Positions 1 to 64,000 of a DNA stretch of 64,000 nt are shown here, piece by piece. Position numbers and translations under genes: made by a program. Numbering within the stretch: the first letter of the stretch is position 1; the number at the start of each line of letters is the position of its first letter. The notes under the pieces are model-generated. The model saw only the letters and a program-made list of their open reading frames with translations. It had not been told where the DNA came from and made no database searches. Source of the stretch: Virgibacillus natechei (GTDB lineage Bacteria; Bacillota; Bacilli; Bacillales; Amphibacillaceae); NCBI RefSeq assembly GCF_026013645.1, contig NZ_CP110224.1, positions 1,054,001 through 1,118,000 of the forward strand. Reading direction: 5' to 3'.

Positions 1-465
1 TTCAACCAATACAGCATCGAAATGGCCATGATAACTACCAGCAAACTTGATTATCTTTGTACGATCCGTGTAGGCACGTGCCACACGTATGGTTGTCATG
101 ACAGCCTCTGTACCAGAATTAACAAAGCGTACTTTCTCCAGTGACGGAATCGCATCTTTGAGCATTTTAGCAAATTGATTCTCAAGTCGGGTTGGTGTTC
201 CGTATAGCACGCCAGTTGTGGCCGCATGTGAAATGGCCGCAGCAACATGGGGATGCGCATGCCCTGTAATAATCGGGCCATAAGCCGCTAAGTAGTCAAT
301 ATATTTATTCCCGTCAACATCCCAGAAATAAGCGCCTTGTCCACGTTCCATATATATTGGTGACCCACCCCCAACACCTTTATAGGCACGTGATGGTGAA
401 TTAACACCACCAACGATATGTTCTTGAGCTTCTTCGTGTAACGCTTTTGATTTTGAAAAATCCAT
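1..465 (-). CDS. gsaB: Glutamate-1-semialdehyde 2,1-aminomutase, 5' part only
   Basis: This is a PLP-dependent enzyme of the C5 haem pathway that converts glutamate-1-semialdehyde to 5-aminolevulinate. The N-terminal ~155 residues lie in the window, reading [14 protein letters not shown], then [29 protein letters not shown] and the PLP-phosphate region [18 protein letters not shown]. The PLP lysine lies beyond the window edge. The ATG at 465 has a GGGAGG site just upstream. I chose gsaB over hemL because bcp, perR, ygzB and an rRNA operon follow in the order seen around B. subtilis gsaB; the hemAXCDBL operon genes are absent. The family call is firm and the paralogue call is inference. Confidence 0.88.
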
Positions 466-644
466 TGAAGATTGCCTCCCTAAATTTACGTGACTTTTGG
501 TTAAATTAAGTTCCATGATGCTAGGTAAAAGAATAGATGATGTGAATGTGTTTTGCAATGTAGGAATCATCCTGATAAAAAGTTGACAAGCTTTGTAGTA
601 GATAAGCATATATATCAGGTAAAGTATTGAATAGAGGGGATTTT

Positions 645-1088
645 ATGGGGATCATTCCTTGGTTGATATTGATTGCGATCTGTTTTGTTATGTTGAAAAG
701 TCTAATTGATTTCATTCGTGGAGGTGGTAAAGCACGTTTACGCATCGACATGCGACAAAGTAGATTTTCGGTTGGTCTTTTTTATATGTTATTAATGATA
801 TATATAACCGTCATTATTGGGTTTGGATTGATTTATTTTATTATGTCCTTTAATGGAATAATTTTGGTGGAGGCTGGTGAATTACGCGAGGTTAGTGTAT
901 TTGGTTCTTTCATTCATTCGTTGTATTTTAGCGGAGTGACCATGCTTACAATTGGCTATGGAGATATTACACCGATTGGAATTGGGCGGTTTATTGCATT
1001 AATAGAAGCACTCATTGGGTATATATTGCCTGCAGCATTTGTTTTGCGTCTTGTTCAATCACAGCAGGAGAGAAGTAGGGATAAATGA
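645..1088 (+). CDS. Two-TM potassium-channel family protein
   Basis: A 147-residue membrane protein of the Ion_trans_2 type. It has an N-terminal hydrophobic helix, a second helix near residues 45-70, then a pore loop with selectivity-filter motif TIGYGDITP and a final helix. TxGYGD is the K+ filter signature. A TTG at 627 would extend it by six residues, but the AGAGGGG site at 633-639 lies inside that extension and sits correctly in front of the ATG at 645, so I use 645. It has no RCK or cyclic-nucleotide domain, so gating is unknown. It is divergent from gsaB and upstream of bcp. Confidence 0.8.
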   Translation: MGIIPWLILIAICFVMLKSLIDFIRGGGKARLRIDMRQSRFSVGLFYMLLMIYITVIIGFGLIYFIMSFNGIILVEAGELREVSVFGSFIHSLYFSGVTMLTIGYGDITPIGIGRFIALIEALIGYILPAAFVLRLVQSQQERSRDK

Positions 1089-1149
1089 AACCTGTGTTTT
1101 TGTGTGCTATAGTTGACCATATAATAAAACAAATATGGAGGGGACCCAC

Positions 1150-1620
1150 ATGGCAGTTGAAATAGGGAAACAAGTTGCAGACTTTACATTGCCAAACCAA
1201 AAAGGAGAAAAAGTCAGTCTGTCTGATTATAGCGGGAAGCATGTCGTATTATATTTTTATCCCAAAGACATGACGCCTGGCTGTACGACAGAGGCATGTG
1301 ATTTCCGAGATCACCATGAAAGTTTCGGAGAATTAGATGCAGTTATTATCGGGATAAGCCCGGATCCTGCCTCCAGCCATCAGAAATTTATTGATAAGCA
1401 TGACTTGCCATTTGAGCTTCTAGCAGACGAAGACCATAAAGTGGCAGAGGATTTTGATGTATGGAAGCTGAAGAAAAACTTTGGCAAAGAATATTATGGA
1501 ATCGAGCGTTCTACTTTCATTCTGGATAAGGAAGGACAGCTGCAAAAGGAATTTCGTAAAGTTAAGGTTAAAGGGCATGTGGAGGAAGCGTTGGAATTTA
1601 TAAAAGAAACATATAATTAA
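1150..1620 (+). CDS. bcp: Thiol peroxidase, Bcp/PrxQ-type peroxiredoxin
   Basis: A 156-residue cytoplasmic thioredoxin-fold peroxidase that reduces H2O2 and organic hydroperoxides. The active-site motif MTPGCTTEACDFRD carries the peroxidatic Cys and a nearby Cys five residues on, typical of the PrxQ/BCP subgroup. The start at 1150 follows GGAGGGG at 1137-1143; the longer ATG at 1135 overlaps that site and is rejected. A terminator follows directly, so it is probably a single-gene unit. In B. subtilis the homologue ygaF sits between gsaB and perR; here two extra genes separate it from perR. Confidence 0.93.
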   Translation: MAVEIGKQVADFTLPNQKGEKVSLSDYSGKHVVLYFYPKDMTPGCTTEACDFRDHHESFGELDAVIIGISPDPASSHQKFIDKHDLPFELLADEDHKVAEDFDVWKLKKNFGKEYYGIERSTFILDKEGQLQKEFRKVKVKGHVEEALEFIKETYN

Positions 1621-1625
1621 AATGA

Positions 1626-1652
1626 GGCAGTCCTATGTGGGCTGTCTTTTTT
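1626..1652 (+). terminator. Rho-independent terminator after bcp
   Basis: GGCAGTCC pairs with GGGCTGTC (two G-U pairs) around a five-base loop, followed by six T. Confidence 0.75.
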
Positions 1653-1815
1653 ACAGATACAGGTTAAAACTTTCCTATTTTCATAAGGGTGCAGTAACAC
1701 TTATGAAAAGAACCTTGTTAATAGATAAATTATTCTATTGTTATATAAACTAGCTTTTTAGAATAGGATATAGTACGAGCTTTACCTATTGCTATTAAAA
1801 AGCGGGGTGTTTTAT

Positions 1816-2484
1816 ATGGAATTACAGGAAAACGTAAAGTCGAGAGTTGAGGCTAAGAAAATTGCCACACAGCCAAGTAAAATGTATTTTTTTATAAAAC
1901 GATTGGTAGATATCACTGTAAGCTTTATGCTACTTCTATTGTTAACGCCATTTTTTCTGTTTATCAGTTATAAGATTAATAAAAAAGAGGGAAGGCCTGT
2001 ATTTTACCGTGAAAGGAGAGCTGGTAGGAATAGTCGTGCATATATAATGTGGAGATTTCGTACGATGACGAATCCATCACGTGTTATCTGTGCATTACCA
2101 CCACATCCAAAACCGGAATCATGGAAAGATGGAGTTCCAGACACATTTAAATTTCATAGAAATACCAATGTTACGGTAACGTCAACGGGAGCCTGGATTC
2201 GAAAATATAAACTTCATAAACTGCCACAATTATGGAATGTATTAAAAGGAAACATGAGTTTAATTGGGCCAAAATCAGAACTACCGGAGATTGTCGACTA
2301 TTATAACGACTATCAAATGCGGAGATTGAAGGTAAAACCTGGAATGACTGGTTATGCCCAAGTAGCTGGGGATTTAACACATAATGAAAAAGTTAATCAT
2401 GATATTTATTATATACAGAACTGTTCCATTCGGATGGATGTTCATGTTTTAATGCGTACTATTAAAATACTTCTACCTTTCTAG
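1816..2484 (+). CDS. Bacterial sugar transferase (undecaprenyl-phosphate glycosyl-1-phosphate transferase)
   Basis: A 222-residue protein with the Bac_transf fold. It has one N-terminal membrane helix (about residues 28-50), then motifs PVFYRERRAGRN, MWRFRTM, TGAWIRKYKLHKLPQLWNVLKGNMSLIGPK (in part) and KPGMTGYAQV. Such enzymes move a sugar-1-phosphate from a nucleotide sugar onto a lipid carrier to start exopolysaccharide or glycan synthesis at the membrane. The ATG at 1816 has a GGGGTG site; a TTG at 1789 is less likely. It stands alone, without other glycosyltransferases, flippase or polymerase, so the product is unknown. The usual DELPQ core is replaced by HKLPQ, which is a visible oddity. 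Confidence 0.85.
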   Translation: MELQENVKSRVEAKKIATQPSKMYFFIKRLVDITVSFMLLLLLTPFFLFISYKINKKEGRPVFYRERRAGRNSRAYIMWRFRTMTNPSRVICALPPHPKPESWKDGVPDTFKFHRNTNVTVTSTGAWIRKYKLHKLPQLWNVLKGNMSLIGPKSELPEIVDYYNDYQMRRLKVKPGMTGYAQVAGDLTHNEKVNHDIYYIQNCSIRMDVHVLMRTIKILLPF

Positions 2485-2541
2485 TGTTCAACAAAACAAA
2501 AATCCTTTAATATAGAAGGGAGAATGAGGGAGGTAGTATAG

Positions 2542-3489
2542 GTGATTTTATTTTCTGCAAAAATTTCTCGCAAACATCACGAAACATTAATGGAAAACCA
2601 TCCAACCCAAGCTTTTTTATTTTGTAATAACATGGAAGAGGCTAAAGCTTATATAAAGAAAGCTGAAATACTAGTCACATACGGTGGAGATCTTACTCCT
2701 GAATTAATTGGACAGGCTCAGAAATTAAAGTGGATTATGGTTATGTCTGCAGGTATTGATCAAATGCCGTTTCAAGCGATTGAAGAAAGAGGAATCCTTG
2801 TGACAAATGTAAAAGGGATTCATAAAGTTCCGATGGCAGAGTATGCTATATCCATGTTGCTACAAGTTTACCGTGAAGCAAAAGTATTAAGTCAAAGTGA
2901 AAAAGAGCATTACTGGAATAGCGCTGCACGTATGCAGGAGATAACCGAAAAGACAATCCTGATAGCAGGAGCAGGTTCAATCGGTCAAGAAGTTGCGCGC
3001 TTGGCAAAAGCCTTTCGTATGAAAACAATAGGCGTATCCAAAAGCGGCAAGCCTGTAGATTATTTTGATGAAAACCATACTACAACGAATCTGGACAAGC
3101 TCCTTCCTGAGTCAGACATTGTTGTATCCGTTCTTCCACGTACAAAAGAAACGCAAGGGCTTTTTACATATGAACAGTTTTCTAAGCTTCCAAATCATGC
3201 CGTCTTTTTGAATATGGGACGTGGAGATGTTTTAATCGAAGGTGATTTACTGAAAGCGTTACAGGAAAAAAAGATTGCACACGCCATTTTAGATGTTTTT
3301 GAAGAGGAACCGTTACCGGAGGAACATCCATTCTGGCAGGAGGAAAGTGTAACCATCACACCTCACATATCAGGGGTTTCACGTCACTATACGAGGCGTG
3401 GCTTGGAAATTTTTGGGGAAAATCTTCAACGCTTTTTAGAGGGAAAAGAGCAGTATGTAAATAAAATTGATGTGACTAAGGGGTATTAA
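2542..3489 (+). CDS. D-2-hydroxyacid dehydrogenase, NAD-dependent
   Basis: A 315-residue D-isomer 2-hydroxyacid dehydrogenase. The Rossmann motif is GAGSIGQEVARLAKAF, the catalytic Arg lies in SVLPRTKETQG, FLNMGRGDV is family-typical, the Glu is in DVFEEEPLPEEHPFW, and TPHISG supplies the catalytic His. Family members interconvert 2-keto acids and D-2-hydroxy acids. The substrate cannot be read from the sequence; serine-pathway SerA is unlikely because regulatory domains are missing. The start is a GTG behind GGGAGGTA. It may be co-transcribed with the sugar transferase 57 bp upstream. Confidence 0.85.
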   Translation: MILFSAKISRKHHETLMENHPTQAFLFCNNMEEAKAYIKKAEILVTYGGDLTPELIGQAQKLKWIMVMSAGIDQMPFQAIEERGILVTNVKGIHKVPMAEYAISMLLQVYREAKVLSQSEKEHYWNSAARMQEITEKTILIAGAGSIGQEVARLAKAFRMKTIGVSKSGKPVDYFDENHTTTNLDKLLPESDIVVSVLPRTKETQGLFTYEQFSKLPNHAVFLNMGRGDVLIEGDLLKALQEKKIAHAILDVFEEEPLPEEHPFWQEESVTITPHISGVSRHYTRRGLEIFGENLQRFLEGKEQYVNKIDVTKGY

Positions 3490-3668
3490 TGATGTGTATT
3501 TATCCACGATCAGTGGTAAAGGACAAACATGATTAAATCACGGAAACTTGCTGATGAGCTTGAGAATATGCTTGTTGTTTCCTATATAAATAAATCGATT
3601 AATTGAGGAATTCATGATTTGTATTGTGTTACGAGTTATAAAATTAGTCATTCAATAATATACTTATA
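3490..3668. other. Intergenic region without a convincing gene
   Basis: Only a 25-codon frame from the ATG at 3532 with an AAAGGA-like site is present; it has no recognisable features and I do not call it. Confidence 0.5.
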
Positions 3669-3698
3669 TTGACATGGTGGTAATATAACAGGTAAACT
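3669..3698 (+). promoter_or_regulatory. Sigma-A promoter of perR
   Basis: TTGACA at 3669-3674, an 18-bp spacer, then TAAACT at 3693-3698. The expected start site falls within the Per-box-like sequence directly downstream. Confidence 0.6.
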
Positions 3699-3700
3699 AA

Positions 3701-3715
3701 TTATAAACACTATTA
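3701..3715 (+). promoter_or_regulatory. Per-box-like operator
   Basis: TTATAAACACTATTA matches the 7-1-7 Per box TTATAATnATTATAA at 11 of 14 defined positions and covers the predicted transcription start of perR, which fits autorepression as known for B. subtilis perR. Confidence 0.55.
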
Positions 3716-3767
3716 TTTAATAATGAAGTTAGATTTAAATAAATTATTGAAAGAGAGGTGGTTGACC

Positions 3768-4217
3768 GTGTCTGAACAACAATTAGAACAAGCGATTGAT
3801 ACATTAAGGGACTCAGGCGTCCGGATCACACCACAACGTCATGCTGTTCTTGAATATCTTTTAAAAGCACCAGTTCATCCAACAGCGGATGAAATTTATA
3901 AAGCACTTGAAGGGAAATTTCCTAATATGAGTGTTGCAACTGTTTATAATAATCTGCGTGTCTTACGTGAAATTGGCCTTGTTCGTGAATTAACTTACGG
4001 TGATTCCTCAAGCAGATTTGATAGTAATACAACAGATCATTATCACATTATATGTGATAAGTGTGGCAAAATTGTCGATTTCCACTATCCGGTGTTAGAT
4101 GAAGTGGAATCATTGGCAGAACAGGTGACAGGTTTTGACGTTAGCCACCATCGTATGGAGATTTATGGTAAGTGTGAGAAATGTCAAGAAACCGCAACTC
4201 CAACTCCAAGTCACTAA
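3768..4217 (+). CDS. perR: Peroxide-responsive repressor PerR (Fur family)
   Basis: A 149-residue metal-dependent repressor of peroxide defence. It has an N-terminal winged helix ([34 protein letters not shown]) and a C-terminal metal domain with [18 protein letters not shown] and CEKCQ forming the structural Cys4 zinc site. The regulatory-site His and Asp ligands are present. In PerR, Fe(II) bound there catalyses oxidation of a His and release from DNA. Sequence and position next to gsaB/bcp/ygzB favour PerR over Fur or Zur. The start is the GTG at 3768 behind AGAGAGGTGG; the ATG at 3723 would overlap the promoter region and has no site. Confidence 0.94.
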
Positions 4218-4227
4218 CATCGTTAAA

Positions 4228-4264
4228 GAAAAACCCACATGCAGACTGGTGCATGTGGGTTTTC
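4228..4264. terminator. Bidirectional terminator between perR and pabBC
   Basis: A 13-bp stem, AAACCCACATGCA with TGCATGTGGGTTT, flanked by A and T tracts. It can serve both convergent genes. Confidence 0.85.
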
Positions 4265-4294
4265 CAGTATATAACTATAAATTTAGGTTAGAAA

Positions 4295-6034
4295 TTACGG
4301 TTCTTTGATTAATTGTACATGCACCCATTCTCTAACACTATTTATAAGCCAGATATTTGAAGGTTCCGCGATCTCATCAAGCGTGATTTTTCTTTCTGTA
4401 ATAACCCTGTCTTTTAGCAGCCTATCTCGATAGGTCCCAGCAAGTAAACCACTTTCAACGGGTGGAGTGTATAATTGATTGTTGATTTCCACTACGATAT
4501 TTCCTGTTGTGAATTCCGTTAGTTCCCTGTCTTCATTCCACAATAATATATCGAAAACATCAGGATGTTGATGTAGTATCTTCGTATATACGGATCGATT
4601 TGTTGTTTTATGGTAGAGGAATATATTTTGTTTATCTATTGGAACGTTTGCAATGGTGACAGGAACTTGATTTTCAAAGGGTGAAGCTTCACTTCCTTCT
4701 ATAGTAGGTTCACCTTTATCGTTTACGAGAAGACGCACTTTCAAGAAACTATTTTTTTCGTTTTGCGCATAATTCAGCAGTTTCTCTCTTATGAAATGAA
4801 TATCTATATCAAAATTAAAATAAGCTGCGGAACTCTTTAAACGTTTCATATGTTCTTCAAGTACCAAATATCGCCCATTAACAAGTCCCAATGACTCTAA
4901 TAATTCAAAGCCAGTATTCGTTGTGTTTACTATCGCTGCTTTCGTTAAAACTTCTTCATATTCTTCTTCATCTGTTGAATCCCAAGTAATTCCACCACCA
5001 ACACCATATTGTGCTTCATTCGTTTGGTTATTAATCACCACTGTTCGAATTGGAACATTAAAAATGGCTTCCTGCTCAGGGGTAATGAAACCAATGGTAC
5101 CGCAATACACCTCCCGCGCTGAATCCTCTAATTCATTGATAATATTCATGGTGCTTATTTTAGGGGCGCCTGTAATGGAACCACATGGAAACAAGGCCTT
5201 GAATATATCCGGTAGTTGTTTATCATCAGAAACTTCTGCAGTTACCGTTGACGTCATTTGATAGACGGTAGGGTATTTTTCAATTGCAAAAAGTTCTGGT
5301 ACTTTTATCGTGCCTGGTTTGGCGATCATGCCTAAGTCATTGCGTAGTAAATCAACAATCATTACATTTTCTGCGCGGTTTTTCTCAGATCTATAGAGCC
5401 AATCACGATTAGATTTATCTTCTGCTGGTGTTTTACCGCGGGCAACCGTTCCTTTCATTGGCTTCGTCGTGATGTCCCCGTCCTTTATGCGAAAGAATAG
5501 CTCTGGAGAAGCGGATAAAATTGTAAAGTCTCCAATATCAAGGTAAGCACTGTAATTGGCTGATTGAGCCTGGGCCAATCGATTATAGTAAGCAACAGTG
5601 TCTCCTTCGAACGTTGCTTGCATTCTTATCGTGTAGTTCACTTGATATGTATCACCTTGTCCAATACATTGTTTAATTGTATTTATAGCGTTGTTGTATG
5701 TATCAAGGCTCGTCTGCGGAAACCACTCTGTTGTATAAAATGTCTTGGAGCTTTGTAGTTCCTTTTGGACAGGTTTCTCGAAAATACCAAACCAAAGCAA
5801 TGGCATTTTTGGGTCGTCATTTACTTTATATGCAGAATCAAAAGCTGGTGCGGTCTCATAGGAAAGGTAGCCGGCAGCATAATACCCGTTATCTACAGCA
5901 GCTTGCACACTTCGTAAGGCAGGAAGAACTTCTTCAATCGTTGTTGCGACAATATGTTCAACTGGATTATTAAATTGCAATGGCTTCTTTTGACCAAGAT
6001 AATCCATGTAATTAAAGTAAAGTAGTGGATCCAA
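4295..6034 (-). CDS. pabB: PabB-PabC fusion: aminodeoxychorismate synthase component I / aminodeoxychorismate lyase
   Basis: A 579-residue fusion acting in folate synthesis. Residues ~100-360 are the chorismate-binding domain with KPMKGTVARGKT, ENVMIVDLLRNDLG, GSITGAPK and GVGGGITWDS, forming aminodeoxychorismate from chorismate and ammonia. Residues ~375-575 resemble the PLP-dependent aminodeoxychorismate lyase (class IV aminotransferase fold: LEEHMKRLKSSAAYF, TEFTTGNIVVEI, LLAGTYRDRLL), giving p-aminobenzoate. No glutaminase (pabA) is adjacent. The start is a TTG with AAAGGAA upstream; an ATG nine codons on has no site. It interrupts the perR-ygzB neighbourhood seen in B. subtilis. Confidence 0.9.
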   Translation of the reverse strand: MDPLLYFNYMDYLGQKKPLQFNNPVEHIVATTIEEVLPALRSVQAAVDNGYYAAGYLSYETAPAFDSAYKVNDDPKMPLLWFGIFEKPVQKELQSSKTFYTTEWFPQTSLDTYNNAINTIKQCIGQGDTYQVNYTIRMQATFEGDTVAYYNRLAQAQSANYSAYLDIGDFTILSASPELFFRIKDGDITTKPMKGTVARGKTPAEDKSNRDWLYRSEKNRAENVMIVDLLRNDLGMIAKPGTIKVPELFAIEKYPTVYQMTSTVTAEVSDDKQLPDIFKALFPCGSITGAPKISTMNIINELEDSAREVYCGTIGFITPEQEAIFNVPIRTVVINNQTNEAQYGVGGGITWDSTDEEEYEEVLTKAAIVNTTNTGFELLESLGLVNGRYLVLEEHMKRLKSSAAYFNFDIDIHFIREKLLNYAQNEKNSFLKVRLLVNDKGEPTIEGSEASPFENQVPVTIANVPIDKQNIFLYHKTTNRSVYTKILHQHPDVFDILLWNEDRELTEFTTGNIVVEINNQLYTPPVESGLLAGTYRDRLLKDRVITERKITLDEIAEPSNIWLINSVREWVHVQLIKEP

Positions 6035-6136
6035 TTGGTTTCATTCCTTTCACTTGAAAAAATTCGTAACAATGGAAGTCTATCTTTCGTTAAGGTAGAT
6101 CTTGGATGTGTTTTGAACCTTCTATTTGTTTTATCG

Positions 6137-6188
6137 CAGTTTAACGGACGTCCAATCATGAATGGAAACTTGACCAATAATGATGAAA
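6137..6188. repeat. Dispersed repeat copy (AGTTTAACGG family), copy 1
   Basis: About 52 bp beginning CAGTTTAACGGACGTCCAAT and ending with AATAATGATGAAA match the segment at 57031-57080 with only a few differences. A shorter match begins at 58666. It lies upstream of pabBC. Confidence 0.65.
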
Positions 6189-6274
6189 ATGGTTTCCGTT
6201 CATATATAGGATGTATATTAGCATTCGATATTTCTAATAGAAGTATCGGCACCTACCAAGCTCCAGACTTACGA

Positions 6275-6434
6275 CGCCCAAATGTTTTCGACGGGGTGAG
6301 CATTCACCTACAGTCCCAATGGTCTTCGATGGGATGAGCATTCACACGCAGTCCCAATGATCTTCGATGGGACGAGCGTTCACGCGCAGTCCCAAAGGTC
6401 TTCGATGGGGCGAGCATTCACGCACAGTCCCAGG
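6275..6434. repeat. Tandem array of four 38-bp hairpin repeats
   Basis: Units at 6275-6312, 6313-6350, 6351-6388 and 6389-6426, with a partial fifth. A typical unit is GTCCCAAtGGTCTTCGATGG followed by GAcGAGCaTTCACgCgCA. Across each junction GGGAC-GA-GCGT-TC-ACGC-GCA-GTCCC can fold into a nested hairpin. One identical 20-bp core occurs inverted at 58708-58727. There are no unique spacers, so this is not a CRISPR array. Confidence 0.8.
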
Positions 6435-6463
6435 ACATGCAAAAAATCCGTCGATGGGACGGA

Positions 6464-6856
6464 TTAGGATTTTGTGTTATTTTCTTTTGCTTTTTTCTTG
6501 TAACTTCGTTTATTGTATTTTGTATCTAATTCTTCACCTTCTAAGTCTTTGTCTAGTGTTAGTGGCTGTTTACAATGCATACATGCATCAACACGGCCTA
6601 ACATTTTGGTTGGTTTCTCGCAACTTGGGCAAACGATCGGTACTGCCCGTAAGGATAATGTTCCAATCCAAACATAAACAACACAACTAAAGACTATCGC
6701 CAAAAGCCCTAAGATAAAGAATATTGCCATTAACCACTCAGTGCTTCTAGTTAAAAGTCCACCATACATTAATAGAATACCTGCAAAAATTAAAATTAAT
6801 GCAAAAGAACGTATTTTATTTATTTTACTTGAATTGATTGAACCTTGCTGCGCCAT
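6464..6856 (-). CDS. ygzB: YgzB-like membrane protein (UPF0295)
   Basis: A 130-residue protein with two membrane helices (about residues 16-40 and 46-70), then a cytoplasmic zinc-ribbon-like part with [20 protein letters not shown] and a charged tail. Function is unknown in the family. The start at 6856 follows AGGAGGAC; the upstream in-frame codon at 6880 lies beyond that site. In B. subtilis ygzB also follows perR and precedes the rrnD operon, which supports orthology. Confidence 0.85.
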
Positions 6857-6899
6857 GGTTGTCCTCCTTAATTCTTTCATAGGTAGTATAGCATATTTT

Positions 6900-7489
6900 T
6901 ATTAAAATATCGTACTAAAAAAGGAACTTAACGTACATATATCATATCAAAAAAATTGTAACGTGAATATGAGGGAACTGTGGATAAGGAAAATTCCCTG
7001 AAACCAATATATCAAGAATGAAATAAAAACATTAGGCGTTTTCCTTTAGCGGCTACCAAGTTCTAATAATGGTCAGAGAAGCCTGATGCATGATGGGGTT
7101 GCAGAAAGAACAGTAGAACAGCACATCATAACAGCGGGATTTCCTTTAGAATGGACTGATACAGAGTAATAATGTATGAGAAGGGAATTCAATTGGGATA
7201 AATTCATAGAAATTCATAGAAATTTAAAGGAATAGTATAGAGGTTTTCTTATATAACACCATATTTTGAACAAACACCATCAATTAAGTTTGTACTGGAA
7301 AAAATAAAGGTGTAGACTATTCTAACGTAAGTATCTAGTGATAAGGAATAAAGGATGATATTGTATCAGGTTCCTATGTTAGAAGATATATGTTGTATTC
7401 CAATTCAATAATCTAATTATAAAATGAACAACTTGATTGATCGTTTTGATGAGATGAAAAAATGAAGGTAGAAAAATGTCGGATACTTG
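6900..7489. other. Long leader region upstream of rrn, no intact gene
   Basis: No supported gene. A short open stretch ending in TAA at 7167-7169 encodes a tail containing VAERTVEQHIITAGFPLEW and may be the remnant of a coding gene. B. subtilis has ygxA at this place; I cannot show that the remnant belongs to it. Confidence 0.4.
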
Positions 7490-7518
7490 TTGACTTTATA
7501 AATTAACCATGATACATT
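7490..7518 (+). promoter_or_regulatory. rRNA promoter P1
   Basis: TTGACT at 7490-7495, 17-bp spacer, TACATT at 7513-7518, preceded by TGA giving an extended -10. Confidence 0.65.
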
Positions 7519-7639
7519 TAATTCCGTCGCAAAAAATCGATTGTTTATTTAACGATTTGTGGCGTAAGTCTTAATTGCATTCATAAAGTAAGAGATTTTT
7601 TATTCTCTTAGATCTGCAAAAGAAAAATTAAATTACTTA

Positions 7640-7668
7640 TTGACTTTAATAAGTCAGCATGGTAAATT
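7640..7668 (+). promoter_or_regulatory. rRNA promoter P2
   Basis: TTGACT at 7640-7645, 17-bp spacer, TAAATT at 7663-7668 with TGG before it. The -35 hexamer, spacing and TGn extension match P1 and P3. Confidence 0.7.
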
Positions 7669-7732
7669 AATAAAGTCGCATTTTTGAGAAGCGGCACAAA
7701 ATCAAATCTTAAAAAACACTTCAAAAAAGTTA

Positions 7733-7761
7733 TTGACTTATAGAAGTGGGCATGATAAGAT
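7733..7761 (+). promoter_or_regulatory. rRNA promoter P3
   Basis: TTGACT at 7733-7738, 17-bp spacer, TAAGAT at 7756-7761 with TGA before it. This is the promoter nearest to 16S, leaving a ~215-nt leader that holds the conserved CTCCTTGAAAACTGAACAAA segment. Confidence 0.7.
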
Positions 7762-7982
7762 GAAGAGGTTGCTATTTTAAAGTAATCACTGAAATTTGCT
7801 CCTTGAAAACTGAACAAAACAACCAGTATGTCAAGAAGAACAGGTTACTGTTTTTCACATGTCAGAAGAGGTAAGTGAATGTCCGGATTTTATGAATTCG
7901 ACAAAAACAAATTTCTTTTGCGCATGAAAGGAAGAAAGCTAAGACAATTGATGAGATTGACGGTGTCGATCTTATTCAAACT

Positions 7983-12663
<4,681 letters not shown>

Positions 12664-12730
12664 ATTTCTTATTTGATCGGCGTTGATGATACTCTTATTT
12701 AGTTTTTAGGGTATAAATGGACAAAAACCC

Positions 12731-12759
12731 TTGCAATTTAGACAAAAAATGCATATAAT
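12731..12759 (+). promoter_or_regulatory. Promoter-like sequence between 23S and 5S
   Basis: TTGCAA at 12731-12736, exactly 17 bp, then a perfect TATAAT at 12754-12759. It could drive 5S and the tRNA cluster independently of the three upstream rrn promoters. Confidence 0.55.
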
Positions 12760-12830
12760 AAAACTTGTCCTTATCATAAGGAAGTTCTGTAAAATGTTCA
12801 CATCCAGTGAATAACACAGAATGACATCAG

Positions 12831-12947
12831 GTCTGGTGGTAATAGCGGAGAGGTCACACCTGTTCCCATGCCGAACACAGAAGTTAAGCTCTCCAGCGCT
12901 GATGGTAGTTGGGGCTTTGCCCCTGCAAGAGTAGGACGTCGCCAGGC
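12831..12947 (+). rRNA. rrf: 5S ribosomal RNA
   Basis: About 117 nt with the typical block CACACCTGTTCCCATGCCGA, ACAGAAGTTAAGCTC and closing stem TCTGGTGG...CGCCAGGCA. It sits directly before the tRNA cluster. Confidence 0.96.
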
Positions 12948-13033
12948 AAATTCTATTTCATGGAATAATTTCTTAGCATGTTCATACATATATCTGATTA
13001 ATTATTCTCGAATGAATTGCTCAAATTGATTAT

Positions 13034-13108
13034 TCCACAGTAGCTCAGTGGTAGAGCTATCGGCTGTTAACCGATCGGTCGTAGGTTCGAATCCTACCTG
13101 TGGAGCCA
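13034..13108 (+). tRNA. tRNA-Asn (GTT)
   Basis: Acceptor TCCACAG pairs with CTGTGGA; anticodon loop CTGTTAA; T loop GGTTCGAATCC; CCA encoded. Confidence 0.95.
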
Positions 13109-13109
13109 T

Positions 13110-13201
13110 GGAGAGCTGTCCGAGTGGCCGAAGGAGCACGATTGGAAATCGTGTAGGCCGTTCACGCGGCCTCGAGGGTTCGAATCCCTCGCTCTCCGCC
13201 A
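13110..13201 (+). tRNA. tRNA-Ser (GGA)
   Basis: A long-variable-arm tRNA; acceptor GGAGAGC/GCTCTCC, anticodon loop TTGGAAA, CCA encoded. Only one base separates it from tRNA-Asn. Confidence 0.95.
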
Positions 13202-13217
13202 CTTTTAATATATGATT

Positions 13218-13292
13218 GGCCCGTTGGTCAAGTGGTTAAGACACCGCCCTTTCACGGCGGTAACACGGGTTCGAATCCCGTACGGGTCACCA
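13218..13292 (+). tRNA. tRNA-Glu (TTC)
   Basis: Acceptor GGCCCGT/ACGGGTC, anticodon loop CTTTCAC, CCA encoded. Confidence 0.95.
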
Positions 13293-13366
13293 ACTTTTAA
13301 ATTATAAGACTTCTTTATAACCTATCTTATGTATTGGACATAAGACGGTAACGCATCATTTTCACT

Positions 13367-13442
13367 GGAGGATTAGCTCAGCTGGGAGAGCACTTGCCTT
13401 ACAAGCAAGATGTCGCAGGTTCGAGCCCTGCATCCTCCACCA
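13367..13442 (+). tRNA. tRNA-Val (TAC)
   Basis: Acceptor GGAGGAT/ATCCTCC, anticodon loop CTTACAA, CCA encoded. A 74-bp spacer precedes it. Confidence 0.95.
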
Positions 13443-13459
13443 TTACTAATTCATTATAT

Positions 13460-13536
<77 letters not shown>

Positions 13537-13614
13537 AAAAATTTCAGTTGACTACTATGAATGTGTATTTATGTTAATTGAAAATGATAGTGTACTTTAG
13601 TGCACAAAAAACAT

Positions 13615-13691
13615 GGTCCGGTAGTTCAGTTGGTTAGAATGCCTGCCTGTCACGCAGGAGGTCGCGGGTTCGAGTCCCGTCCGGACCGCCA
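13615..13691 (+). tRNA. tRNA-Asp (GTC)
   Basis: Acceptor GGTCCGG/CCGGACC, anticodon loop CTGTCAC, CCA encoded. Confidence 0.95.
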
Positions 13692-13744
13692 TTTTATACA
13701 GAACTAATGTGTTGATTTATGATTAAATATTTACTGTTTCATCT

Positions 13745-13820
<76 letters not shown>

Positions 13821-13847
13821 CTTTTAATTAATTAGTAAGACATATAT

Positions 13848-13932
13848 GGAGGGGTAGCGAAGTGGCTAAACGCGGCGGACTGTAAATCCGCTCCCTCAGG
13901 GTTCGGGAGTTCGAATCTCTCCCCCTCCACCA
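13848..13932 (+). tRNA. tRNA-Tyr (GTA)
   Basis: A long-variable-arm tRNA; acceptor GGAGGGG/CCCCTCC, anticodon loop CTGTAAA, CCA encoded. B. subtilis trnD, as I recall it, has a Thr tRNA between Phe and Tyr; none is here. Confidence 0.95.
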
Positions 13933-13953
13933 TTTATGTTTAAATAAATACGT

Positions 13954-14027
13954 AGGGGTATAGTTTAACGGCAAAACGGAGGTCTCCAAAACCTTTGATG
14001 TGGGTTCGATTCCTACTACCCCTGCCA
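13954..14027 (+). tRNA. tRNA-Trp (CCA)
   Basis: Acceptor AGGGGTA/TACCCCT, anticodon loop CTCCAAA, CCA end encoded. Confidence 0.95.
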
Positions 14028-14038
14028 TTTTTTTATAT

Positions 14039-14115
14039 GGCGGTCGTGGCGAAGTGGTTAACGCACCGGATTGTGGCTCCGGCATTCGTGGGTTCAATCC
14101 CCACCGGTCGCCCCA
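14039..14115 (+). tRNA. tRNA-His (GTG)
   Basis: Anticodon loop TTGTGGC. The extra G at -1 (14039) faces C73, the hallmark of tRNA-His. The acceptor contains two G-U pairs. CCA is encoded. Confidence 0.94.
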
Positions 14116-14122
14116 TAGAAAT

Positions 14123-14197
14123 TGGGCTATAGCCAAGCGGTAAGGCATCGGGTTTTGATCCCGTGCATCCCAGGTTCGAATCCTGGTAGCCCAGCCA
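14123..14197 (+). tRNA. tRNA-Gln (TTG)
   Basis: Acceptor TGGGCTA/TAGCCCA, anticodon loop TTTTGAT, CCA encoded. Confidence 0.95.
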
Positions 14198-14200
14198 CTT

Positions 14201-14275
14201 GCGGAAGTAGTTCAGTGGTAGAACACCACCTTGCCAAGGTGGGGGTCGCGGGTTCGAATCCCGTCTTCCGCTCCA
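14201..14275 (+). tRNA. tRNA-Gly (GCC)
   Basis: Acceptor GCGGAAG/CTTCCGC, anticodon loop TTGCCAA, CCA encoded; three bases after tRNA-Gln. Confidence 0.95.
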
Positions 14276-14285
14276 TTTTATTAAT

Positions 14286-14359
<74 letters not shown>

Positions 14360-14370
14360 TATATAATTAT

Positions 14371-14455
14371 GCCGGTGTGGCGGAATTGGCAGACGCGCAT
14401 GACTCAAAATCATGTTCCTTCTGGAGTGCCGGTTCGATCCCGGCCACCGGTATCA
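14371..14455 (+). tRNA. tRNA-Leu (CAA), 3' end TCA instead of CCA
   Basis: A long-variable-arm tRNA with anticodon loop CTCAAAA. The acceptor GCCGGTG pairs with CACCGGT, giving a G1-U72 wobble, and the gene ends ATCA rather than ACCA. It is the last and only member of the cluster without an encoded CCA, so maturation would need RNase Z and nucleotidyltransferase. Confidence 0.88.
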
Positions 14456-14470
14456 GTGTAACATATATAT

Positions 14471-14503
14471 GGCGCTATCTATTCGACTAGGTAGTGTCTT
14501 TTT
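14471..14503 (+). terminator. Terminator of the rrn-tRNA operon
   Basis: GGCGCTATCT pairs with AGGTAGTGTC (with G-U pairs) around an eight-base loop, followed by a T run. Confidence 0.75.
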
Positions 14504-15067
14504 GTTTATAAAATTACGTAGAATGTACATATAATAGTCATGCAACCACGAACAACCATGACGAAGGCTTGACTTTCTTTCCTTATTTACTAGGAAGGAT
14601 GCTTATTTTTGTGTCTAAACGGAGAAGTAATAATTTAAATCCGTAGGAAATTCGCATAGCAATCGAGTCATAAGAGTTAGAGACGTTGACTTACTACGAA
14701 GTGGTAAGGATTCAGCCAAACTGTAAATTTTTAAACAATCACTTTTGTACATATAATAGTGGATTAATGAAGGTCCAGGATATTGCTATAGCATGGTAAT
14801 GATGGTGGGACGAGAAAGCGGGCAAGATGTCCCAGTTAGCTATATAGAATGGGACACTTTTCCTGTCCCTATGTCCCATAACCAAATTAATTGGTAAAAT
14901 AAGAAAACTTTCTGTCCCGCAAACAAATATAAATGGAAAATGGGTTTCCGGGTTTGCTCCTGTGAAAATGCTGAAATTTTTACATGACTATCAGGGAGAT
15001 TCGGACTGAGTATGTTTGGTAAATAGACATGCTCGCGGGTCCAACTAACAACTAAGGTGGATGTACA
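14504..15067. other. Intergenic region with GGGAC/GTCCC hairpins
   Basis: No gene seen. It contains GGGACGAGAAAGCGGG...GTCCC and GGGACACTTTTCCTGTCCC, loosely related to the 38-bp repeat array near 6.3 kb. Confidence 0.5.
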
Positions 15068-16234
15068 TTGAAACTAAATAAAGCATTGCCAATACTTTTT
15101 ATCATTATGTTCCTTGTCATGGTTGGCTTTGGGATCATTATACCTGTGCTTCCATTCTATGCAGAGGAACTGGGAGCATCGCCTACGGAACTTGGATTAT
15201 TAATGGCTGTTTATTCCTTGATGCAGTTTATTTTTGCCCCAATGTGGGGACGTATTTCCGATCGTGTAGGCCGGAAGCCAGTAATCTTGATTGGTATTTT
15301 TGGATTGTCGCTATCCTTTTTCATGATGGCACTGTCTACACAGCTATGGGTGCTTTTTGTTGCGCGCTTTATCGGTGGTGTATTATCTGCTGCAAACATG
15401 CCGACAGTCATGGCTTATGTTGCGGATATCACAACAGAGGAAGATCGAGGCAAGGGAATGGGAATCGTAGGAGCAGCTACCGGGCTTGGTTTTATATTTG
15501 GTCCGGCGATTGGTGGAACATTTACGGACATTAGCTTGGATGCTCCGTTTTATATTGCAGGGATTGTATCGTTCGCTACTATGTTCCTAGTATTCTTTAT
15601 TCTAAAAGAATCTATCCATCTATCAACAAGTGGAGCGGCTGCACAAAAAAAACTGTCATGGAGAAATGTTTTTCAAGGACCTTTATTCATGTTGTATTTT
15701 CTGCAATTTTTTATAACAGTATCATTAGCCGGTTTGGAAGCAACCTTTGCTTATTTTGCAGCGGAAAGGGCAGGGTTGGACGCCGTGTCGTTGGGTTACA
15801 TATTTATGATTATGGGGCTTGCAAGTGCGGCTGTACAGGGATCTATGGGTGCATTGACAAAAAAATTCGGAGAAGTGCGTATTATACAGGCGGGAATTTT
15901 CATTTCTGCCCTAGGTTTTGCGCTTATTCTATTTACACAGAATTTTATCACTGCGGCCATATTTCTGTCCATATTTGGTGTTGGCAATGGGGTAATCCGG
16001 CCAAGTGTTTCCTCGCTGTTAACGAAAAAGTCAACTGTTGGGTACGGTATGGTGACGGGATCCTTGTCTTCATTTGATTCCTTGGGGAGAATCATTGGAC
16101 CTGTGCTTGGAGGACTTTTGTATTCCGTTTTCATAGGATTGCCATACATATCGGGTATCATTCTTTCTTTGTTTGCCTTTGTCCTGTTTCGGACGGCCTT
16201 GGCAAAAACAAATCTCGCAGATAGGGGTACATAA
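15068..16234 (+). CDS. MFS drug exporter, 12 TM (DHA1/TetA-like)
   Basis: A 388-residue transporter with 12 predicted membrane helices. The loop 2-3 motif GRISDRVGRKPVILIG (motif A) and the helix 5 GLGFIFGPAIGG (antiporter motif C) mark drug:H+ antiporters of the DHA1 family. Substrate is unknown; close B. subtilis-type relatives are multidrug or tetracycline exporters. The start is the TTG at 15068, eight bases after AGGTGG; the ATG at 15061 runs into a stop. It is monocistronic and follows the tRNA operon terminator. Confidence 0.85.
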   Translation: MKLNKALPILFIIMFLVMVGFGIIIPVLPFYAEELGASPTELGLLMAVYSLMQFIFAPMWGRISDRVGRKPVILIGIFGLSLSFFMMALSTQLWVLFVARFIGGVLSAANMPTVMAYVADITTEEDRGKGMGIVGAATGLGFIFGPAIGGTFTDISLDAPFYIAGIVSFATMFLVFFILKESIHLSTSGAAAQKKLSWRNVFQGPLFMLYFLQFFITVSLAGLEATFAYFAAERAGLDAVSLGYIFMIMGLASAAVQGSMGALTKKFGEVRIIQAGIFISALGFALILFTQNFITAAIFLSIFGVGNGVIRPSVSSLLTKKSTVGYGMVTGSLSSFDSLGRIIGPVLGGLLYSVFIGLPYISGIILSLFAFVLFRTALAKTNLADRGT

Positions 16235-16260
16235 AATAAATTCGGTGTTGCGGAATTACA

Positions 16261-16449
16261 TCAAATCACCTTATAAACGTTTGGAGTTTTTTCTTCAGGC
16301 GTTTTAATTTGTTGTAAGTAATGGTAAAATTCTGATGATGGCAATAAATAATGGTTAACTGAAGTTTGTGTTGCTATGAGAGAAGTGGTTATTGCTTTTA
16401 AAGGATGTTGATTTAAAATGAGTATGTTACTGTAGGCTTTCGCTATCAT
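16261..16449 (-). CDS. Hypothetical small protein, doubtful
   Basis: A 62-codon frame with AAAGGAAG very close to its ATG. The translation shows no domain, signal or repeat that I recognise. It ends 27 bp from the convergent MFS gene. It may be spurious. Confidence 0.3.
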   Translation of the reverse strand: MIAKAYSNILILNQHPLKAITTSLIATQTSVNHYLLPSSEFYHYLQQIKTPEEKTPNVYKVI

Positions 16450-16565
16450 TCTTCCTTTCTTAGGATTTTTGGTTTATGGCTAGTCCAAAATCGCAGGAGG
16501 AATTTAATTTCCATCCCTATTGCAATAATATTAATGCTGTCTGGTAGATTTTGGCAATCAATACG

Positions 16566-16606
16566 AAAAAAAACAGACAGAGCCTTCTCATTAGCTGTCG
16601 GCTCTT
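16566..16606 (-). terminator. Terminator of the 16663-17111 pair
   Basis: On the minus strand GACAG and CTGTC arms, with an alternative AGAGCC/GGCTCT pairing, are followed by eight T. It lies 57 bp past the 36-codon gene. Confidence 0.6.
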
Positions 16607-16662
16607 TATATAAATGATGGTTTGGAGTAAAGACGTGTTATAATTAGAGTTACTTCCCCCAA

Positions 16663-16773
16663 TCATTTTAGCCTGCTGCACTTTATCTTTTGGATAAATG
16701 CAATAACAGGTTCTGCCGGATAGGAATATTCCACCTCGCGGCTAAGATGATCAACAATTTTTTTGCGTTCCAT
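16663..16773 (-). CDS. Hypothetical 36-residue protein
   Basis: A short gene starting MERKKIVDHLSREVEY and ending CSRLK. Its ATG has a TAAGGAG site seven bases upstream, and it begins 11 bp after the stop of the 108-residue gene, so translation as the second cistron is plausible. A terminator follows. No family is recognised; it could be the N-terminal remnant of a longer protein. Confidence 0.5.
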   Translation of the reverse strand: MERKKIVDHLSREVEYSYPAEPVIAFIQKIKCSRLK

Positions 16774-16784
16774 CTGACTCCTTA

Positions 16785-17111
16785 CTATTCAATTTCCTCC
16801 AAAAACTGTATATCCTCTTTTGATAGACGTTCTCCGTTAATCTTCACATTCCCATCCAGCTTTACTTTTCCTTCCATCAATTCCTTATGGGACAGTACAC
16901 ACGGAATATCGTGCTTTACTGGTATTCCTTCATTGTCATAAAATATGTATCCTTCTTTTTCATCAAATATAAAAGAGTTGATTTTCATATTTGGTGTAAT
17001 GAATAATGTCAATTTGTCATTTCCATTCCACATTATTTTTACAAGGATTTTCTTTTTTGTTTTCTTTTCAAGAAGCGTTTTTAAAGCACTAATTGAAACG
17101 ATGTCATCCAT
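16785..17111 (-). CDS. Hypothetical protein, 108 residues
   Basis: A soluble, Lys/Glu-rich protein (MDDIVSISALKTLLEKKTKK...) with a perfect AGGAGGTG site before the ATG. No motif, membrane segment or signal is seen. It is followed within 11 bp by a second tiny gene and then a terminator, so the two form a unit of unknown function. Its AT content is higher than that of flanking genes, compatible with acquisition. Confidence 0.65.
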   Translation of the reverse strand: MDDIVSISALKTLLEKKTKKKILVKIMWNGNDKLTLFITPNMKINSFIFDEKEGYIFYDNEGIPVKHDIPCVLSHKELMEGKVKLDGNVKINGERLSKEDIQFLEEIE

Positions 17112-17484
17112 GAGTACACCTCCTGACTGCGATACTCCACTTTGAATTAAAAAATTATCGTATAGATCATATTTTAACTGTTATTCCTTAAATTTAAAAA
17201 TAAAAATCCTGCATTGTTCAACTGATTAACGGAGGAACGGCATGAAAAAAATATGCAGATCAAATTTCGCGGCACACATTATGATTTTGGCTATTATTAG
17301 GGAGAAATACTGAAAGGTTCCATTTTGATAAAAAATAGGGAGCAGCAATGGAAAGTGAGAAATGATCCAGCTAATCAGCTTTACTGCTTGAGTCAGAATA
17401 ATAGACAACGCCCTGCTAATTATTTACGATAAAGAAAGGGAATACAAAAAGGTCTTATTAAATCTATTAGAAAGGGTGGATAAA
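17112..17484. other. Intergenic region, no gene
   Basis: AT-rich. A minus-strand 60-codon frame at 17226-17408 lacks a ribosome site and is not called. Confidence 0.5.
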
Positions 17485-18138
17485 GTGAAAGTTCTAGTAG
17501 TAGGAGCAAATGGTCAAATTGGAAAACAGTTGGTTAAATTTATACAGGAAAGTGACAACCTTGAAGCTAGGACAATGATCCGCAAACAGGAACAGGCGTC
17601 TTTTTTTGAAGATTTAGGTGCAGAAACGGCACTGGTGGATCTGGAAGATGATATCGATGCAATTGCAAAGGCTGCCGATGGAGTTGATGCGGTCGTATTT
17701 ACTGCAGGTTCCGGTGGTCACACAGGAAAAGACAAAACCATTATGATTGATTTGGATGGGGCTGTAAAAACGATTGAAGCTGCTAAAACTGCAGGAGTGA
17801 AACGATTTATCATGATCAGTTCATTTGATACCACTCGTAAAGCCATTCAGGAAGCAAATGAAAACTTTGCACCATATGTTGTCGCCAAGCACTATGCTGA
17901 TGAATGGTTAAAAGCAACCGACCTAGATTATACGATTATCCATCCAGGGTTTTTAACAAATGATGAAGGAACTGGAATGATAAATGCCGCTCCTGAAGTG
18001 AAGAGCGACGAAGTGCCAAGAGAGGATATTGCAAGAGCGATTCTTGCCAGTCTGGAAAATGATAAATCAATCGGAAAGGAATTTCAGGTAGTAAAAGGCA
18101 CAACAACGGTGAAAGAAGCAGTTGATTCCATCAAATAA
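17485..18138 (+). CDS. yhfK: NAD(P)-binding atypical SDR protein, YhfK-like
   Basis: A 217-residue NAD(P)-binding protein. The Rossmann motif VGANGQIGKQLVKFI lies at the N-terminus; TAGSGGHTGKDKTIMIDLDG, AKTAGVKRFIMISS and YVVAKHYADEWL follow the order of B. subtilis YhfK. Such atypical short-chain reductases often lack the full catalytic triad, and the substrate is unknown. The GTG at 17485 is placed correctly behind GAAAGGGTGG; the GTG at 17476 overlaps that site. Confidence 0.85.
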   Translation: MKVLVVGANGQIGKQLVKFIQESDNLEARTMIRKQEQASFFEDLGAETALVDLEDDIDAIAKAADGVDAVVFTAGSGGHTGKDKTIMIDLDGAVKTIEAAKTAGVKRFIMISSFDTTRKAIQEANENFAPYVVAKHYADEWLKATDLDYTIIHPGFLTNDEGTGMINAAPEVKSDEVPREDIARAILASLENDKSIGKEFQVVKGTTTVKEAVDSIK

Positions 18139-18160
18139 TTTTAAAATAATTTTACCAGTG

Positions 18161-18195
18161 AAGACAACTTGCCAAAGAGGTGGGTTGTCTTTTCG
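18161..18195 (+). terminator. Terminator after the YhfK-like gene
   Basis: AAGACAAC pairs perfectly with GTTGTCTT around a 15-base loop, followed by TTCGTTTTC. Confidence 0.75.
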
Positions 18196-18412
18196 TTTTC
18201 AGTGATCTCAAAGGAACGTTTTAAATTGCTGATCAATATTGCAGGCACTGGCGGTTTTCTAGTCACATCTGATGATCTGACGAATGCCAAGTCTTCTAAT
18301 CACTTGTTTATGATAAAATCGATAATGGGTGTTAGTCAGAAGCCTGCTGTGAAATGGATTTTATGTTAACATAGTTATTTATAGGCTCTTTTTTGAAAGA
18401 AGGTTGATCGTA

Positions 18413-19063
18413 TTGATACATATGATGCGTTGGTTCTTTTTCGTAATAGGAATTATGTTTTTTAGTTTAGGAATTAGTATTGCAATAAAGGTACAACATC
18501 TGGGTATCCACCCGTGGGATGTGCTGAATGTAGCGCTTTTCGAGCGAGTTGGCTTATCGATTGGTTCGTGGGCTATTATCATTTCTGGTGTGTTAATTAT
18601 TGTGTCGTGGATCCTGGATAAAAGTTATATTAAATCGGGGACCTTCTTCAATGCTTTCTTAGTAGGAGCATTTGTTGATCTTTTTTTATGGGTTGATTTC
18701 CTTCCAAATGCTACGCATGCATGGCCGGATATTCTTATTATTCTTTCTGGAATTGTAATTATGGGTCTTGGTGGTGGGATGTATAATGCTGCAGGAGTTG
18801 GATCAGGCCCGCGAGATGGGTTTATGTTATCCATTTCTGATAAGTTGAATGCACCTATTAGTAGGGTTCGGATTGTGACGGAAAGTTCTGTTCTGGTATT
18901 AGGTCTAGTATTGGGAGGGCCTGTATTTTGGTTTACGTTTATTTTTACATTCATTCAAAGTCCATTGTTTCAATTCTCTTATTATAAATTCGGTAGCCTT
19001 ATCACTGCTATTGAATCTAATTTTTTAAAGCGCAAGGAACAATATTCAAAAACAAGTGTGTAA
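18413..19063 (+). CDS. YczE/YyaS/YitT-family membrane protein
   Basis: About 216 residues with five to six hydrophobic segments. The family-typical opening GISIAIKVQHLGIHPWDVLN and the glycine-rich GLGGGMYNAAGVGSGPRDGFML are visible. Function is not established; B. subtilis yczE lies by the surfactin locus and affects nonribosomal peptide production. Several starts are possible (TTG 18404, TTG 18413, ATG 18419). The AAGAAGG site favours 18413. Confidence 0.75.
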   Translation: MIHMMRWFFFVIGIMFFSLGISIAIKVQHLGIHPWDVLNVALFERVGLSIGSWAIIISGVLIIVSWILDKSYIKSGTFFNAFLVGAFVDLFLWVDFLPNATHAWPDILIILSGIVIMGLGGGMYNAAGVGSGPRDGFMLSISDKLNAPISRVRIVTESSVLVLGLVLGGPVFWFTFIFTFIQSPLFQFSYYKFGSLITAIESNFLKRKEQYSKTSV

Positions 19064-19218
19064 ATGAATTTTCAGGATAATTTGTACTTAGTTATGGGTT
19101 TTTCACCAATAGATAATTGAATTTCACTGTAAAAACCTATTGTAAAATGGTCTTTTAAACTTCTGCAAGTATTTCTCCTCTCTGCTACAATACTTAAAAA
19201 TAGGAGATGAGAGCTAGG

Positions 19219-19383
19219 ATGATAAACAAGGGGGACGAAAATTATTTTCCGATGAAAAATGTAACAGGGCTGTGCAAGATGAAGAATAATACGGAAGAAA
19301 TTATTAATGCATTAGTGACGAGAAAAATTAGGATTGTCTTTGTTGACGAATGTAAGTATACAAAAACGATACGGAAGTTGTGA
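19219..19383 (+). CDS. Hypothetical 54-residue protein in a short transcription unit
   Basis: An open frame beginning MINKGDENYFPMKN and containing NTEEIINALVTRKIRIVFVD. AGGAG lies about 12 bases upstream, which is weak spacing. A strong terminator begins ten bases after its stop, so the segment is likely transcribed; whether as mRNA or as a small RNA is open. No family is recognised. Confidence 0.4.
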   Translation: MINKGDENYFPMKNVTGLCKMKNNTEEIINALVTRKIRIVFVDECKYTKTIRKL

Positions 19384-19392
19384 TAATTCATG

Positions 19393-19428
19393 AAGACCAA
19401 AGAAACATAACGGTTCCTTTGGTCTTTT
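19393..19428 (+). terminator. Terminator of the short unit
   Basis: AAGACCAAAG pairs with CTTTGGTCTT (10 bp), followed by TT. Confidence 0.75.
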
Positions 19429-19468
19429 GATTTGCTGATTTAAAATTTGATCCTCTGTTCGTAATTCT

Positions 19469-19612
19469 TTACAGGATATACGTTTCAATTGTATTAGCCA
19501 TGGCTCTATCAATATCATATGCATCGATTATAAATTCAAGCACGAACCAGCTCAACGTTACCAATAATATAGAAGCTATTAGAATTATAAGTACCATCGT
19601 TTTACCTTTCAT
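19469..19612 (-). CDS. Small single-pass membrane protein, 47 residues
   Basis: MKGKTMVLIILIASILLVTL begins a protein with one hydrophobic helix (residues ~5-28) and an amphipathic acidic tail. GAAGGGAG sits eight bases before the ATG at 19612. No family is recognised. The good ribosome site and typical small-membrane-protein architecture support it. Confidence 0.55.
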   Translation of the reverse strand: MKGKTMVLIILIASILLVTLSWFVLEFIIDAYDIDRAMANTIETYIL

Positions 19613-19836
19613 GATAAATCTCCCTTCATTATCCAGCTTAAGCGTACCAAATCAATTCATAAGTGTAAATATATGTATTCAAGTTGGTAGAGAAAGTATG
19701 AACTATCCATATAGATCATACTAGATTAATAGCAGTTGATTAGCTATTTGTACTCCGTTCATCATTATCTCCGCATTATCTCCGATTAGTGGAATCTCCA
19801 TTTCATTACCTGCAACTCAAGCAGCTTTCTGCCAGC

Positions 19837-19866
19837 AAAAAGGACAGACTTTTAAAAGTCTGTCCT
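19837..19866 (-). terminator. Terminator of the FAD oxidoreductase gene
   Basis: The palindrome AGGACAGACTTTTAAAAGTCTGTCCT is followed on the minus strand by five T; it overlaps the stop codon of the gene. Confidence 0.85.
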
Positions 19867-20995
19867 AATTTATCGCTCCAGACACGTCATAATCAAGTAA
19901 ATCAATGTCTAAGTCCTCACCTAAAGCAAGTTTTGCTAATTGTATGCCTACATATGGTCCTGTTGTTAGACCAGATGAGCCGAGTCCGTTGGCAAGTAAC
20001 AGTCCGTCATATTCCGGTAGCGCTCCTACAACTGGAAGGAAGCCAGGAGTGAATGGACGGAATCCAACTCTTGTCTCAAGTACTTTGCTTGAAGCAATAC
20101 CTGGTGCTATTTGTATTGCCTTAGTTAAAATCTCCTGAATTTTACCCGCAGTAACCCGCGTATCAAAGCCAGTATTATCTTCCTGTGTAGCTCCAATAAC
20201 GAAGCGTCTATTATTTAAAGCTAGCATGTATGAATTATTAGGAGGCATAATAAGAGGCCAGGCCGCAGTATTCTTTGCTAGCACTTCTAAATGCATGATT
20301 TGTGCTTTTTGTGGTGTTACCTCAAACGATATACCTAATGGTTTGAATAATTCATCCATCCAGGCGCCAGATGTGGCAATAACCGTATCTGCTTCAATGA
20401 TTTGGCCGTCAAGCTTAACACCTGTCACCTGTGCTCCACTATGAACAAGCTTAGCGTTGCCATACGCAATGGTTCCACCATGTTTTTTAACACCACGCAG
20501 TAAAGCATCACGTAACTTTCTGCCGTCGACTCGTGCTGCGCCACTAACATGAACAGCCCCATACCCATCGTTGAGTAGTGGAAACAGTTCCTTCGTTTGT
20601 GCAGCATCAAGCAGTGAGACATCACCAATTTCTGGGGCATCTTCCCGCCGTTTAAGGATACGATCTTGCATTGCCATTAACTTTTTTTCCTCGGTATGAA
20701 GACGAAGGGCTCCAACCTGTAAGTAGCCAGTTTCCGTTTCGCCGTCTTTTGCTAGTTCATCCATTAGTTTTGGATAAATCCTGGCTCCACCTTTTGCTAA
20801 GTGATACCATGCTTTGTTTCGACGCTGGGATAACCATGGACAAATAATTCCCGCAGCAGCATCGGTTGCTTGCCCTTCATCTTTTCTATCGATTACAACT
20901 ACTTCAGCACCGCTTTTAGCAAGGTGATAGGCTGTACTAGCACCTAATATCCCTGCACCAATAATAATAAATTTATTTCTGAAATTAGGATGCAT
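19865..20995 (-). CDS. FAD-dependent amino-acid oxidase (DAO superfamily, YurR-like)
   Basis: A 376-residue soluble flavoprotein. The N-terminal FAD motif is IIIGAGILGASTAYHLAKSG with DRKDEGQATDAAAGIICPW; the C-terminal FAD motif is GFRPFTPGFLPVVGALP and LANGLGSSGLTTGPYVG. These place it with D-amino-acid dehydrogenases and glycine/sarcosine oxidases; the substrate is undetermined. The start overlaps the end of the upstream DinB gene, so the two are likely coupled. The ATG at 20995 and a TTG at 21001 are both possible; neither has a strong site. Confidence 0.87.
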   Translation of the reverse strand: MHPNFRNKFIIIGAGILGASTAYHLAKSGAEVVVIDRKDEGQATDAAAGIICPWLSQRRNKAWYHLAKGGARIYPKLMDELAKDGETETGYLQVGALRLHTEEKKLMAMQDRILKRREDAPEIGDVSLLDAAQTKELFPLLNDGYGAVHVSGAARVDGRKLRDALLRGVKKHGGTIAYGNAKLVHSGAQVTGVKLDGQIIEADTVIATSGAWMDELFKPLGISFEVTPQKAQIMHLEVLAKNTAAWPLIMPPNNSYMLALNNRRFVIGATQEDNTGFDTRVTAGKIQEILTKAIQIAPGIASSKVLETRVGFRPFTPGFLPVVGALPEYDGLLLANGLGSSGLTTGPYVGIQLAKLALGEDLDIDLLDYDVSGAIN

Positions 20996-21431
20996 GTACA
21001 ACTTGCTTCATTGCTTTCATTTTTCCAAGATGCTCACTTTCATGTTGAATTACCATTGCAAATAATTCGTCATAGGTTTTAAAATTCATAAACTTAAAAG
21101 GAAGCTCTTGTGCGAAAAAATCATCTGAAAGCTCATTGATGCGCGTTTGCTGTTCTTCTAAAAGGTTGACAAGCTCTGAAATTGCAGGGACTTCCGATGG
21201 CCAGTCTGCAGGCTTTGTTCCACCTCCGAACAGATCATTATATTTTTCTGGAAAATTAGCGGATTGTTTCGGGTAGCCAAATAGTAATGCTTCTGCGGTG
21301 ACAAGTACGTGTCCCACATGCCAGTGTATCGTGTTATTAAACGCCTCAGCCTGGTAATCCGCCGTCTTCTCATCGAGGTCTTTCGCGAATGAAAGAGAAG
21401 CGCTCCTTGTAAAATTAAATAGATTTGACAT
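20985..21431 (-). CDS. DinB-family protein
   Basis: A 148-residue four-helix-bundle protein of the DinB/YfiT metalloenzyme superfamily. Putative metal ligands are His in NTIHWHVGHV and HESEHLGKMK. The relatives are thiol-dependent transferases or of unknown role. AGGTGGGATTCTA precedes the ATG. It is the first gene of a two-gene unit with the flavoprotein. Confidence 0.8.
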   Translation of the reverse strand: MSNLFNFTRSASLSFAKDLDEKTADYQAEAFNNTIHWHVGHVLVTAEALLFGYPKQSANFPEKYNDLFGGGTKPADWPSEVPAISELVNLLEEQQTRINELSDDFFAQELPFKFMNFKTYDELFAMVIQHESEHLGKMKAMKQVVHAS

Positions 21432-21512
21432 TAGAATCCCACCTTTAATTAATTATTTCTATATTAAATATAAGAATAAATGGTACAATTGTAAAGGAAA
21501 GGGGGATAAAAT

Positions 21513-22079
21513 ATGGAAAGAAACATAGTCGGGAGAGTTTTATTATATACGGGAATTGTATTTATAATTGCTGGTTTATTTTTAGGAATTTCAATGATAG
21601 TGGCGCATAGTGCTCGCCTTCCAGCTAATATGGAAGGGGAAATCAGAATTATGGATATGTTGGTAGGTTTCTCCAATTCATCGCTGCCCTATATAATAGG
21701 TGGTTTCTTATTAATAGGTGCTTCTGAAATAATAAAATTATTGCACTCAATTAATAGAAAGCCCGGTCTCTACAAAGAGGTGGCAACAATGCAGCAATCA
21801 GATACTGGCGTAAATATTCAAAAAATTGAAGATGAGAGTCGACCAACTGATTGGAAGTTAAGTAAAACAGATGAAGAGAAAATATATGAAGCTTTTTCGG
21901 ATAAAGCTATTTTGGAAATTATTGCATCTCCCTTTGAAGGTTACTGTATCGTTAAATTACAAGAATATGACGGCCCGTTAGATCCGGTTATTAAAGTGGT
22001 CGATTTAAATGGATTAAATCTGCAGGAAGTGAAAGACCATGCTACCAAACAGAAAATATTGGATTGGTATAAGGAGTAA
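21513..22079 (+). CDS. Hypothetical membrane protein, 188 residues
   Basis: Two hydrophobic helices (about residues 8-32 and 58-78) are followed by a soluble ~110-residue domain rich in acidic and aromatic residues. AAGGGGG sits before the ATG. No family is recognised. It is divergent from the DinB unit and 80 bp before ppaC. Confidence 0.65.
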   Translation: MERNIVGRVLLYTGIVFIIAGLFLGISMIVAHSARLPANMEGEIRIMDMLVGFSNSSLPYIIGGFLLIGASEIIKLLHSINRKPGLYKEVATMQQSDTGVNIQKIEDESRPTDWKLSKTDEEKIYEAFSDKAILEIIASPFEGYCIVKLQEYDGPLDPVIKVVDLNGLNLQEVKDHATKQKILDWYKE

Positions 22080-22166
22080 AACTAAAGTAAATGCTTTTTC
22101 CTAGGCACTATATTATGGTAATCTTAGAGTTGGACAAGTTATATTACATATGAAGGAGAAATGAAC

Positions 22167-23096
22167 ATGGGTAAGACCTTAATTTTCGGACATAAAAGTC
22201 CTGACACAGATACGATTTCCTCAGCATTAGCTTATGCTGATTTAAAGAATAAACGAGGTGAAAATGCAGAGCCTGCCAGACTAGGTCCAGTAAACAAAGA
22301 AACACAATATGCATTGGATTATTTTAACGTGAAAGCACCACAACTTATTGAAAAAGTAGACGCTGATGTGGAAAGCGTAATTTTAGTTGATCATAACGAA
22401 TTTCAGCAGAGTGTGGATAATATCCAGGAAGTACGGATTGCTGAAGTCATCGATCACCATCGTATTTCAAATTTCGAAACGAAGGAACCGCTCTATTTCC
22501 GCGTGGAGCCAGTTGGGTGTACAGCGACTATTTTGAATAAAATGTATAAAGAAAATGATGTAGCTGTTTCAAAAGAAGTGGCCGGGTTATTAGTGTCAGC
22601 AATTATTTCTGACTCTTTATTGTTAAAATCACCAACCTGCACAAAAGAAGATGTGGATGCGGCATATGAGCTAGCGGAAATTGCTGGTGTGGATTTGGAA
22701 AAATATGGCCTTGATATGCTGCAGGCAGGCGCTGACTTAAGTGATAAAAAGATTACGGAACTTTTAACAATGGATGCTAAAGAATTTGCAATGGGTGGAG
22801 AGAGAGTTGTTATTGCCCAGGTGAATACAATTGATATCAATCAGGTCTATCACCAACAAGCGCAGCTGGAAGAAGAAATAGACAGGTCTATAAAGGAAAA
22901 AGACCTTGGATTATTTGTGTTTGTCGTAACCGATATTTTAAACAGCAATTCAGATGTGCTAGCTCTTGGAAGAAATAAAGACAAGTTAGAAAAAGCATTC
23001 GATGTAGAATTAAAGGAAAATCGCGCCTTACTTGAAGGGGTCGTATCCCGTAAAAAACAAATCGTTACGACGTTGACAGATGCATATAGTGAATAA
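22167..23096 (+). CDS. ppaC: Manganese-dependent inorganic pyrophosphatase
   Basis: A 309-residue family II pyrophosphatase of the DHH superfamily, the same length as B. subtilis PpaC. Metal-site motifs [14 protein letters not shown] and VIDHHRI are present, and the C-terminal DHHA2 domain carries VVSRKKQI. It hydrolyses pyrophosphate to drive biosynthesis. AAGGAG at 22153-22158 fits the ATG at 22167 better than the one at 22161. A terminator follows. Confidence 0.96.
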
Positions 23097-23104
23097 GTAA
23101 GTCT

Positions 23105-23140
23105 GATCCCTTTGCAATGAATGTTGTAAGGGGATTTTTT
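23105..23140 (+). terminator. Terminator after ppaC
   Basis: ATCCCTTTGCAA pairs with TTGTAAGGGGAT, followed by six T. Confidence 0.85.
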
Positions 23141-23302
23141 ATGTCCGGGTTAGTAAGTGTGCCTCCTCATAAAAAATAGGCTAGTAAATGAAAATTGCAT
23201 TAATCTTTACAAGTATCCATCGTTGGATTATTATTAGTTTACAATAAATCAAATTTTCTTAATTTATATAATAGACTCAATTATGGTGGTGAGAATTTGG
23301 TG

Positions 23303-23578
23303 ATGGAAAACCTATTTCATCAATTAATGAAAAAAAGAAGACGTCTACTCATAAAGCTGTTAACGTTTCTTATCATCTTTTATTTTGCATTGCCGCTCAC
23401 GTTGACTTTTTTTCCCTATCAAATGAATAGAGCTATCCCTTTTGTAGGTATATCCTGGGGTTGGTTGTATGCATTTGCCCAAATACCAATGACTTGGATT
23501 CTTGGGTGGATTTACTATAGGAATGCAAAAGATTTCGATCGATTCATTGAACAAATAAAGCAGGGGGAACAACGGTGA
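23303..23578 (+). CDS. DUF485 small membrane protein (symporter partner), first copy
   Basis: A 91-residue protein with two membrane helices and a charged C-terminal tail. WGWLYAFAQIPMTWILGWIY is typical for DUF485. These proteins are encoded with acetate/pyruvate-type sodium-solute symporters and probably help them; the role is not proven. Its stop overlaps the symporter start (GTGA). The ATG at 23303 follows GGTGGTGAG; a TTG at 23297 is alternative. Confidence 0.8.
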   Translation: MENLFHQLMKKRRRLLIKLLTFLIIFYFALPLTLTFFPYQMNRAIPFVGISWGWLYAFAQIPMTWILGWIYYRNAKDFDRFIEQIKQGEQR

Positions 23579-25119
23579 ATCTTACCTATTTCTTGTTTTT
23601 TATATGCATTATTGTCTGCACGTTAATTATTACATACTGGGCAGCAAAACGAAGTCAAACAACGAATAGCTTTTATACGGCTGCAGGCAGTTTAACAGGC
23701 TTTCAAAACGGAATGGCGATTTCTGGTGATTTCATAAGTGCTGCTTCCTTTCTTGGTATTGTTGGCGCAATTGCGATAAATGGCTATGACGGATTTTTGT
23801 ATTCCATAGGTTTTTTGGTTTCCTATTTGATTGTGATATTTTTAATTGCTGAACCAGTCCACCATTTGGGAAAGTATTCACTTGGAGATGTTATATGCGC
23901 TCGATTTCCCAGCAAGCGAATCCGTTTGATTATGGGTTGTGGGGCGTTTGCCATCTCGATTCTTTACATGATCCCACAATTGGTAGCTTCGGGACTGTTA
24001 ATCCGTTTGTTATTGAATATCGATTATTCGCTTTCCGTTGTTGTTATTGGTGGTTTAATGACTGTTTATGTCGTGTTCGGTGGAATGATTGCCACTTCCT
24101 GGGTCCAAATTGTTAAAACAGTTGTACTGATGTCGGGAACATTTCTTCTTTCATTAATTGTATTTTCCCGTTTCAACTGGAATATTACAAACTTAATAGA
24201 AGAGGTCAAACAAGGTACGCCTTTAGGAGATGACTTTTTCTCTTCAGGAAATTTATTTAATAGTCCACTGGAATTAATTTCACTGCAGCTTGCTTTAATA
24301 CTAGGAACAGCAGGACTACCGCATATTTTGATTCGACTTTTTACAGTACGAAATACGGTTGAAGTACATCGTTCCTTAATCAGTGCAACTTGGATTATTG
24401 GACTTTTTTATCTAATGACACTTGTTCTTGGTCTTGGAACCGTCGCTTTGTTGGGATACGAGAAATTAATTGCTGCCGATTCCACCGGAAATTTGGCAGC
24501 ACCATTACTAGCAAGAGAAGTTGGTGGTGACTTTTTGTTGGCTTTTATCTCAGCGGTTGCCTTTACCACCATTGTTGCAGTTGTAGCTGGCCTGGTTATT
24601 TCAGCTACAACAGCTATTTCTCATGATATTTACCATCATATTATAAAAAAAGGGAAATCAACTGAAAAGGAGCAACTACGAGCAGCACGTTGGACAGCAG
24701 TGGGAATTGGACTAATTTCCATATTGTTTGCTTTAAGATTGGAAAATACCAATGTTACGTTTTTAGTTTCATTAACATTTATTGTGGCAGCGTCCAGTAT
24801 TTTCCCTGTTTTGCTTTTGACTATATATTGGAAGCGATTTAATCAAAACGGGGTCATAACTGGAATGGTAAGTGGACTGATTGCTTCACTGACATTTCTA
24901 ATGCTAGGTCCTCATATCATGAATCCAGATGGTGGATGGATTGCAAGAGAAGCTATATTTTCACTATATAATCCGGGGATCGTGGTTATACCGATTGGTT
25001 TTTTGGGTGCAATTCTCGGGAGTCTTCTTTCACCCAATTCATCTCAATTCAGCAGGGAATTCAAGCCATTTTATATTAAATCACAGACTGGAATTACTAC
25101 GAGGAGAGAGAGTTCGTGA
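23575..25119 (+). CDS. Sodium:solute symporter, ActP/YwcA type, first copy
   Basis: A 514-residue integral membrane protein with about 13 helices. SFYTAAGSLTGFQNGMAISGDFISAASFLG and GGMIATSWVQIVK identify the ActP/MctP monocarboxylate branch of the SSS family. It likely takes up acetate, pyruvate or a similar acid with Na+. It starts with GTG overlapping the DUF485 stop, and its own stop overlaps the sensor-kinase start, so all three are translationally coupled. Confidence 0.88.
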   Translation: MNLTYFLFFICIIVCTLIITYWAAKRSQTTNSFYTAAGSLTGFQNGMAISGDFISAASFLGIVGAIAINGYDGFLYSIGFLVSYLIVIFLIAEPVHHLGKYSLGDVICARFPSKRIRLIMGCGAFAISILYMIPQLVASGLLIRLLLNIDYSLSVVVIGGLMTVYVVFGGMIATSWVQIVKTVVLMSGTFLLSLIVFSRFNWNITNLIEEVKQGTPLGDDFFSSGNLFNSPLELISLQLALILGTAGLPHILIRLFTVRNTVEVHRSLISATWIIGLFYLMTLVLGLGTVALLGYEKLIAADSTGNLAAPLLAREVGGDFLLAFISAVAFTTIVAVVAGLVISATTAISHDIYHHIIKKGKSTEKEQLRAARWTAVGIGLISILFALRLENTNVTFLVSLTFIVAASSIFPVLLLTIYWKRFNQNGVITGMVSGLIASLTFLMLGPHIMNPDGGWIAREAIFSLYNPGIVVIPIGFLGAILGSLLSPNSSQFSREFKPFYIKSQTGITTRRESS

Positions 25120-26876
25120 ATGAATTGATGATCATTTTATTTGAACGAATGGGGTTATTACTTGTCATTGCTTTTGTTCTAACGCGAACTCGTGGTTTCC
25201 GGTCGCTCCTTTACCGTGAATCTAGCATTAAAATGTCTATTGTTCATGCTTTTATATTTGGACTTTTTGGTATTGCGAGTACAATAACCGGAATTGTGAT
25301 CGAAGCTGATTCTACGATCATTCGTGATTTTGTCTGGACAGTCGAAAGTGATCAACTCGTTCTCGGTTCAAGCCTTGTTGCTATAGTAATTGGAGGATTA
25401 TTAGGTGGTCCATTTGTTGGCTTTGGTGCGGGTATTATCGCGGGATCCCATTTGGTATTTCTCGGAGGAATCGGGTGGCTGGCAAATGGGTTCGTGAATC
25501 CACTTACTGGATTGTTGGCGGGGTTGACAGCTCGATTTTTTTCACAAGAACGGGTCATTTCATGGATGAAAGCTTTATTTATCGGTGTTTTTCCAACTGT
25601 GCTGCAAATGCAGCTATTACTTATTTTTCATCCAAACACCGATGAAATAATTGCTATTGTGGATACAGTTGGTTTGCCGCTGGTACTGTCGAATAGCATT
25701 GCAATTGCCATTTTCACAGCGATGATCGGAATTGTTTTGCGCGAGCAGGAAAACGAGGCAGCATTTGCAGCAAAACAGGCATTAACGATTGCGGAAGAAG
25801 CGCTTCCCTTTTTAAAAAGAGATTATCAGCGTGAAATGGCTGCAGGAATCGCCAACCTGCTATACGATCGATTGGAACTGGCTGCGGTATCAATGACTAA
25901 TGAGCATGAAGTACTGGCGCATATTGGGATGGGTTCTGATCATCATGGGTCAGGAGATAGAATAACGACCCCTTTATCCAAGCAGGCAATTCGGACAAAG
26001 TCGATGAAAGTAACGTATACACACTCGGAAATACAATGTGAAGATCCTAACTGTCCCTTACAAGCTGCCATCTTTATTCCAATCACCGAGGCAAATGAGG
26101 TAACAGGGCTTATTAAGCTTTATTTTCTAAAAGCACAGCATATCCGTCCAGTAGAACGTATGCTAGCTCAAGGATTGGGACAATTGATTTCCAATCAGTT
26201 AAATGTCATTGCTGCAGAGAAACTGAAGGTACATATTCGTGATGCAGAACTGAGGAACCTGCAAGCTCAAATAAATCCGCATTTTCTTTTTAATACCCTC
26301 CATTTGGTATCAACACTTATTCGGATGGATGCTGTAAAAGCACGTCATATCACCATTCAATTAGCGCAATATATGCGGTTTAACTTGGGGCTTGCCTCCC
26401 ATTCACTCATACACATGGAAAAGGAGGCTGAACATGTAAAAGCATATATAGCCATTATACAAGCACGTTTTGAAAGTCGTTTGGATATTTCTTTTACCCA
26501 GTCAGAGGGGATATCCGACGTATTGATTCCTCCTTCAACCATTCAGCCACTTGTGGAGAACAGTGTTGAACATGGATTAAGGAATACGATCAACAACGGG
26601 AAGGTGAAGATTGAAATAAAAAAAATAAATGAGGTGATTCGTATATCTGTTCGTGATAATGGCCATGGATTTCCTTTCGATATCCTGAATCGTGCTGGTC
26701 ATGAGCCATTAAAAGAAAAACAAAACGGAGGAAAAGGACTTTATAATGTCAATCAGCGTTTAGTTAGCTTGCTGGGTGATTCAGCACGTATACGAATTAA
26801 AAATTTACCTTCTGAAGGAAGTGAGGTATTTTTTGAAATTCCATATGAGTGCGAGTTCAAAAAGGTGCCGAATTAG
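25116..26876 (+). CDS. LytS/YehU-family sensor histidine kinase
   Basis: A 586-residue sensor. Residues ~1-205 form the 5TM-5TMR_LYT receptor (GPFVGFGAGIIAG), ~225-350 a GAF-like domain, then the His_kinase domain with LRNLQAQINPHFLFNTLH, where the His before FLFN is the phospho-site. The HATPase motifs are PLVENSVEHGL, VRDNGHG and GKGLYNVNQRL. B. subtilis LytS and E. coli BtsS/YpdA respond to pyruvate, so a small carboxylate ligand is likely. It is coupled to the preceding symporter by an 8-base GTGAATGA overlap. A repeat separates it from its regulator. Confidence 0.9.
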   Translation: MNELMIILFERMGLLLVIAFVLTRTRGFRSLLYRESSIKMSIVHAFIFGLFGIASTITGIVIEADSTIIRDFVWTVESDQLVLGSSLVAIVIGGLLGGPFVGFGAGIIAGSHLVFLGGIGWLANGFVNPLTGLLAGLTARFFSQERVISWMKALFIGVFPTVLQMQLLLIFHPNTDEIIAIVDTVGLPLVLSNSIAIAIFTAMIGIVLREQENEAAFAAKQALTIAEEALPFLKRDYQREMAAGIANLLYDRLELAAVSMTNEHEVLAHIGMGSDHHGSGDRITTPLSKQAIRTKSMKVTYTHSEIQCEDPNCPLQAAIFIPITEANEVTGLIKLYFLKAQHIRPVERMLAQGLGQLISNQLNVIAAEKLKVHIRDAELRNLQAQINPHFLFNTLHLVSTLIRMDAVKARHITIQLAQYMRFNLGLASHSLIHMEKEAEHVKAYIAIIQARFESRLDISFTQSEGISDVLIPPSTIQPLVENSVEHGLRNTINNGKVKIEIKKINEVIRISVRDNGHGFPFDILNRAGHEPLKEKQNGGKGLYNVNQRLVSLLGDSARIRIKNLPSEGSEVFFEIPYECEFKKVPN

Positions 26877-27060
26877 AAGCAAGAAGGTCGAGGAGGCGTA
26901 GTTTTGAGCAGACGACCTTGCACGCAGGAAAAGTGGTTTTCCTTTTCCAAGGAACGGAACGTAGCTTTTAATACGTGAGTAGCGGAAAAACAAGCCAACG
27001 AAGAGATTCGCCGCTTATCATTTGGTGACTTTTTGAACAACTTCTATGACGCTCAAACAG
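26877..27060. repeat. Repeat-like insertion between sensor and regulator genes
   Basis: About 180 bp without coding signal containing GTAGCGGAAAAACAAGCCAA and GGTGACTTTTTGAACAACTT, which look like the dispersed intergenic repeats of this bacterial group. GGAAAAGTGGTTTTCCTTTTCC forms local hairpins. In related loci the two genes normally abut, so this may be an insertion. Only one full copy is present in the window. Confidence 0.45.
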
Positions 27061-27079
27061 AAAGGGGAGGGACTCGACA

Positions 27080-27829
27080 TTGATTCGTGCAATTATAGCC
27101 GAGGATGAAAAAGTAACACGGGATGAATTGATTTATGTGCTGCAAAAGGAAGAGGACGTTTATCTTTGCCCAAGTGCTGAAACAGGAGAACAACTGCTTG
27201 AATTATTTTTCGAATATAAACCGGATGTGGTATTTCTTGACGTTCATATGCCTGGAATATCTGGGGTGGAAGCTGCAAAACGCTTAACTGAATTGAATGA
27301 AGGAGAAAGACCATTATTTATCTTTACGACAGCATATGATGATTATGCTATCCAAGCCTTTGAAATTGAAGCGGTTGATTATTTGTTGAAACCATATGAT
27401 CATGCACGTTTTCATCAATCAATGGAAAGGTTGAGAAATCAGTTACGGAAATCTGATATAAGAGAAAGTCCGAATCCTTCAAGTTTAAAATCATCAGGTC
27501 CATCTAAATTACTAATTGATGATGGGGAAAAGACGATCGTATTACATCCAGATATGATTTATTATGCGGTTCCGTTTAAGCGAATGCTTGAAATTCATAC
27601 AGAAGACAACGTAATCATGAGTCGGATGACCTTGCAGGAGCTAGAAAAAAAGCTTTCCGGATATACCTTCCTCCGGACCCATCGAAGCTATTTGGTCAAT
27701 CTGGATCATATTCAGGAAATCACTCCTTGGTTTAATGGAACAAGCAATATAACACTAAAAGATAAAGATCGGACTTCGATTCCTGTCAGTCGAGCATCTA
27801 GGAAAATACTTTTTGATTTCTTAGAATGA
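27080..27829 (+). CDS. LytTR-family response regulator
   Basis: A 249-residue regulator. The receiver domain has acidic residues EDE near the N-terminus, the phospho-acceptor in DVVFLDVHMPG, FTTAYDDYA and the conserved Lys in LLKPYDH. The C-terminal LytTR DNA-binding domain spans ~140-245 (FLRTHRSYLVNLDHIQEI). The start is a TTG behind GGGGAGGG. It is the partner of the LytS-like kinase. The direct repeats just downstream are the likely binding sites. Confidence 0.9.
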   Translation: MIRAIIAEDEKVTRDELIYVLQKEEDVYLCPSAETGEQLLELFFEYKPDVVFLDVHMPGISGVEAAKRLTELNEGERPLFIFTTAYDDYAIQAFEIEAVDYLLKPYDHARFHQSMERLRNQLRKSDIRESPNPSSLKSSGPSKLLIDDGEKTIVLHPDMIYYAVPFKRMLEIHTEDNVIMSRMTLQELEKKLSGYTFLRTHRSYLVNLDHIQEITPWFNGTSNITLKDKDRTSIPVSRASRKILFDFLE

Positions 27830-27833
27830 ACCA

Positions 27834-27883
27834 ACCATTAAGGTACCATTCAAAACCGTTCAACCATGAAAAATAACCATTCA
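27834..27883 (+). promoter_or_regulatory. Phased direct repeats, probable LytTR operator
   Basis: ACCATTAA at 27834, ACCGTTCA at 27855 and ACCATTCA at 27876 are spaced exactly 21 bp apart (8-bp repeat plus 13 bp). A further ACCATTCA lies at 27845. The 8-N13-8 layout and the ACCRnTCA sequence resemble the known E. coli BtsR (YehT) site. They end 10 bp before a poor -35 region, as for an activator. Confidence 0.7.
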
Positions 27884-27916
27884 TGCAAAATTTCCCTAAA
27901 GAACCTCTTAACCTTA

Positions 27917-27922
27917 TATACT
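27917..27922 (+). promoter_or_regulatory. -10 element of the second symporter operon
   Basis: TATACT with no recognisable -35 hexamer at the 17-bp position (CCCTAA), consistent with activator dependence. Confidence 0.5.
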
Positions 27923-27924
27923 TC

Positions 27925-27938
27925 AGTAAGCGTTTTCA
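27925..27938 (+). promoter_or_regulatory. cre-like site (CcpA)
   Basis: AGTAAGCGTTTTCA differs from TGTAAGCGTTWWCA at the first base only. It covers the predicted transcription start, where CcpA binding would repress. Confidence 0.6.
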
Positions 27939-28031
27939 TTACTGGAAGGTGAGAGAGGGAGTCGTTACAAGATTAATCGTAATCTTGGATAGGGTGCTCC
28001 TGAAAAAAACAGATACAAGGAGGATGGTTTG

Positions 28032-28388
28032 ATGAATGGTGAAAGTGGTTCCGCCAAAGAATATCAGACAGAAAAACGGCCTGATTTTGTTAAAGTAGAA
28101 AATAGCACACAGTTTAAAAGGCTAATAAGAGAGAAGAAAAAGTTCACTATTCCAATAACGATATTTTTTATGGTGTTTTATTTTTTATTGCCAATTTTGA
28201 CATCTTATACAACGTTTCTGAACACACCAGCAATTGGTGATATTTCGTGGGTATGGCTATTTGCCTTTGCGCAATTTATTATGACATTTACCCTAAGTAT
28301 TGTGTATGTAAAAAAGGCAAGCGGTTTTGATAAGCAAGCAGAACAAATTATCGCGGATCAGCTTGAAAAAGGGGAGGATGATGCATAA
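28032..28388 (+). CDS. DUF485 small membrane protein, second copy
   Basis: A 118-residue protein with two membrane helices; WVWLFAFAQFIMTFTLSIVY matches the first copy, but the N-terminal tail is longer and charged. AAGGAGG precedes the ATG at 28032. Its TAA overlaps the ATG of the symporter by one base. Confidence 0.8.
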   Translation: MNGESGSAKEYQTEKRPDFVKVENSTQFKRLIREKKKFTIPITIFFMVFYFLLPILTSYTTFLNTPAIGDISWVWLFAFAQFIMTFTLSIVYVKKASGFDKQAEQIIADQLEKGEDDA

Positions 28389-29923
28389 TGGATACTATTG
28401 TAATTGTCCTTTTCCTTGCTATCGTATTTTTAACGCTTGCTATTACGTATTATGCTTCTAGAAATACGAAAACAACCGGTGATTTTTACACTGCTGGGGG
28501 TAGTTTGACAGGAATACAAAACGGGATTGCCATATCGGGTGACTATTTATCGGCAGCCTCCTTCCTTGGTATCGCGGGGGCTATTGCGTTGTATGGATTT
28601 GATGGCTTTTTTTACAGCATAGGTTTTCTTATTGCATACTTGGTTGTCATGTTTCTAGTGGCTGAACCTTTGAGAAACCTTGGTAAATATACGATTGCAG
28701 ATATGATAAATGCCCGTTTTGACGCGAAGAAGGTGAGGGGGGCTGCCGCACTTAGTACCGTAACGATTGTTATTTTTTATATGATCGCACAACTTGTCGG
28801 GGCTGGTGCTCTTATTCAATTATTGTTCGGGATCGACTATTGGATAGCTGTACTCATTGTTGGTGTCATGATGACCATTTACGTGCTATTTGGTGGAATG
28901 ATCGCTACCAGCTGGGTTCAAATTACAAAGGCTGTCCTGCTAATGGCTGGGATGATTATTATTTCATTCCTCGTTTTATTAAAATATAACTTTGACCTTG
29001 GATTTATGTTCAGTGAAGTTAAAACAGCAACAAGCCATGGAGCAGATTATTTGAATCCAGGGTTGCAATATACGAATCCACTGGGGACCCTATCTCTTAT
29101 GCTTGCATTAGTGTTAGGAACCTCAGGGCTACCACATATTCTCATGCGTTTTTTCACTGTTAAAGATGCCAAGACAGCAAGAAGTTCCGTTATTACAGCA
29201 ACATGGACTATTGGAATCTTTTATATATTAACGCTTTTCCTTGGTTTTGGAGCAGCTGCATTTGTTGGTGAACAACAAATTATCGCGGCAAACCCTGGTG
29301 GAAATATGGCGGCACCTTTATTAGCACAGGCTTTAGGTGGCGATATCTTGTTTGCTTTTATATCAGCGGTTGCTTTTGCCACCATTTTAGCTGTTGTAGC
29401 AGGGCTCGTTTTATCAGGTGCATCAGCATTTGCTCACGATTTGTATGCGCAGATTATAAAGAAAGGAAATGTAACTGATAGGCAACAAATGTTAGCTGCA
29501 CGTTATGCAGCTCTGGCGGTATCCGTATTTTCTATTGTTTTGGCATTATTCGCACAATCGTTAAATGTGGCTTTTCTCGTTTCACTTGCATTTTGTATTG
29601 CAGCAAGCGCTAATTTACCAGTGATCCTGTATACCGTCTATTGGAAAAAATTCAACACAGCAGGAGCTGTTACAGCATTACTGTCCGGATTATTCTCAGC
29701 CTTAATTCTTGTATCAATGAGTCCAAGTGTCTTTTCACCTGTAGAAGGTGCAGCATTATTTGTAGGCGATCCTATTTTTCCACTTGAAAATCCGGCATTG
29801 ATTTCCGTGCCATTAGGATTCCTCGGTGGCTATATAGGTACCAAAATATCTAAAAAATCAGATCCTGTACGATATGCTGAAGTTACAGTAAAGGCAAATA
29901 CCGGCTATAAAGAAGCGAGATAA
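28388..29923 (+). CDS. Sodium:solute symporter, ActP/MctP type, second copy
   Basis: A 511-residue paralogue of the first symporter with about 13 membrane helices. DFYTAGGSLTGIQNGIAISG, GDYLSAASFLGIAGAIAL and GGMIATSWVQITK are conserved. It is probably regulated by the LytS/LytT-type pair through the operator at 27834-27883 and repressed by CcpA. An acyl-CoA ligase gene follows, which suits uptake and activation of acetate or a related acid. The substrate is inference. Confidence 0.88.
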   Translation: MDTIVIVLFLAIVFLTLAITYYASRNTKTTGDFYTAGGSLTGIQNGIAISGDYLSAASFLGIAGAIALYGFDGFFYSIGFLIAYLVVMFLVAEPLRNLGKYTIADMINARFDAKKVRGAAALSTVTIVIFYMIAQLVGAGALIQLLFGIDYWIAVLIVGVMMTIYVLFGGMIATSWVQITKAVLLMAGMIIISFLVLLKYNFDLGFMFSEVKTATSHGADYLNPGLQYTNPLGTLSLMLALVLGTSGLPHILMRFFTVKDAKTARSSVITATWTIGIFYILTLFLGFGAAAFVGEQQIIAANPGGNMAAPLLAQALGGDILFAFISAVAFATILAVVAGLVLSGASAFAHDLYAQIIKKGNVTDRQQMLAARYAALAVSVFSIVLALFAQSLNVAFLVSLAFCIAASANLPVILYTVYWKKFNTAGAVTALLSGLFSALILVSMSPSVFSPVEGAALFVGDPIFPLENPALISVPLGFLGGYIGTKISKKSDPVRYAEVTVKANTGYKEAR

Positions 29924-30034
29924 TAGACTTAAACTTAGAAAGTGTATGTGTACGGTGAAGCGGATGGCACGATTTAGCGGGCTGATTCTTATATAGTGTC
30001 ATTAAAGTAGCAGCCCGAATACACCCTAAAAAGG

Positions 30035-30068
30035 AAAAGACTGATGTCCTGACAATCCGTCTTTTACT
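30035..30068 (+). terminator. Terminator after the second symporter
   Basis: AAAAGAC pairs with GTCTTTT, with additional weak inner pairing, and ends in a T run. Confidence 0.5.
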
Positions 30069-30157
30069 AAGGACTCGGAAAGAAGTGCTGTCATAGTGGC
30101 AGCAACTTTTTCATAGATTTGTATAACAAGTATATTATCATAGGGGAGGAAATAAAT

Positions 30158-31870
30158 ATGAGTCATTCAATCAAACAGCCAAACATGCAGGATTATGATG
30201 AGGCCTATGCAAATTTTTCCTGGAAAGAAGTAGAAGAGGCGTTTTCTTGGCATGAAAGCGGAAAAGTGAATATGGCCTATGAGGCGATTGACCGCCATGC
30301 TGAATCATTCAGGAAGAATAAAGTAGCGTTGTACTATAGTGATGAAAAGCGTGATGAAAAATATACGTTTCAGGATATGAAGTACTTATCCAATACGTTT
30401 GGCAATGTACTGCGCAACCTTGGAATTGAAAAAGGCGAACGGGTATTTTTATTCATGCCCCGCTCACCTGAGATTTATATAAGTATGATGGGAACGCTTA
30501 AAATTGGTGCGATTGCAGGTCCGCTTTTCGAAGCATTCATGGAACAGGCTGTTTTTGATCGATTGGAAAATAGTGATGCTTCCGTACTTGTTACCACGCC
30601 AGAGTTATTACCGCGTGTGCCCTATAAGGAACTTCCTTCTTTAAAACATATTATATTAGTAGGAGACGGGGAAATTCCTAATAATAGTAAAGATATAAAT
30701 TTCTATGTTTATGAACAGGAAATGCGAAAAGCTTCCCGAGAACTAGAGATCGAATGGATGGACCGAGAAGACGGCATGATCCTGCATTACACATCAGGTT
30801 CAACAGGGAAGCCAAAAGGTGTGTTACATGTTCATAACGCTATGATCCATCAGTATCAAACTGCAAAATGGATATTAGATCTGAAAGAGGATGATATATA
30901 CTGGTGTACAGCAGACCCAGGTTGGGTAACAGGTACTTCCTATGGTGTGTTTGGTCCGTGGTTGAATGGTGCCTCCAATGTGATCCGTGGTGGTCGTTTC
31001 AGCCCTGAGGATTGGTATTCCACGATTGAAAAATACCGTGTAACCATTTGGTATAGTGCTCCAACAGCGTTTCGACGACTAATGGCTGTTGATGAAGAAG
31101 GTATAAAGCAATTCGATTTAAGTTCATTGCGACATATTTTAAGTGTTGGTGAACCCTTAAATGCTGAAGTTGTACATTGGGGTAGAAAGGTCTACGGCTT
31201 AAGTATTCATGACCACTGGTGGATGACAGAAACAGGGGGAATTATCGTGTCCAATTATCCTTCCATGGAAATTAAACCTGGTTCGATGGGCAAACCTTTC
31301 CCTGGGGTAGAAGCAGCTATACTGGATGGAGAGGGAAATGAAGTGCCGCGAGGGCAGATGGGTCATTTGTGCGTTAAATCGGGATGGCCAGCGATGATGC
31401 GTCATATATGGAAGAACGAGGAAAAGTTAAATGGTTATTTTGAAATTCCAGGATGGTTTGATTCCGAAGACCTTGCCACAATGGATGAAGATGGATATAT
31501 TTGGTTTGAGGGACGGGATGATGACGTTATTCTCACTTCCGGTGAACGTGTAGGACCTTTTGAGGTAGAGAGCAAACTTGTTGAGCACCCATCTGTTGCA
31601 GAGGCTGCGGTAATTGGGAAGCCTGATCCGGTTCGTGGCGAAATTATCAAAGCATTTGTTTCACTTCGGGAAGGCTATGAAAAGTCAGACGGACTTGAAA
31701 AAGAGCTGCGCGAATTTGTTAAAAAAGGGCTAGCAGCACATGTCGCCCCAAGAGAAGTAGAAATCAGGGACTTCCTGCCGAAAACAAGAAGCGGCAAAAT
31801 CATGCGCCGTGTATTGAAGGCTTGGGAACTGGATCTGCCAACAGGGGATTTATCGACAATGGAAAAATAA
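30158..31870 (+). CDS. acsA: Acetyl-CoA synthetase (AMP-forming), AcsA type
   Basis: A 570-residue ANL-superfamily ligase, close to the length of B. subtilis AcsA. The P-loop-like motif is HYTSGSTGKPKGVLH; WCTADPGWVTGTSYG, DHWWMTETGG and WFEGRDDDVILTSGERVGP follow, with the C-terminal acetylation-type Lys in PKTRSGKIMRR. It forms acetyl-CoA from acetate, ATP and CoA. The ATG at 30158 has GGGGAGGA; the longer TTG start is rejected. Placement after a monocarboxylate symporter supports a role in acid utilisation. Confidence 0.92.
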   Translation: MSHSIKQPNMQDYDEAYANFSWKEVEEAFSWHESGKVNMAYEAIDRHAESFRKNKVALYYSDEKRDEKYTFQDMKYLSNTFGNVLRNLGIEKGERVFLFMPRSPEIYISMMGTLKIGAIAGPLFEAFMEQAVFDRLENSDASVLVTTPELLPRVPYKELPSLKHIILVGDGEIPNNSKDINFYVYEQEMRKASRELEIEWMDREDGMILHYTSGSTGKPKGVLHVHNAMIHQYQTAKWILDLKEDDIYWCTADPGWVTGTSYGVFGPWLNGASNVIRGGRFSPEDWYSTIEKYRVTIWYSAPTAFRRLMAVDEEGIKQFDLSSLRHILSVGEPLNAEVVHWGRKVYGLSIHDHWWMTETGGIIVSNYPSMEIKPGSMGKPFPGVEAAILDGEGNEVPRGQMGHLCVKSGWPAMMRHIWKNEEKLNGYFEIPGWFDSEDLATMDEDGYIWFEGRDDDVILTSGERVGPFEVESKLVEHPSVAEAAVIGKPDPVRGEIIKAFVSLREGYEKSDGLEKELREFVKKGLAAHVAPREVEIRDFLPKTRSGKIMRRVLKAWELDLPTGDLSTMEK

Positions 31871-31946
31871 TACGTGTGGGTTAAAAAGGATGAAGGATCA
31901 TCTGATAGGAGATCTAAATTTTCGAAAAAAGTTTCCAGTCAATGGT

Positions 31947-31976
31947 AACGGACTTCTCTATTTAGGGAAGTCCGTT
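31947..31976 (+). terminator. Hairpin terminator after acsA
   Basis: AACGGACTTC pairs with GAAGTCCGTT around a 10-base loop; the T run is short. Confidence 0.65.
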
Positions 31977-32002
31977 ATATTAACCAATTCAAATTCATTT
32001 AA

Positions 32003-32036
32003 AAAAGCTCTTCCCATCGATGGGAAGAGCTTTTAT
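32003..32036. terminator. Terminator of the cold-shock gene
   Basis: The perfect palindrome AAAGCTCTTCCCAT/ATGGGAAGAGCTTT with A and T flanks works on both strands. Confidence 0.85.
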
Positions 32037-32046
32037 TAATTGTTAA

Positions 32047-32247
32047 TTAGTTTTTCACAACGTTAGTAGCTTGTGGGCCACGGTTACCTTCTTCAATGTC
32101 GAAAGTTACGTTTTGACCTTCATCTAAAGTTTTGAAGCCTTCGCCTTGAATTGCTGAGAAATGTACGAATACATCGTCTCCACCTTCAACTTCGATGAAA
32201 CCGAAACCTTTGTCTGCGTTAAACCATTTTACTGAACCTGTGTTCAT
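32047..32247 (-). CDS. Cold-shock protein (CspA/CspB family)
   Basis: A 66-residue OB-fold RNA chaperone with RNP1 KGFGFIEV and RNP2 VFVHFSAI, which bind single-stranded nucleic acid. GGAGGAATTAAC precedes the ATG. The upstream region to about 32400 is long and AT-rich, as for thermoresponsive csp leaders. The paralogue (cspB, cspC or cspD) cannot be fixed. Confidence 0.95.
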
Positions 32248-32591
32248 GTTAATTCCTCCAAGTGCTTGATTAGCACATTTATTACTATTTTTGTTCTGGA
32301 TAATAATTCAAGACGATAACTTAAAAGTTACAATATATCTTGTATTGCTAACGAACATCAATAATTAACTTTAGTATAACACAAACTCTAAAAAATATAT
32401 ACATTTTTAAAGAAATAGTTTTAAATTATTCTTTAACAAGGTGTAACGATCAATAAACCCCCACTGAATGAAGTTTTACTATAGATGGAATGACCTTTTC
32501 AATTTCCTAAACTTCACTCATCCGCTTGTGTGAATAAAACTTCATATCTATCCAAAAGCTATGGCAAAAGCAAGGAAGGAGGATGATAACA
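32248..32591. other. Region between the csp and sspP genes
   Basis: This holds the csp leader. An inverted repeat, TGAAGTTTTACTATAG near 32467 against TAAAACTTCAT near 32545, lies upstream of sspP. No further gene is seen. Confidence 0.5.
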
Positions 32592-32744
32592 GTGGGTGGA
32601 AAACCAAAAGGACCGAAGCAGCAGGAACATCCGAACTTACCACAAAGTCCACAGAACCCGGATGGCGAACCATTGAGGGGTTCAAAAAAAGTGAAAAATG
32701 CCAATCACTCAAGGCAAAATAAGAATCCGAATCATGGATTATAG
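32592..32744 (+). CDS. sspP: Small acid-soluble spore protein P
   Basis: A 50-residue, Gly/Pro/Asn/Lys-rich protein whose C-terminal part GEPLRGSKKVKNANHSRQNK matches the conserved block of SspP from B. subtilis. It is a minor spore-core protein made in the forespore. AAGGAGG at 32576-32582 abuts the ATG at 32583, so the GTG at 32592 is the better start. sspO, its usual partner, is not adjacent. Confidence 0.8.
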   Translation: MGGKPKGPKQQEHPNLPQSPQNPDGEPLRGSKKVKNANHSRQNKNPNHGL

Positions 32745-32977
32745 GCACCTGATATTGGTGAAAATATAAAATCGCAAGTGAAACACTGCAAATCAACTAA
32801 CCATATAATTAGCTCTGCTTAAATGTGATAGGCACTGCTACTTTGAATTAGATAACTGGTAAGACGAGGTGGACGCAAGAACATTCGCCATATAGCAGTC
32901 CCCTCGTTAACCAGATGTTAAAATGATATTATGTTTTTAAAAAGATACTTCTTGTTTTACATTTCATACTGCCCTTT
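32745..32977. other. Intergenic region, no gene
   Basis: I see no coding or RNA signal apart from the terminator at its right end. Confidence 0.5.
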
Positions 32978-33016
32978 AACCCCTTTTTGCTGTATCCTAA
33001 ACAAGAAGGGGTTTTT
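32978..33016 (+). terminator. Terminator preceding structured repeat A
   Basis: AACCCCTTTTTG pairs with CAAGAAGGGGTT, then a T tract. Confidence 0.75.
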
Positions 33017-33021
33017 ATTTA

Positions 33022-33109
33022 GCAGTTAACAAAGTATAAAAACTTTCTTACTGCATAAGTGCAACTAAGGTTGTCACTTAAAGGCTTGGTGACAACCAAG
33101 TTTTCTAAT
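33022..33109 (+). repeat. Structured dispersed repeat, copy A
   Basis: An 88-nt element. Hairpin 1 is GCAGT/ACTGC with inner AAAGT/ACTTT; then comes the invariant core CTGCATAAGTGCAACTAAG. Hairpin 2 is GGTTGTCAC/GTGACAACC with loop containing AAAGGCTTG, and the end is CCAAGTTTTCTAAT. Copies B (48812) and C (60811) share core and ends. It ends 19 bp before the Dph6-like gene. Confidence 0.8.
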
Positions 33110-33128
33110 ATGAACAGGAGTTGAGACG

Positions 33129-33734
33129 ATGACTAAAAAGGTCGCATTATCCTTCAGTGGCGGGAAGGATAGTTGTTTGGCACTTTATCAGTTGCAGGAA
33201 CAAAATATTGATGTTGCTTGTCTGGTTACGACGGTATGGAAAAGAAACCAGCAAACAGTTGCGCACGATGAGAAACGTGATCGAATCAAGGATCAGGCAG
33301 AAAGCTTTAACATACCTGTACACTTTATAGAAACCGATTTTGATACATATAAGACAGATTTCGTGGAAACCTTGAAAGAATTAAAGCGTCTTTTCGCTAT
33401 TGATGGGGTTGCTTTTGGTGATATATACCTAAAAGGACATCGTGAGTGGGGCGAAGAGGTCGCAAAAGAAGCTGAACTTAAAGCATTCTATCCATTGTGG
33501 TCGAAGAAAGCGGATGCATTGGATTTATTGCGGGAATTTGTGTTATTGGATTTTAAAGCGGAAGTCATTAAAGTGGATGCTACAAAACTTCCCCAAGAGT
33601 GGGTTGGCCGTAGATTGGATGAGGCATTTATACAAGCTATCATGCAACAAGATGTGTGTCCGATGGGGGAGTCAGGCGAATATCATACCACCGTGTTTGA
33701 TGGGCCGGTATTCAGATATCACCTCCGTGATTAA
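33129..33734 (+). CDS. Dph6-like ATP-pyrophosphatase (adenine nucleotide alpha hydrolase)
   Basis: A 201-residue PP-loop protein: SFSGGKDSCLAL binds ATP, and CPMGESGEYHT is the second signature of the Dph6/MJ0570 family. Eukaryotic members amidate diphthine on EF2, which bacteria lack, so the bacterial substrate is unknown. GAACAGGAGTTGAGACG precedes the ATG. The structured repeat A lies in its 5' region. Confidence 0.83.
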   Translation: MTKKVALSFSGGKDSCLALYQLQEQNIDVACLVTTVWKRNQQTVAHDEKRDRIKDQAESFNIPVHFIETDFDTYKTDFVETLKELKRLFAIDGVAFGDIYLKGHREWGEEVAKEAELKAFYPLWSKKADALDLLREFVLLDFKAEVIKVDATKLPQEWVGRRLDEAFIQAIMQQDVCPMGESGEYHTTVFDGPVFRYHLRD

Positions 33735-33891
33735 ATGTGAATAGAATATCATTACTTTTCCAGAGCTATTGATAGCATTAGGTTCATCCATCTTTTTCAA
33801 TTGGGAGAAAGTTACGATGAACAAAGGGTTTGTTAGACCATTATTAGGAGAAGTTTTATAGATATATTTTTTAATTGGGTACGTGTCTTAT

Positions 33892-33919
33892 ACAGATCCT
33901 GTGTATATACCATATATTA
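33892..33919 (+). promoter_or_regulatory. Sigma-K promoter of the cotD-like gene
   Basis: ACA at 33892-33894, 16 bp, then CATATATTA at 33911-33919, matching the mother-cell sigma-K consensus mACm-N16-CATAnnnTA. Confidence 0.65.
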
Positions 33920-33952
33920 GTAGTGAACCTAATACTGGAAAGGGGATTTTAA

Positions 33953-34195
33953 ATGAGACATCGTCATGGACCGCATTGCGGATGCCCGCAGACAGTAGTT
34001 CATCCGACAAAGCATAATTGTGTGAATAAGTACTCTGAAAGCGTTGTGAAGCATGTGCACCCTTCACATACGACTGTCATGAATCATCATCTAGTTAAAA
34101 ATCAGCATGTTTTTCCGCATTCAACCTCTGTTCAAAATACGACGAACTGTGTAGATGAATTTCCACAAGGTAGACCAGGAATGCGTAGGTGGTAA
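33953..34195 (+). CDS. cotD: CotD-family spore coat protein
   Basis: An 80-residue His- and Cys-containing protein (MRHRHGPHCGC, VVKHVHPSHTT, FPHSTSVQNTT). The HVHPxHTT and xNHH blocks match CotD inner-coat proteins. AAAGGGG precedes the ATG. The sigma-K promoter 34 bp upstream supports mother-cell expression. Confidence 0.82.
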   Translation: MRHRHGPHCGCPQTVVHPTKHNCVNKYSESVVKHVHPSHTTVMNHHLVKNQHVFPHSTSVQNTTNCVDEFPQGRPGMRRW

Positions 34196-34273
34196 AAGCC
34201 GAGTATATGATGTTAAGTTAGAAGAACTGGCATAACGATGTCAGTTCTTTTATTTAAAGGGGATGTAAAATGT

Positions 34274-34828
34274 ATGAAGATTATAACTGTAACAGGCTAT
34301 AAACCAATGGAGTTAGGGATATTTAAAGAAGACGATACGAAAATTAAATTCATTAAAGCAGCAATCGAGAAGAAACTCATCGGATTTATAGAAGAGGGTC
34401 TGGAATGGGTGCTGATTTCTGGCCAAATGGGTGTGGAATTATGGACTGCTGAGGTTGTGTTGGAATTAAAGGAAATGTATGATATTAAAGTCGCTATCAT
34501 ACCCCCGTTTGAGAACCAGGAAAATCGCTGGCCAGAACAAATCCAGCAAAAATATCAAGAACTTATTCAAGCTGTTGATTTTTATAAACCTATTTATAAA
34601 GGCGATTATAAGGGAGCGTTCCAATTTAAAGCGAAAAATTTGTGGCTAATAGATAAAAGTGATGGTTGTCTGTTACTAATGGATGACGAATTTCGTGGTA
34701 GTAATCGATTTTTTTATGACATTGCGATGGAAGCGGAAAAGGATTATCCCGTTCATCTTATTACACCTGCTGACTTGGAGGATATCGTTGATGAAATGCA
34801 AATGGCGGATCCAGATTATTGGGAATGA
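34274..34828 (+). CDS. ypsA: YpsA-like SLOG-domain protein (DUF1273)
   Basis: A 184-residue Rossmann-like SLOG-superfamily protein: TGYKPMELGIF at the N-terminus, ISGQMGVELWTAEVVLELK and AIIPPFENQENRWPEQ are family blocks. SLOG proteins bind nucleotide-like ligands. B. subtilis YpsA is linked to cell division and stress. The ATG at 34274 is used because the longer start lacks homology. Confidence 0.8.
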   Translation: MKIITVTGYKPMELGIFKEDDTKIKFIKAAIEKKLIGFIEEGLEWVLISGQMGVELWTAEVVLELKEMYDIKVAIIPPFENQENRWPEQIQQKYQELIQAVDFYKPIYKGDYKGAFQFKAKNLWLIDKSDGCLLLMDDEFRGSNRFFYDIAMEAEKDYPVHLITPADLEDIVDEMQMADPDYWE

Positions 34829-34906
34829 TCTAGTGGGAAGTATATAATTATTTTGTCCAAACATACATATTAGGTAGCAAAGCTAATTTTAAAGGGGGAA
34901 GTGAGT

Positions 34907-35575
34907 ATGTATTATCATTATGTACCTCAATTTAGACAACCGCTACCTAGCGTGGAATCTCAAACAAAGGTCATGACAGTTACTGGAACAGGAAGTGTTA
35001 CGGTAAGGCCTGATATTGTCACCGTACAGTTAGAAGTTAGGACGGAAAATACACTGCTTCAGCAAGCTCAGCAGGAAAATGCCAACACCATGAATCAAGT
35101 TATTCAAGCACTTATGGATGCAGGAATTGCTCGTGAGTCTATTCAAACAACTGCCTACACGATTAATCCGAGATATGATTACATGGAAGGAGAGCAAGTA
35201 TTTAGAGGGTATGAAGTAAAAAATGAAATCACGGTTCGGATTAGGAATACGAATCATGCAGGTAGTATTATTGATGTTGCTGTCCAAAGTGGTGTGAATC
35301 GCGTAGCGGATATTCGGTTTACGGTTGAAAATGAGCAACATTATTACGAGCAAGCACTAAATGCCTCTCTCCAACAGGCCAGTTCTAAAGCCAAAACAAT
35401 TGCTGAGACAATGCAGTTACCCCTCGACCCTATACCAATTACAATTGTTGAACAATTAAGTGAACCCCCTAGGACGTACCAAACAATGCTTGCTACAGAT
35501 GAAAGTATGACTACACCGATTGAACCAGGCCAAATGATCATAAGGGCATCCGTTGAAGTGAAATTTCAGTATTAG
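34907..35575 (+). CDS. SIMPL-domain protein (DUF541)
   Basis: A 222-residue protein opening MYYHYVPQFRQPLPSV and then the SIMPL domain (VTGTGSVTVRPDIVTVQLEV, IQTTAYTINPRYDY, GYEVKNEITVRI, IRASVEVKFQY). Unlike many relatives (YggE), it has no clear signal peptide. Function is unknown; some family members affect oxidative stress. The ATG at 34907 follows AAAGGGGG. Confidence 0.8.
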   Translation: MYYHYVPQFRQPLPSVESQTKVMTVTGTGSVTVRPDIVTVQLEVRTENTLLQQAQQENANTMNQVIQALMDAGIARESIQTTAYTINPRYDYMEGEQVFRGYEVKNEITVRIRNTNHAGSIIDVAVQSGVNRVADIRFTVENEQHYYEQALNASLQQASSKAKTIAETMQLPLDPIPITIVEQLSEPPRTYQTMLATDESMTTPIEPGQMIIRASVEVKFQY

Positions 35576-35694
35576 AATTGCAGGATTATACCTTTCTAAA
35601 ACTATACATGTCCACCTTCTTTGCAGAAATATAAGCTCACTGAAGAGTGAAGCTATGATGATAGTTCCTGTATTTTGAAAAATCGCTACCCTGA

Positions 35695-35728
35695 AAAAAG
35701 CCTGTTTCTTCTTAGAACCAGGCTTTTA
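35695..35728. terminator. Bidirectional terminator
   Basis: AAAAGCCTG pairs with CAGGCTTTT between the convergent SIMPL and small membrane protein genes. Confidence 0.75.
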
Positions 35729-35776
35729 GATAGTATCTGATTGTATAAACTAATTCCATATAAATTAGAGTGGAGG

Positions 35777-35950
35777 TTATGTTTTCTTTGTCCGGAAACT
35801 TTGTATACTTAGGATAGTAGATAAAACAAAAATTAATACCATCCAAATGGCTGTCACATTATGTATGTTGAAATAACTCAAAACACCTAGTAGATCTAAA
35901 ACGCCAACAAATCCACATACAGTTAAAGCAGTCTTAAAAAACTTCATCAT
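35777..35950 (-). CDS. Small membrane protein, 57 residues
   Basis: MMKFFKTALTVCGFVGVLDL starts a protein with two membrane helices and a basic end (RTKKT). AGAGGTTTA precedes the double ATG; longer in-frame starts include an implausible charged stretch. No family is recognised. Confidence 0.6.
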   Translation of the reverse strand: MMKFFKTALTVCGFVGVLDLLGVLSYFNIHNVTAIWMVLIFVLSTILSIQSFRTKKT

Positions 35951-36143
35951 TAAACCTCTTTTCGAACATCTTTCTAAATTTTTCTTCACGAAAAAGTTTT
36001 CCGATCGATTCATTGCTAAAAATATAATTCATCGTATCAGCCCTTTTATCTTGCGAATCTATCAAATCTAACTCTTATTCTAACATTGAACTTCGTTTTG
36101 ACCAAAAAATACATATTTGATTCGTTACATTATTTAAAATACT

Positions 36144-36173
36144 TTGACCGATACTGGAAGAACCACGTACAAT
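36144..36173 (+). promoter_or_regulatory. Sigma-A promoter of the ABC exporter
   Basis: TTGACC, 18-bp spacer, TACAAT, 31 bp before the ATP-binding gene. Confidence 0.6.
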
Positions 36174-36204
36174 AGATGAAAAAGCATCTGCAAAGGAGAT
36201 ACCT

Positions 36205-36996
36205 ATGACTGTAGCATCAATTAAACTAACAAATATTACAAAATCATACCGTAAACAACTAGCAGTACATAATCTTAATCTGGAAATTCCTAAAGGGGAA
36301 CTGTTTGGCTTTTTAGGACCAAATGGAGCAGGGAAAACAACGACAATTAAAATGATGACGGGTTTACTGGAACCATCGACTGGGTCAGTTGAAATAGGCG
36401 GTATCAATATCTGGGAAGAACCGATCGAGGCAAAGAAACTCATTGCTTATGTTCCTGACCAACCAAATCTGTATCCAAAATTAACAGGTTGGGATTATCT
36501 CGAATTTATCGCATCTGTTTTTCGAATTCCACAAGATACATTTCAAGCAAAAGCAGAAGAATTACTACGTGTGTTTCGTTTAACAGACCGAGCAGATGAA
36601 TTAATTGAAGGTTATTCCCATGGAATGAAGCAAAAAATAGCAATATGTGGAGCATTGGTTCATGAACCTGATGTGCTATTTTTAGATGAACCAACTGTGG
36701 GACTTGATCCCCAAAGTGCACGAAGCTTGAAAAGTTTGCTTAGAAGATTATGTGATAACGGTATGACGGCATTTGTCTCAACACATATCTTAGAGATTGC
36801 TGAACAAATGTGTGATCGTATTGGGATTATCTCGGATGGACGTATTATCGCACTTGGAACAATGGATGAACTCAAAACACATGAGGAAAAAGGAGAGCAA
36901 AGCCTTGAAGATATCTTCCTGGAGCTAACAGGTGGTGAGGAGCAGCAAGACATAATTAGTGAAATTTCAAAAGAAGATCAAGGTGATAGCAAATGA
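36205..36996 (+). CDS. ABC transporter ATP-binding protein
   Basis: A 263-residue ATPase. Walker A is GPNGAGKTTT, the signature is YSHGMKQKIAICGAL (a degenerate LSGGQ common in ABC-2 exporters), Walker B is DVLFLDEPTVGLD and the switch His is in VSTHILE. AAGGAGATACCT precedes the ATG. Its stop overlaps the permease start by four bases. The substrate is unknown. Confidence 0.9.
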   Translation: MTVASIKLTNITKSYRKQLAVHNLNLEIPKGELFGFLGPNGAGKTTTIKMMTGLLEPSTGSVEIGGINIWEEPIEAKKLIAYVPDQPNLYPKLTGWDYLEFIASVFRIPQDTFQAKAEELLRVFRLTDRADELIEGYSHGMKQKIAICGALVHEPDVLFLDEPTVGLDPQSARSLKSLLRRLCDNGMTAFVSTHILEIAEQMCDRIGIISDGRIIALGTMDELKTHEEKGEQSLEDIFLELTGGEEQQDIISEISKEDQGDSK

Positions 36997-38762
36997 TGAA
37001 GGTGCTTCTGAAAAATCAGCGTAAACTGATATTAAATGCTATTAAATCACAAAGCAGATCCAATTTCATTAGCTATTTACTTTCATTTATCGTGGTTGGT
37101 GTTCTGCTGATTTTCCTGGGCAGGGGTGTTTTGGCTGTAGGTGAATCTATTACGGAACCAGTACTTTTAGGTATTTTAGGTTACGGCTTTTTAGTTAGTA
37201 TCGTTTTTATTATTTTATTAAGTGTGCCACAAGTATTTAAGCACTTGTATGCTGCAACTGATTTAGGTTTACTTTTCACGTTGCCTATCCCAACACGACA
37301 TATTTTCTGGATAAAATATCTGCAAAGTTTTATTGGTATTCCCTTGCTGATCTTTGTGTTTCTAGCTGTGCTACTAGTTATTTACGGGATTTTAGTGGAT
37401 GCGAGCTTGATCTTTTACCCTGTCTCATTTTTTGTTCTACTCGCACTAATGGTCATCGCCCTATCCCTTGCTTATTTAATAAACCTTGTGCTAATACAGA
37501 TTATCCCTGCGAGTAAGGTTAATGAGTTACTGATGCCGATCGTAAGTGTTGTTGCAGGACTGTTTGGCTATCTTACGGTTATGATACCGAATATGGCAAA
37601 TGAGGGATCGATAGTAGATTCACTTTTAGCTGGTCTTCCATTATTTCCTGACTGGGTTCCTGTCACATGGGCATGTGATGCGATCGTATATGCAATGAAC
37701 GGGACAACTGATTTACTACTTCCGTTCATATTATTAATGGTTCTTGCTATTCTTATGGTGTCGGTGACATCTATGCTTGTGGAAAAAGGTTTTCGTACTG
37801 GTTGGATTCGGTTAAGTGAAGGTGGGGGGAAGAAGAAAAAGAAACAAAAGGCTGCGAAAAGAGGCCAACGTACAACTCGTCATCCTGTTATTGCGATTGG
37901 AAAAAAAGAATGGTTTGCGATTAAGCGTGATATGCGGGAATGGGTCATCTTTTTACCTATTTCATTCATTATTATTATCCCGTTGATTAGTTTGTTCAGT
38001 AGTGGATCAGCACTCAGTGATTTACAAGGGTTTAACGAAATATCATGGCCGATCGCACAGATTGTTTTTCTCTTTATTTATGCTATTTTTAATGGACAAC
38101 TGGCTGCTTTTTCCATTGGACGAGAAGGCGTGTCCGTTTGGATATTACGAACACTTCCATTAACTGGTCGCGATATTGCGCTTGGAAAACTGTGGATTAG
38201 CTGGGTGTTGCCGTTTATTCTGTTGACTGTGCTTGAAGTGATTATTGGGATTTTGCTAGGTTGGACGATCACGCAATTTATTATTGGGGTTGCAGTGAAA
38301 GCAGCTATCACGATTGGAATTAGTGCGATTGGATTATGGCTTGGTACAACCGGATCTAAATATAACCCGTCCAACCCACAGCAACGGGTGAAATTCGGAA
38401 CAGCTATTCTCCTAATGGTTGTGTCCTATGTTTATCTGTTTGTTGCTTTAGTCCCGTATGTGCTTTTGGTCATTCCAGGTGATGTCGGGTCATTTCTGAC
38501 AGAGATAAGTACTGATTTATCTGGATTTTTTGGAGCATTTGTTGGACTTTTTGCAACACTTCTATCCTGGAAGGCGAGCTATCCAGCACTTATGATCATC
38601 CTTGGTATTGTTGCTATGCTCATCGTTTCGTTGGGAGTTGCTGCACTGTTCACGTCAGCAAGTGGACGTCGAATTGACAAAGGACTAGAAATTGAAATTG
38701 TAAATGAAAGTAATGCTAAAGCATTGTTTAAAAATAAAAAATCCGGTGGTAGTCTGTATTAA
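36993..38762 (+). CDS. ABC-2 type permease, large
   Basis: A 589-residue membrane protein with about 12-14 helices in two bundles separated by a very basic linker near residue 280 (GGGKKKKKQKAAKRGQ). One ATPase plus one large permease implies an exporter without binding protein. It is coupled to the ATPase gene by ATGA overlap. The substrate is not inferable. Confidence 0.82.
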   Translation: MMKVLLKNQRKLILNAIKSQSRSNFISYLLSFIVVGVLLIFLGRGVLAVGESITEPVLLGILGYGFLVSIVFIILLSVPQVFKHLYAATDLGLLFTLPIPTRHIFWIKYLQSFIGIPLLIFVFLAVLLVIYGILVDASLIFYPVSFFVLLALMVIALSLAYLINLVLIQIIPASKVNELLMPIVSVVAGLFGYLTVMIPNMANEGSIVDSLLAGLPLFPDWVPVTWACDAIVYAMNGTTDLLLPFILLMVLAILMVSVTSMLVEKGFRTGWIRLSEGGGKKKKKQKAAKRGQRTTRHPVIAIGKKEWFAIKRDMREWVIFLPISFIIIIPLISLFSSGSALSDLQGFNEISWPIAQIVFLFIYAIFNGQLAAFSIGREGVSVWILRTLPLTGRDIALGKLWISWVLPFILLTVLEVIIGILLGWTITQFIIGVAVKAAITIGISAIGLWLGTTGSKYNPSNPQQRVKFGTAILLMVVSYVYLFVALVPYVLLVIPGDVGSFLTEISTDLSGFFGAFVGLFATLLSWKASYPALMIILGIVAMLIVSLGVAALFTSASGRRIDKGLEIEIVNESNAKALFKNKKSGGSLY

Positions 38763-38806
38763 CAGGAGGGATTGTTAGCTGAGAGGAACGATGAGGACTT
38801 TTTTAA

Positions 38807-38848
38807 AAAACGAAAAGGCATTGTACAAACGCAATGCCTTTTCGTTTT
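38807..38848. terminator. Bidirectional terminator
   Basis: AAAACGAAAAGGCATTG pairs with CAATGCCTTTTCGTTTT: 17 bp, between the permease and the converging doc remnant. Confidence 0.9.
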
Positions 38849-38857
38849 CCCATTTGC

Positions 38858-39253
38858 TTATCGAAATGGGATACTATTTGCTTCAATTATCTCTACCATT
38901 CCATTAAAGCTGTACTTTTTATTAACCACATTGACAGTGAAATCTGCTAGCTCCGTTTGACTGTTCATTGTAAAATCATACCCGTTATAATACAAAAACT
39001 GTGTTAATGACAGAAAAGCTGTACGTTTATTACCATTATGAAAAGCATGGTTTTGGGCAATAGATTCAAAGAGTGCCCCTGCTTTTTCAAACACTGAATG
39101 ATAAGCATCAGAACCAAAAGCGGATTGACTGGGCCGATGCACAGCAGAATCCAACAATTCTGACTACTTTATCCCAATTTGCTCTCCTGGACTAAATCTT
39201 TCAATAACGTATTGGTTAATGGCAGCGACTTCCTTGTATGTTAAGTACCGCAT
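38858..39253 (-). pseudogene. doc: Doc (Fic-fold) toxin interrupted by an in-frame stop
   Basis: The frame starts at an ATG directly after the antitoxin stop (TAAATG) and reads MRYLTYKEVAAINQYVIERF through GEQIGIK, then TAG, then SELLDSAVHRPSQSAFG and on to the Fic motif HAFHNGNKRTAF. Doc kinases phosphorylate EF-Tu. The stop at codon 29 removes the normal product; a shorter product from a TTG after the stop would lack the N-terminal helix. The rest of the frame is intact, so the mutation is recent or a sequencing error. Confidence 0.8.
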
Positions 39254-39505
39254 TTATCTGTCCACCAATTCGTTTATTGTTTTTTCATGTTTATTCGTAT
39301 TACGCTCCAACACATCAAAGAAATCTTCACTTATACCTTCAGGAAGCTCTACCTGTTTACCCTTTTTTAACACAATCTCTCCCTCCTTCACTTCCAATTG
39401 AACGTTGTCTCCATAAGAAATACCTGCCTCTTTTAATAGTTCTTTAGGGAATGTGATTCCATAGCTGTTGCCGATCTTTGTTACTTTTCTTTCATGCTCA
39501 CTCAT
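39254..39505 (-). CDS. AbrB/MazE-type antitoxin
   Basis: An 83-residue protein with an N-terminal SpoVT-AbrB swapped-hairpin domain (RKVTKIGNSYGITFPKELLK, VQLEVKEGEIVLKK) and an acidic C-terminus that would bind the toxin. GAGGTG stands seven bases before the ATG at 39505. The downstream doc frame starts immediately after its stop, a classic antitoxin-toxin operon. Confidence 0.85.
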   Translation of the reverse strand: MSEHERKVTKIGNSYGITFPKELLKEAGISYGDNVQLEVKEGEIVLKKGKQVELPEGISEDFFDVLERNTNKHEKTINELVDR

Positions 39506-39521
39506 TTTATTCACCTCATAT

Positions 39522-39548
39522 TGTTATAACTGTTATAACAATTATAAC
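39522..39548 (-). promoter_or_regulatory. Triple 9-bp repeat, probable antitoxin operator
   Basis: TGTTATAAC, TGTTATAAC and AATTATAAC lie end to end just before the antitoxin gene, suiting autoregulation by a dimeric AbrB-type protein. Confidence 0.55.
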
Positions 39549-39665
39549 ATAATCTGAAAATAACGCAATAATTTTTTAAAAAATTAGACGATACAGAAGA
39601 GTTGATAGGTGGTATAATATTATAAAATATTGCAATTAAACAACAACTCTATAAGGGTGATGGGA

Positions 39666-40148
39666 ATGAATATTGTTATTCGTAAAATGCGAAAGAAAGA
39701 TGTACCGCAAGTGCAGGATGTTGCAAGAACAAGTTGGAATGCCACCTATGAAGGGATAATACCTGCCCCAATTCAGCAAAACTTCTTAAATGCTGCTTAT
39801 AGTGACAAGATGGTGAAAAAGCGTTTAAAGAACACTGTTATTTATGTTGCGGAAGCAGATAGGAAAGTGGTGGGGTTTGCAAATTTTACTCCTGGTTCCA
39901 AAGAAGGAAGCGTTGAGCTTGCTGCACTTTATTTATTTCCAGCATATCAAGGAAAAGGGATAGGTACTGCCCTATTACATGAAAGTATGGATCAATTAGG
40001 TTCACGAGAAGTTCATTTAAGCGTTGAAAAAAACAATGAAATCGGAACAACATTTTATAAAGCAAAAGGATTTGAAGTCGTCTCTGAGTTTGATGATGAT
40101 TTTGATGGTCATGTTTTGCGGACAGTACGCATGGTATTGAGAGTGTAG
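39666..40148 (+). CDS. GNAT-family N-acetyltransferase
   Basis: A 160-residue GNAT. The opening IRKMRKKDVPQVQDVARTSW and the acetyl-CoA motif LFPAYQGKGIGTALLHES (Q/RxxGxG/A) are clear. The substrate is unknown. AAGGGTG precedes. It is the first of four GNATs within 7 kb. Confidence 0.83.
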   Translation: MNIVIRKMRKKDVPQVQDVARTSWNATYEGIIPAPIQQNFLNAAYSDKMVKKRLKNTVIYVAEADRKVVGFANFTPGSKEGSVELAALYLFPAYQGKGIGTALLHESMDQLGSREVHLSVEKNNEIGTTFYKAKGFEVVSEFDDDFDGHVLRTVRMVLRV

Positions 40149-40192
40149 AGATGAATTTTATTAAATGTTGATGGGAGGAGGTTATAAAATCC

Positions 40193-40369
40193 ATGGCGCC
40201 TTTTGCAGTGGTTTTGATTGTTGTTTTGGCTGTTATTGTGGATGTTTTTTGGTTTGATATCGATAGAAAGAGATGGGGCTGGATGAAAAATTGGTCTAAT
40301 TTGAATAAGATTTTGTTTTTCTTAGGGTTTATAGTAGTTTCAGGGGTTATTTATTTGGGTTTGAGTTAG
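40193..40369 (+). CDS. Small membrane protein, 58 residues
   Basis: MAPFAVVLIVVLAVIVDVFW opens a protein with two membrane helices separated by a basic Trp-rich loop (RKRWGWMKNW). GGAGGAGG precedes the ATG with good spacing. No family is recognised. Confidence 0.6.
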   Translation: MAPFAVVLIVVLAVIVDVFWFDIDRKRWGWMKNWSNLNKILFFLGFIVVSGVIYLGLS

Positions 40370-40456
40370 GGGATTCTGTCTTTACCGAAAGCTGAGTAAA
40401 AGGAAGAGGAAGGATTGAATCCTGCGTTGTATATGTCGCCTGAAAGGAGATAAACA

Positions 40457-40963
40457 ATGAAAATTAGAAAAGCTACACAACGTGATGCACCGCATATAGC
40501 AACGGTACATGTAGACAGTTGGCGAACTACATACAAAGGAATTTTGCCATGTGAATTTTTGAAAAAGTTGTCCTATGAACAGCGAACAAAATTATGGGAA
40601 AGTAACGTGACTGAAGAAAATGTGTATGTTGTAGAAAATGAGGATGAAGAGATAGTTGGATTTGCAACTGGTGGTAAAAAGAAAACGGAGAATTATGATC
40701 AATTTCATGGAGAGCTGTATGCTATTTATATTTTAGAGGAATATCAAGGAAAGGGGATTGGGAAAATGTTGATGCAACCAGTGATTAAGGAGCTTGAGCA
40801 ATTTGGTATCAATTCCATAATCGTACTGGTTTTAGAAGATAATCCCTCCAAGTATTTTTACGAAGCATTGGGTGCTAGAGAGATAGATTCATTAGAAATT
40901 ACAATTGCTGGGGTGGAGCTTAATGAATTGGTTTATGGGTGGGATGATTTGAGTGAATTCTAG
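40457..40963 (+). CDS. GNAT-family N-acetyltransferase
   Basis: A 168-residue GNAT: MKIRKATQRDAPHIATVHVD, ILPCEFL, and acetyl-CoA site LEEYQGKGIGKMLMQPV. It resembles the acetyltransferase at 45565 in layout (SWRTTYKG.. versus SYWATYGE..), so the two may be paralogues. The substrate is unknown. Confidence 0.85.
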   Translation: MKIRKATQRDAPHIATVHVDSWRTTYKGILPCEFLKKLSYEQRTKLWESNVTEENVYVVENEDEEIVGFATGGKKKTENYDQFHGELYAIYILEEYQGKGIGKMLMQPVIKELEQFGINSIIVLVLEDNPSKYFYEALGAREIDSLEITIAGVELNELVYGWDDLSEF

Positions 40964-41089
40964 TTAAGGTGCAGAGCAATTTAAAAACGAGGAGGCTTTA
41001 GTTAATAATGTAGATTTGTTTAAAAAATATATTCTATAAGTGAAAGAAAGTGATTGGATTATCGGCTATCGAAGTACAGGGGGGAGTAT

Positions 41090-41512
41090 ATGGAGAAGAT
41101 AGAGTGGTTTGGTGCTGCTGGCCTTTGTAGCAATGATAACGATCAAATTTTGATGATAAAGCAAGGCAGTTTGGATGAAGAGAAACGTTGGTCTATTCCT
41201 TCTGGTGGAAAAGAGGAGAACGAAACATATGAAGACTGCTGTGTCAGGGAATTTAGCGAAGAAACTGGCTATGATATCCATGTAGTTAAACCGCTGTTTT
41301 TAAAAGAAACTAAGGATCAAGGTGTAGATGTAAAAGTGCATTATTTTGAAGTTGAAATTATTGGTGGAACAGAAAGAATACAGGACCCAGACCACCTCAT
41401 TTATGCTATTGAGTGGAAGTCAGCTGATGAGATCAGGTATATAAATCTCTCTTTTCCTGAGGACAGAGATTTGTTCTTAACGTTTATAAAAGAAAATGCA
41501 GATGATCTGTGA
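41090..41512 (+). CDS. Nudix hydrolase
   Basis: A 140-residue protein with the Nudix box GGKEENETYEDCCVREFSEE followed by TGY, which matches GX5EX7REUXEEXGU. Family members hydrolyse nucleoside diphosphate-linked compounds; the substrate is unknown. The ATG at 41090 follows GGGGGGAG. It is followed 11 bp later by an ASCH gene, probably in one operon. Confidence 0.87.
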   Translation: MEKIEWFGAAGLCSNDNDQILMIKQGSLDEEKRWSIPSGGKEENETYEDCCVREFSEETGYDIHVVKPLFLKETKDQGVDVKVHYFEVEIIGGTERIQDPDHLIYAIEWKSADEIRYINLSFPEDRDLFLTFIKENADDL

Positions 41513-41523
41513 GGTGATCGTAA

Positions 41524-41877
41524 ATGTTACATAAAATGGGGTTATATAATGGGCCATTTCAATCAATTAAGTCTGGAAGAAAAACAGTCGAGGTCAGATT
41601 GAATGATGAGAAAAGAAGGAAGTTAACACGCGGGGATGTTATTGTGTTTACAAGAATTCCTGAGAGAGATGAGGTTTTAACAGTAGAGGTATTGGCACTA
41701 AGGAAATATGATACTTTTAGGCAAATGTATGAGGAAATTCCTGCTGAGGATATGGATGAAGAAGGGCGGTCGATAGATGAGATGGTGAAGAATACATTTA
41801 AGATATATACTCCTGATCAGGAAAAAGAGTGGGGCACTTTGGCAATTACGATAAAGGTTCAAGGGGGTGATTTTTAG
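41524..41877 (+). CDS. ASCH-domain protein
   Basis: A 117-residue protein with the ASCH fold: GPFQSIKSGRKTVEVRLNDE, LTRGDVIVFTR and VEVLALRKYDTFRQMYEEI. ASCH domains resemble PUA domains and bind RNA or act as amidohydrolases on modified nucleosides. GAGGTGATCGTAA precedes. Its neighbour is the Nudix gene. Confidence 0.82.
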   Translation: MLHKMGLYNGPFQSIKSGRKTVEVRLNDEKRRKLTRGDVIVFTRIPERDEVLTVEVLALRKYDTFRQMYEEIPAEDMDEEGRSIDEMVKNTFKIYTPDQEKEWGTLAITIKVQGGDF

Positions 41878-42028
41878 CATGGATATTAATGGCTATTTAT
41901 ACGCAGCAAATATGACGAATTTACTAACGACGAACTCAAGATTGTAATATGAGCTGATAGTACATAAAAAGATAAATTTGTTAAGGAGATACAGATAGCA
42001 ACTTTCTGTAAAGGAAGGAGAACTTCAA

Positions 42029-42277
42029 ATGAATATAATACCACTTATCATATTTATTTTCCCCATAGGGTCCATTATATTAGGGGCCATTGGATATTTT
42101 ATCTTCAAGAATATTTATATGACACCATTGATAGTAGCATTTATTTCTATTATTTTGACCTTTACGACATTTAATTCGTCGTTTTGGTTTTGGGTATTTA
42201 TTTATACATTTCTTGCGTTTGTATCAGGGTTTATTGCTAAGGTGCTATTTTCAAAGAGAATGTATGAAGGAGATTGA
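42029..42277 (+). CDS. DUF2651-like small membrane protein
   Basis: An 82-residue protein with three membrane helices (IIFIFPIGSIILGAIGYFIF; TTFNSSFWFWVFIYTFLAF). The FNSSFWFWVFIYT block is typical for DUF2651 of Bacillus. Function is unknown. AAGGAAGGAG precedes the ATG. Its end overlaps the ribosome site of the next GNAT. Confidence 0.7.
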   Translation: MNIIPLIIFIFPIGSIILGAIGYFIFKNIYMTPLIVAFISIILTFTTFNSSFWFWVFIYTFLAFVSGFIAKVLFSKRMYEGD

Positions 42278-42282
42278 ATCCA

Positions 42283-42786
42283 ATGGAAAACTCACCTGTT
42301 TTAAGCACCGAAAGATTAAACTTAAGAAAAATGAATAAAAATGATGTACAACATTTAATGGAAATATTTTCAGATCCGGTAGCTATGAAGTATTATCCCT
42401 CCACCAAAGATGAGCAGGAGACGAAGAAATGGATTAACTGGACGTTACGTAATTATACGGGTTATGGCGCTGGCCTCTGGATCGTTGAAGAAAAAGATAC
42501 AGGCAAGTTTCTCGGGCAATGTGGGATTGTTTTACAAAAAGTTGACGGTGTAGTCGAAATGGAGATTGGATACTTGTTTGCTAGACGTGTATGGGGAAAC
42601 GGATATGCCACCGAGGCTGCATTAGCTTGTAAAAAATATGGATTTGAAGAACTGGGATTGACAAGGATGGTTTCATTAATCGATGTAAATAATGAACCAT
42701 CGATAAGAGTAGCGGAACGGATTGGGATGAAATGGGAAAAGCATATTAATAAATGGGATAAGGAGATAGCTGTTTATTCAGTGTGA
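42283..42786 (+). CDS. GNAT acetyltransferase, RimJ/RimL type
   Basis: A 167-residue acetyltransferase: LSTERLNLRKMNKNDVQHLM, EIGYLFARRVWGNGYATEAA (acetyl-CoA site) and NEPSIRVAERIGMKWE match ribosomal-protein-alanine-type GNATs. The target is unknown. GAAGGAG lies within the end of the previous gene, so both are likely co-expressed. Confidence 0.85.
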   Translation: MENSPVLSTERLNLRKMNKNDVQHLMEIFSDPVAMKYYPSTKDEQETKKWINWTLRNYTGYGAGLWIVEEKDTGKFLGQCGIVLQKVDGVVEMEIGYLFARRVWGNGYATEAALACKKYGFEELGLTRMVSLIDVNNEPSIRVAERIGMKWEKHINKWDKEIAVYSV

Positions 42787-42927
42787 GAGGAATATTAGAA
42801 ATGAGAGTTAAAATACTGGAATCATATGCGGGTGCAACTTTCTGCAGTTCTTTTGGATGTGATGGCATTAATTGAGTATGAAGAAAACGATTCTAGTTAG
42901 TTCAATATGACAGAAAGGTTGAAAAGA

Positions 42928-43860
42928 ATGGAAGGAAAAACTATATTTCAGAGATTCGGTTTTTATACGGAAGAGGAGCCGACTAGTATTTACCCTTTTT
43001 CACCTGTATACCGGATTACGCATGAAAAAGATGATGTAATTGTTAAGAAAACACAGCGTCCTATTGAGCGAGCGCACCGTTTGATTGAATATACAACCTA
43101 TTTAAGAGATAATGGAATCCAAGTAGTTACACCTGTGAAATTGAATAGGCATAACCCCCAAACCATTGATGGAGAAATATACGTAGTTTATCCTTATATT
43201 GAAGGAACTACATATGCAGGGAAGGCTAGCGAAATTTATGAAGCTGGCAAGTTTCTCGGGAGAATTCACAGTCTTTCACCCGACGAAAATGTGTACCAAT
43301 TGGAAGCATATAATGTCTATGACTTTACCATTGAAGAAGTGGAAGAAAGCATACAAAACATAGAAAAAAATGCATCCAAGCATGATTTTGAAATGGATAG
43401 TATCCAGCTCAAAGAGAAGTTAATCCAAATCGTATCCCAGCAGGAAGAATTGCAAAATAGCGGCTTGCTAAATATCGAAACACCCCATGATTTTAAGGCG
43501 AATAATTTAATTTACACACCAGAACCTTATTTGATAGATCCGGATAATGCTGCATGGATCCCGCGGATTTTTGATCTAGCATTGACCTTGCTTTTGTTTC
43601 ATAATGAGTTGTCGTCTGCGCCTGATAATATATTTACCCCTGAGCAATGGCAGTTATTCCTGAAGGGCTACAAAGAGTCCGTTCATCTGACTGATTTAGA
43701 ACGTTCGTACTGGGAAAAGGCAATAGAGCATGTCTTTTTAGATGAAGTGATGTGGTTGTTGGATGAAGCTGAAGAGGACTGGGCGGATTCGTCACAGCGG
43801 ATGTTATTTGAGAGTCTAATCCGGGTCTTGCTTGATGCTTCAGATTATATGCTGGAATAA
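42928..43860 (+). CDS. Aminoglycoside phosphotransferase/choline-kinase-fold protein
   Basis: A 310-residue kinase-fold protein. VYRITHEKDDVIVKKTQRP carries the ATP-binding Lys; TPHDFKANNLIY is a variant of the catalytic HGDxxxxN loop, and LIDPDNAAWIPRIFDLAL holds the metal-binding Asp. His-Asp in place of HGD is slightly unusual. Substrate unknown: relatives phosphorylate small molecules or confer antibiotic resistance. The ATG at 42928 follows AAAGG. Confidence 0.75.
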   Translation: MEGKTIFQRFGFYTEEEPTSIYPFSPVYRITHEKDDVIVKKTQRPIERAHRLIEYTTYLRDNGIQVVTPVKLNRHNPQTIDGEIYVVYPYIEGTTYAGKASEIYEAGKFLGRIHSLSPDENVYQLEAYNVYDFTIEEVEESIQNIEKNASKHDFEMDSIQLKEKLIQIVSQQEELQNSGLLNIETPHDFKANNLIYTPEPYLIDPDNAAWIPRIFDLALTLLLFHNELSSAPDNIFTPEQWQLFLKGYKESVHLTDLERSYWEKAIEHVFLDEVMWLLDEAEEDWADSSQRMLFESLIRVLLDASDYMLE

Positions 43861-43895
43861 AATAAACCGCTAACTTAACCTAGGGGGCATCTGAA

Positions 43896-44062
43896 ATGGA
43901 ATTAATTTTATTTGGATTGGCAGCGTTTCTAGTGGTTTTCTGTCCATTATTGCTATTTTTAGAGGAGTGTTACAAAGATTCAAAGAACCTGAAGAGCTGC
44001 TAAAGAAACGAATAGAAGACTTGGAAAGCAGAGTGAGTGAGCTGGAGAACGGGAGGAAATAG
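43896..44062 (+). pseudogene. Small membrane protein gene with a one-base frameshift
   Basis: The ATG frame, preceded by TAGGGGG, gives MELILFGLAAFLVVF; from the TTTT run near 43930 the next frame continues LSIIAIFRGVLQRFKEPEEL and a coiled-coil tail ending LENGRK. Total length is 167 nt, one short of a multiple of three, so one T is apparently missing. It would encode a 55-residue single-pass protein. Confidence 0.6.
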
Positions 44063-44121
44063 TAAATCATGTTCTGAAAAATTGTCTGTAGCATGCTGAA
44101 AGTAACGAAGGGGGATTTCAT

Positions 44122-44418
44122 ATGCCAACTTGCCAGAATTGCGACCATGAATGGAGTTGGAAACAAACATGTAAAAAATATTTCACATTAGATACTGGAA
44201 TGACCTGTCCGTATTGCGGGGAGAAGCAATATGTTACTTCGCGTACAAGAAAAAAATCCAATATGTTACTCTTTATACCACCTGCCTTAATGCTTCTTAA
44301 TATCTTTTTTGGTCCTTCACTTGTTGTTTTATTTATGTTGTTAGGCTCTTTTCCGTTAATGGTTGGGCTTTATCCCTTTTTGATCGAACTAACCAGTAAA
44401 GAAGAACTTCCTTGGTAG
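44122..44418 (+). CDS. CxxC-20-CxxC zinc-ribbon membrane protein (TIGR04104-like)
   Basis: A 98-residue protein: CQNC near the N-terminus and CPYC about 20 residues later form a zinc ribbon, followed by two membrane helices. AAGGGGG precedes. Function is unknown. Confidence 0.78.
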   Translation: MPTCQNCDHEWSWKQTCKKYFTLDTGMTCPYCGEKQYVTSRTRKKSNMLLFIPPALMLLNIFFGPSLVVLFMLLGSFPLMVGLYPFLIELTSKEELPW

Positions 44419-44486
44419 GACTTATGTAGCTAGAGGAGGTACGTTGAATATCCAAAGAGAATACCCCAATTTGTGGAGGGAAAACC

Positions 44487-44792
44487 ATGTTAAGAGTCCC
44501 ACTGGAATTATTACGCATTGTTTTTATATTTTTACTATTAGGCGGTCTGTTATGGGTTCTAATTGGTAATATCTATCAATTTGATGGGGTAGAAAATTAT
44601 CAATGGCTTCCGGGTATTGGCATTTACATAGCGCTTTTCGTTTTATATCGTAATAGATTGCAATTTTCTGGATGGTACGTTGGAAAGGGCAGAAGGAAAC
44701 TGTCGGTGAAAATTTCGAGGACGTTAATTGGAGTAGTTATCTTTTTGTTGGTTGTTCCGTTTATTATGCATGCTATTAATCTAAATTTATAG
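44487..44792 (+). CDS. Hypothetical membrane protein, 101 residues
   Basis: Three hydrophobic segments with a basic loop RNRLQFSGWYVGKGRRKL. GTGGAGGG precedes the ATG. A GAGGAGG site and TTG near 44444 head a second, overlapping frame whose meaning is unclear. No family is recognised. Confidence 0.65.
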   Translation: MLRVPLELLRIVFIFLLLGGLLWVLIGNIYQFDGVENYQWLPGIGIYIALFVLYRNRLQFSGWYVGKGRRKLSVKISRTLIGVVIFLLVVPFIMHAINLNL

Positions 44793-44811
44793 ATGGAGAG
44801 GGGAGAACTTG

Positions 44812-45285
44812 ATGTCAAGTAAAGCAAGGAAACGAATTGAAAATGAAGAATTTGAGAAGGCGCAGGAAATTTTACTACAATTATTAAATGAAAATCCGGA
44901 TGAGGCAGAAGCTAATCACCTCTTTGCTGAAACATTTGATGCACAAGGTTTTGAAAGAGAAGCAATCCCATATTATGAAAATGCGCTCGCCAATAATATT
45001 GAAGGAGAACTTCGCGAAGCAGTATTTATACAACTGGGGAGCAGCTATAGATGTATTGGCGAATACGAGAAGGCAAAGGAAATATTATTAAAAGGATTAG
45101 AAGAGTTCCCTGATAATTTAGCTTTGAAAGCCTTTTTAGCAATGGCACTTTATAATCTGAGTGAGGAGGAAGATGCTGTAACGATGCTTTTACAAATGAT
45201 AGCAGAATCGTCGGATGACCCCTGGTTGAAAAAATACCAAAGAGCCATAAAATTCTATGCAGTGAATTTGAATGAAACATGGTAG
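44812..45285 (+). CDS. Tetratricopeptide-repeat protein
   Basis: A 157-residue soluble all-helical protein with about three TPR units (FEKAQEILLQLLNENPDEAE, EAIPYYENALAN, EYEKAKEILLKGLEEFPDNL). TPRs mediate protein contacts; the partner is unknown. GGGGAGAACTTG precedes the ATG. Confidence 0.8.
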   Translation: MSSKARKRIENEEFEKAQEILLQLLNENPDEAEANHLFAETFDAQGFEREAIPYYENALANNIEGELREAVFIQLGSSYRCIGEYEKAKEILLKGLEEFPDNLALKAFLAMALYNLSEEEDAVTMLLQMIAESSDDPWLKKYQRAIKFYAVNLNETW

Positions 45286-45413
45286 ATACAGAATGCATCC
45301 AGTGGATTCGTGAATTGAGATTTAGTTGCATTAATTCTTGTTGTTTAAAAACCTCTATTTAATGGAAATATAGACATATGCAAGTACAATCCAGTGAAAT
45401 GGAGGAGACAGCG

Positions 45414-45518
45414 ATGGGACGATTGCTAAGAAGAATTATAAGATATGGACCACTTATATATCCTTTTGTAAGGAAGTTTTTAAATAAGAGAAAACAGAAG
45501 AAGGATGATAATCGATAG
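45414..45518 (+). CDS. Small basic protein, 34 residues
   Basis: MGRLLRRIIRYGPLIYPFVR and a Lys-rich tail. GGAGGAGACAGCG precedes the ATG with ideal spacing. Similar short Arg/Lys-rich proteins are common in Bacillaceae; no function is known. It could also be an amphipathic membrane-active peptide. Confidence 0.5.
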   Translation: MGRLLRRIIRYGPLIYPFVRKFLNKRKQKKDDNR

Positions 45519-45564
45519 TATATAAAAGAGGTTAGAATCAAGAGAATATAAGGAGTGACTTCAT

Positions 45565-46071
45565 ATGATAACCATTCAAAAAGCAACACCGGAACATGCG
45601 GATGGAATTGCAAAAGTTTGTATTGATAGTTATTGGGCTACATACGGTGAACTGCTTTCAAGTGAATACATAAATAGGATGATAAAAGAATTTTATACTC
45701 GTGAAAGAATAATAAAAGAAGTTACAACAACGAGCAAAGGTTGGAATGGATGGTTTGTTGCTGTTGATGATGAGGAAGTTGTTGGTGCTGGTGCGGGCGG
45801 GATGATCAGCGAAAATCACGGGGAATTATTTGTATTGTATTTGGATCCCGAGCGCAAAGGTGAAGGATTAGGAACGAAGCTTCTTGACGCTGTTACGAAT
45901 GAACTGAAAGAATATGGTGCCAAAGAACAATGGGTAAGTGTTACAAAATGGAATAATAAAGGGATTCCATTTTATGAAGCAAAAGGGTTTATTTATATAC
46001 ATGAGCAGGACGAGTACGGAATTATTGAAGGAGAAGATTATCAGGCGTTGAGGTATCATAGGGTGCTTTAA
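45565..46071 (+). CDS. GNAT-family N-acetyltransferase
   Basis: A 168-residue GNAT: MITIQKATPEHADGIAKVCI, acetyl-CoA site LDPERKGEGLGTKLLDAV and WNNKGIPFYEAKGF. It parallels the GNAT at 40457. The substrate is unknown. AAGGAGTGACTTCAT precedes. Confidence 0.86.
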   Translation: MITIQKATPEHADGIAKVCIDSYWATYGELLSSEYINRMIKEFYTRERIIKEVTTTSKGWNGWFVAVDDEEVVGAGAGGMISENHGELFVLYLDPERKGEGLGTKLLDAVTNELKEYGAKEQWVSVTKWNNKGIPFYEAKGFIYIHEQDEYGIIEGEDYQALRYHRVL

Positions 46072-46351
46072 GGAGGCATGTTCTGAGGAAAGAAAAAGGA
46101 AGAATGTATTTAGAGCGTTGCTGATGACCAAAAAATATGATTCGACAAAAACCGGGAAGTGACAGGCACCTACCTACCTGTTTCAATTTTAAAGTTAATG
46201 TAAGAAATAGAGACTTATATTGCGTAAATGGAATTGTAAGGCTATTTATATTCTCAAATGACTGAATAATCGATTTTAGTTAAATAGTAATGTTTGGTAT
46301 TATTTTAATATTAGTTTAAAGAGAGTACAAAAAGTTTAGGGGGAAATCGTA

Positions 46352-47188
46352 ATGAAAACAAGTAAATGGAGACTACAGGTAATTATATTTTTAGCACTTG
46401 CGCTTATGTTTGTTTTGGCAGCTTGTGGAACGGATGGTAATGGTAATGGTAATGGTGACGGTGATAATGCAGAAGGAAGCGATGATGAAGGCGGTGATGT
46501 GGAAGAGAGCGAATTGGAAGATACATATACGGTTGTATCCGATAATTCCTTTGTGCCTTTTGAATTTATGGAAGACGGAGAACTTGTAGGGTTTGATATT
46601 GACCTGATCAATGCCGTTGCAGATGAGGCTGGTTTTGAAATAGATATGGAAACAACCAACTTTGACGGTATTATTCCTGGATTACAGACAGGACAATTTG
46701 ATATTGCTATTGCGGGGATCGGTATAACGGAAGAAAGAAAAGAAGTAATCGATTATAGTGATCCATACTTCGAATCCGGCCTGGCAATCGGAGTGCCTGC
46801 AGACAATGAAGATATCGAAGGAATTGAAGACTTGGAAGGAAAGGAAATTGCGACTCGTCTAGGTTCAACAAGCGCAACTTATATAGAAGAGAACATTGAC
46901 GGAGCAGAGGGTAATGAATTTGAACAGTTGGACCAAGCGTACTTGTCAGTAGAAAATGGTAGTACAGATGCTGTTTTGTATGATGACCCGAACGTCCGGT
47001 ACTATATTCAAACCGCAGGAGATGACTTAAAAGTAGTTGGTGATCTGTATCAAGCGGAAGATTATGGTATTGCAATTACCCCAGGTAACGAGGAATTAGT
47101 AGAAGCCATCAACGAATCCTTAGCAACATTACGTGAAAACGGCACATACGAAGAAATCTATGAAGAATGGTTTGGCTCAGCAGAATAA
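46352..47188 (+). CDS. Amino-acid ABC transporter substrate-binding lipoprotein
   Basis: A 278-residue lipoprotein: signal peptide with lipobox VLAAC, then a low-complexity Gly/Asn/Asp linker coded by imperfect GGTAAT repeats, then a type-II binding fold (SBP_bac_3: FVPFEFMEDGELVGFDIDLI, GIIPGLQTGQFDIAIAGIGI, KEIATRLGSTSATYI). It delivers a polar amino acid, likely glutamine-like, to the permease downstream. The very acidic composition suits a halotolerant host. An attenuator-like hairpin separates it from glnP. Confidence 0.92.
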   Translation: MKTSKWRLQVIIFLALALMFVLAACGTDGNGNGNGDGDNAEGSDDEGGDVEESELEDTYTVVSDNSFVPFEFMEDGELVGFDIDLINAVADEAGFEIDMETTNFDGIIPGLQTGQFDIAIAGIGITEERKEVIDYSDPYFESGLAIGVPADNEDIEGIEDLEGKEIATRLGSTSATYIEENIDGAEGNEFEQLDQAYLSVENGSTDAVLYDDPNVRYYIQTAGDDLKVVGDLYQAEDYGIAITPGNEELVEAINESLATLRENGTYEEIYEEWFGSAE

Positions 47189-47250
47189 CTAAGATAGATA
47201 CAGTTATATACAACAACTCAGAGGTATGCTTCAATGAAAATAACGGACAG

Positions 47251-47290
47251 ACTAAGGCTTATCTCCGAATATATAGATAGGCCTTAGTTT
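47251..47290 (+). terminator. Attenuating hairpin between binding protein and permease
   Basis: ACTAAGGCTTATCT pairs with AGATAGGCCTTAGT, then TTTATTTTATT. Partial read-through would give more binding protein than permease. Confidence 0.7.
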
Positions 47291-47388
47291 TATTTTATTG
47301 ATTTATTACCATGCCTTCTTTGTTGGATGAGAAATGCCGAGTTTATCTCATGTGGTGTGCGAATATTTTTAAAGAGAGGTGAAAATTT

Positions 47389-48048
47389 ATGACGAATTTT
47401 AATTGGGCAGGTGTAGTTGACTTCTTACCACAATTAGGAACTGGCTTGTACTACACCCTGTTAATATCTGTCGCTGGTCTATTAATCGGATTTATTTTAG
47501 GTGCTATCTTTGGACTTGGCCGGATTTCCAACAATAAAATTATTTATGGTATTGCCAGTGTATATATTGAAGTTGTTCGAGGTACCCCAGTGCTGGTACA
47601 AGCAATCTGGATATTCTTTGCGCTACCGTTAATTACCCAATACAATATGGATTCCATCACGGCAGGTATCTTAGTTATTGCGTTGAACTCAGGGGCTTAC
47701 ATTGCTGAAATTGTACGTGGTGCCGTGCAGTCTGTTGACAAAGGTCAGATGGAAGCGGGACGCTCTCTGGGGTTAAATGAAAATCAGACGATGCGTCACA
47801 TCGTTTGGCCACAAGCATTTAAACGTATGATTCCACCACTAGGGAACCAGTTTATTATAAGTATAAAAGATACATCCTTACTATCCGTTATTCTTGTTCC
47901 AGAACTTATGTTTCAGGGAAGAAATATAGCAGCCAATCATTTTAACGCGGTTGAGATTTACACAGCGGTGGCTGTATTTTATCTTGCAATAACATTAACC
48001 TTATCCCTTGTGTTGCGGGTTATAGAAAGAAGGTTGGATATCCAATGA
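47389..48048 (+). CDS. glnP: Amino-acid ABC transporter permease
   Basis: A 219-residue permease with five membrane helices and the HisMQ motif [20 protein letters not shown] (EAA loop). It forms the channel with the ATPase encoded 4 bp overlapping. AAGAGAGGTG precedes the ATG. The exact substrate is not determined; the symbol marks the family. Confidence 0.9.
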
Positions 48049-48767
48049 TTAAAGTACAGGATTTACACAAAAGCTTTGGAAAAAATGAAGTGTTAAAAGG
48101 AATCAATTGTCAGATTGAACCATCGGAAGTTGTCTGTGTAATTGGTCCAAGTGGATCTGGCAAAAGTACGTTTCTCCGTTGTTTAAATATGTTGGAATCA
48201 ATTACGAGCGGTGATGTAATTGTAGACGGTGAGAACTTGAAAGATTCGAAAACAAATATTAATTTGATCCGTGCAGAAGTGGGTATGGTATTTCAACAGT
48301 TCAACTTGTTTCCACATAAAAAAGTAATTGAAAATATCATGCTTGCTCCGCAAAAAGTTCGGAAACTTAGTAGTGAAGAAGCGCGCGAACGCGGGGAGAA
48401 GCTGCTTGAAAAGGTAGGCTTAGCTGAAAAAGCTGATCAGTATCCTAGTCAGCTTTCAGGAGGGCAACAACAACGTGTTGCAATTGCCCGAGCGCTTGCA
48501 ATGGAACCTAAAATGATGTTGTTTGATGAACCGACTTCGGCTCTAGATCCTGAACTAATCGGAGAGGTTCTTGAAGTTATGAAACAGTTGGCTAACGAAG
48601 GAATGACAATGTTTGTCGTAACACATGAAATGGGTTTTGCCAGGGAAGTAGGCGACCGTGTTTTGTTTATGGATGATGGGTATATAGTTGAAGAAGGAAA
48701 ACCCGAAGAGTTGTTTACAAACCCACAATCCGATAGAACAAAGGAATTTCTGCATAAAGTATTATAA
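48045..48767 (+). CDS. glnQ: Amino-acid ABC transporter ATP-binding protein
   Basis: A 240-residue ATPase: Walker [11 protein letters not shown] loop [10 protein letters not shown], signature [15 protein letters not shown], Walker [15 protein letters not shown] and switch [10 protein letters not shown]. It belongs to the polar amino-acid uptake subgroup. Its ATG overlaps the permease stop (ATGA). A terminator follows. Confidence 0.93.
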
Positions 48768-48776
48768 AGTAATTAA

Positions 48777-48808
48777 GGCAAGCGTTCAGCATAAAACGCT
48801 TGTCTTTA
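48777..48808 (+). terminator. Terminator after glnQ
   Basis: GGCAAGCGTT pairs with AACGCTTGTC, followed by TTTATTT. Structured repeat B begins immediately behind the T tract. Confidence 0.75.
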
Positions 48809-48811
48809 TTT

Positions 48812-48899
48812 GCAGTTAACAAAGTATAAAAACTTTCTTACTGCATAAGTGCAACTAAGGTTGTCACCTAAAGGCTTGGTGACAACCAAGTTTTCTAAA
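48812..48899 (+). repeat. Structured dispersed repeat, copy B
   Basis: 88 nt, differing from copy A by one base in the hairpin 2 loop (CTAAAGG for TTAAAGG) and one near the 3' end. Hairpins and core are the same. Confidence 0.8.
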
Positions 48900-48965
48900 T
48901 CTAACTTATTAGAAGGCATATCTAAAGCATAAATGTTAAGCTTAAATGAATGAGAGGTGTTTTTA

Positions 48966-49883
48966 ATGAATACTATTCAATTGGGAAAAAATAATTTAGA
49001 AGTCTCTGAAATCTCTCTTGGATGTATGCGAATGAGTGGGCTTTCAGATATAGATGCAGCGAATGTGATTCAACGTGCAATGGAACTTGAAATTAACTTC
49101 TTTGACCATGCCGATATTTATGGTGGGGGAGAATCTGAGAAAAAATTTGCAAAAGCGATTGAAATGAAACCTTCGATTCGAGAGCGTATGTTCCTACAAT
49201 CAAAAGTTGGTATTCGGGAGGGGTTCTTTGATTTTTCTAAAGAACATATTCAAAGAGGGGTCGAAGGTAGTCTGGATAGGTTGAAGACAGATTATATCGA
49301 TGTATTATTGCTTCACCGTCCTGATACATTGGTTGAACCAGAAGAAGTTGCTGAGGCCTTTAAAGAATTGAAAGAAAGCGGTAAAGTGCGTCATTTCGGG
49401 GTCAGTAACCATAATCCAATGCAAATTGAACTCTTGAAAAAGTATGTGGATCAGGATTTGATCGTAAATCAGATGCAACTCAGTGTCATGCATACTGGTA
49501 TGATTGATGCAGGTCTACAGGTTAATACGAAAGCTGAAAATGCTATTAATCGTGACGGGAGTATTCTGGACTACAGTCGTTTGAATGATTTGACGATTCA
49601 AGCATGGTCACCATTTCAACACGGTAACTTCGGTGGTGTATTTATAGATAATGATGCGTTTCCAGAAATCAATGCGAAATTGCAGGAAATTGCTGATAAA
49701 AAAGGTACAAATAAATCGGCGATCGCCGCTGCATGGATATTGCGTCATCCAGCAAAAATACAAACCGTTGTAGGAACAATGAATCCGAATCGTTTAGCAG
49801 AAATTGCAGAAGCTTCTAATACAAGTCTTACGAGGGAAGAATGGTACGAAGTGTATCGTGCTGCGGGAAATGAACTGCCTTAA
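48966..49883 (+). CDS. Aldo/keto reductase, YdhF-like
   Basis: A 305-residue NADPH-dependent reductase: SLGCMRMSGL, catalytic Asp/Tyr in FFDHADIYGGGESEK, Lys in FLQSKVGI, His in VLLLHRPD, and cofactor site near NPNRLAEI. The substrate is unknown. The ATG at 48966 follows GAGAGGTG. Repeat B lies in its leader. Confidence 0.87.
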   Translation: MNTIQLGKNNLEVSEISLGCMRMSGLSDIDAANVIQRAMELEINFFDHADIYGGGESEKKFAKAIEMKPSIRERMFLQSKVGIREGFFDFSKEHIQRGVEGSLDRLKTDYIDVLLLHRPDTLVEPEEVAEAFKELKESGKVRHFGVSNHNPMQIELLKKYVDQDLIVNQMQLSVMHTGMIDAGLQVNTKAENAINRDGSILDYSRLNDLTIQAWSPFQHGNFGGVFIDNDAFPEINAKLQEIADKKGTNKSAIAAAWILRHPAKIQTVVGTMNPNRLAEIAEASNTSLTREEWYEVYRAAGNELP

Positions 49884-50086
49884 TAGCTGAAATAGGCATC
49901 AAAGTGTTATTTGTTTTAATCGTGGCTTTAATATGTTATTATATAATCTTGTGTGTAATATGTGTGGACGAAAAATCACTTGAAATTATAGGGGTTTACC
50001 CTAGTGATCAAACTGCTATGTACTCGTGTAATAGAGTGTTGAACACGCACTAAATAGTTATTTATATTATAGAAAGAAGGAAGAAT

Positions 50087-51502
50087 ATGGTTCATAATCA
50101 AGTGCCTCCACGATCAGGGGAACCCAGTATCAATAGAGTACCACTAATGATCGTATTAATTTCAGGTGCATTTGTCGCTATCCTGAATCAGACTTTATTA
50201 GGCACGGCATTGCCCCATATTATGGCTGATTTGAATTTGAATGCCAATACGGCTCAGTGGCTTCAGTCTATTTTCATGCTTGTTAATGGAATTATGATAC
50301 CAGTCACTGCTTTTTTGATCGGACGATTTACAACAAGAGGATTGTTTCTCACGGCCATGACTATTTTCGGTCTAGGGACGTTGATTTGCGCAATTGCACC
50401 AACTTTTTCCGTATTAATGGCAGGAAGAGTTCTTCAAGCAGCTGGTGCAGGTATTATCATGCCGCTGATGCAAACGATACTGTTTCTTGTCTTTCCTGTT
50501 GAAAAACGCGGAACAGCTATGGGAATGTTTGGATTAGTTATTGCTTTTGCTCCAGCAATAGGCCCTACTCTATCTGGTTATCTAGTACAGAATTTTCCAT
50601 GGAGAAGCTTATTTTATGTAATCATGCCAATTGTTATCATTGATATTATCGTAGCTTATTTCATTCTTAAAAATGTTACAAAACAGACGAATCCAAAAGT
50701 AGATGTTTTATCAATTATGCTTTCGACCTTAGGGTTTGGTGGTTTGTTATATGGATTTAGTACTGCAGGTGATAGTGGATGGACGAGTGCGCAAGTTATT
50801 ATTTCCATGTTTGTTGGTGCTATCACGCTTACATGGTTTATTTTGAGGCAGCTGAAATTAGAAACACCAATACTTGAATTTAGGATATTTAAATATAAAG
50901 TATTTACAATCACAACCATTTTAGGTATGACTGTGTTTATTGCTATGATTGGAGCGGCAGTTGTTTTACCGTTACTCATGCAAAATATGCTTGGCTTTAC
51001 CGCATTGGAATCTGGGTTAGCGTTAATGCCAGGTGCGATCTTAATGGGAATCATGAATCCTATTACAGGAAGATTATTTGATAAATTTGGTGCCAGATGG
51101 CTATCGATTATTGGATTGTCTATTTTGACCATTACAACGTTCATGTTTACAAATCTAACGGTTCAGACAACGTTTAGTTATATCGCAATTGTCAATGCCG
51201 TGAGGATGCTCGGGGTTGCAATGGTAATGATGCCAGTAACCACAGCTGGATTAAATCAGCTTCCAGAAGATTTAATCCCACATGGGACAGCGATGAACAA
51301 TACGATGCGTCAAGTAGCAGGTGCAGTTGGGACAGCGTTGCTTGTAACGGTAATGTCATCTGCAGCTATACCTGATGAGGGTGTACAAGGAGCGATACAT
51401 GGCGTTAATGTATCCTTTATCGTTGCAGGAGTCACTGCTATTGTCGGTCTTGTATTAGCTTTCTTTATTAAAGGTAAAAGTCGAGCAGCAGAGTCGAACT
51501 AA
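50087..51502 (+). CDS. MFS drug exporter, 14 TM (DHA2, LmrB/EmrB-like)
   Basis: A 471-residue transporter with 14 predicted helices. The DHA2 hallmarks LNQTLLGTALPHIMADL, the helix 5 motif C-like GLVIAFAPAIGPTLSGYLV and NAVRMLGVAMVMMPVTTAGLN are present. It likely exports hydrophobic drugs in exchange for protons. AAAGAAGGAAGA precedes the ATG. A small palindrome AGGGGTTTACCCT lies ~90 bp upstream and might be an operator. Confidence 0.88.
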   Translation: MVHNQVPPRSGEPSINRVPLMIVLISGAFVAILNQTLLGTALPHIMADLNLNANTAQWLQSIFMLVNGIMIPVTAFLIGRFTTRGLFLTAMTIFGLGTLICAIAPTFSVLMAGRVLQAAGAGIIMPLMQTILFLVFPVEKRGTAMGMFGLVIAFAPAIGPTLSGYLVQNFPWRSLFYVIMPIVIIDIIVAYFILKNVTKQTNPKVDVLSIMLSTLGFGGLLYGFSTAGDSGWTSAQVIISMFVGAITLTWFILRQLKLETPILEFRIFKYKVFTITTILGMTVFIAMIGAAVVLPLLMQNMLGFTALESGLALMPGAILMGIMNPITGRLFDKFGARWLSIIGLSILTITTFMFTNLTVQTTFSYIAIVNAVRMLGVAMVMMPVTTAGLNQLPEDLIPHGTAMNNTMRQVAGAVGTALLVTVMSSAAIPDEGVQGAIHGVNVSFIVAGVTAIVGLVLAFFIKGKSRAAESN

Positions 51503-51512
51503 ATAATCGGTG

Positions 51513-51546
51513 AAAAAACGAGCATATCATTATGCTTGTTTTTTTT
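51513..51546. terminator. Bidirectional terminator
   Basis: AACGAGCATA pairs with TATGCTTGTT with A and T tracts; it lies between convergent genes. Confidence 0.85.
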
Positions 51547-53074
51547 ACCAGTCTTCTTCTTTTTTTACTTTATCTTTATCCTTTCCTTCTTTTTTCAAGG
51601 AACGAACGATGGCTAGCATCATCAAAATCATAATGATAGAAAATGGGAGGGCGGTTATTGTTGAGATTGCTTGCATACCATCCAATCCGCCACTAAGTAA
51701 TAGCACGGACGCAATGGAAGAAATGAGCAGACCCCAAACGACGAGAACTGTATTTTTGGGATTTAGATCCCCTGATGAAGAAAACACACCAAGTACGTAT
51801 GTTGCGGAATTTGCCGATGTAATGAAAAAAATACCTATTAGTACAAGGGAAGCCAGATTAAGAATAAATCCTCCCGGTAATTGTTCAAGCACAAGAAATA
51901 AACCAACTTCAGGTGTCTCATATATATCTGAGGCAAAATTAGCATTTTCATTCATTTCCATGTGAAGACCTGTTCCTCCAAACGCAACAAACCATAGAGC
52001 GGTTACCAATGTAGGGACAAACAACACACCTAGGATAAATTCTCCCAGCGTACGACCTTTAGATACTCTCGCTATAAATGTTCCGACAAACGGGCTCCAG
52101 GATATAATCCATGCCCAGTAAAATAATGTCCATTCTCCCATCCATTCATTACCTGAATAAGGTGTGGTGTTGAAACTGAGATTGATAAAACTGGAAGTAT
52201 AATTCCCTAATGTTTTTGAAAAATGTTCAAAAATAAAGACAGTTGGGCCGATGATAATAATCGTTAGTAATAAGATTGCTCCAAGACCAAGATTGGAAAC
52301 ACTTAAATATTTCATTCCCTTATTTAATCCAGATACAACAGATAATAGAAAGATAATAGTTACGACAACGATAATCGCCATTTGAACGACTGCATTATTT
52401 GGGAGACCAAAAATTTCAGTTAATCCACTACCGAATTGGAGGGTGCTCAGCCCAAAAGAGGTCGCAATACCAACAGTTGTAGCTACAATCGCAATAATGT
52501 CAACCATTTTCCCGGGCCACTTATGTATGTTTTCCCCGATTAATGGGTAGAAGGACGAACTAATTAAGCCAGGAAGGTTTTTCCGGTACTTGGCAAAAGC
52601 TAAACCGAGTGCAACCACTGCATAAATCGCCCATGGATGAAATCCCCAGTGAAATATACTCCATAATAATCCAGATTCCGCAGCTTCTTGCGTTCCTTCT
52701 TCTATATCGCCAGGAGGATTTGCGAAATGAGATAAAGGTTCTCCAATACCCCAAAATACAAGCCCAACTCCCATTCCAGCAGCAAAAAGCATCCCAATCC
52801 AAGTGAAGTAGGAGTATTCAGGTTTTTCATCCTTTCTTCCTAACTTCATGTGACGATAGGGGCCAAATCCTAAATAGAAGCAAAAACCGACGAATAAAGC
52901 GGTAGAAAGTACATAAAACCAGCCAAGATTTTCTGAAATTTGATCCATAAGACTTGTTGTCATTACGGTCATGGATTCAGCTGAGAGCATCCCCCATAAC
53001 ACAACACTAAAAACAATAATAGCTGCTAGTATGAATACGATATTGGATTTTGCCAAATTTATTAGTTTTTTCAT
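51545..53074 (-). CDS. opuD: BCCT-family betaine/carnitine/choline transporter (OpuD-like)
   Basis: A 509-residue carrier with 12 membrane helices. GMGVGLVFWGIGEPLSHF and the Trp-rich WTLFYWAWIISWSPFVGTFI motif are diagnostic for BCCT. It imports glycine betaine or similar osmolytes with Na+. The charged C-terminal tail (KKEGKDKDKVKKEEDW) is typical of an osmosensory domain. The ATG at 53074 follows AAGGAG; a GTG three codons earlier is too near the site. Confidence 0.9.
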   Translation of the reverse strand: MKKLINLAKSNIVFILAAIIVFSVVLWGMLSAESMTVMTTSLMDQISENLGWFYVLSTALFVGFCFYLGFGPYRHMKLGRKDEKPEYSYFTWIGMLFAAGMGVGLVFWGIGEPLSHFANPPGDIEEGTQEAAESGLLWSIFHWGFHPWAIYAVVALGLAFAKYRKNLPGLISSSFYPLIGENIHKWPGKMVDIIAIVATTVGIATSFGLSTLQFGSGLTEIFGLPNNAVVQMAIIVVVTIIFLLSVVSGLNKGMKYLSVSNLGLGAILLLTIIIIGPTVFIFEHFSKTLGNYTSSFINLSFNTTPYSGNEWMGEWTLFYWAWIISWSPFVGTFIARVSKGRTLGEFILGVLFVPTLVTALWFVAFGGTGLHMEMNENANFASDIYETPEVGLFLVLEQLPGGFILNLASLVLIGIFFITSANSATYVLGVFSSSGDLNPKNTVLVVWGLLISSIASVLLLSGGLDGMQAISTITALPFSIIMILMMLAIVRSLKKEGKDKDKVKKEEDW

Positions 53075-53235
53075 GTCTTCCACTCCTTGATACTATATTA
53101 AGGGACTTCCACAATTTACGGGAAAGAAAACATGAAATTAGTAGGGCATATCTATTGTTTTAATAATCTTCTATCACAGAAGGCTAAGTTTTCTAAATGT
53201 AACTCAAATTATTGTATGGACGTAATATCAATCTT

Positions 53236-53264
53236 TTGACAGAACCTATATGAAATGATATATT
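53236..53264 (+). promoter_or_regulatory. Sigma-A promoter of the dioxygenase gene
   Basis: TTGACA, exactly 17 bp, TATATT. Confidence 0.7.
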
Positions 53265-53269
53265 TATAT

Positions 53270-53292
53270 TTAATTAAAGATATCTTAATTAA
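53270..53292 (+). promoter_or_regulatory. Palindromic operator at the +1 region
   Basis: TTAATTAA-AGATATC-TTAATTAA is a near-perfect dyad with inner AAGATATCTT. It starts six bases after the -10, the place for a MarR/DUF24-type repressor such as MhqR or YodB. Confidence 0.55.
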
Positions 53293-53355
53293 AACAGTTT
53301 CGTTTTTAGTTGGAAATAGTAAGCGAAGTTTGATACTCAATTGGAGGGACTTATA

Positions 53356-54333
53356 ATGAACGAACTAAAAGGAATGCACCACGTAACAGCGATTACGAGT
53401 AATGCGGAGAAGAACTATGAATTTTTTACGTATGTTTTAGGCATGCGTTTAGTAAAGAAAACAGTGAATCAGGATGATATTCATACCTATCATTTATTTT
53501 TTGCAGATGACACAGGCAGTCCAGGTACAGACATGACGTTCTTTGACTTCCCAGGCGCTCCCAAAGGAGTGCATGGTACGAATGAGATTTCAAAAACGTC
53601 ATTCCGAGTACCAAGTAATGAGGCATTAGATTATTGGGTGGCCCGTTTCGATCGTTTAGAAGTAAATCATACCGGCATTAAAGAGCAATTTGGTAAAAAA
53701 GTGCTTTCGTTCGTCGATTTCGATGATCAGCAGTATCAATTGATTTCAGATGAGGGCAATGAAGGAGTTGCTGCTGGTACGCCGTGGCAAAAAGGGCCAA
53801 TTCCACTTGAGTACGCCATTACCGGATTAGGGCCAATTTTTGTTCGTATCGCTAATTTTGATTACTTTAAAGAAGTAATGGAAAAAGTGCTGTTATATAA
53901 AGAAATCGATAAGGAAGGCTCCTTCCATTTATTTGAAGGCGGTGAAGGAGGAAACGGTGCGCAAGTGGTAGTAGAATATAATGCAGTCCTTCCACAAGCT
54001 AAACAAGGGTTCGGTACCGTTCATCATGCGGCATTTCGTGTTGAGGATCGTTCCGTTCTAGAAGAATGGAATAAACGCATGAAAGATTTCGGATTTCAAA
54101 CATCAGGGTTTGTCGATCGCTTCTTTTTCGGTTCCTTGTATACACAAGTTGCACCACAAATTTTATTTGAATTTGCAACAGATGGTCCAGGGTTTATGGA
54201 TGACGAACCTTATGAAACACTTGGTGAAAAATTATCATTACCGCCAATGTTAGAACCAAAACGTGATGAAATCGAAAAATCAGTTCGTCCGATTGATACA
54301 GTGAGAAGTACGATTGAATTCACCAAAGAATAA
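53356..54333 (+). CDS. mhqO: Ring-cleaving dioxygenase, MhqO-like (glyoxalase fold)
   Basis: A 325-residue protein with two vicinal-oxygen-chelate modules: GMHHVTAITSNAEKNYEF at the start and GTVHHAAFRVEDRSVLEEW in the second half give metal-binding His residues. B. subtilis MhqO/MhqA/MhqE break down quinone adducts under MhqR control. GGAGGGAC precedes the ATG at 53356. The operator-like dyad upstream fits quinone-induced expression, by inference. Confidence 0.87.
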   Translation: MNELKGMHHVTAITSNAEKNYEFFTYVLGMRLVKKTVNQDDIHTYHLFFADDTGSPGTDMTFFDFPGAPKGVHGTNEISKTSFRVPSNEALDYWVARFDRLEVNHTGIKEQFGKKVLSFVDFDDQQYQLISDEGNEGVAAGTPWQKGPIPLEYAITGLGPIFVRIANFDYFKEVMEKVLLYKEIDKEGSFHLFEGGEGGNGAQVVVEYNAVLPQAKQGFGTVHHAAFRVEDRSVLEEWNKRMKDFGFQTSGFVDRFFFGSLYTQVAPQILFEFATDGPGFMDDEPYETLGEKLSLPPMLEPKRDEIEKSVRPIDTVRSTIEFTKE

Positions 54334-54353
54334 TTGAAAAATAGATAGGCATG

Positions 54354-54389
54354 AAAAAGGCGCTTTCCTCTAATGGGGGAGCGCCTTTT
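54354..54389. terminator. Bidirectional terminator
   Basis: AAAAAGGCGCT and AGCGCCTTTT, with inner CC/GG pairing, between the convergent mhqO-like and cadA genes. Confidence 0.85.
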
Positions 54390-54393
54390 CTTT

Positions 54394-56508
54394 TTAATGA
54401 TCAAACTTTGTTTTCATCAATCTTAGTGAATTGAGTATAACAATCAACGTGGCGCCGATATCAGCAAATATAGCCAGCCATAGCGTCAGCCATCCTGGAA
54501 TGACAAGCAGAAGTGCAGCCGCCTTTATTACAATTGAAAAAGTGACATTTTGTTTGATAATGGCTAATGTTTTTCGGCTCAGGGCAATGGTATATGGAAG
54601 ATTCGCCAAATCGTCAGCCATTAGTGCAATATCAGCCGTTTCGAGCGCTGTATCGGTTCCGGCTCCACCCATGGCAATGCCGACTGTTGAAGTTGCTAAT
54701 GCAGGTGCGTCGTTTATACCATCACCAATCATTGCAACATTTCCATTTTGTTCGTTTAATTTTTTAATCGAATCTAATTTATCCTGTGGTAAAAGTTCCG
54801 CTTTGGTCTCACTTATGCCTAACTGCTTTCCAATTGCTTTTCCTGTTGCAACATTATCACCTGTTAGCATAACTGTTTTTTCAATGCCGAGTTTATGGAG
54901 TTTTTGAATGACAGAAAGGCTACTTTTTCGAACTTGGTCTGCTACCGCAATTAATCCCTTTATTTCTTGCTCGGTTCCGAGTAGCATAACCGTCTTACCC
55001 TGTGTTTGTAGTTCTATAATTTCTTGATTGAGATCAGTTGGAATCGAAACCATCTCTTCAAATAAGTTGGGTTTACCAATAAAGTACACCGTATTATTTA
55101 TCGATGCTCTTGCTCCTTTTCCTGTAATGGATTGGAAGTATTCTGCCGTGTACATATTAGCATGACTTGCTTCAGCTTTACGAGTTATGGCTGAGGCAAG
55201 CGGGTGTTGTGAAAAGGATTCAATCGCTGTTGCAACGCTTAAAAGTTCCTTGTTCGACATTTCAGATACATTTACTATATCCGTAACTTCTGGTTTTCCT
55301 TCTGTTAGTGTTCCGGTTTTATCAAAAGCGACTACTTTCAATTTGCCTGTTTCTTCTAAATGGATTCCACCTTTAATTAAAACACCTTTACGTGCCGCAT
55401 TTCCTATTGCGGTTACAATGGCAACTGGTGTTGAAATAACCAATGCACAAGGGCAACCCACAACCAGCACGGCTAATCCACTATAGACCCACGGATACCA
55501 ATCCGCTCCGAATAAAAGTGGGGGGATAATGGCAACCAACAAAGCAACCACCATGATGGCTGGTGTGTAATATCTCGCAAATTTATCAACAAATGCTTGA
55601 GATGGTGCCCGTTCAGCTTGAGCTTCTTCTACTAAGTGAATAATTTTAGCGATGGTAGTGTCTTTCGCAAGTTTAGTAACACGAACCTCTAGGGCACCTT
55701 CTTCGTTTAAGGTTCCCGCAAAAACTTCATCACCAATCACTTTATGGGCAGGGATGGATTCGCCTGTTATCGAAGCCTGATTAATGGAGGATTGACCGTT
55801 AATGACTTCACCGTCCATCGCAAGCTTCTGTCCAGGTTTGATCAGCATAATATCATCAATTTGTACATCTTCCACATCGATTTCCATCGTTTCATTTCCA
55901 CGTCTTATCGTTGCCTTATTCGGGGCAATATCCATCAAAGACTTAATGGACTGGCGGGCTTTATCCATCGAATATCCCTCTAAAGCTTCACTCACTGCAA
56001 ATAGGAATACAACGACCGCACCTTCAGCCCATTCCCCAATAATAGCTGCACCAATAATAGCGACAGTCATTAATGTTTTCATATCAAATTCAAGTTTTGT
56101 CAGATTCTTTAATCCAATTTTGAATAAGTCATAACCGCCAATAATGATAGATAATCCAAACGTTCCAATGGTTAGAGGGCTATTTTCTCCATATTGAACG
56201 AGAAAAATAAATCCAATCACGATAAAGACTAAAGAAATCATGGCCGTACTATTTTCCCTTTTTTTCCAAAAGGAGTTCTTTTCCTCTGGTTGTCTTTGTC
56301 GCTCCGGAAACACTTTAATCCCGTCGAATGCACCTGCTTGTTCCAACTGGTCGATGGACGCTTCTCCTTTAACAGTGATTTTAGCTGCACCAAAATTAAG
56401 CTGTACATCATCAACCGTATGAATATTACGTATGTTTTTCTCAAATTTAGCTGCACAATTTGTACAGGATAAACCCTGCAAACGATATACGTTATTTTTA
56501 TCCATCAT
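54394..56508 (-). CDS. cadA: Heavy-metal-exporting P1B-type ATPase (CadA-like)
   Basis: A 704-residue pump. The N-terminal metal-binding domain has [14 protein letters not shown]; membrane helices surround CPC ([11 protein letters not shown]), the phosphorylation motif is [12 protein letters not shown], with TGES and HPLASAI, and the hinge is [12 protein letters not shown]. The N-terminal and CPC motifs point to Zn/Cd/Pb export rather than Cu. AAGGTG precedes the ATG at 56508, which overlaps the end of cadC, so both are co-translated. Confidence 0.93.
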
Positions 56509-56884
56509 GCTTTTCACCTTCTTGGGCATGTATAATTGCTATCGATACAAGTTGTCGAACATGGTCATCCTCAAGCGAATAGAAAACTAACTTTCCTTCT
56601 TTTCGAAATTTGGCTAATCCCATATTACGTAGTAACCGTAAATGATGAGAAGCTGTTGCAGTAGTAGAATCAATAATATTGGCAACATCGCACACACATA
56701 ATTCCCTTTCTAACGTAAGAGCGTAGGCAATTTTTAAGCGGGTTGCGTCTGCTAATGCCTTGAAAATCATTTCTACTCCATGAACTTGTTCCATCTTTGG
56801 TTGAATGTGATTTACTTTTTCCACATCAAAACAAAAGGTGTCGCATGTATCGTTGGATTTAGTTAATACTTTTTCTCTGCTCAT
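56498..56884 (-). CDS. cadC: CadC-like ArsR-family metal-responsive repressor
   Basis: A 128-residue winged-helix repressor. Metal-site cysteines are in [15 protein letters not shown] and [10 protein letters not shown], the pattern of the S. aureus CadC alpha-3N site for Cd/Pb/Bi. The DNA helix is [29 protein letters not shown] precedes the ATG at 56884. It likely represses its own operon until metal binds. Confidence 0.92.
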
Positions 56885-56898
56885 CCTTTTCACCTTCA

Positions 56899-56920
56899 TT
56901 CAAATGATTGTTTGATTATA
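56899..56920 (-). promoter_or_regulatory. CadC operator overlapping the promoter
   Basis: The dyad TTCAAATGATTGTTTGATT lies just upstream of cadC and overlaps the -10 TATAAT (minus strand, 56915-56920). It resembles the TCAAATAAATATTTGA core of the S. aureus cad operator. Confidence 0.65.
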
Positions 56921-56947
56921 GTGTATAGGATGTAAAAATAAAAAACA

Positions 56948-56963
56948 ATCAAATGAAAGTTTG
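56948..56963 (-). promoter_or_regulatory. Second CadC-like palindrome
   Basis: TCAAATGAAAGTTTGA, the same half-sites as the main operator, 48 bp further upstream. Confidence 0.45.
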
Positions 56964-57030
56964 AGTGAGAGGTTTTATTGATATATTTTCGTTGAAGCAA
57001 TATTATCTCTCACTGGGTGAGTTTTATTAC

Positions 57031-57080
57031 AGTTTAACGGGCAATCAATCATGAATGAAAACTTCACCAATAATGATGAA
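57031..57080. repeat. Dispersed repeat copy (AGTTTAACGG family), copy 2
   Basis: Matches 6137-6188 over about 50 bp with few differences. Confidence 0.65.
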
Positions 57081-57613
57081 ACAAAGCTAAGTGTGGAATA
57101 ATTTTCATCTGAATCTACTCAAGCAATCAGCGTCGTGAATCGAATAATTCCTACCGTGAAGGGGAGAATAATTGCAAAAGTTTTACATTGGTGGAACATG
57201 AAATGGAAAGTAAAATAACCGCTTCAGAACTTAATAACCTCAGCAACACCTATCTTGGAAACTCAACGGCTGTCGTGGATTGCTGATATTTATTAAAATA
57301 ATTGAGGTTACTTTATACTTTGCTAAATATGAGATGAAGGAAGTTGGTAATTTGTTGAGTCAAGCAGGTTACCCGCATTCTGAAGGTTTTACAAATGAGG
57401 ATTTCACGTATACAGCACGGGCTCTTTGCCTCAATGTGGTGGGAAGTTATCCTTCATTGAGGCAATTTTGTGCCGTGTTATTTGTATCGTCATGGGGTTA
57501 CAAATCACACCATGCACCAATTTCATAATAGTTGAGTGGCCGAGGTTTTACAAATACGGATAGAATATGTAGCCCCTCTATTGCATTGGTCATAGAGGAG
57601 CTACATGCGAACG
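57081..57613. other. Region without a supported gene
   Basis: An 82-codon plus-strand frame at 57280-57528 runs through a long inverted repeat (TTGCCTCAATG/CATTGAGGCAA) and has no ribosome site. A strong hairpin, TGTAGCCCCTCTAT/ATAGAGGAGCTACA at 57571-57605, may end the deacetylase transcript although it lacks a T run. Confidence 0.5.
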
Positions 57614-58525
57614 TTACTTCGCCTCAGGAACTCCAATTAATTCTGGTACCGTAACAAATTCAATACCATCCGCCTGTAATTTGGATATGATTTCATCTAA
57701 CGCGCGAGCCGTGGATGATAGGTCCTCATCCTCAAAACCAGAATCCCCCGCGTCATGCATGAGAATAATGGATCCTGGCCCTGTGTTGCTTAATACATTA
57801 TCGATGATTACTTCTGTACTAATTTGTTTCCAGTCTAAGGAATCTACATTCCAACCAACTACTGTGTGATTCATTTCGCCTAATGCTTCTACCAACTCTT
57901 CATTCAACATGCCATAGGGAGATCGGAAATGCCTGGGTTGAAATCCGATAACATCTGCAATCGCATCTTCTGTCTCTCTTACTTCCCACTGTAATCGTCC
58001 TATCCCTTCTTCCTCTTCTGGCAAGTTAGGGTGCGAATACGTATGATTTCCTATTGCATGGCCTTCTTCATGAATCCGGTTTACAAGATCGGGATGCTCT
58101 TCTACTCTTGAGCCTACGAGGAAAAAGGTAGCCGGAACGTCATACTCTTCCAAAACATCTAGTACTTCAGGCGTAAATCGTGGATCTGGTCCATCATCAA
58201 ATGTTAGGGCGACCCGATCTTCTTCAAGAGTACCACGTAATACTAATATATCAGGGTACAGCCTTTGTAGTTTCTCATTAGAAACAGGATGAGGTTCCCG
58301 TACCTCTTCCTCAGTTCCACCTTCAAGCGGGGGTTGATTCTGTACGAAATCAATGTTTTCTTGTTCATTTTGCTCTTCTTGTTGATCCTGCAATGGCGCT
58401 GTTTTCGGCTGATCAGGAGTTGCATCTTCATCAGGTGTCGATTGATCGTCTTGTGCACAAGCACTCACGAAAAGAACTAGCGCAGCGATGAAGAATATTT
58501 TATATGGTTTTATTTTACAAAGCAT
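57614..58525 (-). CDS. Polysaccharide deacetylase lipoprotein, copy 1
   Basis: A 303-residue NodB-domain protein. Lipobox VSAC at ~20-23, then a ~50-residue Gln/Glu/Asp-rich linker, then the catalytic core: TFDDGPDPRF, metal-site HTYSHPN, FRSPYGMLNEE, WNVDSLDWK and IILMHDAG. It de-N-acetylates cell-wall glycans outside the membrane. It is a close paralogue of the next gene. TTGGAGG precedes the ATG. Confidence 0.9.
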   Translation of the reverse strand: MLCKIKPYKIFFIAALVLFVSACAQDDQSTPDEDATPDQPKTAPLQDQQEEQNEQENIDFVQNQPPLEGGTEEEVREPHPVSNEKLQRLYPDILVLRGTLEEDRVALTFDDGPDPRFTPEVLDVLEEYDVPATFFLVGSRVEEHPDLVNRIHEEGHAIGNHTYSHPNLPEEEEGIGRLQWEVRETEDAIADVIGFQPRHFRSPYGMLNEELVEALGEMNHTVVGWNVDSLDWKQISTEVIIDNVLSNTGPGSIILMHDAGDSGFEDEDLSSTARALDEIISKLQADGIEFVTVPELIGVPEAK

Positions 58526-58760
58526 TTTAACCTATACCTCCAAATTTTAAAAAATAGTTGTTATAGGCTGTGTAACCTTTGGATAAAACATACAGTATCT
58601 GTGTTAGTTAGGAGTTTTAATATGATTAAAACCTCTAATGGAGATTCCAATAGAGGTTTTATCGTAGTTTAATGGGCAGGTTGACTAAATACGCGATGTC
58701 CTAGGAATGCGCGTGAATGCTCGTCCCACTCTGAATGAGGTTTTTTATATTAGTTTAGCG
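58526..58760. repeat. Intergenic region with hairpin and composite repeat
   Basis: AAAACCTCTAATG/CAATAGAGGTTTT (58629-58660) is a terminator-like hairpin for copy 2. AGTTTAATGGGCAG follows at 58666, and an inverted copy of GGGACGAGCATTCACGCGCA lies at 58708-58727, the core of the array at 6.3 kb. Confidence 0.6.
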
Positions 58761-59660
58761 TTATTTTTCCTCGGGAATTCCAAGTAACTCTGGAACGGTA
58801 ACAAATTCAATACCGTCCGCCTGTAATTGCGGAATGATTTCATCTAATGAGCGGGGCGTATCGGATAAGTCCACTTCCTCTGTGTCCACGTCACCTCCAT
58901 CATGCATGAGAATAATGGATCCTGGAACGGTATTGCTTAACACATTGTCGGATATCTCTTCTACACCAAGCTCTTTCCAGTCCAAGGAATCTACATCCCA
59001 GCCGACGACTGAATAATTCATTTCGCCTAATGGTTCTACTAATTCTTCATTTAATGCACCATAGGGTGATCGAAAATGTTTAGGTCTGAAACCAATAATA
59101 TCGTTAATTACATCTTCTGTATCCTGTACTTCTGACTGCAATCTCTCCACGGCTTCATCCGCTTCTGGTAAATTCGGATGCGTGTACGTATGGTTACCTA
59201 TTGCATGACCTTCTTCATGAATCCGGGTTGCAAGCTCTGGATTTGCTTCTACTCTTTCTCCCATTAGGAAAAAAGTAGCTTTGACGTCATGTTCTTCTAA
59301 TTTGTCCAGTACATCTGGCGTAAAGCGAGGATCCGGCCCATCATCAAATGTTAAAGCCACTCGATCGTCATCAGGAGAACCTCGTAAAACTAAAATATCG
59401 GGATACTCATCTGCCAACTTCTCATTAGAAACAGGATTCGGTTCCCTGATTATTTTCTCTGGACCCCCATCAAGTTTAGGTGGATCCTGTACGAATTCTT
59501 GTTCATCCTCTTGATCGGGTTGGAACTGCATTGGCAGCAAGGTGTTCGGTTGATCATGAATAACATTTGGTTGCGTTTGCTCTTCTTGTCCACATGCGCT
59601 TATGAAAAGAAACAGCGCAATGATGCATAAAATGTGATAGCTTCTTATTTTAAATTGCAA
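58761..59660 (-). CDS. Polysaccharide deacetylase lipoprotein, copy 2
   Basis: A 299-residue paralogue of copy 1, colinear throughout: lipobox ISAC, acidic linker, TFDDGPDPRF, HTYTHPN, FRSPYGALNEE, WDVDSLDWKE, IILMHDGG. The start is a TTG, ten bases behind GGGAGGTATAGG. The two upstream regions are also similar, so the duplication includes the promoter. The linker is the most diverged part. Confidence 0.9.
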   Translation of the reverse strand: MQFKIRSYHILCIIALFLFISACGQEEQTQPNVIHDQPNTLLPMQFQPDQEDEQEFVQDPPKLDGGPEKIIREPNPVSNEKLADEYPDILVLRGSPDDDRVALTFDDGPDPRFTPDVLDKLEEHDVKATFFLMGERVEANPELATRIHEEGHAIGNHTYTHPNLPEADEAVERLQSEVQDTEDVINDIIGFRPKHFRSPYGALNEELVEPLGEMNYSVVGWDVDSLDWKELGVEEISDNVLSNTVPGSIILMHDGGDVDTEEVDLSDTPRSLDEIIPQLQADGIEFVTVPELLGIPEEK

Positions 59661-59878
59661 TTTGACCTATACCTCCCATAGGAACTTAGTTGCTATAGGT
59701 TGTGCTGTTTTTGGGATAAACATACAGCATCTTTTCTAGGGGGGACTCATTATGCTTTACTATCTGATAAAAAAGGAAGGATTAGCTCTATGGCTATTCC
59801 TTCCAATAAAAACGCTTGTTCATTTATGGCTCTTCACCAAAATCTATGGTTGACAAACTAGGTGTAATTATGAATTAT

Positions 59879-60136
59879 AGTGCCGCTGCGGAAAAACACT
59901 ACGCTTTCCGTGGGCTTGAGCTCAGCCTTCGACGCACAGGACGTGCTAGTGCAGGTGTTGCGACAGGACGTCGCGAACTTAACCTGCCTCAGAAAAAAGA
60001 AGTTCACTTTTTTCCTGTGGGGTCTTCCCACTGCGCATTCCCACAGGACAAGGAAGGCTACGGCAGCATTGCATCGCACGAAGAAAATTGGTCCTGAATT
60101 TTCGAGGAGTCTACGTGTTTTTCCTCCGCTAGATAG
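59879..60136. repeat. MITE-like repeat with inverted ends
   Basis: About 258 bp, more GC-rich than its surroundings. The left end GCTGCGGAAAAACACTACGC and the inverted right end TAGCGGAGGAAAAACACGTA share a GGAAAAACAC core. The inside has further dyads (TTCTTTTTTC region and CCTGTGGG/CCCACAGG). Open frames on both strands are by-products. Confidence 0.6.
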
Positions 60137-60206
60137 TCCTATTACCATAATTATTCATTAATTTCAACCATTAATTTTGGTGTTGACCCTCATTTATTTT
60201 GCAAAA

Positions 60207-60779
60207 TTATTTTACTGCTGCGTTATTTTCATCTTTCGTAACGACATCTACTTTTCCTGTACCTGGATCAATGACTAATCCGTGGACGTTAACTTCTTTT
60301 GGTAGAAGCGGGTGGTTGCGTATGATTGCTACACTTTGTGCGATAGATTCTTCGACGGTATCGAATCCATGGAATTCTTCATGTAAATCTATCCCACCGT
60401 GTGAAAGTGTATGTATGGTTTCTTCTGTAATACCGCGGTCTGTCATACCTTTTGTTAACGCCTCTGTATCAACTTGCGACATGCCACAATCATGATGGCC
60501 AATGACGATAATCTCTTCTGCTTTTAATTTAAATACTGCAACCAGAATACTTTTCATAATGCTATCAAATGGTTTACGGATTATCGCACCCGCATTTTTT
60601 AACATTTTCACATCGCCGTTTTGAATGTTTAAAGCTCTTGGGAGTAATTCGACTAGACGTGATTCCATACAGGTAAATACAACCATTCGCTTATTTGGAT
60701 AGGTATCTGTTTCATACATCTCATATTTTTTTCCTGCTACAAATTCTCTGTTGTATTCGATCATTTCTTCAAGGGGCAT
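60207..60779 (-). CDS. Beta-class carbonic anhydrase, YtiB-like
   Basis: A 190-residue zinc enzyme interconverting CO2 and bicarbonate. Zinc ligands and partners lie in VVFTCMESR (Cys plus Asp/Glu-Arg dyad position) and VIGHHDCGMS (His, Cys). CMESR instead of CMDSR is a visible variant, as in some Bacillus homologues. The ATG at 60779 fits AAGGAG; longer frames run into repeat C. Confidence 0.88.
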   Translation of the reverse strand: MPLEEMIEYNREFVAGKKYEMYETDTYPNKRMVVFTCMESRLVELLPRALNIQNGDVKMLKNAGAIIRKPFDSIMKSILVAVFKLKAEEIIVIGHHDCGMSQVDTEALTKGMTDRGITEETIHTLSHGGIDLHEEFHGFDTVEESIAQSVAIIRNHPLLPKEVNVHGLVIDPGTGKVDVVTKDENNAAVK

Positions 60780-60810
60780 CGAATTCATCTCCTTTTGCGA
60801 ATTTTTATTG

Positions 60811-60901
60811 GCAGTAAAGAAAGTATATCCATACTTCTTTCTGCATAAGTGCAACTAAGTCAACTTGCGAAAGGGCTTGGCAAGTTGCCAAGTTTTCTAA
60901 T
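60811..60901 (+). repeat. Structured dispersed repeat, copy C
   Basis: About 91 nt. The core CTGCATAAGTGCAACTAAG and the end CCAAGTTTTCTAAT equal copies A and B. Hairpin 1 is GCAG...CTGC with AAGAAAGTAT/ATACTTCTTT; hairpin 2 is CAACTTGC/GCAAGTTG with loop containing AAAGGGCTTG. The stems differ from A/B on both arms but pair. It follows TTTTTATTG. Confidence 0.8.
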
Positions 60902-61151
60902 ACAAACTATACCAGTTTTCTTCTAATTTAGGAAGATTCCTTCACTACACTCCTAGCGATGATAATGTACAAATAGGTTATCAATGCTGGATAGATCCGT
61001 GTTATGCTTGAAAGGAGAAAGTAACCCTTTCTGATTGTGACTCTTAAGAATTAATACCACTCTTCATTTTCTTAAAAAAATGAGGTAAGATAAAATGGCT
61101 TAGTATGGAGCATTAGTGTCTTATATATATGTTGTTAGTAGGAGGGATGGC

Positions 61152-61784
61152 ATGGCTAAGAAAAAATATTATGTTGTATGGTCAGGGAACAAGACGGGGA
61201 TCTTTGATACTTGGGAAGAATGTAAAAAACAGGTTCTAGGAGTAAAAGGTGCAAGGTACAAATCCTTCCCTTCAAAAGAGGAAGCAGAAATTGCCTTTAA
61301 AAATGGATCTGCTCCAATGAAAAAATCCATTCACAAAAAGGAATCATCAAGTAAGAAGCAGTCAGCAACATTTATTGAAGAAAGTATAAGTGTGGATGCT
61401 GCGTGTAGCGGGAACCCAGGAGTCATGGAATATAAGGGGGTTTATACAAAAGACGGAAAAGAGATTTTTCATTTTGGTCCTGTTTCTAATGGCACAAACA
61501 ATATAGGGGAGTTCCTAGCAATTGTACATGCGCTCGCTTTAATGAAGGAAAAAGATAGTACGTTGCCTGTTTATTCAGATTCCAGAACAGCCATCAGTTG
61601 GGTTCGAAAAAAACATGTGAATACAACTATACCAAGGAATGAGTCTACAGAATACTTGTGGAAAGTAATTGACCGCGCGATAACCTGGTTAAACCACAAT
61701 ACATATTCGAATAAAATACTTAAATGGGAAACAAAATTATGGGGGGAGAGTAAAGCTGACTTCGGGCGGAAGACCCCGCGGTAA
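61152..61784 (+). CDS. Ribonuclease H with N-terminal RNase-H1/viroplasmin domain
   Basis: A 210-residue enzyme that cuts RNA in RNA-DNA hybrids. Residues 1-50 are the caulimovirus-viroplasmin-like hybrid-binding domain (KKYYVVWSGNKTGIFDTWEE); a Lys/Ser linker follows. The catalytic domain shows the DEDD set: SVDAACSGNPG, IGEFLAIVHAL, VYSDSRTAISW and ESKADFGRK. AGGAGGG precedes the ATG at 61152. Confidence 0.92.
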   Translation: MAKKKYYVVWSGNKTGIFDTWEECKKQVLGVKGARYKSFPSKEEAEIAFKNGSAPMKKSIHKKESSSKKQSATFIEESISVDAACSGNPGVMEYKGVYTKDGKEIFHFGPVSNGTNNIGEFLAIVHALALMKEKDSTLPVYSDSRTAISWVRKKHVNTTIPRNESTEYLWKVIDRAITWLNHNTYSNKILKWETKLWGESKADFGRKTPR

Positions 61785-61828
61785 TATCGGGGTAAAACTC
61801 CAAAACTATTGATATTAGTTGTCTTACC

Positions 61829-61860
61829 TAGTTTTACCCTCAAATATAAGGGTAAAACTA
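61829..61860. terminator. Perfect 12-bp hairpin after the RNase H gene
   Basis: TAGTTTTACCCT pairs with AGGGTAAAACTA around an 8-base loop. A third GGGTAAAACT occurs at ~61789. The poor T tract makes terminator function uncertain. Confidence 0.5.
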
Positions 61861-62263
61861 TTATAACACCAAAAATACACTTTCAAACAGTAACGGATTC
61901 AGTTTAGGGAGAGAAAATATAAAATAATATGAAATTCAGGGATACAAATCGCAAATGATTTTAGTATCCTCTTTTTTATACAGTCTTTATTTCAATTTAT
62001 ATAATGAAACAGCATACCAATTAACATACAAATTATCAGATGTACATAAATTTATGTACACTTGTTAATGTGTCTGCCAAAATGCTTGTTATTTTCGATG
62101 CTATTTACCGATATAATTAAAGTGTTAATTCGCAAAACCTTAAATGAAATTTCTGATTTTTTAGAGGGAGCGAAGTCATTATGTTACAATGAATATAAAG
62201 TATTGGTATACAACAAACGGGCCAGATTGTTGAAAAATTACTAATGGAATGGAGGGTTCAATT
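61861..62263. other. Intergenic region, no gene supported
   Basis: AT-rich; a 60-codon plus frame at 62062-62244 has no ribosome site and no recognisable features. Confidence 0.5.
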
Positions 62264-62527
62264 TTGAACAAAAGAACAAAAAGTATATTAGGATTCTTAT
62301 CTATATTGACCGTAATAATAAGTGTAATCTTTTTCTTTATAATTAGAGGACCTAACGCGAATTTGACATTGGGCATTAGCGTGTTTACGGTGCTTTCCGT
62401 ACTTGGAATTATTTTTGCCATAGTATCTAGAAAACTATGGTTTGTTATAACAGGAATTGTTCTGAATGGTGCAGTGTTGGTTTTCGCATATTTCCTTTTG
62501 CTTGCTGTAGGAATTAGTGAACCGTAA
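62264..62527 (+). CDS. Small membrane protein, 87 residues
   Basis: Three membrane helices after a basic start (LNKRTKSILGFLSILTVIIS). The TTG at 62264 sits seven bases behind GGAGGG; the earlier ATG includes that site. Function unknown. It may belong to the DUF-type membrane proteins common in Bacillus accessory regions. Confidence 0.65.
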   Translation: MNKRTKSILGFLSILTVIISVIFFFIIRGPNANLTLGISVFTVLSVLGIIFAIVSRKLWFVITGIVLNGAVLVFAYFLLLAVGISEP

Positions 62528-62622
62528 AAGATTGTTCCTGAATAGGAGCGCCATTCCGGAATAAAACCTGGTGCCTAATCCTGTGGAAAAGGGCCAGTTA
62601 ACTTTAAAGGGGGGTTAAAGAA

Positions 62623-62802
62623 ATGAATAAGTATGACCAAAATATCATTGCAATATTTTTCATTGTGATTATCACCTTATTTTTATTTGCATATTGGCTT
62701 GATATAAACTTTGGATATGGTCAAATGTTTTTAATTTTAGCTGGAGGATATGGTATATACCTCAACTTTAAAGCAATAAAAAAAGAGCAAAAACCAACGT
62801 AA
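62623..62802 (+). CDS. Small membrane protein, 59 residues
   Basis: MNKYDQNIIAIFFIVIITLF begins a protein with two membrane helices and a Lys-rich end (KKEQKPT). AAAGGGGGG precedes. No family is recognised. Confidence 0.6.
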   Translation: MNKYDQNIIAIFFIVIITLFLFAYWLDINFGYGQMFLILAGGYGIYLNFKAIKKEQKPT

Positions 62803-62930
62803 GGAATCTACCGCAAACGGGCGCGATAATGGAACAAGGTTGTGCCTCAAACGGGCCATTTAATGGAACAATTAACAGAATAAAATGGTTAAGTATTCTT
62901 GTGAAAATTGTGCGGGAAGGAGGGGAAATT

Positions 62931-63500
62931 GTGAAAAGGTTAGTGATTATAACAGTTGGTAAGACCCACAGTGGAAAAAGTACTTTTGCAAAGGATTTAG
63001 AAAATGAGTTAGATAATTCTTTTGTTATGGACCAAGATAACAATGCTGAATTTATAAATACATATTACAAAAAGTTGCAACCCAAATCGGGACCTAATAC
63101 TCTTAAACATTCTATCTCAAAGTTAATTGTTGATTATGCTAAAGAACACACTGATTTGCATATTATTGCTAGTAGTGCAAATCGAACTAAAAAAGGGAGA
63201 AAGTATTTACTGGAAGAAATTTATCCTAAAGATGAGTTTGTCCGTATCATAGTTCATTTTGATATTCCAGATAAAGTTCTGCATTGGCGAGTTACTAATA
63301 GTAAACGTAGTACAGATATATTTAGAGGTGCTTATTCTAATTTTGAGGAAGTGTTATTAAGGCAACAAGCTGAATCTCAATTAGAAGATGTTGTGGATCC
63401 AGTGGAAGGGGAATCGGACAGTTTATTCGTAATTAAGGATAACTTAGAGGTTGATTCTGTAATAAAAGAAATTGTTCATATTTCCAAAAGCTATAATTGA
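62931..63500 (+). CDS. P-loop nucleotide kinase-like protein (AAA_33)
   Basis: A 189-residue protein with Walker A VGKTHSGKSTFAKDL, VMDQDNNAEF and a lid-like Arg region (HWRVTNSKRSTDIFRGAY). It resembles small-molecule or polynucleotide kinases; the substrate is unknown. The GTG at 62931 is placed by AAGGAGGGG; the upstream part of the longer frame is repeat sequence. Confidence 0.7.
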   Translation: MKRLVIITVGKTHSGKSTFAKDLENELDNSFVMDQDNNAEFINTYYKKLQPKSGPNTLKHSISKLIVDYAKEHTDLHIIASSANRTKKGRKYLLEEIYPKDEFVRIIVHFDIPDKVLHWRVTNSKRSTDIFRGAYSNFEEVLLRQQAESQLEDVVDPVEGESDSLFVIKDNLEVDSVIKEIVHISKSYN

Positions 63501-63540
63501 TTACTTCCCGTTTTACGTCTAGCTATACCAGTAATATTAG

Positions 63541-63592
63541 AAAGGACAATTCCATTATCGGGCGCTTTTCTGTAATAAAAATCAGTACGGTG
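63541..63592. repeat. Short GGGCGC-type interspersed repeat
   Basis: ATTCCATTATCGGGCGCTTT with TGTAATAAAAATC. Related copies: ~62533-62570, 62812-62880 (two units) and ~63836-63890. Shared elements are a GGGCGC core, T-rich stretch and GGAATAA or GGAACAA. Confidence 0.55.
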
Positions 63593-63602
63593 GGGTGGGG
63601 AT

Positions 63603-63830
63603 ATGAAAAAGTTGTGGATTTTTTGGTGGAGTGCTAATGCTTTTTGGATTGTCATTTTTGCTGCAGGTACAGCTTTTGTTTGGCTTCGAGATGTTGATGG
63701 TGCTGGTGTTACTCAAACACCTGAGTTAAAATTAGTGGCTTTTATAGTATTATTGGTTGCGTTTATAATTCCACTAATTATTCAGATTGTATGGCTAATT
63801 GTTAATTTGAAAAAGGGCAGAGAGAATTAA
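63603..63830 (+). CDS. DUF3923-like membrane protein
   Basis: A 75-residue protein with two membrane helices; WWSANAFWIVIFAAGTAFVW and WLRDVDGAGVTQTPELKLVA match DUF3923. Function unknown. GTGGGGTGGGG precedes the ATG. Confidence 0.75.
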   Translation: MKKLWIFWWSANAFWIVIFAAGTAFVWLRDVDGAGVTQTPELKLVAFIVLLVAFIIPLIIQIVWLIVNLKKGREN

Positions 63831-63892
63831 GTAATCGGGCGAAATAACCGAGTAAATGTCTGCCGCAATAGGGTCATTTCGTGGAATAACTA

Positions 63893-63933
63893 AAGCCCAA
63901 TTTATCTCCTTAGATTAAGGGTAAATTGGACTT
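63893..63933. terminator. Terminator-like hairpin at the window end
   Basis: AAGCCCAATTTATC pairs imperfectly with GGTAAATTGGACTT. No long T run follows. Confidence 0.4.
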
Positions 63934-64000
63934 AATAACAAAGAGCGTTGTTCCATTTCTCTTTTAATTAGCCTAATAAAATCTGGAGCTAAATTTAATG

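Follow-up and report, generated by a model that had tools for sequence, protein, structure and literature searches.

A hairpin-structured repeat family in Virgibacillus natechei, probably a non-autonomous mobile element

Three copies of one element in the window

The 64-kb stretch of Virgibacillus natechei DNA analysed here (the window) contains three copies of a small structured element, designated A, B, and C (Table 1). The core CTGCATAAGTGCAACTAAG has three exact matches in the window, at 33051, 48841, and 60841, compared with a mean of 0.02 in shuffled sequence. From 5' to 3', the element consists of hairpin 1, a conserved 15-nt linker (ATAAGTGCAACTAAG), hairpin 2, and the tail AAGTTTTCTAA, with a total length of 87–90 nt. 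A preliminary description of this DNA had proposed a three-copy element, and all three copies were confirmed as complete members of one family. The starts it assigned are correct, but its span of 33022..33109 for the first copy is one base too long at the end. The pairing it gave for hairpin 2, namely GTTGTCAC with GTGACAAC in copies A and B and CAACTTGC with GCAAGTTG in copy C, was found as described; for hairpin 1, both arms are indeed altered in copy C, but copies A and B each carry one C–C mismatch. Because copies A and B differ at only 1 of 87 bases, the window copies represent only two independent stem types.

Table 1. Positions of the three element copies and their parts in the window
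Feature	Position	Strand	Details
Copy A, complete, 87 nt	33022..33108	+	R1 101.4 bits, E 7.8e-19; sequence
Copy A, hairpin 1	33022..33054	+	GCAG...CTGC, extreme 5' end, one C–C mismatch
Copy A, linker	33055..33069	+	ATAAGTGCAACTAAG
Copy A, hairpin 2	33070..33097	+	Variable stem, loop around AAAGGCTT
Copy A, 3' tail	33098..33108	+	AAGTTTTCTAA
Copy A, T-rich left flank (target side)	33012..33021	+	Ends TTA, 3' of terminator-like hairpin
Copy B, complete, 87 nt	48812..48898	+	R1 104.0 bits, E 2.1e-19
Copy B, hairpin 1	48812..48844	+	
Copy B, linker	48845..48859	+	
Copy B, hairpin 2	48860..48887	+	
Copy B, 3' tail	48888..48898	+	
Copy C, complete, 90 nt	60811..60900	+	Stems unlike A/B; R1 77.7 bits, E 6.7e-14
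Copy C, hairpin 1	60811..60844	+	Both arms altered relative to A and B
Copy C, linker	60845..60859	+	
Copy C, hairpin 2	60860..60889	+	CAACTTGC with GCAAGTTG
Copy C, 3' tail	60890..60900	+	

Conservation of the fold and the question of RNA or DNA

Each window copy folds better than all 200 of its own shuffles, with z scores of -5.4, -4.7, and -3.5 for A, B, and C, respectively. The minimum-energy fold corresponds to the claimed hairpin 2 in copy B only, with copies A and C favouring an alternative pairing of the 3' half. An alternative fold of lower energy is available to copy A and to locus L006, in which the linker pairs with the first arm of hairpin 2 and a terminator-like hairpin forms towards the T-run.

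Covariation was assessed in 70 copies picked for diversity and for a complete core and tail, and the invariance of the linker and tail in this set is therefore partly a matter of choice; relatedness between copies was left uncorrected in the controls. Double-sided changes were found in 107 cells, compared with a mean of 38.8 in shuffles (0 of 500 as high) and 50 or fewer in slid structures, and 83.2% of cells were paired compared with 76.4% in shuffles. Two coarser measures gave weaker signals, with 14 pairs changed on both sides versus 11.0 in shuffles (13 of 500 as high) and 32 further pair types versus 28.1 (12 of 500 as high). Pairing is retained in the distinct stem types GTTGTCAC, GCATTAACC, GCTTTCGCC, CAACTTGC, GTAG/CTAC, and GCAA/TTGC. 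Arms taken from the same copy also gave lower energies than swapped arms, both for hairpin 2 (-12.28 versus -8.87) and for hairpin 1 (-12.15 versus -9.21). The fold of the element is under selection, as had been claimed from the window copies: both stems covary across the 70 copies, and own arms outperform swapped ones.

A maintained RNA is expected to tolerate G–U far better than A–C. With isolated mismatches counted as independent events (middle linkage setting), 27 G–T and 31 A–C events were found in total, divided as 12 and 10 in hairpin 1 and 15 and 21 in hairpin 2. Raw counts of isolated mismatches showed more A–C than G–T in both hairpin 2 (51 versus 20) and hairpin 1 (21 versus 14), but this excess is largely gone once related copies are treated as single events, so no folding strand is claimed. 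The near-equal counts argue against individual copies being maintained as RNA. Neither the element copies of the window nor eight related loci gave an Rfam match at the gathering score, which bears out, for Rfam, the earlier statement that no named RNA family with this core was known.

These results bear on whether the element could be a structured RNA, such as a cis-acting leader, terminator, or small RNA, with its fold kept for a transcript function and its copies spread by another route. The strong folds of all three window copies and the likeness of a hairpin plus T-run to an intrinsic terminator are consistent with such a role, as is the setting of the copies: of 30 loci inspected, 29 have a called ORF downstream, which is codirectional in 26, with a gap of <70 nt in 8 of those 26. 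Upstream ORFs were codirectional in 19 of 29, making 45 of 58 together. Against a transcript function stand the G–T wobbles, which are not enriched over A–C, and the patchy presence of the element within genera. Because Rfam holds no match and one copy (L020) is inserted antisense within an ORF, RNA function is the weaker reading. We consider it very improbable, and the structured-RNA option raised in the preliminary description is disfavoured.

A named RNA family does occur elsewhere in the window, where a Bacillaceae-1 RNA (RF01690, 55.7 bits) lies within a repeat at 59933-59997 on the minus strand. The stretch 59922-59990 has nine similar places in the genome of the sister species (G002), with 91-100% identity, and RF01690 may be a dispersed repeat as well.

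Distribution, mobility, and insertion sites

The covariance model has 93 matches in the V. natechei genome (G000). Across the bacterial family the spread is patchy, with the element present in 28 of 120 genomes, and some hosts lie outside the family. Plasmids and phages searched with one query copy gave no match, nor did viral contigs searched with one exact pattern. Five matches reading GGGCATAAGTGCGACTAAG (L063, L065, L068, L071, and L075) belong to a different interspersed repeat and were excluded from the family.

Variants and relatives of the element were also seen. A subfamily with the linker ATAAGTGCGGGCTTTG in place of ATAAGTGCAACTAAG (L251, L275, L276, L280, and L338) occurs in G001 and G002 and once in V. 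natechei (L338). Longer or altered copies (L034, L045, L051, L061, L067, L070, L072, and L073) carry extra sequence in the loop of hairpin 2, often with an inner hairpin. Related families of mini-elements combine GAAAGTATAA in hairpin 1 with a terminal hairpin plus GAGTTTTTCTAA and with other linkers (L410:1390-1500, L139:3330-3450, L153, L199, and L413), and some of those with GAAAGTATAA abut or adjoin copies of the main family. At several O. halotolerans loci (L139, L141, L151, L158, and others), the element is embedded in a larger repeat whose outer flanks are alike from locus to locus, which suggests amplification of a nested insertion.

Comparison with the sister species revealed empty sites for five V. 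natechei copies (L006, L020, L027, L058, and L059). The junctions are clean for L006 and L020, show small flank differences for L058, and are uncertain by one base for L027 and L059; L059 is also without the 5' arm that hairpin 1 normally has. Target duplication is absent at all five sites, two of them being clean to the base. Two of the insertions fall within ORFs that are open in the sister species, with L006 cutting a 206-aa ORF and L020 lying antisense in a 214-aa ORF. One copy (L021) is common to both genomes, and several other sites have flanks too divergent to read. At L030 and L334, elements of the two species occupy the same intergenic region with differing second hairpins and unlike flanks, and these are perhaps independent insertions.

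Recent copies were found in other genomes, among copies fetched for their high scores rather than at random. In the closed genome G080, 4 of 12 such copies, each at a different site, share the same 89-nt sequence, a further 7 are 1-3 bases away from these, and one (L399) is distant. In G129, 6 of 7 fetched copies are identical and the other has a single base difference. Three units in V. litoralis abut exactly head to tail, with two more elsewhere. Taken together, the data favour mobile DNA over a structured RNA.

Insertion sites were characterised in 128 copies, obtained from 168 full-length copies in fetched DNA by removing 17 that lie in the larger O. halotolerans repeat and 23 whose left flank resembles the end of the element. 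The left flank is T-rich, with T at -3 (93.0%) and -2 (85.2%) and G (60.2%) or A (21.9%) at -1. Its last three bases are mostly TTR (TTG in 61 and TTA in 23, with TTT in 14), TTA being undercounted because the filter also drops plain T-runs ending in A. Window copy B, which follows TTT, is an exception. The right flank shows a mild bias to T at +1 (50.8%) and to A at +2 and +3 (49.2%). The right end of the element is itself a T-rich sequence similar to its left target site.

A strong hairpin lies upstream of 53 of 110 copies, whereas T-rich intergenic control sites have one in 27 of 110 cases; its distance from the insertion point ranges from 1 to 24 nt. Terminators are thus favoured as targets but not measured off; the idea that the element gauges its position from a terminator was ruled out, the distance not being fixed. 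The same figures are relevant to site-specific recombination at hairpin-plus-T-run sites, either integron-like or as proposed for the bcr repeats of Bacillus cereus, in which the element would be a gene-less cassette that ends in its own site and is inserted at other such sites. This would fit the left flanks, which often resemble the right end of the element, as well as the head-to-tail units and the excess of upstream hairpins; however, the scattered distances and the roughly half of copies without a strong upstream hairpin make it improbable.

Most of the strongest V. natechei copies are codirectional with replication (43 of 49, p 5.7e-8), as are 67 of all 93 but only 24 of the 44 weakest, on the assumption that replication starts at coordinate 1 and ends at the midpoint, and with gene orientation uncontrolled. 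In codirectional copies, it is the lagging-strand template that carries the written strand. Gene orientation could account for part of the bias.

The mobile-element option of the preliminary description is thus well supported as regards mobility itself, by empty sites, interrupted ORFs, identical copies, and tandem units. The folded single-strand route suggested with it is supported only indirectly, by the lack of target duplication, the constrained left flank, and the orientation bias.

Candidate enzymes and comparison with known systems

Searches for a mobilising enzyme covered Y1, Y2, and group II domains. Y1_Tnp was found in 12 of 13 element-negative genomes, and among 12 element-positive genomes it was lacking in two (G016 and G104) and present only as a fragment in a third (G113). 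A motif scan of 54 Y1 locus records, which form part of a larger set of Y1 matches and include several duplicated sites, found none bounded by the core and tail motifs of the element. An element-like motif lies within ~1.5 kb in 4 of the 54, with a full element in one (L078); L082 contains another repeat, and L312 and L380, which are one site, contain an isolated motif resembling the tail next to a broken gene. Y2_Tnp was no consistent partner (found in 1 of 16 genomes with the element and in 2 of 13 without it). An autonomous member was likewise not found: 33 of 216 distinct cores in fetched DNA lack a nearby tail, and none opens into a longer element over the 140 nt read for each, orphan right ends led only to mini-elements, and the ORFs between close element pairs in 15 fetched stretches were, by eye, ordinary-looking genes.

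The group II maturase domain GIIM was no consistent partner either, with matches, some of them fragments, in 8 of 14 genomes that contain the element, none in the other six, and matches in 8 of 13 that lack it. Some group II introns insert after the T-runs of terminators and into the lagging-strand template, and a reverse transcriptase of such an intron, retro-inserting the element at terminators with a group IIC-like choice of target, would suit the sites described above. The element is, however, too small for a ribozyme core, and with this distribution of GIIM such a route seems extremely improbable.

Short Y1 proteins of the RAYT (TnpA-REP) group are common in these genomes and could move the element as a REP-type repeat. 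Of the genomes sampled, G080 and G129 hold the freshest copies, and both have an open Y1 frame of 186 or 192 aa with an HUH motif; in closed genome G080, one Y1 gene and no Y2 gene were found. In G138, G104, and G113, which lack an open short Y1 frame, the copies are more divergent, with one pair a single change apart in G113, although these samples are small. The G080 and G129 proteins, however, share only 40% identity, similar short proteins occur in element-negative genomes, and hairpin 2 is preceded by neither a GTAG nor a CGTC tag. Ten records containing RAYT genes (nine distinct loci) were scanned and none was flanked by the element, and the two RAYT-like genes of V. natechei adjoin other palindromes by eye. 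Movement by RAYT is consequently a tentative possibility that we regard as unlikely. RAYT-like genes at L081, L082, and L313 seem by eye to be flanked by other palindromes (GGGACAGG...CCTGTCCC; GGTGCCTGTCACTTCCCG), of which a strict palindrome scan recovered one at L313 and none at L081 or L082.

The reading we prefer, with a probability of about 0.62, is that the element is a non-autonomous, hairpin-ended mobile DNA moved in trans, probably by an HUH-type enzyme. By analogy with IS200/IS605 or REP systems, its movement may be a single-strand, hairpin-dependent transposition. The written strand would become single-stranded on the lagging-strand template, allowing both hairpins to fold, and a trans-acting enzyme, most likely a single-strand transposase of the HUH type or a REP-type nuclease, would cut on the left after a T-rich site and on the right after the element's own end. 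The excised unit would then be joined to a new T-rich site. Compensatory change would be retained because only foldable copies move, with landed copies left to decay. Against single-strand transposition stand the enzyme searches, which gave no consistent candidate among Y1, Y2, and GIIM, including the uneven presence of Y1_Tnp and the low identity of the G080 and G129 proteins. The G–T and A–C counts also indicate neither strand, and hairpin 1 starts at base 1, which leaves no room for an internal left guide like that of IS608. A possible guide position is the CTAA that precedes hairpin 2.

A broader proposal, which we hold to be doubtful, is that the element and those relatives that carry GAAAGTATAA in hairpin 1 and end in GAGTTTTTCTAA or AAGTTTTCTAA form a wide class of chromosome-resident mini-elements of bacilli. 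Their movement, via single-stranded DNA in folded form, would depend on an enzyme that belongs to none of the known Y1, Y2, and group II classes and recognises the same type of T-rich site at both ends. If so, each landed copy would offer the next one a place to dock. Repeats scattered in many copies and showing strong paired change could easily be mistaken for a novel family of RNAs. In the present case, the empty sites, the interrupted ORFs, and the wobble test suggest that covariation arose from selection for moving folded DNA, which is a caution for covariation-based RNA discovery. The recent amplification in closed genome G080 makes the mobilising enzyme directly testable. A description of the element was not found in the databases or the parts of the literature that were searched.

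The family is a hairpin-structured mobile DNA whose membership of IS200/IS605 or REP is unproven. DDE-type MITEs are expected to have terminal inverted repeats and target duplication, whereas the element has ends of GCAG...CTAA and empty sites without duplication. Helitrons carry a hairpin ~11 nt before a CTRR end, and the right end of the element resembles those of Helitrons and IS91 in this respect, but it lacks a 5' TC, and Y2_Tnp occurs in only one of the 16 element-positive genomes.

Like REP/REPIN sequences with their RAYTs, the element is small, high-copy, hairpin-forming, mostly intergenic, and thought to be moved in trans. It differs in having two hairpins per unit and no flanking RAYT in the nine loci, and the foot of its hairpin 2 is CTAAG instead of the GTAG, GTGG, or CGTC tag of REP/REPIN. 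Among the copies fetched from G138, G104, and G016, almost all begin hairpin 1 with GTAG, but this GTAG is base-paired to CTAC.

Similarity to IS200/IS605 and to its palindrome-associated miniature derivatives, PATE, extends to a hairpin at each end, the lack of target duplication, and insertion 3' of a short left-flank sequence. The IS200/IS605 comparison suggested in the preliminary description shows agreement in the absent duplication and the short left-flank sequence, but not in a partner, no TnpA with matching ends having been found among the 54 Y1 records. In addition, the hairpin is subterminal in IS200/IS605 and hairpin 1 of the element is terminal, and the IS608 target is TTAC whereas that of the element is a looser, T-rich TTR. 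IS608 and ISDra2 are reported to use the lagging-strand template, and a survey of IS200/IS605 in Halanaerobium recorded no lagging-strand preference (10 of 22).

The closest unexplained parallel met in print, by description only, is provided by the bcr repeats of B. cereus, of which bcr1-bcr3 are reported to be restricted to the B. cereus group. Also by description only, the element resembles Bhal-1 of B. halodurans (74 bp, 36 copies), a repeat of similar size and copy number with conserved secondary structure in a related bacillus.
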